Assembly: GCA_018817915.1 (NCBI GenBank)
Contig: JAHISX010000026.1
Location: 1-51,014 of the forward strand
Source: Bacillota bacterium
Lineage (GTDB): Bacteria > Bacillota_I > Bacilli_A > Acholeplasmatales > Acholeplasmataceae
DNA length: 51,014 bases
Direction of reading: 5' to 3'
The translations under genes and the position numbers were made by a program. Shown piece by piece: positions 1 through 51,014 of the stretch (its first letter is position 1; every line of letters starts with the position of its first letter). The notes under the pieces were generated by a model, which was not told where the DNA came from, ran no database searches, and saw nothing but the letters and a program-made list of their open reading frames with translations.

Positions 1-112
1 GAGTATAAAGACCCGTTTACGGGTAAGTAAGGGTGACAAAGGCAATTGGGCAAATAAAAAGACCCTCAAATGGGGGTCGCCAGTAGCTAGCCTTGTAGGC
101 GTAGGAGAAAAA
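1..112. other. Structured non-coding segment, cut by window edge
   Basis: I see no convincing gene here. Two clean hairpins are visible: ACCCG/CGGGT around TTTA (11-24), and GACCCTC/GGGGGTC around AAAT (61-78). G-rich linkers follow, then a third hairpin at 113-131. Such a chain of hairpins suggests the 3' part of a structured RNA or the right end of a mobile element. The layout recalls the guide-RNA right ends of IS200/IS605 TnpB elements, but the diagnostic part would lie outside the window. It lacks the ends expected of tmRNA, SRP RNA or RNase P RNA. Confidence 0.4.
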
Positions 113-141
113 CCACGTCTTGAAGGCGTGGATTTTTATTT
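113..141 (+). terminator. Terminator-like hairpin
   Basis: CCACGTCT (113-120) pairs with AGGCGTGG (124-131) around a TGA loop, with one G-U pair, and is followed by ATTTTTATTT. It looks like an intrinsic terminator for whatever enters from the left. It could instead be the terminal hairpin of a mobile element. Confidence 0.6.
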
Positions 142-184
142 AATAACTTATTCGAAAAGTTTCGATTTATATTTTTTGGTCTTG

Positions 185-193
185 TGTTAAAAT
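185..193 (+). promoter_or_regulatory. Extended -10 promoter of the AEC transporter gene
   Basis: TGTTAAAAT is an extended -10 (TGn plus TAAAAT at 188-193) lying 31 bases before the start codon. No good -35 is visible at 17 bases upstream. Confidence 0.5.
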
Positions 194-223
194 AATGAAG
201 TACATAGATTAAAGAGGTGCATC

Positions 224-1231
224 ATGGGAGCTATATTTATCTTTGCCTTTAATGCTGTAATGCCAATTATCTTACTTGTATTACTTGGCTATATTTTGAA
301 AAAAACAAGATTTATAGATATATCCTTTATTAATACACTTAATAAGTTTGTATTTAAAATTGGATTACCAATTTTACTTTTTTATAATGTTTATTCTATA
401 GATAGCTTAAATGATATTGATTGGGCAGTCGTTTTATTTGCAGCAGTAGCAATTATTGTTGTCTTCATTATTGGCATGCTATTTGTCATGATTGCTATCA
501 AAGATAGAAATCAAAAAGGTGTTATCCTTCAAAGCATTTTTAGATCTAATTTTGCTTTAATTGGTATTCCTCTAGCCCAAACACTTGGTGGAGCAGAAGC
601 TTTAGCTATCGTATCTATTATTTCCGCTTTCACGATTCCATTACTCAATGTTTTAGCTGTTGTGGCTTTAACGATGTTTCAAAGAAACGATGATGGTGAG
701 CGAATCAGCATTGTTAAAATTGTTGAATCAATAGTAAAAAATCCATTAATTCTCGGAGTTTTATTGGGATTACTCACATTAGTCATTAGAACCAAGATTC
801 CTGTTGTGGATGGTCAACTTGTATTCTCTGTTCAAAATAATTTAACTTTTAGCTATACATTCATCAAGATTATGAGTCAAACAGCCTCTCCATTGGCACT
901 GATTGCATTAGGTGGTCAATTTGAGTTTTCAGTTGTTAAAACTTTAGCAAAACAGATCATTATTGGTGTCACATGGAGAATCTTATTTGTACCAGCATTT
1001 GTTCTTACTGTAGCCTATATGTTTGCTCCTAAAATTCCGGGTATCTCCGAATCTTATCCAGCACTTATTGCTTTATTTGCTACACCAGTTGCTGTTTCAA
1101 GTGCAATCATGACCCATGAGATGGGTGGCGATTATCAATTAGCAGGACAATTAGTTGTTTGGTCGACCTTGTGTTCGATTGTAACCATTTTCTTTACAAT
1201 TGTTGTTATGAAATCAATTGGTGCTTTTTAA
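224..1231 (+). CDS. AEC family transporter (auxin efflux carrier type)
   Basis: A 335-residue, almost wholly hydrophobic protein with about ten membrane segments in two halves separated by a charged stretch near residues 150-165. The N-terminus (VMPIILLVLLGYILKK) and the late segment with ALIALFATPVAVSSAI are typical of AEC-family permeases. Bacterial members are thought to move organic acids such as malate or malonate, or other anions; the substrate cannot be read from the sequence. The length is normal for the family. AGAGGTG lies just before the ATG. It is a single gene with its own promoter and a terminator shared with the convergent clpB. Confidence 0.85.
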   Translation: MGAIFIFAFNAVMPIILLVLLGYILKKTRFIDISFINTLNKFVFKIGLPILLFYNVYSIDSLNDIDWAVVLFAAVAIIVVFIIGMLFVMIAIKDRNQKGVILQSIFRSNFALIGIPLAQTLGGAEALAIVSIISAFTIPLLNVLAVVALTMFQRNDDGERISIVKIVESIVKNPLILGVLLGLLTLVIRTKIPVVDGQLVFSVQNNLTFSYTFIKIMSQTASPLALIALGGQFEFSVVKTLAKQIIIGVTWRILFVPAFVLTVAYMFAPKIPGISESYPALIALFATPVAVSSAIMTHEMGGDYQLAGQLVVWSTLCSIVTIFFTIVVMKSIGAF

Positions 1232-1243
1232 AATAATATAAGC

Positions 1244-1290
1244 AAAAGACAAACCCTGAAGATAACATCTCTAGGGTTTGTCTTTTTATG
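1244..1290. terminator. Bidirectional terminator between AEC gene and clpB
   Basis: AAAAGACAAACCCT (1244-1257) pairs with AGGGTTTGTCTTTT (1273-1286), flanked by A-rich and T-rich tracts. It can end transcription on both strands. The clpB stop codon (1286-1288) lies in its tail. Confidence 0.85.
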
Positions 1291-3421
1291 ATACATCTTT
1301 GAGTTTTATGACTAACTCATTATCTTGGACAATGAGTTCATAAAGTTTGTGAGGTTCTATTGTACCATCGATAATCTTGATAGCAATCAATGTTTCAATA
1401 TGTCTTTGGATATATCTTTTTAAAGGTCTTGCACCATATTCATCGTTGAAACCGTGCTTGATAATATATTTACTAATTTCAGAATCAAATTGAATAGAAA
1501 TATTCTTTTCTTCAAGTCTTTCTTGAAAATCAATCAACATTTTTTGAGCAATCTTGAGTTGAACATTCAAACCTAAAGCATTAAAAATAATGATTTCATC
1601 AATACGATTGATAAACTCCGGCTTAAATTTTAACTTAACAAGTTTCATGACTTCCTCTTGTGCGTTGGGTTCATAGCTGAGCAAATATTCACTACCAATA
1701 TTTGAAGTCATGATAATGATGGTATTCTTAAAGTCGACAATTCGTCCTTGATTATCAGTTAACCGACCATCTTCCATCACTTGAAGAAGGATGTTGAACA
1801 CTTCAGAATGGGCCTTTTCTACCTCATCAAATAAGACGATTGAGTAGGGCTTTCTACGAACTGCTTCGGTAAGTTGTCCACCTTCATCATAGCCCACATA
1901 TCCAGGAGGAGAACCAATCAACTTAGAAACACTGTGTGCCTCCATGTATTCACTCATATCAATTCTAACAATTTGATGTTCACTATCAAATAAGGCTTCA
2001 GCCAAAGATTTAGCAACTTCAGTCTTACCGACACCTGTAGGTCCTAAAAACAAGAATGAACCAATGGGTCTATTTTCATCTTTGATTCCTGCACGTTGAC
2101 GAATGATGGCATCGCTAATCAATTTTAAAGCATGATCTTGACCTATAACACGCCCTTTAAGCGTTTTTTCGAGGTGTAAGAGCTTTTCTCTATCACCTGA
2201 CATCAATTTAAAGATAGGAATTTGTGTCCACTTAGAAACGATTTCAGCAATACTTTCTTCTGTAACGATTTCTGTCAATAATTTTTCGTCTTTTTGCATA
2301 TCTAAGGTAAGCGCATTGATTTCTTTTTCTAAGACAGGTATTTTGCTATATTGGAGTTCTGCAGCTTTTTGATAATTACTGTCATTAAATGCAGTTTGAA
2401 GATCCAATCTGAGTTGTTCTAAACGATTCTTTTTACTTTTAACTAAGTTGATTTGACCTTTTTCTAATTCCCATTGAGCACGAAGAGATTTTTCTGTTTT
2501 CTTATAAACTTCAATTTCATTCTTGATTTTTGATAATCGATCTTTAGATATTAAATCTGTTTCTTTATCAAGTGCTGTTTTTTCTATTTCTAACTGCATG
2601 ATTTTTCTTAATGCCGAATCGAGCTCTACCGGCATAGAATCTATTTCAATGCGGATAGAAGCACATGCTTCATCAATTAAATCAATGGCTTTATCAGGTA
2701 GAAAACGGTCTGAGATATAACGATTGGATAATGTAGCTGCTGCGATTATTGCAGGATCGGAAATATGAACACCATGATGTGCCTCAAATCTTGATTTTAG
2801 GCCTCTAAGTATACTAATTGTATCAGATACTGTGGGTTCGTCAATGAGTACCTTTTGAAAACGGCGTTCTAAAGCACTATCTTTTTCAATATATCTACGA
2901 TACTCATTCAGAGTTGTAGCGCCTACACAGTGTAATTCACCTCTAGCGAGCATCGGTTTTAGCATATTAGAAGCATCCATCGCACCATCAACTCTACCGG
3001 CACCAACAATTGTATGAAGTTCATCAATAAATAAAATAATTTCTCCACTAGATTCTTTAATCTTATTCAGTACAGCTTTTAATCTTTCTTCAAATTCACC
3101 TCTATATTTAGCTCCTGCAACTAAAGAGGAAAGATCTAATTCATAAATGATTTTGTTCTGAAGTCCTAAAGGAACATCTTTATCTACGATTCTTCTTGCT
3201 AATCCTTCAACGATTGCAGTTTTACCAACGCCGGGTTCTCCAATTAAGACTGGGTTATTTTTTGTTTTTCTTGATAAAATTTTAATAACTCTTCGGATTT
3301 CCTCTTCACGGCCAATCACAGGATCGATTTTTCCCTGTTTTACAGCTTCAACGATATTTCTTCCGAACTTATCTAAGACATTAGGGTCTTTGCTGTAGTC
3401 ATCCATTTGTGTTAAGTTCAT
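1286..3421 (-). CDS. clpB: ATP-dependent disaggregase ClpB, lacking the N domain
   Basis: A hexameric AAA+ chaperone that, with DnaK, extracts polypeptides from aggregates in the cytoplasm. AAA1 has Walker A GEPGVGKT (residues 61-68) and the ELHTIVGAG segment. A charged coiled-coil M domain spans about residues 270-390. AAA2 has GPTGVGKT (about 455-462) and the pore segment [12 protein letters not shown], followed by the D2-small domain. At 711 residues it lacks the 140-residue N-terminal Clp-N domain of classical ClpB. This is a real start, because AAGGAGTG lies just upstream and a consensus promoter with CIRCE lies before that. N-less ClpB also occurs in mycoplasmas. The M domain and the absence of an IGF loop argue against ClpA or ClpC. 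Confidence 0.95.
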
Positions 3422-3466
3422 TTTTAATCACTCCTTTGGCAGTCTATACATCCAATTGCCAATACC

Positions 3467-3495
3467 ATTATAAAACATGTTTTTAGCACTGTCAA
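3467..3495 (-). promoter_or_regulatory. Consensus sigma-A promoter of clpB
   Basis: On the minus strand TTGACA (3495-3490), a 17-base spacer and TATAAT (3472-3467) form a perfect housekeeping promoter. The -35 lies inside the CIRCE element, as expected for HrcA repression. Confidence 0.9.
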
Positions 3496-3509
3496 CATTT
3501 AAGTGCTAA
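3483..3509. promoter_or_regulatory. CIRCE element (HrcA operator)
   Basis: TTAGCACTG, nine bases, then AAGTGCTAA. This matches the CIRCE consensus TTAGCACTC-N9-GAGTGCTAA except for the innermost base of each arm. It covers the clpB -35 region, so HrcA binding would block clpB transcription until heat or misfolding stress. It also lies just upstream of the divergent phosphatase promoter. Confidence 0.92.
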
Positions 3510-3532
3510 TTTCACATATTTTGATATGATTG

Positions 3533-3541
3533 TGATACAAT
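3533..3541 (+). promoter_or_regulatory. Extended -10 of the phosphatase gene
   Basis: TGATACAAT is an extended -10, 22 bases before the ATG at 3564. Its -35 region starts only a few bases after the CIRCE element, so HrcA could also affect this divergent promoter. Confidence 0.5.
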
Positions 3542-3563
3542 AGATGATAAAGGATGTGAAAAA

Positions 3564-4199
3564 ATGATTAATGTTCTTTTTGTGTGCCATGCAAATAAAT
3601 CTAGGTCGCCCATGGCAGAAGGCATTTTTAAGAAATTAATTAATGATTCAGGTATCTCTAATGACTTTACTGTTGAATCGCGCGCGGTATCATCTGAAGC
3701 TATTGGCAGTAGTCCTCATCCTGAGACAATCAAAAGACTTGAGTTTTTGGGTATTCCATGGGAAGATATGATTTCTGAAAAAATTAATCAACTTGATTAT
3801 CGTCATTTTGACTTTATTATTTGTATGGATGATCAAAACGAAAAATATTTAAAAAAACATGCAGGTATTTATCGAGATAAGGTTTATCTCGTTAGAGATA
3901 TCAATCATCAAACAAAAAAACAAAATATTCCTGATCCTTATTACACACTTGATTATGATGAAACATTTAACCTATTGATGGAATCACTTGCAGAATGGGT
4001 AACGATGTTTAAACTTCATAAGTTGAGCAAGATGATTGATTTGGAAGCATATAGAATAACTAATCAACCATTATTTTTATCAAATCCAAGCTGGTATACT
4101 TGGGACACAGAAGAAAAGAAATATGTGTTAAATCATGAAGCATCATTTGATGCCGTTGCGAGTTATAAAGAATTCTATAAAGAAGAAGATGAAAACTAA
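3564..4199 (+). CDS. Low-molecular-weight protein tyrosine phosphatase with C-terminal extension
   Basis: The N-terminus has the phosphate-binding loop C-X5-R-S as CHANKSRS (residues 8-15). The general-acid loop DPYY is near residue 133. Both are hallmarks of the LMW-PTP/arsenate-reductase fold. The enzyme hydrolyses phosphotyrosine, or possibly phosphoarginine as in YwlE-like members, in the cytoplasm. The family is normally about 150-160 residues. This protein has 211, with an extra tail from about residue 156 that is rich in Trp, Tyr and Glu (NPSWYTWDTEEKKYV). I do not recognise the tail. Start: AAGGATG lies upstream of the ATG. It is divergent from clpB; its substrate is unknown. Confidence 0.85.
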   Translation: MINVLFVCHANKSRSPMAEGIFKKLINDSGISNDFTVESRAVSSEAIGSSPHPETIKRLEFLGIPWEDMISEKINQLDYRHFDFIICMDDQNEKYLKKHAGIYRDKVYLVRDINHQTKKQNIPDPYYTLDYDETFNLLMESLAEWVTMFKLHKLSKMIDLEAYRITNQPLFLSNPSWYTWDTEEKKYVLNHEASFDAVASYKEFYKEEDEN

Positions 4200-4220
4200 A
4201 AAATTGAGAAGGATTTGTTA

Positions 4221-4250
4221 TTGACTTTTTAGTAGATAAACAGTTATAAT
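4221..4250 (+). promoter_or_regulatory. tRNA-Cys promoter
   Basis: TTGACT (4221-4226), an 18-base spacer and TATAAT (4245-4250). Predicted initiation is about ten bases before the mature tRNA. Confidence 0.75.
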
Positions 4251-4266
4251 GATATAGCATGTTTAT

Positions 4267-4340
4267 GGCCTCATAGCCAAGTGGTAAGGCAAGGCACTGC
4301 AACTGCCTGACCATCGGTTCAAATCCGTTTGAGGCCTCCA
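4267..4340 (+). tRNA. tRNA-Cys (GCA)
   Basis: A 74-base cloverleaf. The acceptor stem is GGCCTCA/TGAGGCC and the D arm is GCC...GGC. The anticodon stem AGGCA/TGCCT encloses loop CTGCAAC, giving anticodon GCA (Cys). The T loop is TTCAAAT. The 3' CCA is encoded. It is transcribed alone, with its own promoter and terminator. Confidence 0.96.
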
Positions 4341-4351
4341 TGAAACAACGC

Positions 4352-4380
4352 AACACTCAATTTTAATTGGGTGTTTTCTT
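4352..4380 (+). terminator. Terminator after tRNA-Cys
   Basis: AACACTCAATT (4352-4362) pairs with AATTGGGTGTT (4365-4375) through a very tight loop, then TTCTTTAT. Confidence 0.75.
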
Positions 4381-4500
4381 TATAAAAGCTATTTGTCATC
4401 TAAAAACCACCAAATTCTATGTGATTTCGTATAATCGAGTTTTTGCTATATAATAGAAGTATCAATTCGATAACGTAAAAATACAAATTAGGAGAAAAAA

Positions 4501-5409
4501 ATGGAAAAAACAGAATATAAAATAGCATTAATGATTGATTCTGAGAATGTTTCACACAAATATATTAAGTCTGTCATGAATGAAATTGCGAAATATGGGA
4601 AAATAGTCATCGCTCGGTTTTATGGTGACATTTACAATCTATCAAAAGATTGGCATAAGACAGCTCAGGATTACGCGATTAAGCCTGTGCATCAATACAA
4701 TGTAGCCATAGGTAAGAATGCTGCGGATATGGCCATGGCACTAGATGCACAAGAAATGATGTATCAAGAAAAAGTGAACACGTTCTTTTTAGTGACAAGT
4801 GATAGTGATTTCACTCCACTTGCTATGAAATTAAAAGAAGGTGGTATGCATGTTATTGGTGTTGGAAATGAAAAAAAAGTCACATCAGCTTTTAAATCAG
4901 CATGTAACGAATTTAAATATTTCGAATATTTAGATGATGAAGACGAAGAAATCAATGATACACGTGATAATTCAGTTGCTGAAAGCCAAGAGATTGGTGG
5001 AATCATCAAAAGCATTATCATTGAAAATGGTGTTGATAATAAAATACAATTAAGTAGACTAGGAGATATTTTAGTCAATCGTTTTTCAGATTTTGATTCA
5101 CGCAAATATGGTGCTAAAAGTTTATCAAGCTTAGTCAACACGATAAGCGGATTAGCAATTTCTTTAGAAAAGACAACCACTTATGTGACTTTAAACTCTA
5201 AACTCTCAATGAGTGATATTACAAAGTCAATTATTGATATCATCTCAAAAAATAAGAGTAAAGAAATGATCTTAACTAAAATCAAACAAGAACTAGAAAA
5301 AATGTATCCTGATTTTAATTATCAAGAATTAGGTTTTACACGTTTCAGTAAACTTGTTGGAAGTATTGAATCCATCACAGTTAAAAACAATGCTGCTAAG
5401 TTAAAATAG
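4501..5409 (+). CDS. NYN-domain protein with C-terminal OST-HTH/LOTUS domains
   Basis: Residues 1-140 form a NYN (LabA/DUF88, PIN-like) domain. It shows the acidic metal-site motifs IDSEN (13-17), MALDAQE (near 80) and SDSDF (near 101), with no obvious loss. Two OST-HTH/LOTUS-like helical modules follow, about residues 160-235 and 240-300; such modules bind RNA, including G-rich RNA, in characterised proteins. The likely role is RNA cleavage or RNA binding in the cytoplasm; the target is unknown. AGGAG lies before the ATG. The Smr-like gene starts 2 bases after this stop codon with no ribosome site of its own, so translation is probably coupled. Confidence 0.85.
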   Translation: MEKTEYKIALMIDSENVSHKYIKSVMNEIAKYGKIVIARFYGDIYNLSKDWHKTAQDYAIKPVHQYNVAIGKNAADMAMALDAQEMMYQEKVNTFFLVTSDSDFTPLAMKLKEGGMHVIGVGNEKKVTSAFKSACNEFKYFEYLDDEDEEINDTRDNSVAESQEIGGIIKSIIIENGVDNKIQLSRLGDILVNRFSDFDSRKYGAKSLSSLVNTISGLAISLEKTTTYVTLNSKLSMSDITKSIIDIISKNKSKEMILTKIKQELEKMYPDFNYQELGFTRFSKLVGSIESITVKNNAAKLK

Positions 5410-5411
5410 TC

Positions 5412-5747
5412 ATGAAGACATTTGATATAAAAAGTGATATGCCTACGGCAGCTGAAGCAGGTACTAGATTAGCAAATATTATAAGAAATAGTAACGGTAA
5501 AGATAAAGTGATTAAAATCATCCATGGATATGGATCAACTGGTGTTGGTGGGTCTATTAAAAAATCTGTTCATGCGTCCCTAAGGAATCGTGTCAGAAGT
5601 GGTGAAATTAAAGCATATATTCCAGGTGAAGCTTTTAGTCAGCCAATGGGTTTTGATGAAGTTATTCAGACCTATTCATCTTTAATTAAATCAGATGTTG
5701 ATTATCGCAAAATGAATGATGGTATTACCTTTGTCATCCAAAAATGA
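5412..5747 (+). CDS. Smr-domain-like protein lacking the DxH motif
   Basis: A 111-residue stand-alone protein. It carries the Smr signature HGYGSTGVGG (about residues 38-47), which matches the HGxGTG core of Smr domains that bind and often cut RNA or DNA. The usual upstream LDLHG motif, whose His is catalytic in several Smr nucleases, corresponds here to FDIKS (residues 4-8): the Asp is kept and the His is replaced by Lys. It may bind nucleic acid without cutting it. It lies 2 bases after the NYN-LOTUS gene and has no Shine-Dalgarno site, so it is probably produced by coupling with that RNA-related neighbour. Confidence 0.75.
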   Translation: MKTFDIKSDMPTAAEAGTRLANIIRNSNGKDKVIKIIHGYGSTGVGGSIKKSVHASLRNRVRSGEIKAYIPGEAFSQPMGFDEVIQTYSSLIKSDVDYRKMNDGITFVIQK

Positions 5748-5769
5748 GAATGAGGAGTTTAATAATTAA

Positions 5770-6222
5770 ATGAAAAAGATATTAGCATATAAATCTCAAT
5801 CAGAAATTATATCATCTATTGTTTTATTCGTTTTATTAATTATTTCTATATTTTTGATATTAATGAACTATAAGTTTGTGCTTTCAGATATTGCTCAAGC
5901 TATTCAAGTGATTTTATATGTAATTTTGATTGTTACCTTGATGACTATTTTACAATTAATCATCATCATTCTTAAACCGAAAGTTATGATGTTACATGAT
6001 GATGAAGCAATCTATTATTATAAAAACAAAAAAAAGTTTATAACAATAAAATTTGATGAAATACAAAATATGTATGCGAAAGTCAGCTTATGGACTAAAC
6101 CGTTTTTAGTCTATACGGCGATTGTCATAATGACTGAAAAAAAGACATTTTATTTGAGACACATGTCTAAAATGAATGAAATCAAGGAATTAATTCAACA
6201 TATTGCATATCATGAAGAGTGA
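5770..6222 (+). CDS. Membrane protein, two helices plus PH-like cytoplasmic domain
   Basis: 150 residues. Two strong membrane helices (about 14-34 and 43-68) are followed by a soluble, beta-rich region of 80 residues. This arrangement resembles small bacterial PH-domain proteins, but I do not recognise a named family. GAGGAG lies 13 bases before the ATG, a long spacing. It is third in the operon with the NYN-LOTUS and Smr-like genes and is followed by a terminator. A role in anchoring something at the membrane is only a guess. Confidence 0.6.
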   Translation: MKKILAYKSQSEIISSIVLFVLLIISIFLILMNYKFVLSDIAQAIQVILYVILIVTLMTILQLIIIILKPKVMMLHDDEAIYYYKNKKKFITIKFDEIQNMYAKVSLWTKPFLVYTAIVIMTEKKTFYLRHMSKMNEIKELIQHIAYHEE

Positions 6223-6230
6223 ACATAAAT

Positions 6231-6262
6231 AAAACAGTGGAAAAATTTCCACTGTTTTTTTA
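6231..6262. terminator. Bidirectional terminator
   Basis: AAACAGTGGAAA pairs with TTTCCACTGTTT around AA, with A and T runs on the two sides. It serves the operon ending at 6222 and the convergent P-type ATPase gene ending at 6260. Confidence 0.9.
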
Positions 6263-8941
6263 AACCTCATCTTTCATTTTCTTAAAATGTTTGGTTGCCT
6301 CAACAATCAATAAAGGTAATACGACAAGCCCTAATATGATAAACCATTGAGTAATGCTTGGCATAATGATATTAAAGATATCTCTAGTAAATGGTAAGAC
6401 AACAACTAATATTTGTAAAACAAAACTAACTAAGAAAGCATATGTTAAATATTTATTTCTAGAAAGTCCAAATGCTGAATGCTTTTGACTTCTGGCATTA
6501 AAGGCATGAACCAATTGTGAAATAGCAAGAACAATGAAAGTTAACGTTTGTGCTGTAATCATCTTTAATTCAGGATCTGTAGTCATAAACCAACCAATCA
6601 TATAAGCACTAAATGCGATTAAACCGAGCATTAAGCCTTGCAAAGCAATCTTTTTACCTAAACCATCTGCAAATATGGACTGTTTACTATCTCTAGGCTT
6701 TTCACTCATAATATCTTTTTCTTTAGGATCTAAGCCTAATGCGATAGCCATAAGCGAATCGGTAACTAGGTTAACCCATAAAATTTGAACAGCAGTCAGT
6801 GTTGTTACGCGTGTGCTAAAGATTAAGATACCAATGGATGTACCTAAAAAGATGGTGATGATTTCTCCAATATTACACGAAAGAAGAAAGTGGATTGCTT
6901 TTTTAATATTAGAGAAAATGGTTCTCCCTTCACTCACAGCATTGACAATGGTTGAAAAATTATCATCAGTTAAAATCATATCTGCAGCACCTTTGGCAAC
7001 CTCAGTTCCAGTAATACCCATTGCAATACCAATGTCAGCTTTTTTAATTGATGGTGCATCATTGACACCATCTCCAGTCATTGCCACAACATGTCCAGAA
7101 GATCTCCAAATATCAACAATTCTAACCTTATTTTCAGGACTTACACGTGCATAGACACGAATTTTACTAAATACTTTTTCAAATTCCGCATCATCCATTA
7201 AATCGAGTTCATGACCAGTGATTGCCAAATCACCATCTTTGAGTATCCGCAATTCTTTAGCTATTGCAACTGCAGTATTGATATGATCACCTGTGATCAT
7301 GATGGTCTTAATACCTGCTTTATCACATAGAGCAATAGAATCTTTAACTTCAGGTCTTGCAGGATCCATCATACCTACTAATCCCACAAGGGTGACATCA
7401 TGTTCCAAATCTAATTGGCCCAACTTACCTAAAACTAGATTTTCATTAATCTTTTTATAAGCAACGGCTAGAACACGTAGTGCATCATTTGCCATTTGTT
7501 GATTTGCATCTTCAAATGCTTTGAGCAATTCTTTATTCGTGCCTTCAATTGAAATTGAACGTTTAAACAAAATGTCAGGTGCACCCTTGATCACGGCATA
7601 TCGACCATCTTCAAAATCATGAACAGTTGTCATTAACTTTCTTTCTGAATCGAAAGGTAATTCATAAAGTCTTGGGTATTTTTCAATAATTTCCAAAGGG
7701 TTTTGATGGATAGCAATTGATAGATCAGTAAATGCTATTTCGGTAGGATCTCCTATTTTAATATACTCATCATCTTGTTTTTGAATTTTTGTATCGTTAC
7801 AAAGTGTGCCGTATATACCCAAGAGGTTGAGTAAAGCATTTGGTTTTGTCTTTGAATCTATAGATACAAAACCGTCGTGTAAATACACTTTTTTTACAGT
7901 CATTAAGTTTTGTGTGAGTGTACCTGTTTTATCTGAACAAATGATACTTGTTGAACCTAATGTTTCGACAGCTGGTAAGGTTCTAATAATTGCTTGTTTC
8001 TTAACTAAGTTTTGCATGCCTAGTGCTAACACGATGGTAATAATTGCCGGAAGTCCCTCGGGAATAGCAGCAACAGCTAAAGCAATAGAAGTCAGTAGTG
8101 CTTCCTTCCATACTGAAAAATCTGCTTGACCACTTACGATATAAGCTTCGCCAATGGAGATGATAAATATAAGGAGTGTAATCCCTAATGCGATAATTGC
8201 AAGTAACTTTCCAAGTTGACCCATACTTTTTTGTAATGGCGTTGATTCATCCTCTGTTTCATTTAACATAGATGCAATTTTACCGAGTTCCGTGTTCATT
8301 CCTACACCCGTAACAATTGCAGATCCTCTACCATAGGTAACAACAGTTCCCATAAACCCTAAATTGATTCGATCACCTAATGGAATATCATCATCTAATA
8401 AAGGATCAGATATTTTTTCTGCAGCAACTGCTTCACCAGTTAGTGTAGCTTCATCAATCTTCAAATTAACAGATTGAATGATTCTCACATCTGCAGGCAC
8501 ATAATCTCCAGCATCTAAAATAACAATATCTCCAACGACCAATTCTTTCACATCGATGACGATATTGACACCATCTCTTTTGACTTTCGCTTGAGGAGAA
8601 ACCATAGCTTTAATAGAAGCAAGTGCTTTTTCAGCTTTTGCTTCTTGAAATAAGCCTAACAACGCATTAAGTAAAACAATGCCAATGATTAGAAAACCTT
8701 CAGCGGTATCACCAGTAACAAAAGAAAGAACAGAAGCACCAATCAAAACAATGATCATGAAATCTTTGATTTGATCAATAAATTTTGAGAACAGTGATTT
8801 ACCCTTTACTTCATCTAACTGATTGAATCCATTTTCAGCTAATCTTTTTTTAGCTTCATCAGTTGATAACCCAGTTTTAATATCTGACAAAACATATTTT
8901 TCTAACTCTTGAATTTTATATTGATGATATTGCTTTTCCAT
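6260..8941 (-). CDS. P-type (IIA-like) calcium-transporting ATPase
   Basis: An 893-residue cation pump. It contains the actuator motif TGEA, the phosphorylation site CSDKTGTLT, the hinge motif GDGVNDAP, the TM4 motif AAIPEGLPA and the TM6 segment NLVTDSLMAIALG. These place it with SERCA/PMR1-like Ca2+ ATPases (bacterial PacL/LMCA1 type), which export Ca2+ using ATP. The N-terminal cation-ATPase segment and the six C-terminal helices are complete. An in-frame ATG exists at 8953, but GGAG sits just before the ATG at 8941 and nothing suitable precedes the earlier one, so I chose 8941. Ca2+ is the likely substrate; Mn2+ is possible. Confidence 0.92.
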   Translation of the reverse strand: MEKQYHQYKIQELEKYVLSDIKTGLSTDEAKKRLAENGFNQLDEVKGKSLFSKFIDQIKDFMIIVLIGASVLSFVTGDTAEGFLIIGIVLLNALLGLFQEAKAEKALASIKAMVSPQAKVKRDGVNIVIDVKELVVGDIVILDAGDYVPADVRIIQSVNLKIDEATLTGEAVAAEKISDPLLDDDIPLGDRINLGFMGTVVTYGRGSAIVTGVGMNTELGKIASMLNETEDESTPLQKSMGQLGKLLAIIALGITLLIFIISIGEAYIVSGQADFSVWKEALLTSIALAVAAIPEGLPAIITIVLALGMQNLVKKQAIIRTLPAVETLGSTSIICSDKTGTLTQNLMTVKKVYLHDGFVSIDSKTKPNALLNLLGIYGTLCNDTKIQKQDDEYIKIGDPTEIAFTDLSIAIHQNPLEIIEKYPRLYELPFDSERKLMTTVHDFEDGRYAVIKGAPDILFKRSISIEGTNKELLKAFEDANQQMANDALRVLAVAYKKINENLVLGKLGQLDLEHDVTLVGLVGMMDPARPEVKDSIALCDKAGIKTIMITGDHINTAVAIAKELRILKDGDLAITGHELDLMDDAEFEKVFSKIRVYARVSPENKVRIVDIWRSSGHVVAMTGDGVNDAPSIKKADIGIAMGITGTEVAKGAADMILTDDNFSTIVNAVSEGRTIFSNIKKAIHFLLSCNIGEIITIFLGTSIGILIFSTRVTTLTAVQILWVNLVTDSLMAIALGLDPKEKDIMSEKPRDSKQSIFADGLGKKIALQGLMLGLIAFSAYMIGWFMTTDPELKMITAQTLTFIVLAISQLVHAFNARSQKHSAFGLSRNKYLTYAFLVSFVLQILVVVLPFTRDIFNIIMPSITQWFIILGLVVLPLLIVEATKHFKKMKDEV

Positions 8942-8981
8942 TTTTATCTCCATCTAAATAAATGTGTTGACTACCCAAACC

Positions 8982-9010
8982 ATTGTATCATAGATTATAA
9001 GAGGAAACAA
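8982..9010 (-). promoter_or_regulatory. Promoter of the Ca2+-ATPase gene
   Basis: Minus strand: TTGTTT (9010-9005), a 17-base spacer ending in TGA, then TACAAT (8987-8982). It is an extended -10 with a fair -35. Confidence 0.65.
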
Positions 9011-9080
9011 GAATAAGCAAGTGATGTATACTAGGTATAAAGGAGATAAAAATTTTGAGAGAATAGCGTACAATCTAATT

Positions 9081-9109
9081 AATTTGTTCAATTGATTTTT
9101 CAACAAATT
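9081..9109. repeat. Inverted repeat upstream of the hydrogenase operon
   Basis: AATTTGTT (9081-9088) and AACAAATT (9102-9109) are perfect inverted arms separated by 13 bases. The arms contain the TTGTT/AACAA half-sites that also occur in Rex operators. The spacing is wrong for Rex (8 bases), so the identity of any binder is open. Confidence 0.45.
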
Positions 9110-9143
9110 TAGATTTATCGAAAACTAAAGTATATCGTTTTTT

Positions 9144-9158
9144 TCGAAAACGTTATCA
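9144..9158 (+). promoter_or_regulatory. cre-like box upstream of hydC
   Basis: TCGAAAACGTTATCA matches the cre consensus WTGNAANCGNWNNCW at every fixed position except the second. It lies about 74 bases upstream of the predicted transcription start, a position more often linked to activation than to road-block repression. Confidence 0.5.
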
Positions 9159-9180
9159 TTTAAAAAAATAAGGCATATCA

Positions 9181-9205
9181 TTTGACTTCAAACATTTTTG
9201 TCAAA
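9181..9205. repeat. Inverted repeat over the hydC -35 region
   Basis: TTTGAC (9181-9186) and GTCAAA (9200-9205) are perfect six-base inverted arms with 13 bases between. They cover the place where the -35 should be, so they could be an operator. Confidence 0.4.
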
Positions 9206-9209
9206 AAAA

Positions 9210-9218
9210 TGATATAAT
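9210..9218 (+). promoter_or_regulatory. Extended -10 of the hydrogenase operon
   Basis: TGATATAAT with TATAAT at 9213-9218. The predicted start point is near 9225. This rules out the ATG at 9223 and supports translation from 9256. No good -35 is seen. Confidence 0.65.
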
Positions 9219-9255
9219 ATATATGCAATCAACGATACGAAAAAAGGAGTCTCAT

Positions 9256-9756
9256 ATGAACACAAATTCTAGAATAACAAGTGAAAAACTTGCACTTTTT
9301 GAAACGCAAATTCAAAAAAACAAACTACTTCCTGGACCATTAATGCCAACACTCCATGATGCCCAACATCTATTTGGTCATATTCCAATTTCTATACAAA
9401 AAATCATTTCTCAAGAGTTAAATGAAAGTATTGCGAAAATCAATGGTGTTGTGACCTTTTATAGCAATTTTTCTATAACTCCAAAAGGAAAAAAATGTAT
9501 TGGAGTATGCTTAGGCACTGCATGTTATGTGCGCGGATCTCAAACAATCATGGATACACTTGAAGAAGACTTAGGTATTAAGAGTGGTCAAACAACAAAA
9601 GATGGTGAAATTACACTACAAGCAACAAGATGTATTGGTGCTTGCGGACTTGCACCTGTGTTTTCTGTTGACGAAAAGATTTATGGAAATGCAACAATCT
9701 CAAAAGCAAAACAAGTTTTAAAAGAAACAAAGGCAGAAGCTCATGAAGCTAAGTGA
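9256..9756 (+). CDS. hydC: NADH-linked [FeFe]-hydrogenase subunit HydC (NuoE-like)
   Basis: A 166-residue protein of the 24-kDa/NuoE family: an N-terminal helical part, then a thioredoxin-like [2Fe-2S] domain. The cluster cysteines are visible as C-X4-C (VCLGTACYV) and C-X3-C (RCIGACG). In trimeric HydABC enzymes this subunit passes electrons near the flavin site. An in-frame ATG at 9223 exists but lies at the predicted transcription start; AAAAAAGGAG precedes the ATG at 9256. It is the first gene of the hydrogenase operon and overlaps the next gene by 14 bases. Confidence 0.92.
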   Translation: MNTNSRITSEKLALFETQIQKNKLLPGPLMPTLHDAQHLFGHIPISIQKIISQELNESIAKINGVVTFYSNFSITPKGKKCIGVCLGTACYVRGSQTIMDTLEEDLGIKSGQTTKDGEITLQATRCIGACGLAPVFSVDEKIYGNATISKAKQVLKETKAEAHEAK

Positions 9757-10126
9757 AATAATTTCTAATTTTAACTGCAAAGTATTTACCCCTGAATTAT
9801 TAAAAGATAAAGAAATCACCTATGGATTTTGTTCTGATTTAATGAGTGATGCTTTGCTTATTCTTAATTCAGTCAAAGAACAACGTATTTTAGAGGAATC
9901 AGTTTTGATTACGGGATTATCGACTAATCAATCGATTAGAACTGCTGAAATGCTTGACGTTGAGGTTGTTCTATTGGTTAGAGGCAAAATTCCATCGCAA
10001 AAAGTAATAGATCTAGCAATAGATTCAAAAATATTATTGCTAGGCACAGAGTTCACGATGTTTAATGCAAGTGGAAAATTGTATGCAGATGGTATTAAGG
10101 GCATAAGCTATAACGAGCAATGGTAA
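9743..10126 (+). CDS. DRTGG-domain protein (first copy)
   Basis: A 127-residue soluble protein. The core (VLITGLSTNQSIRTAEML, then VVLLVRG and LLLGTEFTMF) fits stand-alone DRTGG-domain proteins. This domain is also found in phosphotransacetylase and CBS-type regulatory proteins, and its ligand is unknown. Related genes recur inside clostridial and thermophile hydrogenase operons, to my knowledge without a proven function. The start overlaps the end of hydC and the stop overlaps the next ATG, so expression is tightly coupled. It may regulate the enzyme or its synthesis in response to a metabolite. Confidence 0.75.
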   Translation: MKLSEIISNFNCKVFTPELLKDKEITYGFCSDLMSDALLILNSVKEQRILEESVLITGLSTNQSIRTAEMLDVEVVLLVRGKIPSQKVIDLAIDSKILLLGTEFTMFNASGKLYADGIKGISYNEQW

Positions 10127-10554
10127 CTAAAGAGTATCAAATCATAGCACACAATATGGATTTTGCAGGAAGAGCATCAAGTGATGTAAAAAGAACACTA
10201 AAAGCACTATCAATGGATAATTATTTGATAAAAAGAATTTGTTCTGCATCCTTTGAAGCAGAAATTAATGTTGTCATTCATTCTGTTGGTGGTTATGTAC
10301 AATTTAATCTAGATAATGAAAAAGTTGTTTTAGATTTTTATGATGATGGACCTGGAATATTTGATATTGAGTTAGCTATGCAAGAAGGTTATTCAACTGC
10401 AAGTGAACTAGATCACGCCAATGGATTTGGAGCAGGCATGGGGCTATCAAACATCAAACGATCTGCAGATATCATGTTATTAGAATCTAGTCCCGATGGA
10501 ACACATATGAAACTTACCTTTTACATAAAGGAGAAACATCATGAAAGTCTATGA
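10120..10554 (+). CDS. RsbW-like HATPase (anti-sigma/serine kinase type)
   Basis: A 144-residue stand-alone GHKL ATPase domain. The N box is EAEINVV (about 47-53), the G1 box DDGPGI and the G2 box GAGMGLSNIK. All ATP/Mg-binding residues look intact. There is no dimerisation/phospho-His domain, as in RsbW/RsbT/SpoIIAB serine kinases. No sigma-B-type factor or STAS antagonist is encoded nearby, so the partner is more likely one of the DRTGG or PHP neighbours or a distant protein. It overlaps the upstream gene by 7 bases and the downstream gene by 14. Confidence 0.82.
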   Translation: MVTKEYQIIAHNMDFAGRASSDVKRTLKALSMDNYLIKRICSASFEAEINVVIHSVGGYVQFNLDNEKVVLDFYDDGPGIFDIELAMQEGYSTASELDHANGFGAGMGLSNIKRSADIMLLESSPDGTHMKLTFYIKEKHHESL

Positions 10555-10873
10555 TATCATCAATGAAGATTTCAAATTGATGTCGCAACAAGATTTAATA
10601 ACAGTAGAGTTTCAAGGTTGTTATGCCACAGATTTATTAAGTGCAGCAATTAAAAGTTCTAAACCAGGTAATATATTGATTACAATCATTTCACATATGA
10701 ACACCATTGCAACAGCAATGATGGTAGACTTGCCAGTTATCATCTTTACTGAATCAAGAAAGATTGATCAAGTGATGCTTGACAAAGCTAATGAAGTGGG
10801 AATTGCTATTATCTCAACACCACTTTTAACACATGAAGTCATTATCAACTTGAACCAAAGAGGTTTAATATGA
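10541..10873 (+). CDS. DRTGG-domain protein (second copy)
   Basis: 110 residues, a divergent second DRTGG-like protein. The pattern ILITIISHMNTIATAMMVDL followed by PVIIFTESRKID and AIISTPLLTHE parallels the first copy, with low identity. It has its own AAAGGAG site inside the preceding gene. It sits between the RsbW-like ATPase and the PHP protein, with an ATGA overlap to the latter. The two copies may form a heteromer or act as paired sensors; this is inference. Confidence 0.7.
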   Translation: MKVYDIINEDFKLMSQQDLITVEFQGCYATDLLSAAIKSSKPGNILITIISHMNTIATAMMVDLPVIIFTESRKIDQVMLDKANEVGIAIISTPLLTHEVIINLNQRGLI

Positions 10874-11571
10874 TTTTCTATTACGACTTGCACATACATT
10901 CTGTTCTATCTCCCTGTGCTGATGTCTTAATGACGCCTAATAATATATTTAATATGGCAAACCTCAAGGGTTTAGATATTCTTGCAGTCACAGACCACAA
11001 TAGCTTGAAACAACTCAATATATGTCAAGAATTATCTATGAGTTATGACATGCTGTTCATTCCTGGTGTTGAAATATCATTACATGAAGGATTTCACGTA
11101 CTATGTTATTTTAAGACAATGCATGATGCACAATATTTTGATCAGGTTTTAGAAAATTATATAGAAAAACAATCATACGATTTACAATTATATGGAGAAC
11201 AACAAATCGTCGATATAAATGACGAAGTCATAGCAACTTATCCATATCACTTATCAAGTGCGTTATCACTCGATTTACCAACGCTAAAAAAAGAGTTGAG
11301 CGGCATTGATTATTTGTTATTCTATGCTCACTTAGATCGACCAAGTTACAGTGGTATCAATTATATAAAAAATAACCCTTTAGACGGTCTTGAACTAACT
11401 CAAAATGCTACTGAACAATTCATCAATCAACATGAGTTATATCAACACAAAACAATTTATAATTCTGATGCCCATCAAATCATAGATATACAAGAAAAAT
11501 CGAATAAAAATCATCTTGAGCTAGATGAGTTATCCATAGATGCATTCTTTAGGTATTTCAATCATGGATGA
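10870..11571 (+). CDS. PHP-domain metal-dependent phosphoesterase
   Basis: 233 residues spanning a full PHP fold. Metal-site motifs: DLHIHS (6-11), VTDHN (near 41), PGVEISLHE (near 64), a His in AHLDRPSYSG and SDAH near the C-terminus. PHP enzymes hydrolyse phosphomonoesters or nucleotides using two or three metals; this one is of the small stand-alone type seen in hydrogenase operons. It starts with an ATGA overlap. It could remove a phosphate placed by the neighbouring kinases, but no substrate is known. Confidence 0.85.
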   Translation: MIFYYDLHIHSVLSPCADVLMTPNNIFNMANLKGLDILAVTDHNSLKQLNICQELSMSYDMLFIPGVEISLHEGFHVLCYFKTMHDAQYFDQVLENYIEKQSYDLQLYGEQQIVDINDEVIATYPYHLSSALSLDLPTLKKELSGIDYLLFYAHLDRPSYSGINYIKNNPLDGLELTQNATEQFINQHELYQHKTIYNSDAHQIIDIQEKSNKNHLELDELSIDAFFRYFNHG

Positions 11572-12100
11572 TCTTGCATTGTATTTACTTGATCTGATCC
11601 AAAATTCAATTGCAGTAAAATCACCAATCATTGAGTGTTCAATAACTGAAGGCGATATGATGTCCATCATCATTAAAGATAATGGTATTGGTATGACTAA
11701 AGAAACATTAGAAAAGGCTATTTCACCATTTTATACAACTCGATCAACAAGAAAAATAGGGTTAGGTTTACCCTACATAAAAATGTTAGCGGAACAAACT
11801 GAAGGACAATTTGAAATTCATTCTGAATATCAAGTTGGTACTGAGTTGAAAATCATTCTTAATTATCATCATCTAGATATGCCACCCATTGGTAATTTAG
11901 GTGAAATGGTTTATTTGGTGAGTACACACCAAGACATACAAGAGTTTATCTTTACATACAAAAAGAGTGATCAAGAATATGAATTTGTTTTATCAGAAGT
12001 GAAGGAAATTTTAGGGCCAACAATCAATCAATATTCAATGATGGTGGCACTTTCAAATATGATTAATAAAGAAATAGAAAATATACGAGGTGTTTCATGA
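11564..12100 (+). CDS. Histidine-kinase-like ATPase without phospho-acceptor domain
   Basis: 178 residues forming a second stand-alone GHKL ATPase. Motifs: LLDLIQNSI (N box), DNGIGM (G1), RKIGLGLPYIK (G2) and GTELKI. About 65 C-terminal residues follow that I do not recognise. It lacks the HisKA helix pair, so it cannot be a normal histidine kinase alone. An ATG at 11540 is possible, but TTTAGGT precedes the ATG at 11564, which gives the short overlaps usual in this operon. Its different G2 box and tail suggest a role distinct from the RsbW-like protein. Confidence 0.78.
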   Translation: MDDLALYLLDLIQNSIAVKSPIIECSITEGDMMSIIIKDNGIGMTKETLEKAISPFYTTRSTRKIGLGLPYIKMLAEQTEGQFEIHSEYQVGTELKIILNYHHLDMPPIGNLGEMVYLVSTHQDIQEFIFTYKKSDQEYEFVLSEVKEILGPTINQYSMMVALSNMINKEIENIRGVS

Positions 12101-12465
12101 AATCATTAGATGAGTTAAAAAAATTAAGAGATGAGTCATTAAAGAAAATGCAAATGCGTTATGTTAAGGATGGATTCAGAATTCAAGTGGGTATGGGTAC
12201 TTGTGGAATTGCTTCAGGTGCTAAACCGATTCTGTCGACATTTTTAGAAGAAGTTGAAAGACGCGGATTAGGAAACGTAAGTGTCACTCAAGTTGGATGT
12301 ATGGGTGAATGTTCATATGAACCAATGGCTGAGCTTATTGATGAACAAGGCCAATCATTTGTATACTGCAATTTGACAGAAACAACTGCAAAAGAAATCA
12401 TTGAAAGACATGTTGTTAATCACGAGCCGATACAAAGACTTCTACTTACAACAAAGAAAGGATAG
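12097..12465 (+). CDS. Thioredoxin-like [2Fe-2S] ferredoxin protein of the hydrogenase operon
   Basis: 122 residues. The segments VGMGTCGIASGA (about 32-43) and VGCMGECSYEP (about 67-77) are the cluster-binding regions of the small [2Fe-2S] ferredoxin that often precedes hydB; only one Cys is present in the first segment. It probably forms part of the electron path into the HydB flavin subunit. GAGGTG precedes the ATG, which overlaps the preceding stop by four bases. hydB follows after 9 bases. Confidence 0.8.
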   Translation: MKSLDELKKLRDESLKKMQMRYVKDGFRIQVGMGTCGIASGAKPILSTFLEEVERRGLGNVSVTQVGCMGECSYEPMAELIDEQGQSFVYCNLTETTAKEIIERHVVNHEPIQRLLLTTKKG

Positions 12466-12474
12466 GTAAATCGC

Positions 12475-14286
12475 ATGTTAGAAAGAATTCAGATATTAAT
12501 CTGTGGTGGTACTGGATGTTTAAGTTCAAATTCAAAAGCAATCAAAGAATCTTTTGAAAGTCATCTTGAAGTTCTTGACTTGAAAAATGAGGTTGGTCTT
12601 GTGTTAACCGGATGTTTTGGGTTATGCGAAAAAGGACCAGTTATTGTTGTCTATCCAGAAGAAACCTTTTATACACACGTAACAGTTGACGATGTTAAAG
12701 AAATTTGTGAAGAACATCTCCTTAAAGGACGTCCTGTTGAACGCTTAATGGTCAAAGATCCAATCGACAAGAAGAAAATTAAAAATATCAGTCAATTGAA
12801 GTTTTATTCAAAACAAAAACGCATTGCTCTTAGAAATTGTGGGAATATTAACCCATTAGATATTAATGAGTACATTGCTAAAGACGGTTATTTAGCTCTT
12901 GCTAATATCTTATCAACACAAACACCTCAACAGGTGATTGATGAAATGATTAAATCAGGATTAAGAGGCCGTGGTGGTGGAGGGTTCTCTACTGGTAAAA
13001 AATGGCAATTTGCAAAAAACTCAGTATCAGATAAAAAATATGTCATCTGTAATGCCGATGAGGGCGACCCAGGTGCATTTATGGATAGAGCAGTTCTAGA
13101 AGGAGATCCACATTCTGTACTAGAAGCTATGGCAATTTGTGGCTATGCTATTGGTGCTGATCAAGGATATATTTATGTAAGAGCAGAATATCCAGTTGCT
13201 GTTGAACGACTTCATCATGCTATTGATGAAGCTAGAAAATTAAGTCTTTTAGGCGATCATATATTTGGAAGTGAATTTAACTTTGATATTGATATCAGAC
13301 TTGGTGCTGGTGCCTTTGTTTGCGGTGAAGAAACTGCATTGATTGCATCTATTGAAGGTTACCGTGGTATGCCAAGACTCAAACCTCCATTTCCTGCAGT
13401 TCGTGGTTTATGGGGAAAACCAACAAACGTAAATAACGTTGAAACTTTTGCGAATGTTCCAGTTATCTTCTTAAAAGGTGCTGATTGGTTTAAATCGATT
13501 GGTACAAAAGACTCAAGCGGAACAAAAGTCTTTGCACTTGGTGGAAAGATCAATAATACCGGTTTGGTTGAAGTACCTATGGGAACTACGCTTCGCGAAG
13601 TTATCTTTGATATCGGCGGTGGCATTCCTAATAAACGTAAATTTAAAGCGGTTCAAACTGGTGGCCCATCTGGTGGATGTATCACTGAAAAAGATTTAGA
13701 TACACCAATTGATTTTGAAAACTTAAAAAATCTTGGATCGATGATGGGTTCAGGTGGGATGATTGTTATGGACGAAGACAACTGTATGGTTGACGTCGCT
13801 CGATTCTATCTTGATTTTACAGTTGATGAATCATGTGGTAAATGTACACCTTGTCGTGAAGGAACAAAGCAAATGCGTGACATCTTAAATAACATTTGTG
13901 AAGGACAAGGTACAATGAAGGATATCGAGACATTAGAAGTTCTTGCACATATGATTCAAGAAACATCATTATGTGGTCTAGGACAAACTGCACCGAATCC
14001 TGTTTTATCTACGCTTAAACATTTTAGAGAAGAATATATCGCACATGTTGTCGATAAAGCATGTCCAGCAGGCGTATGTCGTGAATTGACAAACTTCGTC
14101 ATTGAAGAGAATTGTATCGGTTGTACGAAATGTGCTAGAAATTGCCCAGTTAACGCAATATCAGGCTGGCCAAAACAAATTCATAAAATCGATTTAGACT
14201 TATGTATCGGTTGTGGTGCATGTAAAAAGACATGCCCAGTCGGCGCGATATCTAGTCAACCTAAAGGTCAGGAGGCAAGTTTATGA
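12475..14286 (+). CDS. hydB: NADH-linked [FeFe]-hydrogenase flavin subunit HydB (NuoF-like)
   Basis: 603 residues. Order: N-terminal thioredoxin-like [2Fe-2S] domain (1-90, GGTGCLSS and TGCFGLCEKG); FMN/NADH-binding domain (GRGGGGFSTGKKW, CNADEGDPGAFMDR); SLBB domain; [4Fe-4S] site ESCGKCTPCREG; and two C-terminal 4Fe-4S ferredoxin motifs (CIGCTKCARNCP and CIGCGACKKTCP). It oxidises or reduces NAD(H) at FMN, the proposed bifurcation site in HydABC. The ATG overlaps no gene; its stop forms ATGA with hydA. Length is usual for bifurcating-type HydB, longer than respiratory NuoF. Confidence 0.96.
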   Translation: MLERIQILICGGTGCLSSNSKAIKESFESHLEVLDLKNEVGLVLTGCFGLCEKGPVIVVYPEETFYTHVTVDDVKEICEEHLLKGRPVERLMVKDPIDKKKIKNISQLKFYSKQKRIALRNCGNINPLDINEYIAKDGYLALANILSTQTPQQVIDEMIKSGLRGRGGGGFSTGKKWQFAKNSVSDKKYVICNADEGDPGAFMDRAVLEGDPHSVLEAMAICGYAIGADQGYIYVRAEYPVAVERLHHAIDEARKLSLLGDHIFGSEFNFDIDIRLGAGAFVCGEETALIASIEGYRGMPRLKPPFPAVRGLWGKPTNVNNVETFANVPVIFLKGADWFKSIGTKDSSGTKVFALGGKINNTGLVEVPMGTTLREVIFDIGGGIPNKRKFKAVQTGGPSGGCITEKDLDTPIDFENLKNLGSMMGSGGMIVMDEDNCMVDVARFYLDFTVDESCGKCTPCREGTKQMRDILNNICEGQGTMKDIETLEVLAHMIQETSLCGLGQTAPNPVLSTLKHFREEYIAHVVDKACPAGVCRELTNFVIEENCIGCTKCARNCPVNAISGWPKQIHKIDLDLCIGCGACKKTCPVGAISSQPKGQEASL

Positions 14287-16043
14287 GTAACGATGTTCAA
14301 CTAACAATTAATGGAAAAAATTATACTGCTAAATCTGATCAAACGATTTTAAAGGTTGCTGAAGAAAACGGCATTTTCATTCCTAGATTATGTTTCCTAG
14401 AAGGCATTCATGAAGAAGGTAACTGTCGTTTATGCTCAGTTAGAGTTAATGATCAACAAAACTTAAAGCCTGCTTGTCGTACCCATGTTGAAGAAGGCAT
14501 GAAGGTTATTACCGATGATCTTGATATCTATCGCTCAGTTTCAGCAAATTTAGAATTATTATCACACAAGCATCGCTTTGAATGTTTTACATGCTCAAGA
14601 GAAGATAATTGTGAATTTCTAGATTTACTTGGAAGATATTCCATTGAAAATGATTTGAATCATATGTATGGACTTTATGATAAACCATTATATTTTTCCG
14701 ATTCATCAGGTGTCATGGTTATTGATAGTAGTAAATGTATCCTTTGTGGTCGCTGTGTATCAGCTTGTGAACAACTCACAGGATTAGGCATTCTTAACTT
14801 TAATGGTAGAGGATCTGATACTTATGTTGGACCAGCACTATTTCATAATCTTGAGGACGCAGGATGTATCTATTGTGGTAAATGTATTCAAGCATGTCCA
14901 ACAGGTGCATTAAGTGAAAAAGATGATGTTAAGAGTTTAGAGTATGCGCTTCGTGATCCTAAGAAGACAGTGATTTGCCAAGTTGCTCCATCTGTTAGAG
15001 CAGCTATAGGTGAAGAATTTGGTTATCCTATGGGAACAAATGTTGAAGGTTTAATGTTTGCTGCTCTAAAGGCACTAGGAATTCACCAAATCATGGATAC
15101 AAACTTTACTGCTGACTTAACGATTCTAGAAGAAGGCACTGAATTCATCAATCGTTTAGAAAATGGTGGACCATTTCCGATGTTCACATCGTGTTCACCA
15201 GGATGGGTAAATTTCCTAGAACTTTACAATCCAGAATATATTCCTAATTTATCATCATGTAAATCTCCACAACAAATGGCTGGGGCTTTAATTAAAACAT
15301 ATTATGCCGATAAACTTCATCTAGATCCTAAAAATATCGTTTCTTTAGCAATCATGCCTTGTATCGCTAAAAAGGAAGAAGCAAGAAGACCTGAAATGGG
15401 AAGAGATGGATATCGTGATGTTGATATTGTCTTAACAACAAGAGAACTTGCTCGATTAATTAAGCATAAAAAGATACCATTTACAAAACTTGTCCCAATG
15501 AGACCATTTGGTGAACTTGCAGTTTATACTGGTGCAGGTAATATCTTTGGCGCGACTGGTGGCGTAATGGAAGCTGCACTACGTACAGTTACAGAAATTT
15601 TAGAAGATCAATCAACACCAATTGAATTCAAAGAAGTTCGTGGACTTCAAGATATTAAAGAAGCTACCTATACAATTAAGGGAACTGAAGTTAATGTTGC
15701 TGTCGTTCATGGTGGTAAAGCAATTAAAACATTCCTTGAAAACTTAAAGACAAGCGAAAAACAATATCATTTCGTAGAATTCATGGGTTGTACAGGTGGA
15801 TGTATCAATGGTGGAGGTCAACCGATCGTTCCAGCAAGAATGTATGAATCTAAAGATATCAGAAAACTTAGAGCATCAGTTCTTTATGATATTGATGATA
15901 CTGCTGAAATGCGTAAATCTCATGAAAACCCTTCTGTAATCAAGCTTTATGAAACATTCTTAGGCGAACCTAATTCACACTTATCTCATAAGCTACTCCA
16001 TACACATTATGCAAAACGTGAAAGTTATAGTAAAATAAAATAA
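14283..16043 (+). CDS. hydA: [FeFe]-hydrogenase catalytic subunit HydA (NuoG-like N-terminus)
   Basis: 586 residues that catalyse reversible H2 formation. Order: plant-type [2Fe-2S] domain (about 1-80); His-ligated [4Fe-4S] loop (HRFECFTCSREDNC); two [4Fe-4S] motifs (CILCGRCVSAC, CIYCGKCIQACP); then the H-cluster domain with L1 TSCSPGW (302-308), L2 MPCIAKKEE (from 358) and L3 EFMGCTGGC (499-507); and a C-terminal small-subunit-like tail. L1 is normally TSCCPxW, so a Ser follows the first Cys here. GGAGG precedes the ATGA start. The maturases HydE, HydF and HydG are not in this window. It probably acts as HydABC, coupling NADH and ferredoxin. Confidence 0.96.
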   Translation: MSNDVQLTINGKNYTAKSDQTILKVAEENGIFIPRLCFLEGIHEEGNCRLCSVRVNDQQNLKPACRTHVEEGMKVITDDLDIYRSVSANLELLSHKHRFECFTCSREDNCEFLDLLGRYSIENDLNHMYGLYDKPLYFSDSSGVMVIDSSKCILCGRCVSACEQLTGLGILNFNGRGSDTYVGPALFHNLEDAGCIYCGKCIQACPTGALSEKDDVKSLEYALRDPKKTVICQVAPSVRAAIGEEFGYPMGTNVEGLMFAALKALGIHQIMDTNFTADLTILEEGTEFINRLENGGPFPMFTSCSPGWVNFLELYNPEYIPNLSSCKSPQQMAGALIKTYYADKLHLDPKNIVSLAIMPCIAKKEEARRPEMGRDGYRDVDIVLTTRELARLIKHKKIPFTKLVPMRPFGELAVYTGAGNIFGATGGVMEAALRTVTEILEDQSTPIEFKEVRGLQDIKEATYTIKGTEVNVAVVHGGKAIKTFLENLKTSEKQYHFVEFMGCTGGCINGGGQPIVPARMYESKDIRKLRASVLYDIDDTAEMRKSHENPSVIKLYETFLGEPNSHLSHKLLHTHYAKRESYSKIK

Positions 16044-16083
16044 TAAATCTTTAAGAAGATTCAACTTAGAAATGAGGCTCAAT

Positions 16084-16986
16084 ATGATTAAAAAGATAAT
16101 CATTATCATACTATTAACACTAGTTCTAACTGGATGTACAAAAAAAGAAGAAATCTCAATGATCGTACCATTCGGTGGGCCAGAAATAGCTCAACTATAT
16201 CTTGAAGCCAGTGAATATTACGCAGTTGATGTCATTCAAGGACCTGATCCTTTAATTGCTGCATTTGGTTCTAATACATACGATGTCATATTTGCAGGAT
16301 CTAATTTAGGCGCAATCATGTATAACTCACAACCAGAATATATTTTGTTGGCTACGATTGTTTGGGGAAGCACTTTCTTAGTGTCTACCTCAGAGATTCC
16401 TAATATGGCAAGCCTTGAAGGTAAAGAAATTGTTGCCTTTGGACAAAACTCTACACCTGATATTATTTTGAAATATTTATTATCAGAGTTTGACGTAAAC
16501 GCTACAATCACTTATGTTGATTCTGTAGCTTCAGCATCAGCGATTTTTATCGCTGATCCAACAAAAATCGTCTTGACCTCTGAACCAGTATTAACCAATC
16601 TACTCGCAGCTGTTGAAAATGTTAATGTCCTAGACTTCCAAGCTTTATATGGTGATGTTTCAACAAGTAGTTCATATCCTCAAGCGAGTGTCTTCATTAA
16701 ATCAGAATTGAGTGATTCTAAAGTTGCTCAATTGATTACTGACTTACAAGATTCTATATACAAAGTCAATCATGATCGTGTTCAAACAGCTAATCTTGCT
16801 GTGGAACTGAATATTGGTCTATCTTACGATGTTGTTTACAATTCGATTCCTAATAATAATTTGCTTTATGTATCTGCCCAAGATGCGAAAGCAGCATTGA
16901 TTGAATATTTCAATTTACTTGCTGAAACAAACATCGCATTAATTGGTGGCATGTTACCGGACGATAACTTTTATTACGGAGCATAG
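16084..16986 (+). CDS. Lipoprotein, ABC importer substrate-binding protein (SsuA/NMT1 type)
   Basis: 300 residues with signal helix MIKKIIIIILLTLVLTGC, lipobox LTGC (Cys at about 18), then a two-lobe periplasmic-binding fold of the SsuA/TauA/ThiY superfamily (IVPFGGPEIAQLYL, GPDPLIAAFGSNTYDVIFAG). The ligand is unknown; sulfonates, pyrimidine precursors and nitrate are all possible in this superfamily. GAGG precedes the ATG at 16084, better than the in-frame ATG at 16072. It begins 41 bases after hydA with no terminator between, so it may share the hydrogenase transcript. The permease follows; no ATPase gene does. Confidence 0.85.
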   Translation: MIKKIIIIILLTLVLTGCTKKEEISMIVPFGGPEIAQLYLEASEYYAVDVIQGPDPLIAAFGSNTYDVIFAGSNLGAIMYNSQPEYILLATIVWGSTFLVSTSEIPNMASLEGKEIVAFGQNSTPDIILKYLLSEFDVNATITYVDSVASASAIFIADPTKIVLTSEPVLTNLLAAVENVNVLDFQALYGDVSTSSSYPQASVFIKSELSDSKVAQLITDLQDSIYKVNHDRVQTANLAVELNIGLSYDVVYNSIPNNNLLYVSAQDAKAALIEYFNLLAETNIALIGGMLPDDNFYYGA

Positions 16987-16988
16987 GT

Positions 16989-17723
16989 ATGAAAAAGGCA
17001 ATTTGGATGACGAGTTCAATCTTTACGTTGTTTCTCATCTGGGTGATAGCTTATGCAGTTATCGATCATCCAATCATTTTACCTTTGCCAAATCAAGTTT
17101 TTCTAGCAATTATTAGTATATTTACAACTAAGATATCTCTAACTGCGATTGGTCTTACTATTTTTAGACTTTTAATATCCATTTCATTATCAGCATTTCT
17201 TGGTATTGTATTTGGAGTGATCTCAGGATTCAAGAGTAGAATCGCATTATTTTTGAAACCCTATATTACCATTCTTAGAACCATTCCTGTTATCTCGATT
17301 GTAGTTATTTTACTCATTTTATTTGGATTGCGGTTAACACCATATTTAATTACATTCTTAATGGTCTTTCCAATCATCTATACAGGTGTTTTAGAAGGAT
17401 TTCATCAAATGGATAAAGAATTACTTGATGTCTATAAGCTGGAGCAACACGATTGGAAATTAGCGCTTAAATATATCTATTTTCCGATGATTAAAAAATA
17501 TGTACTTTTATCTTTCCTTCAATCCTTTGGTTTAGGTATAAAAGTTTTAGTGATGGCAGAATATCTAGCACAAAGCAGAAATTCAATTGGAAATGCAATC
17601 TATCTAGCTAAAATTAATATTCAATACGATTTTGTGTTTGCATGGACAATTGTTTTAATCATTTTTTCATTTATGATTGAGTTTGGAATTCACAAGTATC
17701 AATTAAAGATAAATTTAGATTAA
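16989..17723 (+). CDS. ABC importer permease (SsuC/TauC type)
   Basis: 244 residues with about six membrane helices. The ATPase-coupling loop, typically EAA...G, is seen near residues 137-160 (EGFHQMDKELLDVYKLEQHD), in the region where SsuC-type permeases contact their ATPase. It starts 2 bases after the binding-protein stop, with GGAG inside that gene. Together they would import the unknown ligand, but the ATP-binding subunit is missing from this locus; 306 bases without a gene follow. Confidence 0.88.
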   Translation: MKKAIWMTSSIFTLFLIWVIAYAVIDHPIILPLPNQVFLAIISIFTTKISLTAIGLTIFRLLISISLSAFLGIVFGVISGFKSRIALFLKPYITILRTIPVISIVVILLILFGLRLTPYLITFLMVFPIIYTGVLEGFHQMDKELLDVYKLEQHDWKLALKYIYFPMIKKYVLLSFLQSFGLGIKVLVMAEYLAQSRNSIGNAIYLAKINIQYDFVFAWTIVLIIFSFMIEFGIHKYQLKINLD

Positions 17724-17851
17724 TTCTGAATAAAATAGTCGTATCCTATGCATAGCATAGAGAATAAACGATTTCATTTGTTCAAAATTTTCTAAATCTT
17801 AATCGAACCTTAATAAAACAAAAAAAATATCAAATTTCGTATATATTTCAG

Positions 17852-17880
17852 TTGATATTTTTGATTGCATCATGTATAAT
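17852..17880 (+). promoter_or_regulatory. Promoter of the candidate small RNA
   Basis: TTGATA (17852-17857), a 17-base spacer and TATAAT (17875-17880). It is one of the few promoters here with both elements good, and no start codon follows before the terminator. Confidence 0.75.
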
Positions 17881-17886
17881 AATACT

Positions 17887-17969
17887 GTTTCTTCTACCCT
17901 TTAGTAGGAGAGACCCGTGAATTAGTCCTAATGTCTACATCCCCCCCCAAGACATTAGGACCTTTTTTT
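17887..17969 (+). ncRNA. Candidate small RNA with C-rich terminator loop
   Basis: A transcript of about 80 bases is predicted from the promoter at 17852-17880. Hairpin 1: CTTCTAC (17891-17897) with GTAGGAG (17904-17910). A single-stranded linker AGACCCGTGAATTAG follows. Hairpin 2 is a perfect 12-bp terminator, GTCCTAATGTCT (17925-17936) with AGACATTAGGAC (17950-17961), then CTTTTTTT. Its 13-base loop holds eight consecutive C. C-rich loops are the seed of several Gram-positive sRNAs that pair with Shine-Dalgarno sequences. No reading frame with a ribosome site is seen. I match it to no riboswitch class, and the next gene has its own promoter. Confidence 0.65.
17925..17969 (+). terminator. Strong intrinsic terminator (3' end of small RNA)
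   Basis: A perfect 12-bp stem, C-rich 13-base loop and T7 tract. It also insulates the downstream esterase gene from upstream transcription. Confidence 0.92.
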
Positions 17970-17986
17970 ATATTTTTGTCGCATTA

Positions 17987-17995
17987 TGATATAAT
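17987..17995 (+). promoter_or_regulatory. Extended -10 of the esterase gene
   Basis: TGATATAAT with TATAAT at 17990-17995, 35 bases before the ATG at 18030. No clear -35. Confidence 0.5.
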
Positions 17996-18029
17996 AATTA
18001 TAAAATATAAGTATTGAGGAGTATCTCAT

Positions 18030-18782
18030 ATGACAAACTTAACATGCCTTTTTGGATCACAAACTTTAGAGTTAAATACACATATCAATATCTTACTTCC
18101 AAGTGATATTAAACAGGGTGAGAAAGTTAAAGTTTTATACTTACTTCATGGTTATTTTGGAGATCATACCGATTGGATTAGATTGACTTCGATCGAACGT
18201 TATATAGAAAAATATCGTGTTGCAGTTGTCATGCCTTCAGCAAATAACAGTTATTATACCGATATGGTTTATGGGCTTAGATATTTTACATACATGACAG
18301 AAGAACTACCGAAATTTATCGAAAGAACATTTCCGATTTCATCGAAGAGAGAAGATCAGTATATTGCTGGATTATCCATGGGTGGGTACGGCGCGTTAAA
18401 GATTGCTCTATCAAATCCTGATAGATATCATAAAGCAGCAAGTCTTTCAGGTGCACTAGATTTAGAACATATTCGTAAATTGAGCTTTGGAAATGGCAGA
18501 CAATCACAATACGAAGCAACCTTTGGATTAACTTCGACTTTAAATACAAACAATGATTTGAAATATCTCATATCAAACATGACGAATAAACAAAAAGAAG
18601 CACTTGACCTCTTTATTGGTTGTGGTACTGAAGATTTCTTATATCAAGATAATATTGAGTTCATCTCATATTTAAAATCACAAAATTTAAGTTATACATA
18701 TGTTGAATCAAAAGGTGCTCATGAGTGGTCTTTTTGGGATACATATATTCAAAAGGTTATTCAATGGATGTTCCAAAAATAA
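18030..18782 (+). CDS. Alpha/beta-hydrolase esterase (EstA/FrmB-like)
   Basis: 250 residues of the esterase-D-like family. The oxyanion segment is YLLHGYFGDHTDW (near 40), the nucleophile motif GLSMGGYGA (near 115-123), an acid residue probably in CGTEDF and the catalytic His in AHEWSFWD near the C-terminus. Family members hydrolyse short acyl esters such as tributyrin or S-formylglutathione. There is no signal peptide, so it is probably cytoplasmic. GAGGAG precedes the ATG. It is a single gene facing a second, unrelated esterase across a shared terminator. Confidence 0.85.
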   Translation: MTNLTCLFGSQTLELNTHINILLPSDIKQGEKVKVLYLLHGYFGDHTDWIRLTSIERYIEKYRVAVVMPSANNSYYTDMVYGLRYFTYMTEELPKFIERTFPISSKREDQYIAGLSMGGYGALKIALSNPDRYHKAASLSGALDLEHIRKLSFGNGRQSQYEATFGLTSTLNTNNDLKYLISNMTNKQKEALDLFIGCGTEDFLYQDNIEFISYLKSQNLSYTYVESKGAHEWSFWDTYIQKVIQWMFQK

Positions 18783-18804
18783 AAAGTCCGCTTTAGGACT
18801 TTTT
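18781..18804. terminator. Bidirectional terminator between two esterase genes
   Basis: AAAAAGTCC (18781-18789) pairs with GGACTTTTT (18796-18804). The stop codon of the minus-strand gene lies in the loop. Confidence 0.85.
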
Positions 18805-19587
18805 ATTTGCAAATCTAATGAAATCAACGAATACTTTTTTCCAAGCTGATTCGTTGTGGATATCATCTGTTTCAATATAGAGCATATCCATTACATTTTT
18901 TTCTTTGAGTAAAGCATACAAATTCCTACTATTTTCTAAATAGATTTCATTAAAATTATGTGTACCTTCATCACTGCTTTCATGTCTTCCAATTGAAATA
19001 AAATATCTTTGATTTATATCTATTTTAGAATTCCTTATAAATTTAAGAAATGCATCTTCGTTAAACCAAGAAGCAAGTGAAAAAACTCCGATATGTTTAA
19101 AGACATTTGGATGTTTTACTGCTATATATGTAGAAATATAGGCACCCATTGAGCTACCTGCAAGCATGGTGTGGTTATAATCTGGTTTTGTTCTATAGAA
19201 GTGATCAATAAAAGGTTTAACTTTATTGACTACAAAATCAGCATAAACTTCTCCTAACCCACCAACTTCAATGGTTGATATTTTTTTTACGAGGGTCGAA
19301 GATTTCCAGGGAGAATACTCGAAAAATCTTTGATCAGAATTGTCTATTCCAACAACAATAAGATCATGAATTAACCCTTTTTCAACTTGGTTAGTTATCG
19401 TATCACTAATACCCCATGAAACACCACTATAAGATGTCTGATCTTCAAATAGATTTTGTCCATCATGCATGTATAGTACAGGATAAGATTTCTTAGATGT
19501 CTTGTAATCTTTTGGGAGTAAAATCCTAATGACACGCTCATTTTTAGTCGTATCGATATATAAATGTTTAATTTCTAAATTTCTCAT
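18793..19587 (-). CDS. Alpha/beta-hydrolase, Fes/IroE-like esterase
   Basis: 264 residues of the esterase superfamily that includes enterochelin esterases and YbbA-type hydrolases: PVLYMHDGQNLFED (near 36-49), nucleophile motif AGSSMGAY (near 143-150) and a His in DDIHNESAW close to the C-terminus. There is no signal peptide. The true ester substrate is unknown; no siderophore genes are nearby. AAGGAAG lies 8 bases before the ATG, and an extended -10 (TGATAAAAT, 19617-19609) is upstream on the minus strand. Confidence 0.82.
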   Translation of the reverse strand: MRNLEIKHLYIDTTKNERVIRILLPKDYKTSKKSYPVLYMHDGQNLFEDQTSYSGVSWGISDTITNQVEKGLIHDLIVVGIDNSDQRFFEYSPWKSSTLVKKISTIEVGGLGEVYADFVVNKVKPFIDHFYRTKPDYNHTMLAGSSMGAYISTYIAVKHPNVFKHIGVFSLASWFNEDAFLKFIRNSKIDINQRYFISIGRHESSDEGTHNFNEIYLENSRNLYALLKEKNVMDMLYIETDDIHNESAWKKVFVDFIRFANKKS

Positions 19588-19652
19588 TTAATCGCTTCCT
19601 TTGATTTCATTTTATCACAAAGCAAAATGACTAGCCTTCATTTTATGAAATA

Positions 19653-19661
19653 TGTTAAAAT
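19653..19661 (+). promoter_or_regulatory. Extended -10 of the aldo/keto reductase gene
   Basis: TGTTAAAAT with TAAAAT at 19656-19661, just before GGAGG and the ATG at 19686. Confidence 0.5.
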
Positions 19662-19685
19662 AGAAGTAGTACATTGGAGGTCTCT

Positions 19686-20618
19686 ATGCTAAAGACAAAA
19701 AATCAATTGAATAAATTGAAAGAAAATAGACTTGGATTTGGTTCCTGGCAATTAGGAAACACTGATTTTTGGGGGTTCATGTCTGTTGATGAAGGCATCA
19801 AATTGGTTAAGGAAGCTGTTCATAAGGGCATCCGCTTTTTTGATACTGCACCAGGATATGCTGCAGGGCTAAGCGAATCAATTATCGGATCTGCAACTAG
19901 AGATATTAGAGATCAAGTTTTTATTAGTACAAAGTTTGGCCATACTGCGGATGGTGAAACTGATTTTTCTGTATTTTCACTAAGAGAACAAATTTATGAT
20001 AGCCTAGAAAGACTTGAAACAGATTACTTGGATAGTCTTTTACTACATAATCCAAGTATGGATATCCTTGAAGGTAAAACAAGACATTTTACTGAATTAG
20101 AAAAACTCAAAAAAGAAGGTATGATTAGAGCATATGGTGTGAGCATAGACACACTTGAAGAATTTAGGTCCGTTCTTGATCATGTGAAAGTAGATATTGT
20201 TGAGATTCTATTTAATATATTTTTCCAAGATGCATCGGAGTTATTTGCTGAAGCGCATCAAAAAGGAATTGAAATCATTGTTAAAGTGCCTCTTGATTCA
20301 GGTTGGTTAACTGGTAAATATGACGAATTTTCTGAATTTGAGGGTATTCGTTCTAGATGGGATGACGAAACTATTCAAAGAAGAGCTTCACTCGTTCGTG
20401 AAGTTAAAGAGATTACACAAGCAGAAGATTTAACAAAATTTGCTATAGGATTTATACTCAGTTATCCAGAAGTATCAGTTGTCATTCCAGGTATTAAAAA
20501 TTTGGATCAACTTCGTGACCATGTAGCATATCAAAATTATGTTATGCCAAAAGAAATGAAAGAACAATTGATTCATCTATATCAATCTAAAATTAAGGAT
20601 AATCCATTATATTGGTAA
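19686..20618 (+). CDS. Aldo/keto reductase family oxidoreductase
   Basis: 310 residues forming a TIM barrel. Catalytic residues are seen as Asp and Tyr in DTAPGYAAG (near 50), Lys in STKFGH (near 82) and His in LLLHNPS (near 116); the cofactor end has VVIPGIKNLDQL. It is an NAD(P)H-dependent carbonyl reductase of unknown substrate, close to the general YdjG/IolS-like group. GGAGG (19676-19680) fixes the start at the ATG 19686; the reading frame could extend to a TTG at 19674, which would overlap the ribosome site. Monocistronic. Confidence 0.9.
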   Translation: MLKTKNQLNKLKENRLGFGSWQLGNTDFWGFMSVDEGIKLVKEAVHKGIRFFDTAPGYAAGLSESIIGSATRDIRDQVFISTKFGHTADGETDFSVFSLREQIYDSLERLETDYLDSLLLHNPSMDILEGKTRHFTELEKLKKEGMIRAYGVSIDTLEEFRSVLDHVKVDIVEILFNIFFQDASELFAEAHQKGIEIIVKVPLDSGWLTGKYDEFSEFEGIRSRWDDETIQRRASLVREVKEITQAEDLTKFAIGFILSYPEVSVVIPGIKNLDQLRDHVAYQNYVMPKEMKEQLIHLYQSKIKDNPLYW

Positions 20619-20638
20619 TTACTTCTTAGAATTGAAAT

Positions 20639-20664
20639 AAATGGCTGATATTAGCCATTTTTTA
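20639..20664 (+). terminator. Terminator after aldo/keto reductase gene
   Basis: AAATGGCT pairs with AGCCATTT around GATATT, then a T run. Confidence 0.85.
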
Positions 20665-20731
20665 TTTATAATTAACCATTCAATGCATTTCATAATATAA
20701 TAGTAATAATGAGTAAAATGAGGAGATTGTT

Positions 20732-21439
20732 ATGGGAACATTAATTAATGTAGCTGCAATTATCGTAGCAAGTATCTTAGGAGTTGTTTTTAAAAGGGGA
20801 TTACCAGAAAAAATACAAAAAAGTGTGATGTTTGCTCTAGGTATAGGACTGGTTGCTATTTCTTTAGGCATCTTTTTGAAATATTTTTTCTATATTGAAA
20901 ATAACGTCATTAAAACTCAAGGTGAATTGATGGTGATTATATCATTAGTTGTTGGGATCTTGATTGGAGAGTGGATTGATATTGATGCCAAATTAAGCAA
21001 TTGGGCTGAAAGTATCGAAAAGAAATATAATCTACCCCCTCTTGCTAAAGGATTCATTGCAGGAACTCTAATTTTCTGTGTTGGGGCGATGGCAATTATT
21101 GGACCCCTTCAAGATGGACTTTATGGTGATATGTCGATTTTACTCATCAAGAGTACTCTCGACTTTGTGACTGCTTTGGTTTTAGCTTCCATCTTCGGTA
21201 TTGGTGTCATTTTCTCTGCTATAAGTGTTTTAGTCTTTCAAGGTTCAATTACCTTGATCTTCATGGCCACTTCAGATTTTTTACCAACAGCCATGATTGA
21301 TTCTGTAGCGATGGTAGGTAGTATTTTACTGATTGCAATTGGCATCAATTTTATGGAACTCAGAAAAGTTAAAGTAGCAAATATGTTGCCAGCATTAGTC
21401 ATTGCAGTCATCTATTATTTGGTTATGACATTGTTTTAA
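20732..21439 (+). CDS. DUF554 family membrane protein
   Basis: 235 residues with about seven membrane helices. The start MGTLINVAAIIVASILGVVF and the central FIAGTLIFCVGAMAIIGPLQDG are characteristic of DUF554 (YdfK/YqgA) proteins, whose function is unknown. A cytoplasmic loop near residues 75-100 is charged. GAGGAG precedes the ATG, and TATAAT (20696-20701) upstream suggests its own promoter. The methyltransferase gene follows 9 bases after the stop. Confidence 0.88.
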   Translation: MGTLINVAAIIVASILGVVFKRGLPEKIQKSVMFALGIGLVAISLGIFLKYFFYIENNVIKTQGELMVIISLVVGILIGEWIDIDAKLSNWAESIEKKYNLPPLAKGFIAGTLIFCVGAMAIIGPLQDGLYGDMSILLIKSTLDFVTALVLASIFGIGVIFSAISVLVFQGSITLIFMATSDFLPTAMIDSVAMVGSILLIAIGINFMELRKVKVANMLPALVIAVIYYLVMTLF

Positions 21440-21448
21440 GGAGAAACC

Positions 21449-22093
21449 ATGAGTAAATGCAAGATTTGCGGACATGAAACAATTTCATATCATCATCCAA
21501 AAACGAAGATCTTGTTTCATGAATGCTTAAATTGTGAGTTTATTTTTAAAGATAAATTACATCATGCAAGTCAAGCCCAGGAACTTAAAAAATATGATGA
21601 ACACCAAAATAATCTTCAAGATGTTGGTTATGTCAATTTTCTTACAGACTTCATCCAGTCAGCTGTATATCCATACATTAAAGAAGGCAAAGTCTTAGAC
21701 TTTGGTAGCGGACCTACACCTGTCTTAGCAGCTATTTTGAAAGATCAATATCATTTCGATGTCGATATTTACGATTTATATTATGCATCAACAAAAATAT
21801 ATGAAAATCAAATCTATGATTTAATCACAACTACCGAAGTGATTGAACATTTGAGTAATCCTATACAAGCCTTTCAATTGTTTTATGATCATTTGAAACC
21901 TTCTGGGATCTTAAGTGTGATGACTTTGTTTCATCCAAAAAATCAAGAGCAATTTTTTGATTGGCACTACGTTCGTGATTTGACACACATTTCATTTTTC
22001 ACTTTGAAGACCATGAAAGTGATTGCTCAAAACCTTAATTTTGAATTGCTCGATACGAATGATTACCGATATGTTGTTTTAAAGAAGAAATAG
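21449..22093 (+). CDS. Class I SAM methyltransferase with N-terminal zinc ribbon
   Basis: 214 residues. The N-terminus has two Cys pairs (CKICG at 4-8 and ECLNCEF near 26-32), probably a zinc ribbon. A Rossmann methyltransferase domain follows, with motif I VLDFGSGPTPVLA (near 81-93) and acidic post-I VDIYDLYY; the region TTTEVIEHLSNP matches motif IV. The acceptor is unknown; a tRNA, rRNA or small molecule cannot be distinguished. It shares an operon with the DUF554 gene (AAGGAG between them) and ends at a strong hairpin. Confidence 0.8.
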   Translation: MSKCKICGHETISYHHPKTKILFHECLNCEFIFKDKLHHASQAQELKKYDEHQNNLQDVGYVNFLTDFIQSAVYPYIKEGKVLDFGSGPTPVLAAILKDQYHFDVDIYDLYYASTKIYENQIYDLITTTEVIEHLSNPIQAFQLFYDHLKPSGILSVMTLFHPKNQEQFFDWHYVRDLTHISFFTLKTMKVIAQNLNFELLDTNDYRYVVLKKK

Positions 22094-22117
22094 AATATGA
22101 TCATAAATGAATTATAT

Positions 22118-22150
22118 CTTTCGAAAATGATTATTTTCGAAAGGTTTTTC
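22118..22150 (+). terminator. Terminator after methyltransferase gene
   Basis: CTTTCGAAAA (22118-22127) pairs with TTTTCGAAAG (22134-22143), loop TGATTA, then GTTTTTCTTTT. Confidence 0.85.
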
Positions 22151-22172
22151 TTTTGAATGTGTGATCACAACA

Positions 22173-22201
22173 TTGCCTTATTTTTTGTGTTGTGCTATGA
22201 T
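22173..22201 (+). promoter_or_regulatory. Promoter of the M28 peptidase gene
   Basis: TTGCCT (22173-22178), 17 bases, and TATGAT (22196-22201) with an upstream TGC. Confidence 0.65.
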
Positions 22202-22241
22202 AGAAAATAGAATAATTTGATATTCAAAATATGAGGGTGAA

Positions 22242-23876
22242 ATGATGAAACTTAAAAGTTTAAAAATTACAGTTAGTGTATTGCTCTTTAGTATTCTTTT
22301 GAGCATGTTTGTTCTTTACACACCAACACCAGTTAGCAAGAATGATGTTGAATTTAGTGCAGCTTATGCAGCAGAAACAATTGAGGCAATTTCAAGAGAG
22401 CCACATTCGGTTTTTGATCCAATTGCACATGAAACAGTTAGACTTTATTTAAAAGACCGACTTGAAACATATGTTGGTGCTGCAAATGTCACAGAAATGA
22501 ATTACACTAGTTTAGAATTAGGCGCAGACACCGAATATGACATCAGTAATCTACTAGCTGTGATTCATGGAACATCTGATACAGGCATCTTACTTGTTGG
22601 TCACTATGATTCAAGAGGTCATGTGGGTAGAGATGGAGAACTTGGAAGATCTTATGGTGCAGCTGATGATGGATATGCAATTGCTACATTACTTGAAATT
22701 GCACGCTTGTATGCGGATAAGAATTTAACAAATAGCATTTACATTTTAATGACCGATGCAGAAGAAACAGGCTTATATGGCGCTTATATGGCTGCTACAG
22801 AACCTTTTATGGATGATATAGGTTTCATTATCAATGTTGAAGCAAGAGGCAATGAAGGCCCTGTATATATGTTTGAGACAAGTTCGAATAATGAATTTGT
22901 CATTGACTTCTATAAAAATGCTAAACTTCCAGTATCATATAGTTTAGCAACTGCAGTGTATACCGTGATGCCAAATCTTACTGATTTCACAGAATTCTTA
23001 GCTGTTGATAAGCAAGGTGTTAATTTTGCTGTCCTGGATGATCTATATTATTACCATACACCAAACGATAATTATAACAATATTAATTTATCAAGTATTC
23101 AACATTATGGTTCACAAATTGTTCCTTTAGTTGAAGCTTTTGTTTATTCAAGTACATATAGTGACGTAAACTATTTTGTAGGTGATCAAAATCAAGTTTT
23201 CTTTACGATTTTACCGAATGTTTTCATTACATATCGTGAATCAACAATGCAAGTGCTTCATTTTATGTTACTCGCACTATTCTTAGGTATCACAACTTTG
23301 TTGGTTGTAAAAAAACAAACCAGTTTATTGCCAATTGCTAAATATATAGGACTTATATTTGGATTAGTTGCAGTTTTTGCTATCATTGGATTATATTTAG
23401 CTAAGCTAATTGCATTTATTGGAAGTGTTCCTTTCTCAATTACATATGTTAGGATGCAAAACACTGAGTTGATTACTTTATTCATTTTATTATCAACAGT
23501 TGTAGCTTTAGGGTTTTTATATAAGAAATTTGTCAAGACTGAAGAAAACAAAAAGGCACTTATGATTGCAGGCATCTTTATTAATTTGTTATTTGCAATT
23601 TTAACTGGATTTGCATTAAGTGGTGCGAGTTTCCTATTCTTTGTTCCTGCATTATTTGGCACAGTTAGCTTATATTGCTTAACTTTCATTAAGAACACGG
23701 TTGGATTACATATCGCTTTATCGCAAAATATTCTATGGAATACATTACTAATCGTTCCAATACTTTACTCATTATACTTAGCAATTACTGTTGGAGGCCT
23801 ATTGGCATTTATGGTTATTCTTGTTATCAATATGGCAACTGTAATTCCATATTTCTTTAAACAAATTGAATTATAG
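22242..23876 (+). CDS. Membrane-bound M28 family metallopeptidase
   Basis: 544 residues. An N-terminal signal-anchor helix (about 8-27) leads to an extracytoplasmic M28 zinc peptidase domain. The zinc ligands are visible in GHYDSRG (His-Asp), YGAADDG (bridging Asp) and TDAEETGLYG (Glu-Glu, including the base), and a late His is in YYYHTPNDN. About six to seven membrane helices form the C-terminal third. M28 enzymes are aminopeptidases; this membrane fusion resembles the Fxna/ERMP1-like layout. It could feed amino acids to the degradation pathway at 38482-42128. GAGGGTG precedes paired ATG codons; 22242 or 22245 could be used. The SDR gene follows at 20 bases. Confidence 0.87.
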   Translation: MMKLKSLKITVSVLLFSILLSMFVLYTPTPVSKNDVEFSAAYAAETIEAISREPHSVFDPIAHETVRLYLKDRLETYVGAANVTEMNYTSLELGADTEYDISNLLAVIHGTSDTGILLVGHYDSRGHVGRDGELGRSYGAADDGYAIATLLEIARLYADKNLTNSIYILMTDAEETGLYGAYMAATEPFMDDIGFIINVEARGNEGPVYMFETSSNNEFVIDFYKNAKLPVSYSLATAVYTVMPNLTDFTEFLAVDKQGVNFAVLDDLYYYHTPNDNYNNINLSSIQHYGSQIVPLVEAFVYSSTYSDVNYFVGDQNQVFFTILPNVFITYRESTMQVLHFMLLALFLGITTLLVVKKQTSLLPIAKYIGLIFGLVAVFAIIGLYLAKLIAFIGSVPFSITYVRMQNTELITLFILLSTVVALGFLYKKFVKTEENKKALMIAGIFINLLFAILTGFALSGASFLFFVPALFGTVSLYCLTFIKNTVGLHIALSQNILWNTLLIVPILYSLYLAITVGGLLAFMVILVINMATVIPYFFKQIEL

Positions 23877-23896
23877 ATTAAAAAAGAGGTGTAAAA

Positions 23897-24754
23897 ATGA
23901 ATAAGATCGCAGTAGTTACAGGAGCAACATCAGGTATAGGAAAAGCAGTTGTTGAGCTTTTACTTAAAGAAAATATTCATGTTGTTGGTCTTGGAAGAAA
24001 TATAGAAAAGATTGAAAGTGCAATGAAAGAATTTGCTCACTTAACTGATGAGGCAAATTTAGATTTTGTTTTAGGTGATCTATCAGACACAAGACAAACA
24101 AATTTAGCTGGACAAGCTATTGTTGATTTTGTTAACGAAAAATATGATGGTAAGATTGATATATTAATGAATATTGCTGGTATTGTAAGTTCAGGACTTC
24201 ATTTAAATGAAGATGGCAATGAAGTGACATTTGCAATCAATCATTTGGCTGTATTCTTAATGACTTATCATATGATCCCATTACTTAAAAAAAGTGATGA
24301 TCCTAGAATCTTAGTTGTAAGCTCACTATCACATTACTGGGCATCCATCAATTGGAAAAACATACAATCAAAGAAATTTTATAACATTTTAAAAAGCTAT
24401 AAACGATCTAAGCTTTATAACGTCTTTTTCGTCAAAGAATTTTCAAAACGTTATCATGATATCAAGATATATGCAATCGATCCAGGATTAGTTAAAACAG
24501 AACTTGGTTTAAAACGTACCAATAGACTTGCTCATATAATTTGGAATTCTAAAATGAATAAGGGGAAAAATCCATTATATCCAGCAGGATTCATGGTCCA
24601 TGTTGCCACGCAAGAGAAATATTTAACTTTGTCAGGACACTATATTAAAAAAGGTATATCAATTGAATCTAGTAAGGTTTCATATAGCCCAGAAGATGCT
24701 AGAAAACTTTGGGAATATTCTGAAGAACTAACAAACATAAAATTTAAATATTAA
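23897..24754 (+). CDS. Short-chain dehydrogenase/reductase (SDR)
   Basis: 285 residues. Rossmann motif TGATSGIG (8-15), NIAG near 93, Ser in VVSSLSH and the active-site YxxxK as YKRSK. NAD(P)(H)-dependent oxidoreductase of the classical SDR type, similar in layout to retinol dehydrogenase-like SDRs; the substrate is unknown. AGAGGTG precedes the ATG. It lies 20 bases after the M28 peptidase and is probably on the same transcript. The U32 gene that follows has its own promoter. Confidence 0.88.
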   Translation: MNKIAVVTGATSGIGKAVVELLLKENIHVVGLGRNIEKIESAMKEFAHLTDEANLDFVLGDLSDTRQTNLAGQAIVDFVNEKYDGKIDILMNIAGIVSSGLHLNEDGNEVTFAINHLAVFLMTYHMIPLLKKSDDPRILVVSSLSHYWASINWKNIQSKKFYNILKSYKRSKLYNVFFVKEFSKRYHDIKIYAIDPGLVKTELGLKRTNRLAHIIWNSKMNKGKNPLYPAGFMVHVATQEKYLTLSGHYIKKGISIESSKVSYSPEDARKLWEYSEELTNIKFKY

Positions 24755-24795
24755 TTGGAATTATTTGAGCAACTCATTTCTTTTCTTCGATTTTT

Positions 24796-24804
24796 TGGTA
24801 TAAT
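24796..24804 (+). promoter_or_regulatory. Extended -10 of the U32 protein gene
   Basis: TGGTATAAT with TATAAT at 24799-24804. It places transcription start near 24811, downstream of the TTG at 24755 and upstream of the ATG at 24836. Confidence 0.65.
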
Positions 24805-24835
24805 GATTGATGTCAGTAACGAGGTGACATCACAC

Positions 24836-27154
24836 ATGAAAACTGTCGAATTATTAGCACCATCAGGAAATATTGAATCGCTTATTGGAGCGATTAATGC
24901 TGGTGCGAATGCCGTATATTTAGCTGGCAAAAGATTTGGAGCTAGAGCATTTTCTAATAACTTTGATGACCAAAGTCTTATCGATGCCATTCGCTACGCA
25001 CATTTGCGTGGCGTTTTTGTGTATGTAACAATAAATACCTTGATTTTTAACGATGAAGTTGATGAATTAATTGAATTTACTGATATGTTAGTTGAAAATC
25101 ATGTGGATGCTTTGATTGTTCAAGACTTAGGTATGATCGATTTATTGATTAGAAGATACCCTACTGTTGAGATTCATGCATCAACACAGATGAATGTTCA
25201 TAATATTAATCAGGTCAAGTTCCTTAAAGACCTTGGTGTCAAGCGCATTGTTATGGCTAGAGAAACACCACTATCGACAATTCGACAAATAAAGAAAACG
25301 ATAGATATCGAAATAGAAGTATTCGTTCATGGCGCTTTATGTGTCAGTTATTCAGGCAATTGCTTAATGAGCTCAATGCTTGGAGGTAGATCGGGAAATC
25401 GTGGTGAATGTGCTCAGCCTTGTAGATTAAGTTATCGTCTATTTAAAGAAGACCAAGCAATCACTGATCAAAGCTATTTGCTATCTACAAAAGATTTAAT
25501 GACAATTGAATATATTGATCAATTAATAGAAGCTGGTGTGGATTCATTTAAGATTGAAGGACGCATGCGGAAACCAGAATACGTTATTCAAGCAGTTATG
25601 TCCTATAGAAAAGCAATTGAGAGCTATGATAACGATTTGAAAATGAAGTTTCAATTTGAAATTGATCGTCTTAAGCGTGTTTTTAATAGAGAATATACAA
25701 AGGGTTATATTTTAAATGAAGAACCTAACTTAATTAATAATCAATTTCGTCCAAATCATCTAGGTGTACCTATTGGGACAGTCATCAATTATCAAAATAA
25801 TAAAGCAAGCATCCAGCTAACCGATTTCTTAGAAGTCAATGATGGTTATCGCATCATTGGCGAAAATGACTATGGCAATCAGGTTTCTCGTATTTTATTA
25901 GGCAATAAAGTCATTCATCATGCTGATGCAGGTGATATTATTCAACTTGATGTTCCAGAAAAAGTCTCTAAAGGATCACTGGTTGTTAAAACACTTGATA
26001 TTAAATTGGAGCATGATTTATCCATCTATTTAAATGAAAACTATAAAATAATCGAACTAAAGGCACAAGTTTATGCATATGCAAATCAAAAAATGATCAT
26101 CAAATTAAATGATGGATTACATTTTATAGAAGTTCAATCAAAAGATGTCCTTGAAAAGGCAGATCGAACCGTTGTCTCAGACACTCAAATATTTGAACAA
26201 ATATCTAAATTGGGTAGCACGCCTTACTATTTTGAATCCCTTGAAGTGCATACTGATCAACTAAGCTTCATCCCATTAAAATTAATCAATGAATTGAGAA
26301 GAGAAGCCATCGCAGATTTGGAAGCATCAAGAACGCTAAGAGAACCTCCAATCATCAATCATCAAATTGATTTTGGTGTTTCAGGATTTAAAGATTCAGA
26401 ATTTCAATTCATCGCTAAAGTTGCAAAAGAAGAACAATTGAGTGCTGCAATCGATCAAAAGATTAAGACGATATATTATGATGATTTGATTCAGGTTGAA
26501 CCACATAATGAACTTCAGCTTATTCCTGCTCTCAAACGTATTTTACTTAATCCTAAATCATTGAATCACCCTATTTGTGTTGTTAACGAAATAGGAAGTT
26601 TATATAATAATCCAAATTCAGTCATTACCAATGATTTTTTAAATGTTACAAACATCTATACTGCACATTTACTTTCTAAATATCACGCTCAAAGAGTTAC
26701 ACTTTCACCAGAATTAAGCAAAGATCGTTTAATGATGTTTGCTCATCTATATGAAGAAAAATTCAATCAAGCTCCCAATTTAGAATTTATCGTCTATGGT
26801 CATGTTGATTTAATGATTTCTAAGTATTGTCCAATCGAAAAAACATATAAGACGAGAACAAATTGTCATTTATGTGAATTAAATCAATATTATTTACAAG
26901 ACCGATTAGGGTTGAAACTACCTTTGGTTAATGATGGTAATTGTAATATACGCATATTAAACTCAAAAGCTCTCCATTTAATTGAATATATCCATGAACT
27001 TAAAGAAGCAAAAATCAATACTCTTAGACTTGATTTCACAATTGAAAAATACCATGATGTAACACAATTAATCAAAGCATATGAACATGTGGCTAAAGGT
27101 GGTAAAATATCAGTGAATTCAAAAGCTTTTACAACAGGTAGATATTTAGGATAG
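24836..27154 (+). CDS. U32 family protein (RlhA/TrhP-like RNA hydroxylation)
   Basis: 772 residues. The U32 TIM-barrel domain begins at ELLAPSGN, with YLAGKRFGARAF and the family signature around EVFVHGALCVSYSGNC. Four Fe-S-type cysteines are in that region (ALCVSYSGNC, GECAQPC). Characterised relatives hydroxylate RNA (RlhA on 23S rRNA, TrhP on tRNA U34) using prephenate-derived chemistry, although the family is still often annotated as peptidase. The C-terminal half has a further accessory region and a CHLCELNQ motif. GAGGTG precedes the ATG at 24836; the frame is open to 24755, but that extension contains the promoter. The exact RNA target is not determinable. Confidence 0.88.
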   Translation: MKTVELLAPSGNIESLIGAINAGANAVYLAGKRFGARAFSNNFDDQSLIDAIRYAHLRGVFVYVTINTLIFNDEVDELIEFTDMLVENHVDALIVQDLGMIDLLIRRYPTVEIHASTQMNVHNINQVKFLKDLGVKRIVMARETPLSTIRQIKKTIDIEIEVFVHGALCVSYSGNCLMSSMLGGRSGNRGECAQPCRLSYRLFKEDQAITDQSYLLSTKDLMTIEYIDQLIEAGVDSFKIEGRMRKPEYVIQAVMSYRKAIESYDNDLKMKFQFEIDRLKRVFNREYTKGYILNEEPNLINNQFRPNHLGVPIGTVINYQNNKASIQLTDFLEVNDGYRIIGENDYGNQVSRILLGNKVIHHADAGDIIQLDVPEKVSKGSLVVKTLDIKLEHDLSIYLNENYKIIELKAQVYAYANQKMIIKLNDGLHFIEVQSKDVLEKADRTVVSDTQIFEQISKLGSTPYYFESLEVHTDQLSFIPLKLINELRREAIADLEASRTLREPPIINHQIDFGVSGFKDSEFQFIAKVAKEEQLSAAIDQKIKTIYYDDLIQVEPHNELQLIPALKRILLNPKSLNHPICVVNEIGSLYNNPNSVITNDFLNVTNIYTAHLLSKYHAQRVTLSPELSKDRLMMFAHLYEEKFNQAPNLEFIVYGHVDLMISKYCPIEKTYKTRTNCHLCELNQYYLQDRLGLKLPLVNDGNCNIRILNSKALHLIEYIHELKEAKINTLRLDFTIEKYHDVTQLIKAYEHVAKGGKISVNSKAFTTGRYLG

Positions 27155-27165
27155 GAAAAAAGAAA

Positions 27166-28341
27166 ATGACGGAAGATAAGAAAATAACGATAGGTTTATT
27201 TATTGATGTGTTTTTCCCAATGGTTGATGGTGTAGTTGTTGTCGTAGACAACTATGCAAGACAGTTGATGCAAAATGCAAATGTTATCGTATTTTCTCCG
27301 GGTTCAAGAGTTAGAAAATATCGAGATAATTTACCCTATAGAGTTATTAGAAGTAAATATATTAAAGTACCATTTACTGAATATGACCTTTCTGTTCCTT
27401 TTTTTGATTTCAAATTTAGAAAGTCACTTAAAAATACCAAATTAGATATCGTTCATATTCATTCACCTTTCACGATTGGTAGAGCTGGTATTGCTTATGC
27501 TAAAGAACATCATGTACCTTTAATAGCAACATTGCACAGTCAATATAAAAAAGATTTCTATGAACGGACGAAAAGTGAAATTTTATCTGAAATCGCGATT
27601 AAAGATATCATATCAACATTTAATAAATGTGATGAGTGCTGGGCAGTTAATCATAAAGTTGCAGAAATATTTAAAGAGTATGGTGCTATAGAAATGCCAA
27701 AAGTGCAATTGAATGCAACTGATTTAATTCCTTTTAATGATGATGAAAAAATAGCTGAGCTCAAAAAGAAATACGATATTCAGACCAATGAAAAAATTTT
27801 CTTATATGTAGGAAGACTGGATATTTTGAAAAATCTAGAGTTTACAATTCAATCTCTTTACAGATTAAAGTTGAAAGGTTTTAAATTTAAAATGATATTT
27901 GTGGGTAGTGGACCATATGAACATGAGATGAAACAACAAATTAAAAAGACTGGTCTAACGGATTATGTGCATTTTGCTGGTAAAATCATGGATCGTTTAG
28001 AACTATCAAGCTATTATAAGTTGGCACAGTTATTTCTATTCCCATCTTTATATGATTCAAGTTCGCTTGTTCAAATTGAAGCAGCAAGTCAAAAGACGCC
28101 AACATTATTCTTAAAAGGCGCAGCAACAGCTGATACGATTACGGAAAATGTTAATGGATTTTTATCTGATAATGATCCTAGTCTATATGCACAAAAAATT
28201 ATTGATATTATGAAAGATACAAAGACTTATCAAAAAGTTGCAAACCAATCATTTAAAGATTTGTATTTAACATGGGAAAGTGCAACTCAACAAGTTTATT
28301 CAAAATATTTAAAACTGATTGAAGAAAAAAACCAAAATTAA
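27166..28341 (+). CDS. GT4 glycosyltransferase, probable diacylglycerol glycosyltransferase
   Basis: 391 residues with two Rossmann halves (GT-B fold). N-terminal nucleotide/acceptor region GLFIDVFFPMVDGVVV; HIHSPFTIG near 102; C-terminal donor site with YVGRLDILKN and GSGPYEH. In the usual E-x7-E donor motif the first acid is Asp here (DSSSLVQIE). The layout resembles the alpha-monoglucosyldiacylglycerol synthase of Acholeplasma and related Gram-positive enzymes, which make membrane glycolipids at the inner membrane face. That assignment is by family resemblance only. It starts 11 bases after the U32 gene and its 3' end overlaps a terminator. Confidence 0.82.
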   Translation: MTEDKKITIGLFIDVFFPMVDGVVVVVDNYARQLMQNANVIVFSPGSRVRKYRDNLPYRVIRSKYIKVPFTEYDLSVPFFDFKFRKSLKNTKLDIVHIHSPFTIGRAGIAYAKEHHVPLIATLHSQYKKDFYERTKSEILSEIAIKDIISTFNKCDECWAVNHKVAEIFKEYGAIEMPKVQLNATDLIPFNDDEKIAELKKKYDIQTNEKIFLYVGRLDILKNLEFTIQSLYRLKLKGFKFKMIFVGSGPYEHEMKQQIKKTGLTDYVHFAGKIMDRLELSSYYKLAQLFLFPSLYDSSSLVQIEAASQKTPTLFLKGAATADTITENVNGFLSDNDPSLYAQKIIDIMKDTKTYQKVANQSFKDLYLTWESATQQVYSKYLKLIEEKNQN

Positions 28342-28361
28342 AAATTGATTTGGTTTTTTTT
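28328..28361 (+). terminator. Terminator overlapping the glycosyltransferase stop
   Basis: AAAACCAAA (28328-28336) pairs with TTTGGTTTT (28349-28357), then a T-rich tract; the stop codon lies in the loop. Confidence 0.7.
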
Positions 28362-28401
28362 ATTATTTTTAAGTTATCTCTTTTGTTTTTTCTAAGAATA
28401 T

Positions 28402-28430
28402 TTGGAATAATGCAAAATTCATTCTATAAT
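28402..28430 (+). promoter_or_regulatory. Promoter of the nucleotidyltransferase gene
   Basis: TTGGAA (28402-28407), 17 bases, TATAAT (28425-28430). Confidence 0.65.
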
Positions 28431-28450
28431 AGGAATGAGGTGTTTAAAAA

Positions 28451-29233
28451 ATGAAAGAAAAACGCTTATTTCAAAGACTTGATGATCTTGCACTGGTTTT
28501 ATCTAAAAAAGAACATACTTTAGCTTTGATGGCTCTTGGTTCTGTTGGAACCGAACAAGAAAGAGTTGATGAATTTTCTGATTTAGATTTCTTTGTTATT
28601 GTAGAAGATGAATTTAAAGCATTTTATTTGAATGATTTAGCATGGATGAGCGAAGTTTGTCCTCTTGCATATCAGTTTAAGAATACTGTTGATGGATATA
28701 AAGTGTTATTTGAAGATGGCATTTATGGTGAATTTGCTGTTTTTGGATCATCTGATATGGCAACTGTCACACAACCTAATGGCCGGCTCGTCTGGAAAAG
28801 TGATCAATATCAATATGATGATCTTACAAAAATGAAGGGTAATATTCCTAAAATTAAAACATATGATCCTGATTTTGCTATCAACGAGGCCTTGACCAAT
28901 ATCTATGTTGGATTACTTAGAGCACTTAGGGGAGAAAAACTATCTGGATATTTATATCTTGAATCTTATGCACTCAATCGAATTCTAAGTATCGTGCATT
29001 TATATGAAAAAGAAGTTCCCATATTTGAAGATGTTTTTGGTGTTGAACGTCGATTTGAAAAGCATTACCCTGAATTTGCTAAAAAACTACCTAAGATGCT
29101 TTCTGGTTATCAAAATATTGGACTATCAGCAAAGGCTATGCTGGATTATCTTGATTCCATTTATCCAATTAACCAAAAAATGAAATATGAAATAGAAAAA
29201 TTGATTGCACGTATTAATACAGTGAAACTATAA
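28451..29233 (+). CDS. Nucleotidyltransferase-domain protein
   Basis: 260 residues. Residues 25-50 contain the polymerase-beta-type nucleotidyltransferase signature: GS at the loop, then DLDFFV (near 44-49) with two metal-binding Asp, and a later acidic strand GEFAVF. The C-terminal half is helical, as in aminoglycoside and lincosamide nucleotidyltransferases. It could therefore nucleotidylate a small molecule such as an antibiotic, but I do not recognise a specific resistance gene, and a housekeeping role is equally possible. GAGGTG lies before the ATG. The PLC-like gene follows after 29 bases. Confidence 0.7.
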   Translation: MKEKRLFQRLDDLALVLSKKEHTLALMALGSVGTEQERVDEFSDLDFFVIVEDEFKAFYLNDLAWMSEVCPLAYQFKNTVDGYKVLFEDGIYGEFAVFGSSDMATVTQPNGRLVWKSDQYQYDDLTKMKGNIPKIKTYDPDFAINEALTNIYVGLLRALRGEKLSGYLYLESYALNRILSIVHLYEKEVPIFEDVFGVERRFEKHYPEFAKKLPKMLSGYQNIGLSAKAMLDYLDSIYPINQKMKYEIEKLIARINTVKL

Positions 29234-29262
29234 AAGAATGATTAGAAAAGAGGACGAACTAT

Positions 29263-30357
29263 ATGTTTAAAGCAATCAAAATATTACTTATCTTGATTTT
29301 ATCAGTTGTTATTTTATTTATAGGTCTTGTGTTAAGATTCTATGCTATAAAAATTATTGATGTGAATGAACAAATCAAACATGTTAGTCAGCTTGAATCT
29401 TATTATCAATCATCAGATTTCACAGAGCTCGATGATGCTGTCTTCACGGATTTTGATTTATCTGATCCATCGATTAAATTAAATGACATCAAAATGTTAG
29501 CTTCTCACAACAGCTATAAATCAAATGGAACAGTACTTGGTAGATTCTTTATAGGTCTTGGATCAACTCCTGAAGAAGCTCAAGCACTCAAATATGGTTA
29601 TAAAAATTTTACGGATCAATTTGAAGCTGGCATTCGAAGCATGGAAATTGATATCAGAATGAGAAAAACTGAGTTTATGCTTACCCACGTGCCTTTGGTT
29701 GATAATGGTAGTATTGCTCCTGTATTTTCTCTTGCATTAGAAGAAATTGAGTTATTTTCAGGAAATAACCCAAATCATGTTCCAATCATTATCTTAATGG
29801 AAATCAAAGATGATTGGATGATTTTGGATCATGCACTACAAGTTATAGGTAGTGATCAATTAGACCAACTCAACAATTTGATAGAAGACAAATTAGGAGA
29901 TACACTATTTACACCCGGTGACATGTTAGAAAGTGGTAAGACATTGAATGAAACCATTCAAACCACAGGATGGCCAAGTGTTTCTGACCTTTTAGGTAAA
30001 GTGATTTTCGTTTTACATCCTGGTAATTTTACTGAAACATATAATGAACTTGATCCGACTTTAAGATCCTTACCGATGTTTTTAGGCGTTTATCCAGACC
30101 AAATAAGTGAACCCTATGCATCTTTTGTTGTTCACAACGATCCAGATGTTGCAGCAATCAGTGCTTTAGTCAGTCAAGGATATATTGTACGAACAAGAAT
30201 AGACGCTGATTTAGTCTATGAACAAGCAAACTATGATGCTGCTTTAGAAAGTGGTGCACAAATTTTATCAAGTGATTATACAATTGGACGAAGTGATCTT
30301 GGTGTTGATGAGTTTATTTATCTTCCTAATGATAAAATGATGATTCTTTCCACATAA
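29263..30357 (+). CDS. Membrane-anchored PI-PLC-like phosphodiesterase
   Basis: 364 residues. One N-terminal membrane anchor (about 5-28) precedes an extracytoplasmic TIM barrel of the phosphatidylinositol-phospholipase-C-like superfamily. Motifs include LASHNSYK (catalytic His, near 80), GIRSMEIDIRM (metal-binding acids) and LTHVPL (second His). The closest resemblance is to the Ca2+-dependent PLC-like group of bacteria. It probably cleaves a phosphodiester in a lipid or polymer outside the membrane; the substrate is unknown. GAGG precedes the ATG. Confidence 0.78.
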   Translation: MFKAIKILLILILSVVILFIGLVLRFYAIKIIDVNEQIKHVSQLESYYQSSDFTELDDAVFTDFDLSDPSIKLNDIKMLASHNSYKSNGTVLGRFFIGLGSTPEEAQALKYGYKNFTDQFEAGIRSMEIDIRMRKTEFMLTHVPLVDNGSIAPVFSLALEEIELFSGNNPNHVPIIILMEIKDDWMILDHALQVIGSDQLDQLNNLIEDKLGDTLFTPGDMLESGKTLNETIQTTGWPSVSDLLGKVIFVLHPGNFTETYNELDPTLRSLPMFLGVYPDQISEPYASFVVHNDPDVAAISALVSQGYIVRTRIDADLVYEQANYDAALESGAQILSSDYTIGRSDLGVDEFIYLPNDKMMILST

Positions 30358-30369
30358 AAGTATAAAAAA

Positions 30370-30378
30370 TGATATAAT
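30370..30378 (+). promoter_or_regulatory. Extended -10 of the YerC-like gene
   Basis: TGATATAAT with TATAAT at 30373-30378, 24 bases before the ATG. Confidence 0.55.
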
Positions 30379-30401
30379 AATTAACAAAATGAGGTGAAAA
30401 A

Positions 30402-30713
30402 ATGTCTTATCAATCAAAATTTGCATCAAATGACATTGAACTGCTTTTTGAAGCTATTCTTAAATTAGAAAATAAAGAAGAATGTTATAGATTGTTCGAA
30501 GATCTTTGCACAGTCAAAGAAGTCATGGACATGGCGCAGCGTATAAAAGTTGCCAAATTACTTGATTTAAAAACACCTTATCATGTGATTGTAGAAGAAA
30601 CGCATGCATCAACTGCAACGATCAGTCGTGTGAATAAATCTTTGCAATATGGTGCTGATGGATATCATTTAATTATATCTAGATTAGATGAAATCAAAAA
30701 GAACCAGAAATAA
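30402..30713 (+). CDS. yerC: TrpR/YerC family DNA-binding protein
   Basis: 103 residues, helical. LCTVKEVMDMAQRIKVAKLL followed by the helix-turn-helix THASTATISRVNKSL matches the YerC/YecD branch of the TrpR superfamily in Gram-positive bacteria. It is presumably a small dimeric transcription regulator; its operator and any co-ligand are unknown, and there are no trp genes here. GAGGTG precedes the ATG. Single gene with its own promoter and terminator. Confidence 0.9.
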   Translation: MSYQSKFASNDIELLFEAILKLENKEECYRLFEDLCTVKEVMDMAQRIKVAKLLDLKTPYHVIVEETHASTATISRVNKSLQYGADGYHLIISRLDEIKKNQK

Positions 30714-30739
30714 GAGTGCATTCATTGCACTTTTTTTAT
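30714..30739 (+). terminator. Terminator after yerC-like gene
   Basis: AGTGCA (30715-30720) pairs with TGCACT (30726-30731) around TTCAT, then T7. Confidence 0.85.
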
Positions 30740-30756
30740 AAATTTACATTCCAGGA

Positions 30757-30784
30757 TTGATAACAAAATAAAATCATGTATAAT
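30757..30784 (+). promoter_or_regulatory. Promoter of the PgpA-like gene
   Basis: TTGATA (30757-30762), 16 bases, TATAAT (30779-30784). Confidence 0.65.
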
Positions 30785-30829
30785 GATAATACACTAAAAA
30801 CGTAAACTAGAATTAAGGAGGTTCAAATC

Positions 30830-31345
30830 ATGGAAAAATATAGAGAAGAAAACCGGATGAATGATGCCAAAAGATATGAGATTGTTGTTGAAAGACTAGA
30901 GTCTAGAGGGGCGAAACTTGAAGATATGGCACAAATTACACTGGATCTACAAAGTAAGTACTTATCCAATTTAACATTTGAGCTATGTTTAGAGCATGTC
31001 AAAAAAGTTGTGATGAAAAGAGAAGTACAAAATGCAGTATTAACTGGACTAGAACTAGATGAATTAGCTGAAAAAGGATTAATCTCAGAACCACTGTCAG
31101 AGATGTTATTATCAGATTATGGTTTATATGGGATTGATGAAGTCTTAGCCTTAGCGATTGTAAATGTCTATGGCTCAATTGGATTCACCAATTTCGGGTA
31201 TGTCGATAAAACAAAACCTGGAATCATTGGAAAATTAGATACTGAAGGCAAGCAAGAAGGAAAATGCAATACTTTTCTAGATGATATTGTTGGCGCTATC
31301 GCTGCTGCAGCTGCAAGTTCAATTGCACATCGTTTCGCAAAATAA
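30830..31345 (+). CDS. Phosphatidylglycerophosphatase A-like protein (YutG type)
   Basis: 171 residues. LTGLELDELAEKGL, DYGLYGIDEVLALAIVNVYGS and TNFGYVDKTKPG match the PgpA/YutG family, which removes phosphate from phosphatidylglycerophosphate in phospholipid synthesis. The N-terminal 65 residues are helical, as in the YutG branch, and the C-terminal DDIVGAIAAAAASS is the conserved metal-site end. It is more soluble than enterobacterial PgpA. AAGGAGG lies just before the ATG. Single gene with a terminator. Confidence 0.85.
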   Translation: MEKYREENRMNDAKRYEIVVERLESRGAKLEDMAQITLDLQSKYLSNLTFELCLEHVKKVVMKREVQNAVLTGLELDELAEKGLISEPLSEMLLSDYGLYGIDEVLALAIVNVYGSIGFTNFGYVDKTKPGIIGKLDTEGKQEGKCNTFLDDIVGAIAAAAASSIAHRFAK

Positions 31346-31346
31346 G

Positions 31347-31371
31347 AGTGAGGACACCTCACTTTTTTTAT
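31347..31371 (+). terminator. Terminator after PgpA-like gene
   Basis: AGTGAGG (31347-31353) pairs with CCTCACT (31357-31363) around ACA, then T7. Confidence 0.88.
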
Positions 31372-31373
31372 TT

Positions 31374-31388
31374 AGATAACGTTTTCAT
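31374..31388 (-). promoter_or_regulatory. cre box upstream of the amino acid importer
   Basis: Read on the minus strand, ATGAAAACGTTATCT fits the cre consensus WTGNAANCGNWNNCW at every fixed position. It ends 11 bases before the -35 at 31400, so a CcpA-type protein could activate or repress from here. Confidence 0.7.
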
Positions 31389-31399
31389 TAATTTAACGC

Positions 31400-31428
31400 T
31401 TTACAATGATAAAGTGATAAAGTACAAT
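31400..31428 (+). promoter_or_regulatory. Promoter of the amino acid importer operon
   Basis: TTTACA (31400-31405), 17 bases, TACAAT (31423-31428). The in-frame ATG at 31427 lies inside the -10, which confirms the later start at 31448. Confidence 0.7.
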
Positions 31429-31447
31429 GGTAGCAGAGGTGAATTAT

Positions 31448-32242
31448 ATGAAAAAATTATCTGGTTTATTGATACTTATTTTTACAATATTTATGTTGGC
31501 AAGTTGCCAAAGCAATGAAGTCCCTAATACATGGGCAGAGATAGAAGAAAGAGGATATATCATTGTTGGGTTAGATGACACGTTTGCTCCTATGGGCTTT
31601 AGAAATGATGATGGCGATCTAGTTGGATTTGATGTTGATTTAGCTAAAGCAGTAGGAGAATTATTAGGTGTTGAAGTTAGATTTCAACCAATTGATTGGG
31701 ATTCCAAAGTATTAGAACTTAATGCTGGAACGATTGATATGATTTGGAATGGATTAACCATTACAGATTCAAGATTAGAAGAAATGTCATTTTCTAATGC
31801 TTATCTTGCGAATAGTCAAATCGTGATTACGAGAAAAGATTCTACAATTGATACGGTTAATGATTTAATTGGAAAGAAAGTTGGAGTTCAAATCAGTAGT
31901 GCATCTGAGGATGCAGTGAGTGCAAGTTCAATTTTTGATCAATTGGATGAATTTGTTAAATATGATACTTTCAATTTAGCTTTATTAGATTTATCAAGTG
32001 GAACCATTGATGCAGTTGTTATCGATGAAATTATGGGTAGATATGTGATTAGCCAAACAAATGATCTTTATCAAGTTGCTACTGAAAATTTTGGTGTTGA
32101 AACATATGGTGTAGGATTTAGATTAGCATCTACTGATATTAGAGATCAAATCAATCAAGCTTTACAAACATTGGTTTCAAATGGTAGTGCTGCTACAATT
32201 TCAAATGCTTGGTTTGGAGAAGATATTATTCTTATATCATGA
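31448..32242 (+). CDS. Amino acid ABC importer substrate-binding lipoprotein
   Basis: 264 residues. Signal helix with lipobox LASC (Cys about 20), then a family-3 solute-binding fold: GYIIVGLDDTFAPMGFRNDDG (amino acid binding loop) and VGFDVDLAKAVGELLGVE, the signature of polar amino acid binders. It captures an amino acid outside the membrane; which one is uncertain (Gln, Cys or branched-chain are candidates). AGAGGTG precedes the ATG at 31448. Its stop overlaps the permease start. Confidence 0.92.
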   Translation: MKKLSGLLILIFTIFMLASCQSNEVPNTWAEIEERGYIIVGLDDTFAPMGFRNDDGDLVGFDVDLAKAVGELLGVEVRFQPIDWDSKVLELNAGTIDMIWNGLTITDSRLEEMSFSNAYLANSQIVITRKDSTIDTVNDLIGKKVGVQISSASEDAVSASSIFDQLDEFVKYDTFNLALLDLSSGTIDAVVIDEIMGRYVISQTNDLYQVATENFGVETYGVGFRLASTDIRDQINQALQTLVSNGSAATISNAWFGEDIILIS

Positions 32243-32886
32243 GTTATTTACTTGAGACTGGAAAATACTTAATAGATGGGGCCATAGTATCTTTAAGTAT
32301 TTTCTTTATTACCCTCATTATTTCTTTTCCACTTGGTATCATAGCTGCAATTATTTATCGCGGTTCACCATTCTTAAAAAAATTGATTTCTTTTTATACA
32401 TGGTTGTTTAGAGGTACACCTTTGATGTTGCAACTTTTCTTCTTCATGTATGCATTACCAATGATGGGTATCCCAGTAGATAGAATGATGGTAGCTTATA
32501 TTGCTTTCATTATCAATTACACAGCTTACTTTACTGAAATCATTCGAGCTGGTATTGAAAATACCGAAAAAGATCAAATTGAATCAGCCCAAGTCATGGG
32601 GGCAAACAAATCACAGGTTTATTTTTATATCATTATGCCCCAAGCGATCAGAAAGCAAATTCCAACCATAACCAATGAAGTCATTACTCTAATTAAAGAT
32701 ACAGCTTTAGTGACAGTTATTGCTATTTCGGATATCATGAGAAGTGTTAAAGAAGTCGTTTCTAGAGACTTCACCCTTTCACCATTCTTATTAGCCGCTA
32801 TTTTTTATCTTTTAATCAGTTACATCATTATCAATATCTTTAAATCGATTGAGAAAAAATATGATTTTATTGAAAATTTAAGTTAA
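32239..32886 (+). CDS. Amino acid ABC importer permease (HisM/GlnP type)
   Basis: 215 residues with about five membrane helices. TWLFRGTPLMLQLFF, IEAAQ-like ENTEKDQIESAQVMGANKSQ (ATPase-contact EAA loop) and the tail helix are typical of polar amino acid permeases. The ATG overlaps the binding-protein stop as ATGA (32239-32242); an upstream in-frame ATG at 32209 would give a long overlap and is less likely. A hairpin terminator follows, and no ATPase gene is present, unlike the usual three-gene set. Confidence 0.92.
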   Translation: MSYLLETGKYLIDGAIVSLSIFFITLIISFPLGIIAAIIYRGSPFLKKLISFYTWLFRGTPLMLQLFFFMYALPMMGIPVDRMMVAYIAFIINYTAYFTEIIRAGIENTEKDQIESAQVMGANKSQVYFYIIMPQAIRKQIPTITNEVITLIKDTALVTVIAISDIMRSVKEVVSRDFTLSPFLLAAIFYLLISYIIINIFKSIEKKYDFIENLS

Positions 32887-32913
32887 GCACATATTGTGCT
32901 TTTCTATTTTTAG
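32885..32913 (+). terminator. Terminator after importer permease
   Basis: AAGCACA (32885-32891) pairs with TGTGCTT (32895-32901) around TAT, then TTCTATTTTT. The stop codon overlaps the stem. Confidence 0.75.
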
Positions 32914-33044
32914 GGATTAATGAGGCAGATAAAATAGGTTGTTTTTCATTTTTATTTAGTCGAATAAAAGAAATTAAGCAAAACTTAAGATAATGTGCAT
33001 GCTTAATAAGATATAATAGATGTATACAAGCGAAAGGAAAAATT

Positions 33045-35444
33045 ATGTCTATTAATGATTCCAAAGATAAAACTGAACAAACATCAATCAAATCAGTAGA
33101 AGATTTACTCTTCTTTACCATTTCTGGTTTCTCTGATATTACAATAGACAACTTCAATAAAAAAGTGGAAGTGATTTTTTCTACTGTTGGGACTTTTTTA
33201 AACCTTAATCGAATTTCAATTGTTAAGTACAATTTAGCAAATCAAACAATTAATAAGACACATGAATGGTGTAATCAAAATGTTTCATCTAAAATTGAAT
33301 ACATTAAAGATGTGTCCATTCCCGAATTAAATGGAGATTTCTTCAAGTATCATCTAAACAATCAAGCCTATATCATTGAAGATATCAGTATGATTAAAGA
33401 TAATCATATTTTATTTCAAGCTGTCAAGGCACAAGATATCGTATCTTTCGCTAGTGAGCCAATCATTATTAAGGATCACTATTATGGATACATTAGCTTT
33501 GAAGAAGTTGTTCAAAACCGACATTGGAATACATCAGAAAGAAATATTTTGAAAGTACTTGCTGTTTTAATCAAACAAATATATGCAGGATTTTCAGTTA
33601 AAGAGAAAATGAATGAATTAGAAAACAAAATGATTGAAAAGAACAAATCTCAAGGTGAATATCTTTATAAAATGAGTCACGATATTCGAACACCTCTAGG
33701 CGGAATTTATAATGCAATTTATCTTCTTGAATCTACAAATTTGAGTGTTGAACAAAAAGACTACCTAGAAATAGGACAAGCATCAATCGATGTCATGTCT
33801 AGCATTGTGGATGGTATTCTTGATTTATCCAAAGTTGAAACAGGAAATATGGAAGTCTATAATGATTCATTTAACCTTGAAGATGAGCTGATTAGAGTTT
33901 ATAAAACACATAAGCCAATTGCTGAGGAAAAAGGTTTGAATTTTTATATTGATTATGATTATAGAATTAATCAAACTGTGGTTGGAGATTATCGCAAATT
34001 GAGACAAATTATGCACAATTTGATAAGTAATTCAATACAATATACACATGAAGGTTTTATTGGAATAAAAACGAATTTAGTCATAAAAGAACAAAAGTCA
34101 ATGATTGAGTTTGAGATTATAGATAGTGGAATTGGACTAGATGAAAATGAAATAATACATCTTAATCGTATTTTTGAGCAAAATCAAGAAAGAGGATTTA
34201 ATCGATTCCAAAGTTCTGGATTAGGTTTACCTGTCAGTTTTGAGCTTGTTCAACTGATGGGTGGCACAATGACGATCAAAAGTGAGCCTCATGTAGGAAG
34301 TACATTTAAGGTTTTATTACCTTTTGAACTAGCCCAACCTTACACTTATACATTTTCAAAAGATTATCAAGCATTAATTATTTCAGATAAAAAAGAATTA
34401 ATTGCTAAGAATCTAATAGAATCGATGGGTATAAAAACATTTACTTTGGAAACTATTAAAGATGAAAAATGCGATTTGATATTCTTTGAATCGGAAATAA
34501 AAGAAGAAGAATTAATTCTTAATCTCAAAATGAAAAACGGGAATGATTACACGTGTGTTATCTCAATTTATCAAGGTGAACAGAAAAAATTAAATGCAAT
34601 CAACTTATATGTTGATTTTCCAATATCCAGACATAATTTACATCAAAAAATCATCAATACAATGAGTAGTTCGTCTTGGCAAATGAATGATGATTTTTCA
34701 AGCTTATCCATTTTGAATGGATATGCTCTAATTGTTGATGATAACAGATTAAATCGCATTGCTTTAGAAAGCATTTTAACTAAAGAAGGTATGAGATCAA
34801 AATCTGTAAGTAGCGGATTGAAAGCAATAGAAGCAATTAAAAATGAATCATTTGATTTAGTATTTATGGATGTGCAAATGCCAGATATGGATGGCATGGA
34901 AAGCACTAGAAGAATCCGAAATTTAGGAAAAATGTATGAATCACTTCCAATCATCGCAGTTACAGCAAATGCATTTTTAAATGACTATGATTTTTTAAAA
35001 ACGTCATTAATGAATGACATTATATTTAAGCCAATCAGAGTTAAGAACTTAAATTTAATTTTAAGAAAATATGTTAATGCAACTTCGACAATTCAAATAC
35101 CTGAAGAATTGTTTGTCTTTGATCAAAAAGATTTTGAAATTAGATTTGAGGGTAGTTTTGATATTGCTGACGAAGTCATTGCATCATTCTTAATTGAATA
35201 CACGAAAGATTTAAAACGTATCAAAAAAGCTATAGAAGAAAAAAATGCAGTTCAAATCGTTGAAACCACACATTATTTCAAAGGATCTTGTGCATATTTA
35301 AGTGGTAAGAGAGCTGTTTGGCTTCTAAGTTTTATGATTGATGCTGCTAAGAGACAATCACTTGAGATGATGGATATGTGCTATGATTTATTAGAAAAAG
35401 AAGTTGCTAAACTACTTGAAACCGTTGTTGATTTCAAAAAATGA
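33045..35444 (+). CDS. Soluble hybrid histidine kinase with receiver and HPt domains
   Basis: 799 residues and no membrane segment. Order: GAF-like sensor (about 20-185); HisKA with phospho-acceptor His212 in SHDIRTPLGG; HATPase (N box MHNLISNS, G1 DSGIGLDEN, G2 GLGLPVS); a degenerate receiver-like region (about 440-545) that lacks an obvious Asp; a true receiver with Asp609 in MDVQMPDMDG and Lys in KPIR; and a C-terminal HPt domain with His743 in THYFKGSCAYLSG. It can carry a His-Asp-His relay alone, and the last His would pass phosphate to a separate regulator not encoded nearby. The signal is cytoplasmic and unknown. AAAGGA precedes the ATG. Confidence 0.9.
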   Translation: MSINDSKDKTEQTSIKSVEDLLFFTISGFSDITIDNFNKKVEVIFSTVGTFLNLNRISIVKYNLANQTINKTHEWCNQNVSSKIEYIKDVSIPELNGDFFKYHLNNQAYIIEDISMIKDNHILFQAVKAQDIVSFASEPIIIKDHYYGYISFEEVVQNRHWNTSERNILKVLAVLIKQIYAGFSVKEKMNELENKMIEKNKSQGEYLYKMSHDIRTPLGGIYNAIYLLESTNLSVEQKDYLEIGQASIDVMSSIVDGILDLSKVETGNMEVYNDSFNLEDELIRVYKTHKPIAEEKGLNFYIDYDYRINQTVVGDYRKLRQIMHNLISNSIQYTHEGFIGIKTNLVIKEQKSMIEFEIIDSGIGLDENEIIHLNRIFEQNQERGFNRFQSSGLGLPVSFELVQLMGGTMTIKSEPHVGSTFKVLLPFELAQPYTYTFSKDYQALIISDKKELIAKNLIESMGIKTFTLETIKDEKCDLIFFESEIKEEELILNLKMKNGNDYTCVISIYQGEQKKLNAINLYVDFPISRHNLHQKIINTMSSSSWQMNDDFSSLSILNGYALIVDDNRLNRIALESILTKEGMRSKSVSSGLKAIEAIKNESFDLVFMDVQMPDMDGMESTRRIRNLGKMYESLPIIAVTANAFLNDYDFLKTSLMNDIIFKPIRVKNLNLILRKYVNATSTIQIPEELFVFDQKDFEIRFEGSFDIADEVIASFLIEYTKDLKRIKKAIEEKNAVQIVETTHYFKGSCAYLSGKRAVWLLSFMIDAAKRQSLEMMDMCYDLLEKEVAKLLETVVDFKK

Positions 35445-35478
35445 TGCTTTTCTTTAGGATGTATAAATATTTCAGTAG

Positions 35479-35509
35479 GCAACATCGTTAAAAAGGTGTT
35501 GCTTTATTA
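35479..35509 (+). terminator. Terminator after hybrid kinase gene
   Basis: GCAACATC pairs with GGTGTTGC around an 8-base loop, then TTTATTATTT. Confidence 0.65.
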
Positions 35510-35550
35510 TTTAACAATAAAATATGTTACACTGAATATAGGTGAATAGA

Positions 35551-35979
35551 ATGATTAAAAAAGAGGATTTAAAAAAGAAACTTACTCCAATACAATTCCA
35601 TGTAACACAAGAAAATGGGACTGAAAGACCATTTGAAAATCCTTTTTGGGATTATCATGAAGCTGGTCTTTATGTTGATATCGTTTCTGGAGAACCACTT
35701 TTTACTTCTTTAGATAAGTTTGATAGCAGTTGTGGTTGGCCAAGCTTTGCAAAACCAATCGAACAGTTAACTACAAAACTTGATCGAACTTTTGGTATGC
35801 ATCGAACAGAAGTTAGAAGTAAAGTTGGGGATAGCCATTTAGGACATCTGTTCACAGATGGTCCAATTGAATTAGGCGGTTTGAGATATTGTATTAATTC
35901 AGCATCATTACGTTTTATACCTGTTCATCAATTAGAAAAAGAAGGATATCAGGCATATTTGCAATTGTTTAAAAAATAG
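35551..35979 (+). CDS. msrB: Peptide-methionine (R)-S-oxide reductase MsrB
   Basis: 142 residues. SSCGWPSF (Cys near 57, the usual resolving position), [10 protein letters not shown] and [11 protein letters not shown] (catalytic Cys near 117) define MsrB, which reduces methionine-R-sulfoxide in oxidised proteins. The four zinc cysteines found in some MsrB proteins are absent. AGGTG lies 6 bases before the ATG at 35551; a GTG at 35542 is in frame but lies on that ribosome site. The next gene follows at 8 bases, so it begins an operon with the esterase and acetyltransferase genes. Confidence 0.95.
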
Positions 35980-35987
35980 GGGGATTT

Positions 35988-36926
35988 ATGGATAAGTATG
36001 ATATTGATCATGAACTGAATATTTTAAAACCACTTAAGTTTTCTAAGTATACAAATTCAAGAAGGTTTTTTGCTAATCTTGTATTTAAAATAACCATGTT
36101 TTTTACGAAACCTAAAAAAGGGATTCGAGAAAGAAGATTTATTTTTAGAGGATACATGCATCAAAAAGTTAAATTATCTGTTTATGAGGTCAAAAGCAAG
36201 ACAACAAAATCTCCAGGTCTTCTCTATATTCATGGTGGTGGATTTCAAATCCAAGGTACACCTGTGCACGAAAGGTTAGTTGCGAATATTATCCTAGAAA
36301 CAGGACAAAAAGCTATTTATGTTGATTATCGTTTAGCGCCAAAATATCCATTTCCTACTGCACTTGAAGATTGTTATCATGCATTGTTATGGATGGTAGA
36401 ACATGCTGATTTTCTAAATATTGATATTAACGATATTTCAATTGCTGGTGATAGTGCTGGAGGCAATCTTGCTGCTGGTGTTGCACTTTTAGCAAGAGAT
36501 AGAAAAGGTCCGAAAATACACAGACAAATGTTGCTTTATCCAGTGCTCGATATTGAGCAACAGACTGAATCTATGAAACTATATCATGATGTGCCTATGT
36601 GGAATTCTATTTTAAACAAAGATATGTGGGAATTATATATGAGAAATGGTGATTATGGCATGCGAGAATATGCATCACCATCATTAGCAGATGTTTCTGG
36701 TAGCCCAGAAACATATATTGAAACTGCCGATTATGATTGTTTGCGAGATGAGGGTATTCTCTATGCGAAAAGACTTAAACAAGCTGGAGTGCCAGTGATA
36801 GAACATCAGACAAAACATACAGTTCATGGGTATGATGCAGTATTTTTTAGCAAACTCGTAAGAAATCTAACAAGAGAAAGAATTCTTTTTTTAGGAGGAA
36901 TAAATCATGAGAAAAATCAATCTTGA
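35988..36926 (+). CDS. Alpha/beta-hydrolase, hormone-sensitive-lipase-type esterase
   Basis: 312 residues. The oxyanion motif HGGGFQ (near 80) and nucleophile motif GDSAGGN (near 155) identify the HSL (family IV) esterases. Asp is in the region TADYDCLRDE and His in HTVHGYDAV. It hydrolyses short acyl or acetyl esters in the cytoplasm. GGGGGA precedes the ATG. Its last 20 bases overlap the acetyltransferase gene, so an esterase and an acyltransferase are made together; they may act on the same type of ester, which is inference. Confidence 0.9.
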   Translation: MDKYDIDHELNILKPLKFSKYTNSRRFFANLVFKITMFFTKPKKGIRERRFIFRGYMHQKVKLSVYEVKSKTTKSPGLLYIHGGGFQIQGTPVHERLVANIILETGQKAIYVDYRLAPKYPFPTALEDCYHALLWMVEHADFLNIDINDISIAGDSAGGNLAAGVALLARDRKGPKIHRQMLLYPVLDIEQQTESMKLYHDVPMWNSILNKDMWELYMRNGDYGMREYASPSLADVSGSPETYIETADYDCLRDEGILYAKRLKQAGVPVIEHQTKHTVHGYDAVFFSKLVRNLTRERILFLGGINHEKNQS

Positions 36927-37530
36927 AACATGGGATCGTATTCAACCTTACAGCTTTTTTACAACACTAGATATTCCTAGATATTTAGTGACTGTCAATC
37001 TTGATGTGACTGAATTCGTTAAAAAGATAAAGGAACAACATCTGTCCTTTTACTTATCATTCATGCATCTTGCCATGAAAGAAATGAACAAAATTGACAA
37101 TTTCCGTTACCGAATCATCAAAGATGATGTGTTTTTATTTGACGAAACTCATCCATCATTTACGGATATGATTGAAGGCACTGATCAATTTAAGTTTGTT
37201 ACTACTAATATGGAAACTGACTTGTTAACTTTCATTGATAAGGCAAAACAAAAATCTAAAGATCAAGGCAATCAATTCTTTGATCAGAGTGAAGAAGAAA
37301 GATTTGATGTTGTTTATATTACAACATTTCCATGGGCATCATATACACAGGTATCTCATGCACATAACATTGACAAAAAAGATACTATTCCCAAATTAGC
37401 ATGGGGAAAGTTTGAAAATGTCAATGATAAGTTATTGATGCCATTTTCAATTGAAGTACACCATGCCTTAGCTGATGGGCTTCATGTAGGAAGATTAATA
37501 CAAAATATTCAAAGTGCTCTAGATAAATAA
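36907..37530 (+). CDS. CatA-like O-acetyltransferase
   Basis: 207 residues of the chloramphenicol acetyltransferase family. The catalytic motif HHxxxDG is present as HHALADG (near 182-188), and LSFYLSFMHLAMKEMN and TTFPWASYTQV are typical. It would transfer acetyl from acetyl-CoA to a hydroxyl; the true substrate may not be chloramphenicol, because CatA-like homologues are common in Gram-positive genomes. TTAGGAGG inside the preceding gene drives its translation. Confidence 0.88.
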   Translation: MRKINLETWDRIQPYSFFTTLDIPRYLVTVNLDVTEFVKKIKEQHLSFYLSFMHLAMKEMNKIDNFRYRIIKDDVFLFDETHPSFTDMIEGTDQFKFVTTNMETDLLTFIDKAKQKSKDQGNQFFDQSEEERFDVVYITTFPWASYTQVSHAHNIDKKDTIPKLAWGKFENVNDKLLMPFSIEVHHALADGLHVGRLIQNIQSALDK

Positions 37531-37555
37531 AAAAGGCAATCGCCTTTTTTTATTT
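37531..37555. terminator. Bidirectional terminator
   Basis: AAAAGGC (37531-37537) pairs with GCCTTTT (37542-37548) around AATC, with A and T runs outside. Shared by the acetyltransferase gene and the convergent merR gene. Confidence 0.85.
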
Positions 37556-38311
37556 TAACAAATAATATTGAACAGCATTTTTTAGTAGTTCAGCTAAACC
37601 ATCTTCATTCTTATCATAGTAAGCTTTAAATCGATCATCTGCAACATACATTTCCACAAGTTGATAATGTGCATCAGCATCATATCTACCCCAAGCAGCT
37701 TGTATCCATTCTTGGTGTAATTTAGCGACGTTTTGCATTGCCTCTGATTGATAATCCAGATGAGCATCAAAAGCCTTCTTTAAATTGCTAAGAATCTTTT
37801 CTCCAAGCTCTTTGAAATGCTGATATTCAAATTCTGACATACTTTCAAAAGCTTTTCTAGATTGGTCATATGCTTTTTTACTCCATTTTTGTTCAACTTC
37901 ATCTTTATACAAGTCATCATTTTCTTTAAGTAGATTTTTTTTAAATCCTGCAAATTTTTCTTTATCGGTTATTTCTTGTTTCCTTTCGATAGAATCAATG
38001 GTTTGATTCAATGTAGAAATCATTGAATTGAGTTGTTTCTTTCTTTGTTGCATCTTTTCCAAGTGTTCCTTAAGCTTTTCAAGATGATCAAACTCCGGTT
38101 GATCAAGAATCTCTTTAATTTTCTTTAAGGGTATATCCATTGCCTTAAAAAATAAAATTTGTTGCAATCGATTGACTTCAACACTACCATAATATCTGTA
38201 GCCACCAGGAGAGACTATATTTGGCTTAAGTAATCCTATTTGATCATAATATCTTAATGTTCTTGTACTAATTGATGCTAATTTAGCAAATTCATTGATT
38301 AAGTATTTCAT
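37550..38311 (-). CDS. MerR family regulator with TipAS-like domain
   Basis: 253 residues. N-terminal MerR winged helix (INEFAKLASISTRTLRYYDQIGLL), a coiled-coil dimer helix (about 75-120) and a C-terminal TipAS-type domain starting near KEKFAGFKKNLLKEN. TipA/Mta-type regulators bind drugs such as thiopeptides and activate promoters with long spacers. The ATG at 38311 is preceded by GAGG; an in-frame GTG at 38320 lies too close to that site. Its promoter has a 19-bp spacer with a perfect palindrome, so it most likely controls itself. Confidence 0.92.
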   Translation of the reverse strand: MKYLINEFAKLASISTRTLRYYDQIGLLKPNIVSPGGYRYYGSVEVNRLQQILFFKAMDIPLKKIKEILDQPEFDHLEKLKEHLEKMQQRKKQLNSMISTLNQTIDSIERKQEITDKEKFAGFKKNLLKENDDLYKDEVEQKWSKKAYDQSRKAFESMSEFEYQHFKELGEKILSNLKKAFDAHLDYQSEAMQNVAKLHQEWIQAAWGRYDADAHYQLVEMYVADDRFKAYYDKNEDGLAELLKNAVQYYLLK

Positions 38312-38334
38312 CTCATTCACATCCTCTATCTATA

Positions 38335-38365
38335 AGTATAAACCTTTACGTAACGTAAATGTCAA
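38335..38365 (-). promoter_or_regulatory. MerR-type autoregulated promoter with 19-bp spacer
   Basis: Minus strand: TTGACA (38365-38360), a 19-base spacer (38359-38341) and TATACT (38340-38335). The spacer holds the perfect palindrome TTTACGT-n-ACGTAAA (38345-38359). An over-long spacer with a central palindrome is the classical MerR arrangement, in which the regulator twists DNA to align -35 and -10. Confidence 0.92.
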
Positions 38366-38432
38366 GCATAAAATAAAAAGAATAAAATCGTCTAAAATTA
38401 TATGATATTATCATATACAACTTAAATTCTTG

Positions 38433-38441
38433 TGTTATAAT
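38433..38441 (+). promoter_or_regulatory. Extended -10 of the dehydrogenase-oxidoreductase operon
   Basis: TGTTATAAT with TATAAT at 38436-38441, 41 bases before the ATG. The -35 region is weak. Confidence 0.65.
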
Positions 38442-38445
38442 ACTT

Positions 38446-38460
38446 ATGTAAGCGCTTTTA
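38446..38460 (+). promoter_or_regulatory. cre-like box at the transcription start
   Basis: ATGTAAGCGCTTTTA fits the cre consensus except for one position (T for the second C). It lies immediately after the -10, so a bound CcpA-type repressor would block initiation. Confidence 0.6.
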
Positions 38461-38481
38461 AAAAATTGAAGGGAGATTCAC

Positions 38482-39561
38482 ATGAGCGATTTCAATCATT
38501 TTGATTACATGACGAAGCATCGGTATGAGCAAATTGTCTATTTTTATGACAAAACAACAGGTTTAAAAGGTATTACTTGTATTCACAATACAACGTTAGG
38601 ACCAGCCCTTGGTGGTACTAGACTTTGGAATTATGAATGCGAAGATGATGCAATCTTAGATTGCCTAAGACTTGCAAGAGGTATGACTTATAAGGCAGCA
38701 GCTGCAGGACTAAATCTTGGTGGCGGTAAAACAGTTCTTATTGGTGATGCAGATGTTGTTAAAAATGAAGGTTATTTTAGAGCACTTGGACGCTATGTTC
38801 AAAGCTTAAATGGACGTTACATCACCGCAGAAGATGTTAACACAAGCACTAAAGACATGGACTATGTCAGTATGGAAACAGATCATGTTGTTGGATTAGA
38901 AGGTAAATCAGGCAATCCATCACCAATGACTTCACTTGGAGCATTCCATGGTATCCGTGCAGCATTACAGTACAAGTTTGGCGATGAAGATATTTCTAAA
39001 TATTCATTTGCTGTTCAAGGTGCTGGTCAAACAGGTTATTATTTGATTAAAAAATTAGTAGAAATGAAAGCTAAAAAGATTTATTTCTCTGAAATTAATG
39101 AAAAACATATCAACCGTTTAAAGAAAGAACATCCAGATGTCATTTGTGTATCTCCTAAAGACATTTATGGACTAGATGTAGATGTATTCTCACCTTGTGC
39201 ACTTGGTGCTTCTCTAAACGATGAAACGATACCTCAAATTAAAGCAAAAGTTATTGCAGGTACTGCAAATAACGTTTTACATGATGAAGATATACATGGA
39301 AACATGATCAAGAATATGGATATATTATATGCTCCTGATTTCGTTATCAATGCTGGAGGACTAATCAACGTTTATCATGAATTGAAGGAATATAATATTG
39401 GTCGTGCGACAAGAGATATTGAAAAGATTTATGATCGTTTACTTGAAATTTTCAAAATTGCAGATAAAGAAAATATTAATACGCAACTAGCTGCGAAAGT
39501 ATTTGCTAAAAAACGCATTGAAACAATTAATAATATTCAAGATAATTACATAAAAAGATAG
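38482..39561 (+). CDS. Leucine/valine-type amino acid dehydrogenase
   Basis: 359 residues of the Glu/Leu/Phe/Val dehydrogenase family. N-terminal substrate domain with GPALGGTRLW and catalytic Lys in the MTYKAAAAGLNLGGGK segment; C-terminal NAD domain with VQGAGQTG (near 176). The length fits Leu/Val dehydrogenases (about 360) rather than glutamate dehydrogenase (about 420-450). It deaminates branched-chain amino acids to 2-oxoacids with NAD. AGGGAGA precedes the ATG. The four oxidoreductase genes follow directly, which strongly supports a branched-chain substrate. Confidence 0.92.
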   Translation: MSDFNHFDYMTKHRYEQIVYFYDKTTGLKGITCIHNTTLGPALGGTRLWNYECEDDAILDCLRLARGMTYKAAAAGLNLGGGKTVLIGDADVVKNEGYFRALGRYVQSLNGRYITAEDVNTSTKDMDYVSMETDHVVGLEGKSGNPSPMTSLGAFHGIRAALQYKFGDEDISKYSFAVQGAGQTGYYLIKKLVEMKAKKIYFSEINEKHINRLKKEHPDVICVSPKDIYGLDVDVFSPCALGASLNDETIPQIKAKVIAGTANNVLHDEDIHGNMIKNMDILYAPDFVINAGGLINVYHELKEYNIGRATRDIEKIYDRLLEIFKIADKENINTQLAAKVFAKKRIETINNIQDNYIKR

Positions 39562-39572
39562 GGAGTGGTCTA

Positions 39573-39797
39573 GTGAAAAAAGGGAAATTAACATTTGATG
39601 ATGAATCTTGCAAAGGATGCGAATTATGTGTATCTTTTTGTCCAGTTGAAATCTTATCCCTAGATAAAGATCGTATGAATTCAAGTGGCTATCACCTGAT
39701 TACAGTGAGTGATATGAATCTTTGCATCGGATGTGCCAATTGTGCAATTGTATGCCCAGATTCAGTAATTAAGGTGGAGGTGCTCAATCATGAGTAA
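39573..39797 (+). CDS. vorD: 2-oxoacid:ferredoxin oxidoreductase delta subunit (2[4Fe-4S] ferredoxin)
   Basis: 74 residues with two 4Fe-4S motifs, CKGCELCVSFCP and CIGCANCAIVCP, each in the C-X2-C-X2-C-X3-C-P form. It takes electrons from the catalytic subunits and passes them to soluble ferredoxin. It starts at GTG 39573 behind GGGAG; no better ATG is in frame near the start. Its end overlaps the alpha-subunit ATG by 8 bases. Confidence 0.92.
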   Translation: MKKGKLTFDDESCKGCELCVSFCPVEILSLDKDRMNSSGYHLITVSDMNLCIGCANCAIVCPDSVIKVEVLNHE

Positions 39798-40857
39798 AGT
39801 ACTTATGAAAGGAAACGAAGCAATCGTAAGAGCTGCTATTGCAGCAGGTTTAGATGCTTTCTTCGGATATCCTATTACACCTCAAAATGAAATTCCAGAA
39901 TATATGTCTAAACTGATGAAAGAAGCAGGCAGAGTTTTTGTGCAAGCTGAATCTGAAGTTGCTGCGATTAACATGGTTTATGGTGCTGCAGGTGCTGGGG
40001 CAAGAGTTATGACTTCTTCATCATCAGTAGGTATTGCACTTAAACAAGAAGGAATCAGCTACATAGCTGGTGCTGAACTTCCATGTGTGATTGTTTCAGT
40101 CATGAGAGCTGGCCCTGGTTTAGGGGGCATTCAGCCTTCTCAAGCAGACTATTTCCAAGCTACACGAGGTGGAGGCAATGGCGATTATAGAGTCGTTGTT
40201 TTGGCTCCAGAATCAATACAAGAAACTGTAGATTTAATGAAACAAGCTTTTGATATTGCGGATATGTACCGTAATCCGGTTATGGTTTTAGCTGATGGTT
40301 TAATTGGACAAATGATGGAGTCTGTAGACTTAGATAAACCAATTAAAAAACGCCACATAGAGCCGAAAAACTATATTACAAATGGTACTGATTATCACGA
40401 AGGTAGACATATTGTAAATAGTTTAGGGTTAGATCCTGTTTATCTAGAAAAACACAATTTTGCATTACAAAGCAAGTATAATCGAATTATTCAACATGAA
40501 GTTCAGTATGAAATGATTAACATGATTCATGCTGAATATGTTATTGTTGCTTATGGAACTGTCTCACGCATTGTTAGATCAGCAATTGAGACTCTAACTG
40601 AAATGAATATTCACGTAGGTCTCATTCGTCCTATTTCATTATGGCCATATCCTAAAAAGGCTTTTGATTTAATACCAAAGACTTGCAAGGGTATTTTAGT
40701 TGTTGAAATGAGTATGGGTCAAATGTTAGATGATGTCTTAATTTCAAATAAGGGCAGATACAAAGTAGGCTTCTATGGAAGAGCTGGCGGTATGGTACCA
40801 GCACCTGAAGAAATAGTTGAAGCAATTCTTCATTTTGATGAAAAGGTGGTGGACTAA
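39790..40857 (+). CDS. vorB: 2-oxoacid:ferredoxin oxidoreductase alpha subunit
   Basis: 355 residues. GNEAIVRAAIAAGLDAFFGYPITPQNEI and the stretch GPGLGGIQPSQADYFQATRGGGNGDY are typical of VorB/KorA-type alpha subunits, which bind the pyrimidine half of thiamine diphosphate. The shared operon with a Leu/Val dehydrogenase favours 3-methyl-2-oxobutanoate (VOR) over 2-oxoglutarate. GGAGGTG precedes the ATG. The beta subunit starts right after its stop. Confidence 0.92.
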   Translation: MSKVLMKGNEAIVRAAIAAGLDAFFGYPITPQNEIPEYMSKLMKEAGRVFVQAESEVAAINMVYGAAGAGARVMTSSSSVGIALKQEGISYIAGAELPCVIVSVMRAGPGLGGIQPSQADYFQATRGGGNGDYRVVVLAPESIQETVDLMKQAFDIADMYRNPVMVLADGLIGQMMESVDLDKPIKKRHIEPKNYITNGTDYHEGRHIVNSLGLDPVYLEKHNFALQSKYNRIIQHEVQYEMINMIHAEYVIVAYGTVSRIVRSAIETLTEMNIHVGLIRPISLWPYPKKAFDLIPKTCKGILVVEMSMGQMLDDVLISNKGRYKVGFYGRAGGMVPAPEEIVEAILHFDEKVVD

Positions 40858-41598
40858 ATGGCAGGATATGAACGCACTAAAGGTTTAACCGATACCCGCA
40901 CACATTATTGTCCAGGTTGCACACATGGTATGCTTCACAAACTCGTTGCTGAAGTTTTAGAAGAATTAGGTATTTTAGGTAAATCAATTGGTATCGCTTC
41001 TGTAGGATGTTCTGTATTTAGCTATGAATATATCAATACTGATTTCCAACAAGCGCCTCATGGTAGAGCTTGTGCAACAGCAACAGGCATCAAACGTGTT
41101 TTACCAGATCGAATTGTATTCACTTATCAAGGTGATGGTGATTTAGCATCTATTGGGATTGCTGAAACGATACATGCTGCAAATCGCGGAGAAAATATAA
41201 CTGTCATTATGGCAAATAATGCAACTTATGGTATGACTGGCGGCCAAATGGCACCAACCTCACTTGTAGGTCAGAAAACAACAACTTCTCAAGAAGGCCG
41301 TAATGTTTTACAACATGGTAATCCAATGCGAGTATCTGAAATATTTGCTCAAATAGAAGGTGCTGCTTATGTTGAAAGAACCTCAATGCACGATATTGGA
41401 AATATAAGAAAAACGAAGAAAGCAATTAAAAAAGCTTTCACATATCAGATGGAAAACAAAGGATTTACTTTGATTGAAGTCATCTCAACATGCCCAGTCA
41501 ATTGGGGTATGAAACCAAGAGAAGCTCTAGATTGGTCAAAAGAACATATGCTTCCAATCTTTCCACTTGGTGTCTATAAGGATGTGATGAAACCATGA
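40858..41598 (+). CDS. vorA: 2-oxoacid:ferredoxin oxidoreductase beta subunit
   Basis: 246 residues carrying the thiamine-diphosphate motif GDGD...NN (YQGDGDLASIG then MANNATYGMTGGQ) and Cys residues for an internal [4Fe-4S] cluster (YCPGCTHG near the N-terminus, VGCSVF, STCPVNW). It performs decarboxylation of the 2-oxoacid with CoA and ferredoxin. The ATG directly follows the alpha stop, behind GGTGG, and its own stop forms an ATGA overlap with the gamma gene. Confidence 0.93.
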   Translation: MAGYERTKGLTDTRTHYCPGCTHGMLHKLVAEVLEELGILGKSIGIASVGCSVFSYEYINTDFQQAPHGRACATATGIKRVLPDRIVFTYQGDGDLASIGIAETIHAANRGENITVIMANNATYGMTGGQMAPTSLVGQKTTTSQEGRNVLQHGNPMRVSEIFAQIEGAAYVERTSMHDIGNIRKTKKAIKKAFTYQMENKGFTLIEVISTCPVNWGMKPREALDWSKEHMLPIFPLGVYKDVMKP

Positions 41599-42128
41599 TT
41601 AGAACAATCAGAATTTCTGGTTTTGGTGGACAAGGTGTTATGCTAACTGGTCAGCTTTTAGCTCACGCAGCAAATGCACAAGGTCTTTATAGTCTTTGGG
41701 TACCTACATATGGTCCTGAAACAAGAGGTGGAACAGCAAATTGCTCAATTACAATTAGTGACCACCCAATCTACTCTCCTGTTTTTCAAAACTCTGACGA
41801 TTTAATTATCTTTAATGAACCATCACTAGCAAAATTCGGAAAGAAGATCAAATCAGGCGGAAATTTGTTTTACAATTCATCATTAATTAAACATGATGTT
41901 ATAGATTCTGATTTTCACACCTATGGTGTACCAATGAGTGAGCTTGCAATTTCTCTTGATAAACCTCAAGTAGCGAATATGGTTATGTTAGGGGCTTATA
42001 TAAAAGTAGTCAATCTATTTAAAGATGAAGTTATACTCGACTCACTAACACATTTCTTAGGAGCTAAAAAAGTGGGCATGTTGCCTGTTAATCAAAAAGC
42101 TCTTGCACTAGGTAGTCAATCCATTTAA
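41595..42128 (+). CDS. vorC: 2-oxoacid:ferredoxin oxidoreductase gamma subunit
   Basis: 177 residues. The start IRISGFGGQGVMLTGQLLAHAA and PTYGPETRGGTANCSI are the standard gamma-subunit signatures. This subunit helps hold CoA and the active site. It overlaps the beta gene by ATGA and ends the operon before a strong terminator. Nothing for the next step (acyl-CoA to acid, such as Ptb/Buk) lies in the window. Confidence 0.93.
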   Translation: MIRTIRISGFGGQGVMLTGQLLAHAANAQGLYSLWVPTYGPETRGGTANCSITISDHPIYSPVFQNSDDLIIFNEPSLAKFGKKIKSGGNLFYNSSLIKHDVIDSDFHTYGVPMSELAISLDKPQVANMVMLGAYIKVVNLFKDEVILDSLTHFLGAKKVGMLPVNQKALALGSQSI

Positions 42129-42133
42129 TTTTC

Positions 42134-42172
42134 AAAAGGACTCAATTTATAAGTAATTGTGTCCTTTTTTAC
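42134..42172 (+). terminator. Terminator of the dehydrogenase-oxidoreductase operon
   Basis: AAAAGGACTCAATT (42134-42147) pairs with AATTGTGTCCTTTT (42155-42168) with one mismatch, then more T. Confidence 0.9.
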
Positions 42173-42233
42173 TTTGTCTTTACGCTCAAAATGTATTGAA
42201 ATTCAAAACATTATAGTGTTAGAAATTAAATCA

Positions 42234-42242
42234 TGTTATAAT
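42234..42242 (+). promoter_or_regulatory. Extended -10 of the MFS gene
   Basis: TGTTATAAT with TATAAT at 42237-42242. No clear -35. Confidence 0.6.
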
Positions 42243-42284
42243 GATTTCAAGCGATAAAAAAAATTTAAGATTAGGGTGAAAAAA

Positions 42285-43892
42285 ATGAAACTCGATTACA
42301 AAAAGACGTTTTATATTGGTCTAGCATTCTTTATTATCACGATTTTTTGGCAAACTTATGATTCTATTATCACAAAGATTTTGATAGACAAATTTGGCCT
42401 GAATCAAACGTGGTCTGGTGTTGTCATGGCACTTGACAATGTCCTCGCATTGTTTATGTTACCTTTATTTGGTGCGCTGTCTGATAAGTCGAATAGAAAA
42501 CGTGGCAGAAGAACACCTTATGTTATTGTTGGTACGATTGTAGCAGCATTTGCCTTTATGGGATTATCCTATATGGATAGTGTTCAAACAACTCGTATAC
42601 AAGAAACAAATACGATTATTCAATTATATGAAGCAAATCATGATGAGACTGTAGACCGGCTAGAGGTAGATTACTGGGTTACACTTGTTGATCAAATGAC
42701 AATTGAAAGAGACGCTGCTCTTGATGCTGATGTTATTACACAAGATAGATACGAAACATGGCAGACTAAAGTACAAGATAAGATCAATGTTGTCTTAGAT
42801 GGTAGAACAACTGGTATGCTGGAAGTCAGTGATTTATCATATCTAGATGGTTATTATAATATATATTTAAGTGACTTAGCTTGGGAAGTTACTGTAGCTA
42901 ATCCATTGAACTTCATCATCTTTGTATTAGTTTTACTGATTGCACTTGTCTTTATGTCAATCTTCAGATCTCCGGCAGTAGCACTGATGCCAGATGTTAC
43001 GATGAAACCGCTTAGAAGTAAAGCAAATGCAGTTATTAACTTAATGGGTGCAGCAGCTGGAGTTACAGCGTTAGTTATTTTAACAGTTTTTGGATTAGGT
43101 GGCAAATCGTATGTTCATTATACGATGGCATTTGTTACTGTAGGTGTCGTTATGTTGATTGTTCTTGGAATCTTCTTATGGAAAGTTAACGAACCTAAGA
43201 TGGCTGAACAACGTATTGCTGATGATAAAAAATGGGGACTTACAGAAGAAGAGGAAGATGAAGCTGATGACATGCAAGATCTTCCACGTGATAAGAAGAT
43301 TTCTTTATATTTGATTTTATTTTCTGTCTTCTTATGGTTTATGGGTTATAACGCTGTAATGACTAAGGTTTCTGATTATGCTCCGAAAATCCTTCAATTG
43401 TCATCATTTACAATTCCATTATTAATTGCAAATGTGACAGCAATCATTGCATTCATACCTATTGGTATTCTTTCTACTAAATTTGGTAGAAGAAAGACAA
43501 TTTTATTTGGTATCGTCTTATTGACCTTATGCTTTGGTTCTGTATTCTTCTTAAGCCAAGATACAGGATGGATTATGTATATCGTCTTTGGACTTACAGG
43601 TATCGGTTGGGCAACAATTAACGTTAACTCTTATCCAATGGTTGTTGAACTTGCTAAGGGTTCTAATGTAGGCAGATACACTGGGTACTATTACTCATTT
43701 TCAATGGCAGCTCAAATTATTACACCAATCCTATCAGGTTTCTTAATGGATTCTATTCATCAAAAAATGTTATTTCCATATGCAACATTCTTTGTAGCAC
43801 TTGCTTTCATAACAATGTTTTTCACAAAACATGGAGACTCTAAAGCTGAAAAGAAAACTCTTCTCGAAAGCTTTGATGTCGATATGGATTAA
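42285..43892 (+). CDS. MFS transporter (GPH/SLC45-like) with large extracytoplasmic insertion
   Basis: 535 residues. The first helices and the MFS motif-A loop (FGALSDKSNRKRGRR, near 65-79) are clear, and a matching loop in the second half is STKFGRRKT. The family resembles the sugar-type GPH/SLC45 carriers, so a sugar or glycoside with H+ or Na+ is likely. Between helices 3 and 4 lies an acidic, non-membrane stretch of about 100 residues (about 95-205) rich in D, E, Q and T, predicted outside the cell. The ATG at 42285 follows AGGG at suitable spacing; a GTG at 42276 is part of that site. Terminator after. Confidence 0.85.
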   Translation: MKLDYKKTFYIGLAFFIITIFWQTYDSIITKILIDKFGLNQTWSGVVMALDNVLALFMLPLFGALSDKSNRKRGRRTPYVIVGTIVAAFAFMGLSYMDSVQTTRIQETNTIIQLYEANHDETVDRLEVDYWVTLVDQMTIERDAALDADVITQDRYETWQTKVQDKINVVLDGRTTGMLEVSDLSYLDGYYNIYLSDLAWEVTVANPLNFIIFVLVLLIALVFMSIFRSPAVALMPDVTMKPLRSKANAVINLMGAAAGVTALVILTVFGLGGKSYVHYTMAFVTVGVVMLIVLGIFLWKVNEPKMAEQRIADDKKWGLTEEEEDEADDMQDLPRDKKISLYLILFSVFLWFMGYNAVMTKVSDYAPKILQLSSFTIPLLIANVTAIIAFIPIGILSTKFGRRKTILFGIVLLTLCFGSVFFLSQDTGWIMYIVFGLTGIGWATINVNSYPMVVELAKGSNVGRYTGYYYSFSMAAQIITPILSGFLMDSIHQKMLFPYATFFVALAFITMFFTKHGDSKAEKKTLLESFDVDMD

Positions 43893-43906
43893 TTTTAAAT
43901 ATGAAA

Positions 43907-43937
43907 AAGGCACTTCATCCGAAGTGCCTTATTTTTT
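43907..43937. terminator. Bidirectional terminator
   Basis: AAGGCACTTC (43907-43916) pairs with GAAGTGCCTT (43921-43930) around ATCC, flanked by A and T runs. Shared by the MFS gene and the convergent glycerophosphodiesterase gene. Confidence 0.88.
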
Positions 43938-44666
43938 AGGTTCAAAGAATTCAAAGACTGTATTGTGATAATGACTTTTGACAAAGTCAAATTCTGCTTG
44001 AGATCTTGCTGCATAGCTGATGACAGTTATGCCTTTTTTCATTAATCGGTCTAAATATTTATTTGGCATATCATGAATACCATAACTTACGAAATCAGGC
44101 TTAGTTAAGCGATTGAACAGCATTCTTTTCATCATGAATTTAGTCAAAAAACTCATCTCTTTATCTTTTTTAAAATACTCTGAGATTTGACCTCTAATCA
44201 CTTCTGGATGATTTTTTTTAAACCATGAAACAACTTTGGGATGAAATGAAAATACTGCCCATTTTCCATGATAATTCTTAATGATCTTCATGAAAGATTC
44301 ACATAAAAAGATGACATCTCCATGCGGTTTCAACTCAATAAGCAAAGGCACTTTTCCGTCAACCAACTTAAGTACATCATCAAATTTAAGTATTTTTTGA
44401 GGCGTATTTAATAAGGTTAAATCTTTACATTCATCATATGTTACATCTCTTAATTCCCTTGGATCATCACATAAACGTTTAAAATGATAGTCGTGAAAAG
44501 CAAGTATAGTACCATCTTTTAGTACATTTAAATCAAGCTCTATTGAATAACCAGAATCTAGTGCTTTCTGAAAAGAAGCAAAAGAATTTTCTGGGATGCT
44601 TTGATCTTTAGAATGTAAGCCTCGATGAGCGATTAAATTATTTTGAATCCAACTAAGATCTTTCAT
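43929..44666 (-). CDS. Glycerophosphodiester phosphodiesterase
   Basis: 245 residues with a GDPD TIM barrel. AHRGLHS (catalytic His, near 14), PENSFASF, ELDLNVLKDG (metal-binding acids) and FHDYHFKRL (second His) are all present. It cleaves glycerophosphodiesters from phospholipid breakdown to glycerol-3-phosphate and an alcohol. There is no signal peptide, so it is cytoplasmic. The ATG at 44666 begins 2 bases after the upstream chromate-transporter stop; a TTG at 44675 is in frame but would overlap that gene. It is the last gene of a three-gene operon. Confidence 0.92.
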   Translation of the reverse strand: MKDLSWIQNNLIAHRGLHSKDQSIPENSFASFQKALDSGYSIELDLNVLKDGTILAFHDYHFKRLCDDPRELRDVTYDECKDLTLLNTPQKILKFDDVLKLVDGKVPLLIELKPHGDVIFLCESFMKIIKNYHGKWAVFSFHPKVVSWFKKNHPEVIRGQISEYFKKDKEMSFLTKFMMKRMLFNRLTKPDFVSYGIHDMPNKYLDRLMKKGITVISYAARSQAEFDFVKSHYHNTVFEFFEPKK

Positions 44667-44668
44667 AG

Positions 44669-45274
44669 TTACCAAGGGATAAGTCCATAAATCAACATAC
44701 CTAAAATGGCTGAGAAAAGGATGATTTTGACTGGTGACATTTTTTTATAGAAGATGGTCACACCGCCAACAATCACCAAAATAACTAAGCCTTTAAAATT
44801 AAATCCAGAAAAATCAAAATTTAAAGATTTAAAATCGATATTTGGTAAAGCTGCATGAACGATTAAACCTACAGATACACTGATGATCAAACCTATCACA
44901 GCAGGCTTAAGTCCAAGGAATGCATGGTTTACAATTTTACTTTCTAAGAACTTACTGCCAAGACTTGCTATGAGCAAAATGATGATAAATGAAGGGAGAA
45001 CAACACCTAATGTTGTTGCAAATGCTCCTAATAGAGCATAACCAATACCCATATCCTGAAATTGACTCATTCCAATAAATGTTGCCATATTCACAGCAAC
45101 TGGCCCTGGTGTTGATTCACTAATTCCTATAAAGTTAATCAGGGCATCAGCAGTAATATATCCACCACCAACAAGTTCATCTTTAATCAAGGGAATCATT
45201 GCATATCCACCACCAAAAGTGAATAAACCGATTTTGAAAAACATCCAGAATAGATTAAGAAGGGTTAGAAACAT
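44669..45274 (-). CDS. Chromate-transporter family (CHR) protein, second half
   Basis: 201 residues with about six membrane helices. FKIGLFTFGGGYAMIPLI at the N-terminus and ESTPGPVAVNMATFIG are the CHR-domain signatures. Short CHR proteins work in pairs with opposite topology, and the partner is the next gene upstream. Family members export chromate or related oxyanions, but the natural substrate here is unknown. AAGGAGG precedes the ATG, which lies within the end of the partner gene (20-base overlap). Confidence 0.92.
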   Translation of the reverse strand: MFLTLLNLFWMFFKIGLFTFGGGYAMIPLIKDELVGGGYITADALINFIGISESTPGPVAVNMATFIGMSQFQDMGIGYALLGAFATTLGVVLPSFIIILLIASLGSKFLESKIVNHAFLGLKPAVIGLIISVSVGLIVHAALPNIDFKSLNFDFSGFNFKGLVILVIVGGVTIFYKKMSPVKIILFSAILGMLIYGLIPW

Positions 45275-45833
45275 CAGTCTTCGCCTCCTTCACATGAATT
45301 AAGAAACCATATACAATACCTAAAACAGCACCTATAAGTAAAAGATAAATGACACTGACATTCATAAATAATGCAAATAACATTGAGAAAACTAAAATGG
45401 CAATTGCAAAGAGATTAAAGTGAATCTTTTTAGATAATTTCATTGCTGCTTTTAAGATTAAAATAGCCACACCAGCTTGAATACCTTTAAATGCATAAGC
45501 AACCCAAGTTAACTGTTGAAACTGAATAATGAACAAGGATATTAAAGAAATAGTGATAAAAGAAGGAATAATCACACCTAAAGTAGCGACTAAACTACCC
45601 TTAAAACCAGCGATTTTATACCCTATAAATGTTGCCGAATTAACAGCTAAAACTCCTGGAGTGGATTCAGAGATAATTAAAATCTTTAAGATATCATCAT
45701 CGTCTACCCATTCTTTTTTTTCAACAACCTCTTTACGCATGATTGGCATCATGGCGTAGCCACCACCAAAAGTCAATGCTCCAATTTTTAAAAATGTGGT
45801 AAAGAGATTAAATAGATTGTGTTGTTTTTTCAT
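45255..45833 (-). CDS. Chromate-transporter family (CHR) protein, first half
   Basis: 192 residues and about six membrane helices. LKIGALTFGGGYAMMPIM and SESTPGVLAVNSATFIGY are the CHR signature repeated. It pairs with the overlapping downstream CHR gene to form one transporter. GAGGTG precedes the ATG and TGTTATAAT lies upstream on the minus strand. The GGGYA and TPG motifs are conserved in both proteins, so both halves look functional. Confidence 0.92.
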   Translation of the reverse strand: MKKQHNLFNLFTTFLKIGALTFGGGYAMMPIMRKEVVEKKEWVDDDDILKILIISESTPGVLAVNSATFIGYKIAGFKGSLVATLGVIIPSFITISLISLFIIQFQQLTWVAYAFKGIQAGVAILILKAAMKLSKKIHFNLFAIAILVFSMLFALFMNVSVIYLLLIGAVLGIVYGFLIHVKEAKTDVSNPS

Positions 45834-45852
45834 CTTGACACCTCACCGAATT

Positions 45853-45861
45853 ATTATAACA
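45853..45861 (-). promoter_or_regulatory. Extended -10 of the CHR operon
   Basis: Minus strand TGTTATAAT (45861-45853). The divergent gene at 45922 uses the identical nine bases at 45889-45897. Confidence 0.65.
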
Positions 45862-45888
45862 TAAAAAATGTATTGATTTATCAAACTA

Positions 45889-45897
45889 TGTTATAAT
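45889..45897 (+). promoter_or_regulatory. Extended -10 of the nucleotidase-like lipoprotein gene
   Basis: TGTTATAAT with TATAAT at 45892-45897, 25 bases before the ATG. Confidence 0.65.
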
Positions 45898-45921
45898 ACT
45901 TTTGCAAAGGATGGATGGCAT

Positions 45922-47967
45922 ATGAAAAAAATTAAACTAATCTTTTTATTCTTTATTTTAGCTTTGATATTTGCAGGTTGTGATACTACAACACCAAAAG
46001 ATTTGGTTCCACCAAGTTTTATTGGAACGAAAGATATTACATTCTTCATTGGTTCAGATGAACCGGATTTTTTAGATGGTATTTCCGCAATTGACTCTAT
46101 CGATGGAGATTTATCTGCTTTAGTCACTTATGATGACTCAAATGTAGATCTATCAACACCTGGTATTTATACACTTACTTATATTGTTTCAGATCTTTCA
46201 GGAAATGAAATACATACATCAGTATCAATCATTGTCATTCAACAGACTGTCATCATAGATGAAACGCCTCCATTTATTTTTGGACAAACAGATATAACCT
46301 ATTATTTAGGTGATGAAGAACCTAACTTTTTATCTGGATTGGTTGCTTTTGATCCAGAGGATGGTAACTTGACTGATCAAATTACTGTTGATACAGCAGG
46401 TTTAGATTTAACTGTAGTTGGTGTCTATACCATCACTTATTCTGTTTCTGATGCAGTCGGGAATGAATATGAGATTACGATTCAAGTCACTGTGATTGAC
46501 CCTGATCAACTTGTAAGTCCAGATTATATCAATATTTATTATATTAATGATTTTCATGGTGCAATATTGGAAGATGCTGATGCACTTTATGGCCCACAAT
46601 TAGGATTTGCAAATATAGGAAATTTAATTTTGGATGAAAAAACAGCAAGTCCTATGAACACATTGTTTATAGCTGGTGGAGATATTTTGCAAGGATCTGT
46701 GATATCTAATTATTTTGATGGTACTTCCACAATAGATGTTTTAAATCAATTACAATTAGATGTCTTTACTATTGGCAATCATGAATTCGATTGGGGCTTA
46801 GATATCATCACCAGTTTTAGAGATCCAAGTTCACAAAGTCTTCAAGCAGACTTTCCTCTATTAGGAGCAAACATCTTTCTTGAAGGTACAACAACTAGAC
46901 CAGATTATATTGAACCATATGCTATAGTTGAACGTGGCAACTTAAAAATAGGCATTATAGGTGTGATGGGATTAGATTTGGAATACAGCATTGCAACTTC
47001 AAAAATAACTGGTTATTATTTTGCTGATCCTGTTTATTGGACAACATATTATGCTGAACTATTAAGAACACAAGAAGATGTTGATGTTGTTTTAGCTATC
47101 TTGCATGATGATGGAGAATCAACAGGTTACAATCAAACTATGAGTTCCTTAACAGGGAATCAAAGAATTGGCGCTGTCTTTAATGGCCATAGTCATGATG
47201 ATTATATTTCGGACAACGGAGTCAGAATGCCCTATATTCAGTCAGGAGCAAATGGTGAATTTGTTGGATTGATTACTTTAGAATTTGATGAATTCAAAAA
47301 TATCACACATGCAACAGCTCAAAATCTTAATTCATCAAATGAATCGAAATTAAATGAAGCAAATTCAGATATTGAAGCATTGATTGGCACATATTATTCG
47401 GAAGTTGAAAGTTTATATACTGAAGTTATATTGCCATCGGGTCAATATATGTCTACAGCATCTTTAACCACTTATATGTCTAAATTAATGGTTATTGCTA
47501 CAGATAGTGATATTGCTTTTCACAATTCCGGTGGAACTAGAGCACCAATTAGTAATGGACAAAATATTACTGCTGCTGTAATCTTTCAAGTATTTCCATT
47601 TGAGAATGTTATTAAAACAACACATTTGACAGGATCTCAGATTAATGCTTTTATTTCTAGTGGCTATGGTAGCTATTATGGTACGAGAACAACAAACATG
47701 ATTTTTGAAGATGATGAAATTTATAAAGTTGCTACAAATGATTATATGTTTGACAAATTAGAGTATCCTTATCCTTTCCAGTATGGAACTGATTCAGAAG
47801 ACACTGGTATTCTGATTCGAGATATCATGGAACAAATAGTAAGAGATCAAAAAGAAGCAGGATATAGTACTTTCTTATTATCAACGCCGATTGTCTTCTT
47901 AGCTAGTTATGAAATCAAACTATATATACTTGATAAAAATCCTTTTGAACAAATGAACACATTATAA
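45922..47967 (+). CDS. 5'-nucleotidase/metallophosphatase lipoprotein with two Ig-like domains
   Basis: 681 residues. Lipobox FAGC near residue 19-22. Two consecutive DUF5011-type Ig-like repeats (about 30-112 and 118-200), each beginning with PP and F, IG or G and running through DG and YTLTY/YTITY. Then the UshA-type enzyme: metallophosphatase motifs NDFHGA, GGDILQGS, GNHEFDWG and GHSHDD, followed by a 5'-nucleotidase C-terminal domain with HNSGGTRAP. It would hydrolyse nucleotides or nucleotide sugars at the outer face of the membrane. AAGGATGG precedes the ATG. Monocistronic with a terminator. Confidence 0.92.
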   Translation: MKKIKLIFLFFILALIFAGCDTTTPKDLVPPSFIGTKDITFFIGSDEPDFLDGISAIDSIDGDLSALVTYDDSNVDLSTPGIYTLTYIVSDLSGNEIHTSVSIIVIQQTVIIDETPPFIFGQTDITYYLGDEEPNFLSGLVAFDPEDGNLTDQITVDTAGLDLTVVGVYTITYSVSDAVGNEYEITIQVTVIDPDQLVSPDYINIYYINDFHGAILEDADALYGPQLGFANIGNLILDEKTASPMNTLFIAGGDILQGSVISNYFDGTSTIDVLNQLQLDVFTIGNHEFDWGLDIITSFRDPSSQSLQADFPLLGANIFLEGTTTRPDYIEPYAIVERGNLKIGIIGVMGLDLEYSIATSKITGYYFADPVYWTTYYAELLRTQEDVDVVLAILHDDGESTGYNQTMSSLTGNQRIGAVFNGHSHDDYISDNGVRMPYIQSGANGEFVGLITLEFDEFKNITHATAQNLNSSNESKLNEANSDIEALIGTYYSEVESLYTEVILPSGQYMSTASLTTYMSKLMVIATDSDIAFHNSGGTRAPISNGQNITAAVIFQVFPFENVIKTTHLTGSQINAFISSGYGSYYGTRTTNMIFEDDEIYKVATNDYMFDKLEYPYPFQYGTDSEDTGILIRDIMEQIVRDQKEAGYSTFLLSTPIVFLASYEIKLYILDKNPFEQMNTL

Positions 47968-47969
47968 TC

Positions 47970-47993
47970 AAAGGCTCGTTTGAGCCTTTTTTC
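47970..47993 (+). terminator. Terminator after nucleotidase-like gene
   Basis: AAAGGCTC (47970-47977) pairs with GAGCCTTT (47982-47989) around GTTT, then T. Confidence 0.88.
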
Positions 47994-48001
47994 TAAAGAG
48001 T

Positions 48002-48016
48002 TTGCAAACGGTTTCA
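48002..48016 (+). promoter_or_regulatory. cre box over the -35 of the glycosidase operon
   Basis: TTGCAAACGGTTTCA fits every fixed position of the cre consensus WTGNAANCGNWNNCW. It covers the expected -35 region, so a CcpA-type repressor would compete with RNA polymerase. Confidence 0.75.
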
Positions 48017-48027
48017 TAAAATGGGTA

Positions 48028-48036
48028 TGGTATAAT
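48028..48036 (+). promoter_or_regulatory. Extended -10 of the RDD-amylase-DUF1189 operon
   Basis: TGGTATAAT with TATAAT at 48031-48036. Confidence 0.65.
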
Positions 48037-48065
48037 TATATTGATGAAAAAAGTGAGGTAAAAAG

Positions 48066-48518
48066 ATGATTCCTTCATTTGAAAAAAGAGTTAGAGCATT
48101 TGCTATAGATACATCCGGAGTCACATTATTTGTGATTATTTCTTGGGCATTAGGAGATATATTTTTAGCTTTGCCTTATATCGTTAGTGGTGCAGCATTC
48201 TTAGGTTTCTATTTTGTTCCATATTTATTCTCTAAGGGTCAAACATTTGGTAAAAGAATCCAAAAAATTAAGGTTGTTAATTTAGATGGTTCTGATGTTG
48301 ATTTATGGAGAGTTATTTTAAGAGACTTATTTAAATTAGCTTTAAGTATAGGCACATTCAGTATTTATATGATTGTTTCATTTTTTATCCTCTCTGATAA
48401 ATCAGGAAGAACAATCCATGATTATATATTTAAAACAAAAGTTGTTGATTTGGAAAAGCCTACTGGGAAAAATACATTTATGAATAAAACCGAATCGATG
48501 AGAAAGAGAGGATTTTAA
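48066..48518 (+). CDS. RDD family membrane protein
   Basis: 150 residues with three to four membrane helices. KRVRAFAIDTSGV near the start and SDKSGRTIHDYIFKTKVV near the end are typical of the RDD domain, whose general function is unknown (some act in transport). GAGGT precedes the ATG. The stop overlaps the amylase ATG (TAATG), so it is translated together with that lipoprotein gene. Confidence 0.9.
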   Translation: MIPSFEKRVRAFAIDTSGVTLFVIISWALGDIFLALPYIVSGAAFLGFYFVPYLFSKGQTFGKRIQKIKVVNLDGSDVDLWRVILRDLFKLALSIGTFSIYMIVSFFILSDKSGRTIHDYIFKTKVVDLEKPTGKNTFMNKTESMRKRGF

Positions 48519-50044
48519 TGAGAAAGTTATTATCAATTTTTATTTTCATCTTTCTACTTACAGGACTTGTTGCATGTGATCAAGATATTGATCCTATTAT
48601 TGAGCCAATTGATTTATCACTAGTTTATCCTCAAAACGATGTTTATTATGAAATATTTGTCAGATCGTTTGCTGATAGTGATGCAGATGGTATTGGTGAT
48701 TTAAATGGGATTACAGAGCATTTGGATTATATAGAAGAATTGGGTGCAACTGCACTTTGGTTAATGCCAATTAATCCTTCACCTTCATATCATGGATACA
48801 GTGTAACCGATTATTATGATATTGAATCTGATTATGGTACATTAGCTGATTTTCAAAATCTAATTGATGCAGCATCCTTAAGAGGTATTGACATCATCAT
48901 TGATCTAGTGATCAATCATACATCAGATCAACACCCTTGGTATATCTCTGCAGCAAGTAGTACATCAAGTGAATATAGAGACTATTATATTTGGAATAAT
49001 GGAACAGCATACGAAAGCTTTGTTGGAGGAATGAAGGATTTAAACTTCGAAAATCCAGCTGTAGTTGCTGAAGTGAAGAACATTATGAATTTCTATTTAG
49101 AAATGGGTGTTCATGGATTTAGAATTGATGCAGCAAAGCATTTAATTGAAAGTAATAATGCAACATTAGATAATGCTCTTTTGATATTTGAACTCAATCA
49201 ATATATGAAATCTATTGATCCAAATAGCTTTCTCGTTTCTGAAGTTTTTGATTATAATTATCAACTAACAACTGATTATTACATTGGTACCGATTCTTTA
49301 TTTAACTTCAGTGCGGCATCTAATATTTGGGATAAAGTTGGATATGGTAATAATCGTTTTCTTTTGGTATCAAATCTAAAGAAGGCTTATGACGATTTTA
49401 GATTTATAAGACCTGATTTTGTTGATTCTCCATTCATCGATAACCATGATGTTGATAGAATTGCATCCATGGGTGGATTCAATACATATAACACATTGGA
49501 AAAAATAGCATTAGCAGCTAGAATATCATTAACTCTACCAGGGAGTCCTTTCATCTATTATGGTGATGAATTAGGTATGAAAGGTGTTAGGTATGAAGGT
49601 GTGAACATTCCAGGTTATGGCACTGTTTATGATGAGTATCGCAGACAACCATTCTTATGGGGTGATGCAGCATATCAAACTACTTGGTTACCAAGTGATG
49701 GATCTAATGATGCAGTTGATACATTATCTGTTCAAAGAACAGCAAAAAACTCATTATTCTCACAATATCAGCAAATGATTGAACTTAGAAAAGATAATCC
49801 AGCCTTAATGTATGGTAATTATTTTGAAGCCTATGTTAACAATACATCAAATATCCAGGGATATTTAAGATATTTCCAGTATGAAGATGTAGAGCAAGCT
49901 GTGCTTGTCCTCCACAATTTATCTCAAGATCCTTATCTGGTTGATCTTGAATATGTTTCTTTACTTTATGGAACGCTCAATATACCAGCTTACGGTTCTT
50001 TAATCATCACCATTGATCCAAATAGAATTGAGGAATACATTTAA
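48518..50044 (+). CDS. GH13 alpha-glucosidase/amylase lipoprotein
   Basis: 508 residues. Lipobox LVAC (Cys about 20) tethers it outside the membrane. GH13 regions: DLVINHTSDQHPW (region I), GFRIDAAKH (region II, nucleophile Asp), SEVFD (region III, acid/base Glu) and FIDNHDVDR (region IV). The N-terminus YYEIFVRSFADSDADGIGDL holds a Ca-type loop. It hydrolyses alpha-1,4-glucosidic bonds, probably in starch-like oligosaccharides or maltodextrins, near the cell surface. Overlaps by one base with the RDD gene and with the DUF1189 gene. Under cre-box control. Confidence 0.92.
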   Translation: MRKLLSIFIFIFLLTGLVACDQDIDPIIEPIDLSLVYPQNDVYYEIFVRSFADSDADGIGDLNGITEHLDYIEELGATALWLMPINPSPSYHGYSVTDYYDIESDYGTLADFQNLIDAASLRGIDIIIDLVINHTSDQHPWYISAASSTSSEYRDYYIWNNGTAYESFVGGMKDLNFENPAVVAEVKNIMNFYLEMGVHGFRIDAAKHLIESNNATLDNALLIFELNQYMKSIDPNSFLVSEVFDYNYQLTTDYYIGTDSLFNFSAASNIWDKVGYGNNRFLLVSNLKKAYDDFRFIRPDFVDSPFIDNHDVDRIASMGGFNTYNTLEKIALAARISLTLPGSPFIYYGDELGMKGVRYEGVNIPGYGTVYDEYRRQPFLWGDAAYQTTWLPSDGSNDAVDTLSVQRTAKNSLFSQYQQMIELRKDNPALMYGNYFEAYVNNTSNIQGYLRYFQYEDVEQAVLVLHNLSQDPYLVDLEYVSLLYGTLNIPAYGSLIITIDPNRIEEYI

Positions 50045-50853
50045 TGTTTCTTGTCCGATTTTTTCAATATTCTTTTCAATACAGTAAAGTCTTTACCCGG
50101 GTCAATGAAAAGATGTGGAAAATTATCATCTATTTCATCATTTTAGCCATGATTAATGTCTTTCCACTTAATTATTTAATAGTTCAAGAGCAAGGATGGA
50201 GACTGAATTTTATCGAAGAAAGTTTTACTTTGGAGACGCCAGATTGGGTTTTACCTGAATCTTGTAGCATTCTCGCCTCAAAACTTGTTTGTTCGACAGA
50301 TCTTGAATATACCTATGAGCATCAAGGTATCACATATATTTTTAATTACCAAAGCTCTGATTATGACTTAACTAAAAAACAAGTCTTATTTAAAGAGTCG
50401 ACCATTATTTATTCAAATGGTGAAGGTGCGAGTATGGTTGGTTACGACTATAAAGGTTTTAGTTATTCTCAAAGTTTCTTAGAACTCAATTTATCTGATG
50501 GTGCTGAACGACAAGTCTTATATGCTGAGTTTGGGAAAGCAATTGAAGAGTCCTTTAGTCCGTACATTGTTTTATATACTTTGCTTGTTAATACTATAAC
50601 AAGTATTGCTATGAATGCATTGTTCTTAATCATATTATCCTTAGTGCTTCAACTCTTTAGATTTGGTTATTCTAAATTCTTTACTTATTTAGATAGCATC
50701 AAATTCTTGGTTTACATCATGGGAGTCCCTGCATTGTTAAGTTTTTTTGTAGGACTCATGGAACCGGCATTCTCACCTGTTTTATTTCAATTAGGGATGG
50801 GAATCATTACTATGGTTGTGATGCTGGTTTATGGGAAAAAGTATTTTAGATAA
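50044..50853 (+). CDS. DUF1189 family membrane protein
   Basis: 269 residues. An N-terminal membrane helix (about 25-48) is followed by an extracytoplasmic region of about 120 residues, then four helices. The pattern resembles DUF1189 proteins such as YvdJ, which are encoded in maltodextrin utilisation clusters of Gram-positive bacteria. Its neighbour is a GH13 enzyme, which fits. The molecular role is unknown. The ATG overlaps the amylase stop (TAATG). Confidence 0.75.
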   Translation: MFLVRFFQYSFQYSKVFTRVNEKMWKIIIYFIILAMINVFPLNYLIVQEQGWRLNFIEESFTLETPDWVLPESCSILASKLVCSTDLEYTYEHQGITYIFNYQSSDYDLTKKQVLFKESTIIYSNGEGASMVGYDYKGFSYSQSFLELNLSDGAERQVLYAEFGKAIEESFSPYIVLYTLLVNTITSIAMNALFLIILSLVLQLFRFGYSKFFTYLDSIKFLVYIMGVPALLSFFVGLMEPAFSPVLFQLGMGIITMVVMLVYGKKYFR

Positions 50854-50857
50854 AAAA

Positions 50858-50879
50858 AAGGAACCTAAGTTCCTTAAAA
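50858..50879 (+). terminator. Hairpin after DUF1189 gene, T tract possibly lost
   Basis: AAGGAAC (50858-50864) pairs with GTTCCTT (50869-50875) around CTAA. A run of A precedes it, but AAAATGTA instead of T follows. The T tract may have been displaced by the element that seems to begin at 50880. Confidence 0.5.
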
Positions 50880-50904
50880 TGTACCCTATAAAACGGACTC
50901 TTTG

Positions 50905-50933
50905 AAAAAAGACCCTGGCTATAGGGTTTTTAC
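50905..50933 (+). terminator. Terminator-like hairpin with competing pairing
   Basis: ACCCT (50912-50916) pairs with AGGGT (50923-50927), flanked by A and T tracts. An upstream ACCCTATA (50883-50890) can instead pair with TATAGGGT (50920-50927). This pair of alternative structures could block transcription entering the putative element. Confidence 0.45.
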
Positions 50934-50967
50934 TTTATAATAGAGATAATAGGAAGCTGGTGATGAA

Positions 50968-51014
50968 ATGGGATTATATTATTTCACAGATGAACAAGTC
51001 ATAAAATTATCAAA
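50968..51014 (+). CDS. Partial gene, possible transposase OrfA (HTH)
   Basis: Only the first 15 residues are present (MGLYYFTDEQVIKLS) and the frame runs off the window. TATAAT at 50936-50941 gives it a promoter. The start resembles HTH OrfA proteins of IS3-family elements. This identity depends on the terminal repeat noted at 50880 and on family memory, so it is tentative. Confidence 0.4.
   Translation, partial: MGLYYFTDEQVIKLS

Follow-up and report, generated by a model that had tools for sequence, protein, structure and literature searches.

A conserved small RNA with a C-run terminator loop, predicted to recognise G-run Shine-Dalgarno sequences, in the wall-less genus Peloplasma

The window, a 51,014-nucleotide stretch of DNA from a genome of the genus UBA2284/Peloplasma (Acholeplasmataceae), contains the locus of a predicted small RNA of ~83 nt, here called family A (Table 1). 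Proof that the locus is real is chiefly comparative: it is kept in the genus, and its stem and loop are far more alike between genomes than the DNA directly downstream. Comparison of this kind shows that the RNA locus is conserved, structured and stand-alone, and that a related RNA occurs elsewhere in the bacterial family. We propose, with a probability of roughly 0.7, that the product is a trans-acting small RNA that lowers translation through its C-rich loop. In this mechanism the exposed C run would pair with mRNAs whose Shine-Dalgarno (SD) sequence has five or more Gs (GGGGG(G)A), and the paired SD would be hidden from the ribosome, as with LhrC and RsaE/RoxS. Peloplasma comprises wall-less bacteria of soil and sediment. 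The GTDB genus cluster UBA2284 was assigned to the Acholeplasmataceae by species description (PMC11122141).

The sigma-70-like promoter of the RNA matches 11 of 12 consensus bases and is the top-scoring site within 16800-19700; transcription is predicted to begin at ~17887. Folding of 17887-17972 gave -30.5 kcal/mol against -11.3 +/- 2.6 kcal/mol for shuffled sequences (z -7.4; equalled by 0/200 shuffles), and in the fold model the C8 of the terminator loop is unpaired with a probability of ~1. An earlier note made from the DNA letters had described a TTGATA-17-TATAAT promoter, two hairpins, a perfect 12-bp terminator and a loop of eight consecutive C, and all of these are borne out. That note also called the C run striking. 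C6 matches by themselves are not significant in the window, where 39/100 shuffles have as many, but of runs of seven or more C the 2.1-Mb window genome holds only ~10, three of which sit in terminator-like hairpin loops.

Table 1. Features of the family A locus, its flanking genes, a weak candidate target and the family B loci. Positions are those of the window unless a locus handle is given.
Feature	Position	Strand	Details	Basis
ABC permease gene (PF00528)	16989-17723	+	upstream, conserved neighbour	
Promoter of the small RNA	17852-17880	+	TTGATA (17852-17857), 17-nt spacer, TATAAT (17875-17880)	
Predicted small RNA, family A	17887-17969	+	~83 nt	covariance-model match 17886-17969, 98.5 bits
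Hairpin 1	17887-17914	+	11 bp, apical loop CCUUUA	fold
Linker	17915-17924	+	CCGUGAAUUA, single-stranded or weakly paired	mean identity 0.82
Terminator hairpin	17925-17961	+	perfect 12-bp stem, arms 17925-17936 and 17950-17961, 13-nt loop	
Terminator loop	17937-17949	+	ACATCCCCCCCCA (= ACAUCCCCCCCCA), C8 at 17941-17948; predicted pairing site	fold
T7 tract	17963-17969	+	intrinsic terminator	
Separate esterase promoter	17967-17995	+	TTTATA-17-TATAAT, behind the RNA terminator	
Putative esterase gene (PF00756)	18030-18782	+	downstream, conserved neighbour, own promoter, GAGGAG SD	
G-run SD of alpha/beta-hydrolase-like gene (35988-36926)	35979-35990	+	GGGGGATTTATG, weak candidate target	
Family B loci	L143:1960-2130 (window-genome equivalent)		L056-L063, L065, L067, L068, L198-L203	

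Family A is present in 18 of the 20 genus genomes, 17 of them by full-length covariance-model matches. In the remaining one (G007), two contigs (G007:C73:1 and G007:C128:7434) terminate inside the C run, probably because the assembly broke at the hairpin and homopolymer. Genome G014 carries only the related family B described below, and the covariance-model search detected neither family in G019. The run is C8 in the window and C7 in most relatives; since this variation in length breaks the reading frame, a small-protein reading was rejected and the RNA is taken to be non-coding. Mean pairwise identity is highest in the terminator (5' arm 0.94, loop 0.92, 3' arm 0.92), lower in the linker (0.82) and hairpin 1 (0.71), and only 0.31 directly downstream. 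Within the genus the -35 (TTGAYA/TTGACW) and TATAAT elements are kept, as is the CUUU of the hairpin 1 apical loop across most members, and the place of the T7 tract is taken by a T-rich tract that is interrupted in some relatives.

The structure itself is also conserved. In hairpin 1, 6/8 modelled pairs show two-sided changes, with 97.7% of cells paired among 16 sequences, and 99.5% of cells in the terminator stem are paired across the genus. Over the whole structure two-sided changes occur in 8/20 pairs and 98.8% of cells are paired, a covariation score reached by 0/500 shuffles; RNAalifold independently gives the same two helices. The hairpins and C loop, whose lack of conservation in relatives the earlier note had named as one refuting outcome, are retained, with covariation in hairpin 1. 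The element might instead do no more than terminate the upstream ABC-transporter operon strongly, with the promoter and C run there by chance, since the upstream genes are co-directional and end ~130 bases before the RNA promoter. We consider this highly improbable: conservation extends over the promoter, hairpin 1, the linker and the loop in genomes whose flanking intergenic DNA is not conserved, and hairpin 1 covaries.

The RNA lies between the ABC permease and esterase genes in all 16 named loci, as far as each contig reaches, and a hydrogenase operon is found upstream wherever the contig extends far enough. The esterase is only ~50-63% identical as a protein between relatives. In the window its gene converges on a second putative esterase gene (PF00756; 18793-19587, minus strand), the two ends lying 10 bases apart, and this convergent pair is retained in most relatives.

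In every named locus (16/16) the RNA immediately precedes the esterase gene, in the promoter-hairpin-terminator-gene order usual for attenuators, which raises the alternative of a cis-acting leader, in which ligand binding would alter hairpin 1 so that transcription reads through the terminator. However, a TATAAT, or a version one base off, lies between the RNA terminator and the esterase start in 17/17 loci, so that the esterase has a promoter of its own. When the 3' arm of the terminator was blocked in the fold model, hairpin 1 alone formed (-13.4 kcal/mol); with no alternative helix there is no predicted antiterminator, and the mutually exclusive terminator and antiterminator folds of an attenuator do not appear in the model. 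The most conserved parts of the RNA are the terminator stem and loop, whereas an attenuator needs no fixed loop; family B, built to the same plan, precedes an unrelated gene, again one with its own promoter; and the element matches nothing in Rfam. A leader is for these reasons distinctly unlikely. The separate esterase promoter and the lack of an antiterminator favour the stand-alone reading of the earlier note over a leader, the other refuting outcome checked here, and on sequence evidence the RNA has the promoter and terminator of an independent transcript.

The second family was first recognised as weak matches of the family A model. In both families a promoter is followed by a hairpin whose apical loop is of the CUUU type, a terminator with a C6-8 loop and then an independent promoter. 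Family B differs in being longer (~113-127 nt against ~83 nt), in its longer, internally interrupted hairpin 1, and in adjoining a gene for an OmpR/PhoB-type response regulator where family A adjoins the esterase. It occurs upstream of such a gene in at least three genera, lying directly 5' of it in ten genus genomes, five g15 genomes and two g8 genomes; Pfam domains were checked for the regulator of the window genome. In g9 the neighbour is an atypical regulator in one genome and a contig end in the other, while g4 has two similar RNAs at other locations. The window genome itself retains a promoter and hairpin at the family B position, followed by a terminator without a C run. An alignment of the terminators of the two families has two-sided changes in 8/11 pairs and 100% of cells paired, and makes shared descent of families A and B likely. 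Matches of the terminator model outside the Acholeplasmataceae were also considered, but the ones inspected proved to be either unremarkable terminators with a long stem or short stretches of C without shared neighbours, and we judged them to be due to chance.

A search of the window against Rfam 15 at the gathering cut-off returned only a tRNA (4267-4337). At E values up to 10, the region 17780-18060 gave six chance-level matches, all under the cut-off, and six related loci gave none; neither family A nor family B was matched, in agreement with the earlier statement that the RNA belongs to no known class. RsaE/RoxS was not among the matches even at E up to 10, and LhrC was absent at both the gathering and the permissive thresholds. 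A limited literature search likewise turned up no account of a small RNA in free-living Acholeplasmataceae.

Binding of SD sequences by unpaired C-rich motifs is common among the small RNAs of low-GC Gram-positive bacteria. LhrC1-5 of Listeria monocytogenes consist of two stem-loops and a linker, with C-rich sites in the first and terminator loops that hide the SD of a surface-protein mRNA; all five copies depend on a two-component regulator (PMC4132741). In RsaE/RoxS of Staphylococcus and Bacillus, C-rich regions pair with G-rich SD sequences (PMC4409812). Family A resembles LhrC in its two stem-loops, linker and C-rich terminator loop. Unlike LhrC, which has UCCC at three sites, it has one homopolymeric C6-8 run and a CUUU in the first loop; the CCC of the linker is not present in all relatives. 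Regulator dependence and mRNA binding, known for LhrC, are putative for family A. The likeness to RsaE/RoxS, which the earlier note had drawn, holds at the level of type: family A is an RNA of a low-GC Gram-positive bacterium with an unpaired C-rich region calculated to be able to pair with SD sequences of the G-run kind. It does not extend to homology, as no covariance-model similarity to RoxS was found, and ResDE mediates the induction of RoxS, whereas the sequence before the family A -35 showed no conserved operator. We regard family A as a new RNA family, and the evidence strongly suggests that it belongs with the C-rich SD-binding small RNAs, a functional kind already known.

Which SD sequences the loop would recognise was assessed by calculating duplex energies for the C loop and for the anti-SD of the ribosome, the latter represented by a standard tail, which may differ from that of this genome. 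For an SD with six Gs the C loop reached -17.2 kcal/mol against -12.8 kcal/mol for the anti-SD, and for one with five Gs -13.9 against -10.7 kcal/mol. The order was reversed for GGAGG (-7.0 against -11.6 kcal/mol) and for the GAGGAG of the esterase gene (-4.7 against -8.1 kcal/mol), a poor partner for the loop. On these calculated energies G-run SDs should go to the RNA and ordinary ones to the ribosome. Of the GGAGG and GGGGGA sites named earlier as possible partners, the former are thus unlikely targets, as the loop is calculated to outcompete the ribosome on G-runs but not on GGAGG, and the latter are favoured.

Summed over the 20 genus genomes, GGGGGG occurs shortly before an ATG 297 times against 137 for a reversed-pattern control, or ~2.2 times as often. 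Among genes with such a six-G SD in the genus, 50/63 have a product with a transmembrane or signal segment, as called by a simple hydrophobicity rule (a strongly hydrophobic segment) in a comparison made post hoc. By contrast, the membrane or secreted share is 53/151 among genes of those stretches whose SD is of the GGAGG/GAGG type (p 2.5e-9 against the six-G set), close to the background of ~35% (56/159 genes) in ~238 kb of stretches not chosen for G-runs. For five-G SDs the count is 20/31. The unselected stretches held only four genes with SDs of five or more Gs, one of them membrane. G-run SDs are present also in genomes of the bacterial family that lack the RNA. In seven genomes with neither RNA, 11/21 six-G genes were membrane or secreted against 8/21, which is not significant in so small a test; a direct contrast of the six-G sets from the genus and from the genomes without the RNA gave p 0.024. 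Given 50/63 against ~35%, the bias suggests that the predicted targets form an envelope regulon, reminiscent of LhrC, which also targets surface-protein mRNA. More speculatively, if most targets are membrane or secreted proteins, the RNA may tune the surface of the wall-less cell, and the response regulator adjoining family B may control the RNAs of both families.

None of the candidates examined is conserved as a target across the genus. The window contains six GGGGG sites outside the RNA, of which only the one at 35979 was found before a gene start; this hydrolase gene was rejected as a conserved target, since its G-run is present in only 3/7 orthologues examined. An extended pairing site, GGGGGATG(T), matched at unrelated genes in each genome with no gene in common. 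A Mrp-type antiporter was also set aside: GGGGG was present in 7/13 extracted loci, some with uncertain starts, and G019, in which neither RNA was detected, has it too. G-runs were followed by AT in 36/90 cases in the genus and 9/36 in genomes without the RNA, with no clear difference.

The C loop could alternatively bind a protein or another RNA, such as a poly-C-binding protein, or a G-rich RNA for which it would act as a sponge. Loop and stem are both nearly invariant, beyond what an SD-pairing loop alone would need, and the absence of a single conserved mRNA target is in keeping with such a partner. Against it, SD sites are where known RNAs with C-rich loops act in low-GC Gram-positives (PMC4132741, PMC4409812). 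The calculated loop energetics also prefer G-run SDs, which in this genus occur in excess before ATG and are associated with membrane proteins. We regard a partner of this kind as unlikely and prefer pairing with G-run SDs.

An extension of SD pairing, which we offer tentatively and consider doubtful, is that SD sequences carry a 'spelling code', with Peloplasma envelope mRNAs marked by GGGGG or longer runs, not GGAGG, and recognised by families A and B. One signal, perhaps acting through the regulator adjoining family B, could then lower the whole surface set while sparing ordinary SDs. With family A the Acholeplasmataceae gain an RNA family that is conserved, supported by its structure and related to another RNA found in several genera. 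The SD-pairing reading predicts that translation from G-run SDs responds to the RNA and that from GGAGG does not. Should the envelope link be true, a wall-less bacterium would co-ordinate its surface post-transcriptionally by a rule in the SD sequence.

Further C runs were noted elsewhere in the window genome. Two additional terminator-like hairpins with C7 loops are present (L070, G000:C2:29468; L073, G000:C25:49493), one of them just downstream of the response-regulator gene cluster. Four other C7/C8 runs (L072, L075, L077 and L083, on G000 contigs C25, C31, C57 and C70) are followed, after ~20-30 bases, by a common but diverged sequence, GGTACCGYRC...CAATTAAAA...TTTTTGAAAATC, which has no Rfam match and is perhaps a mobile or cassette-like repeat.
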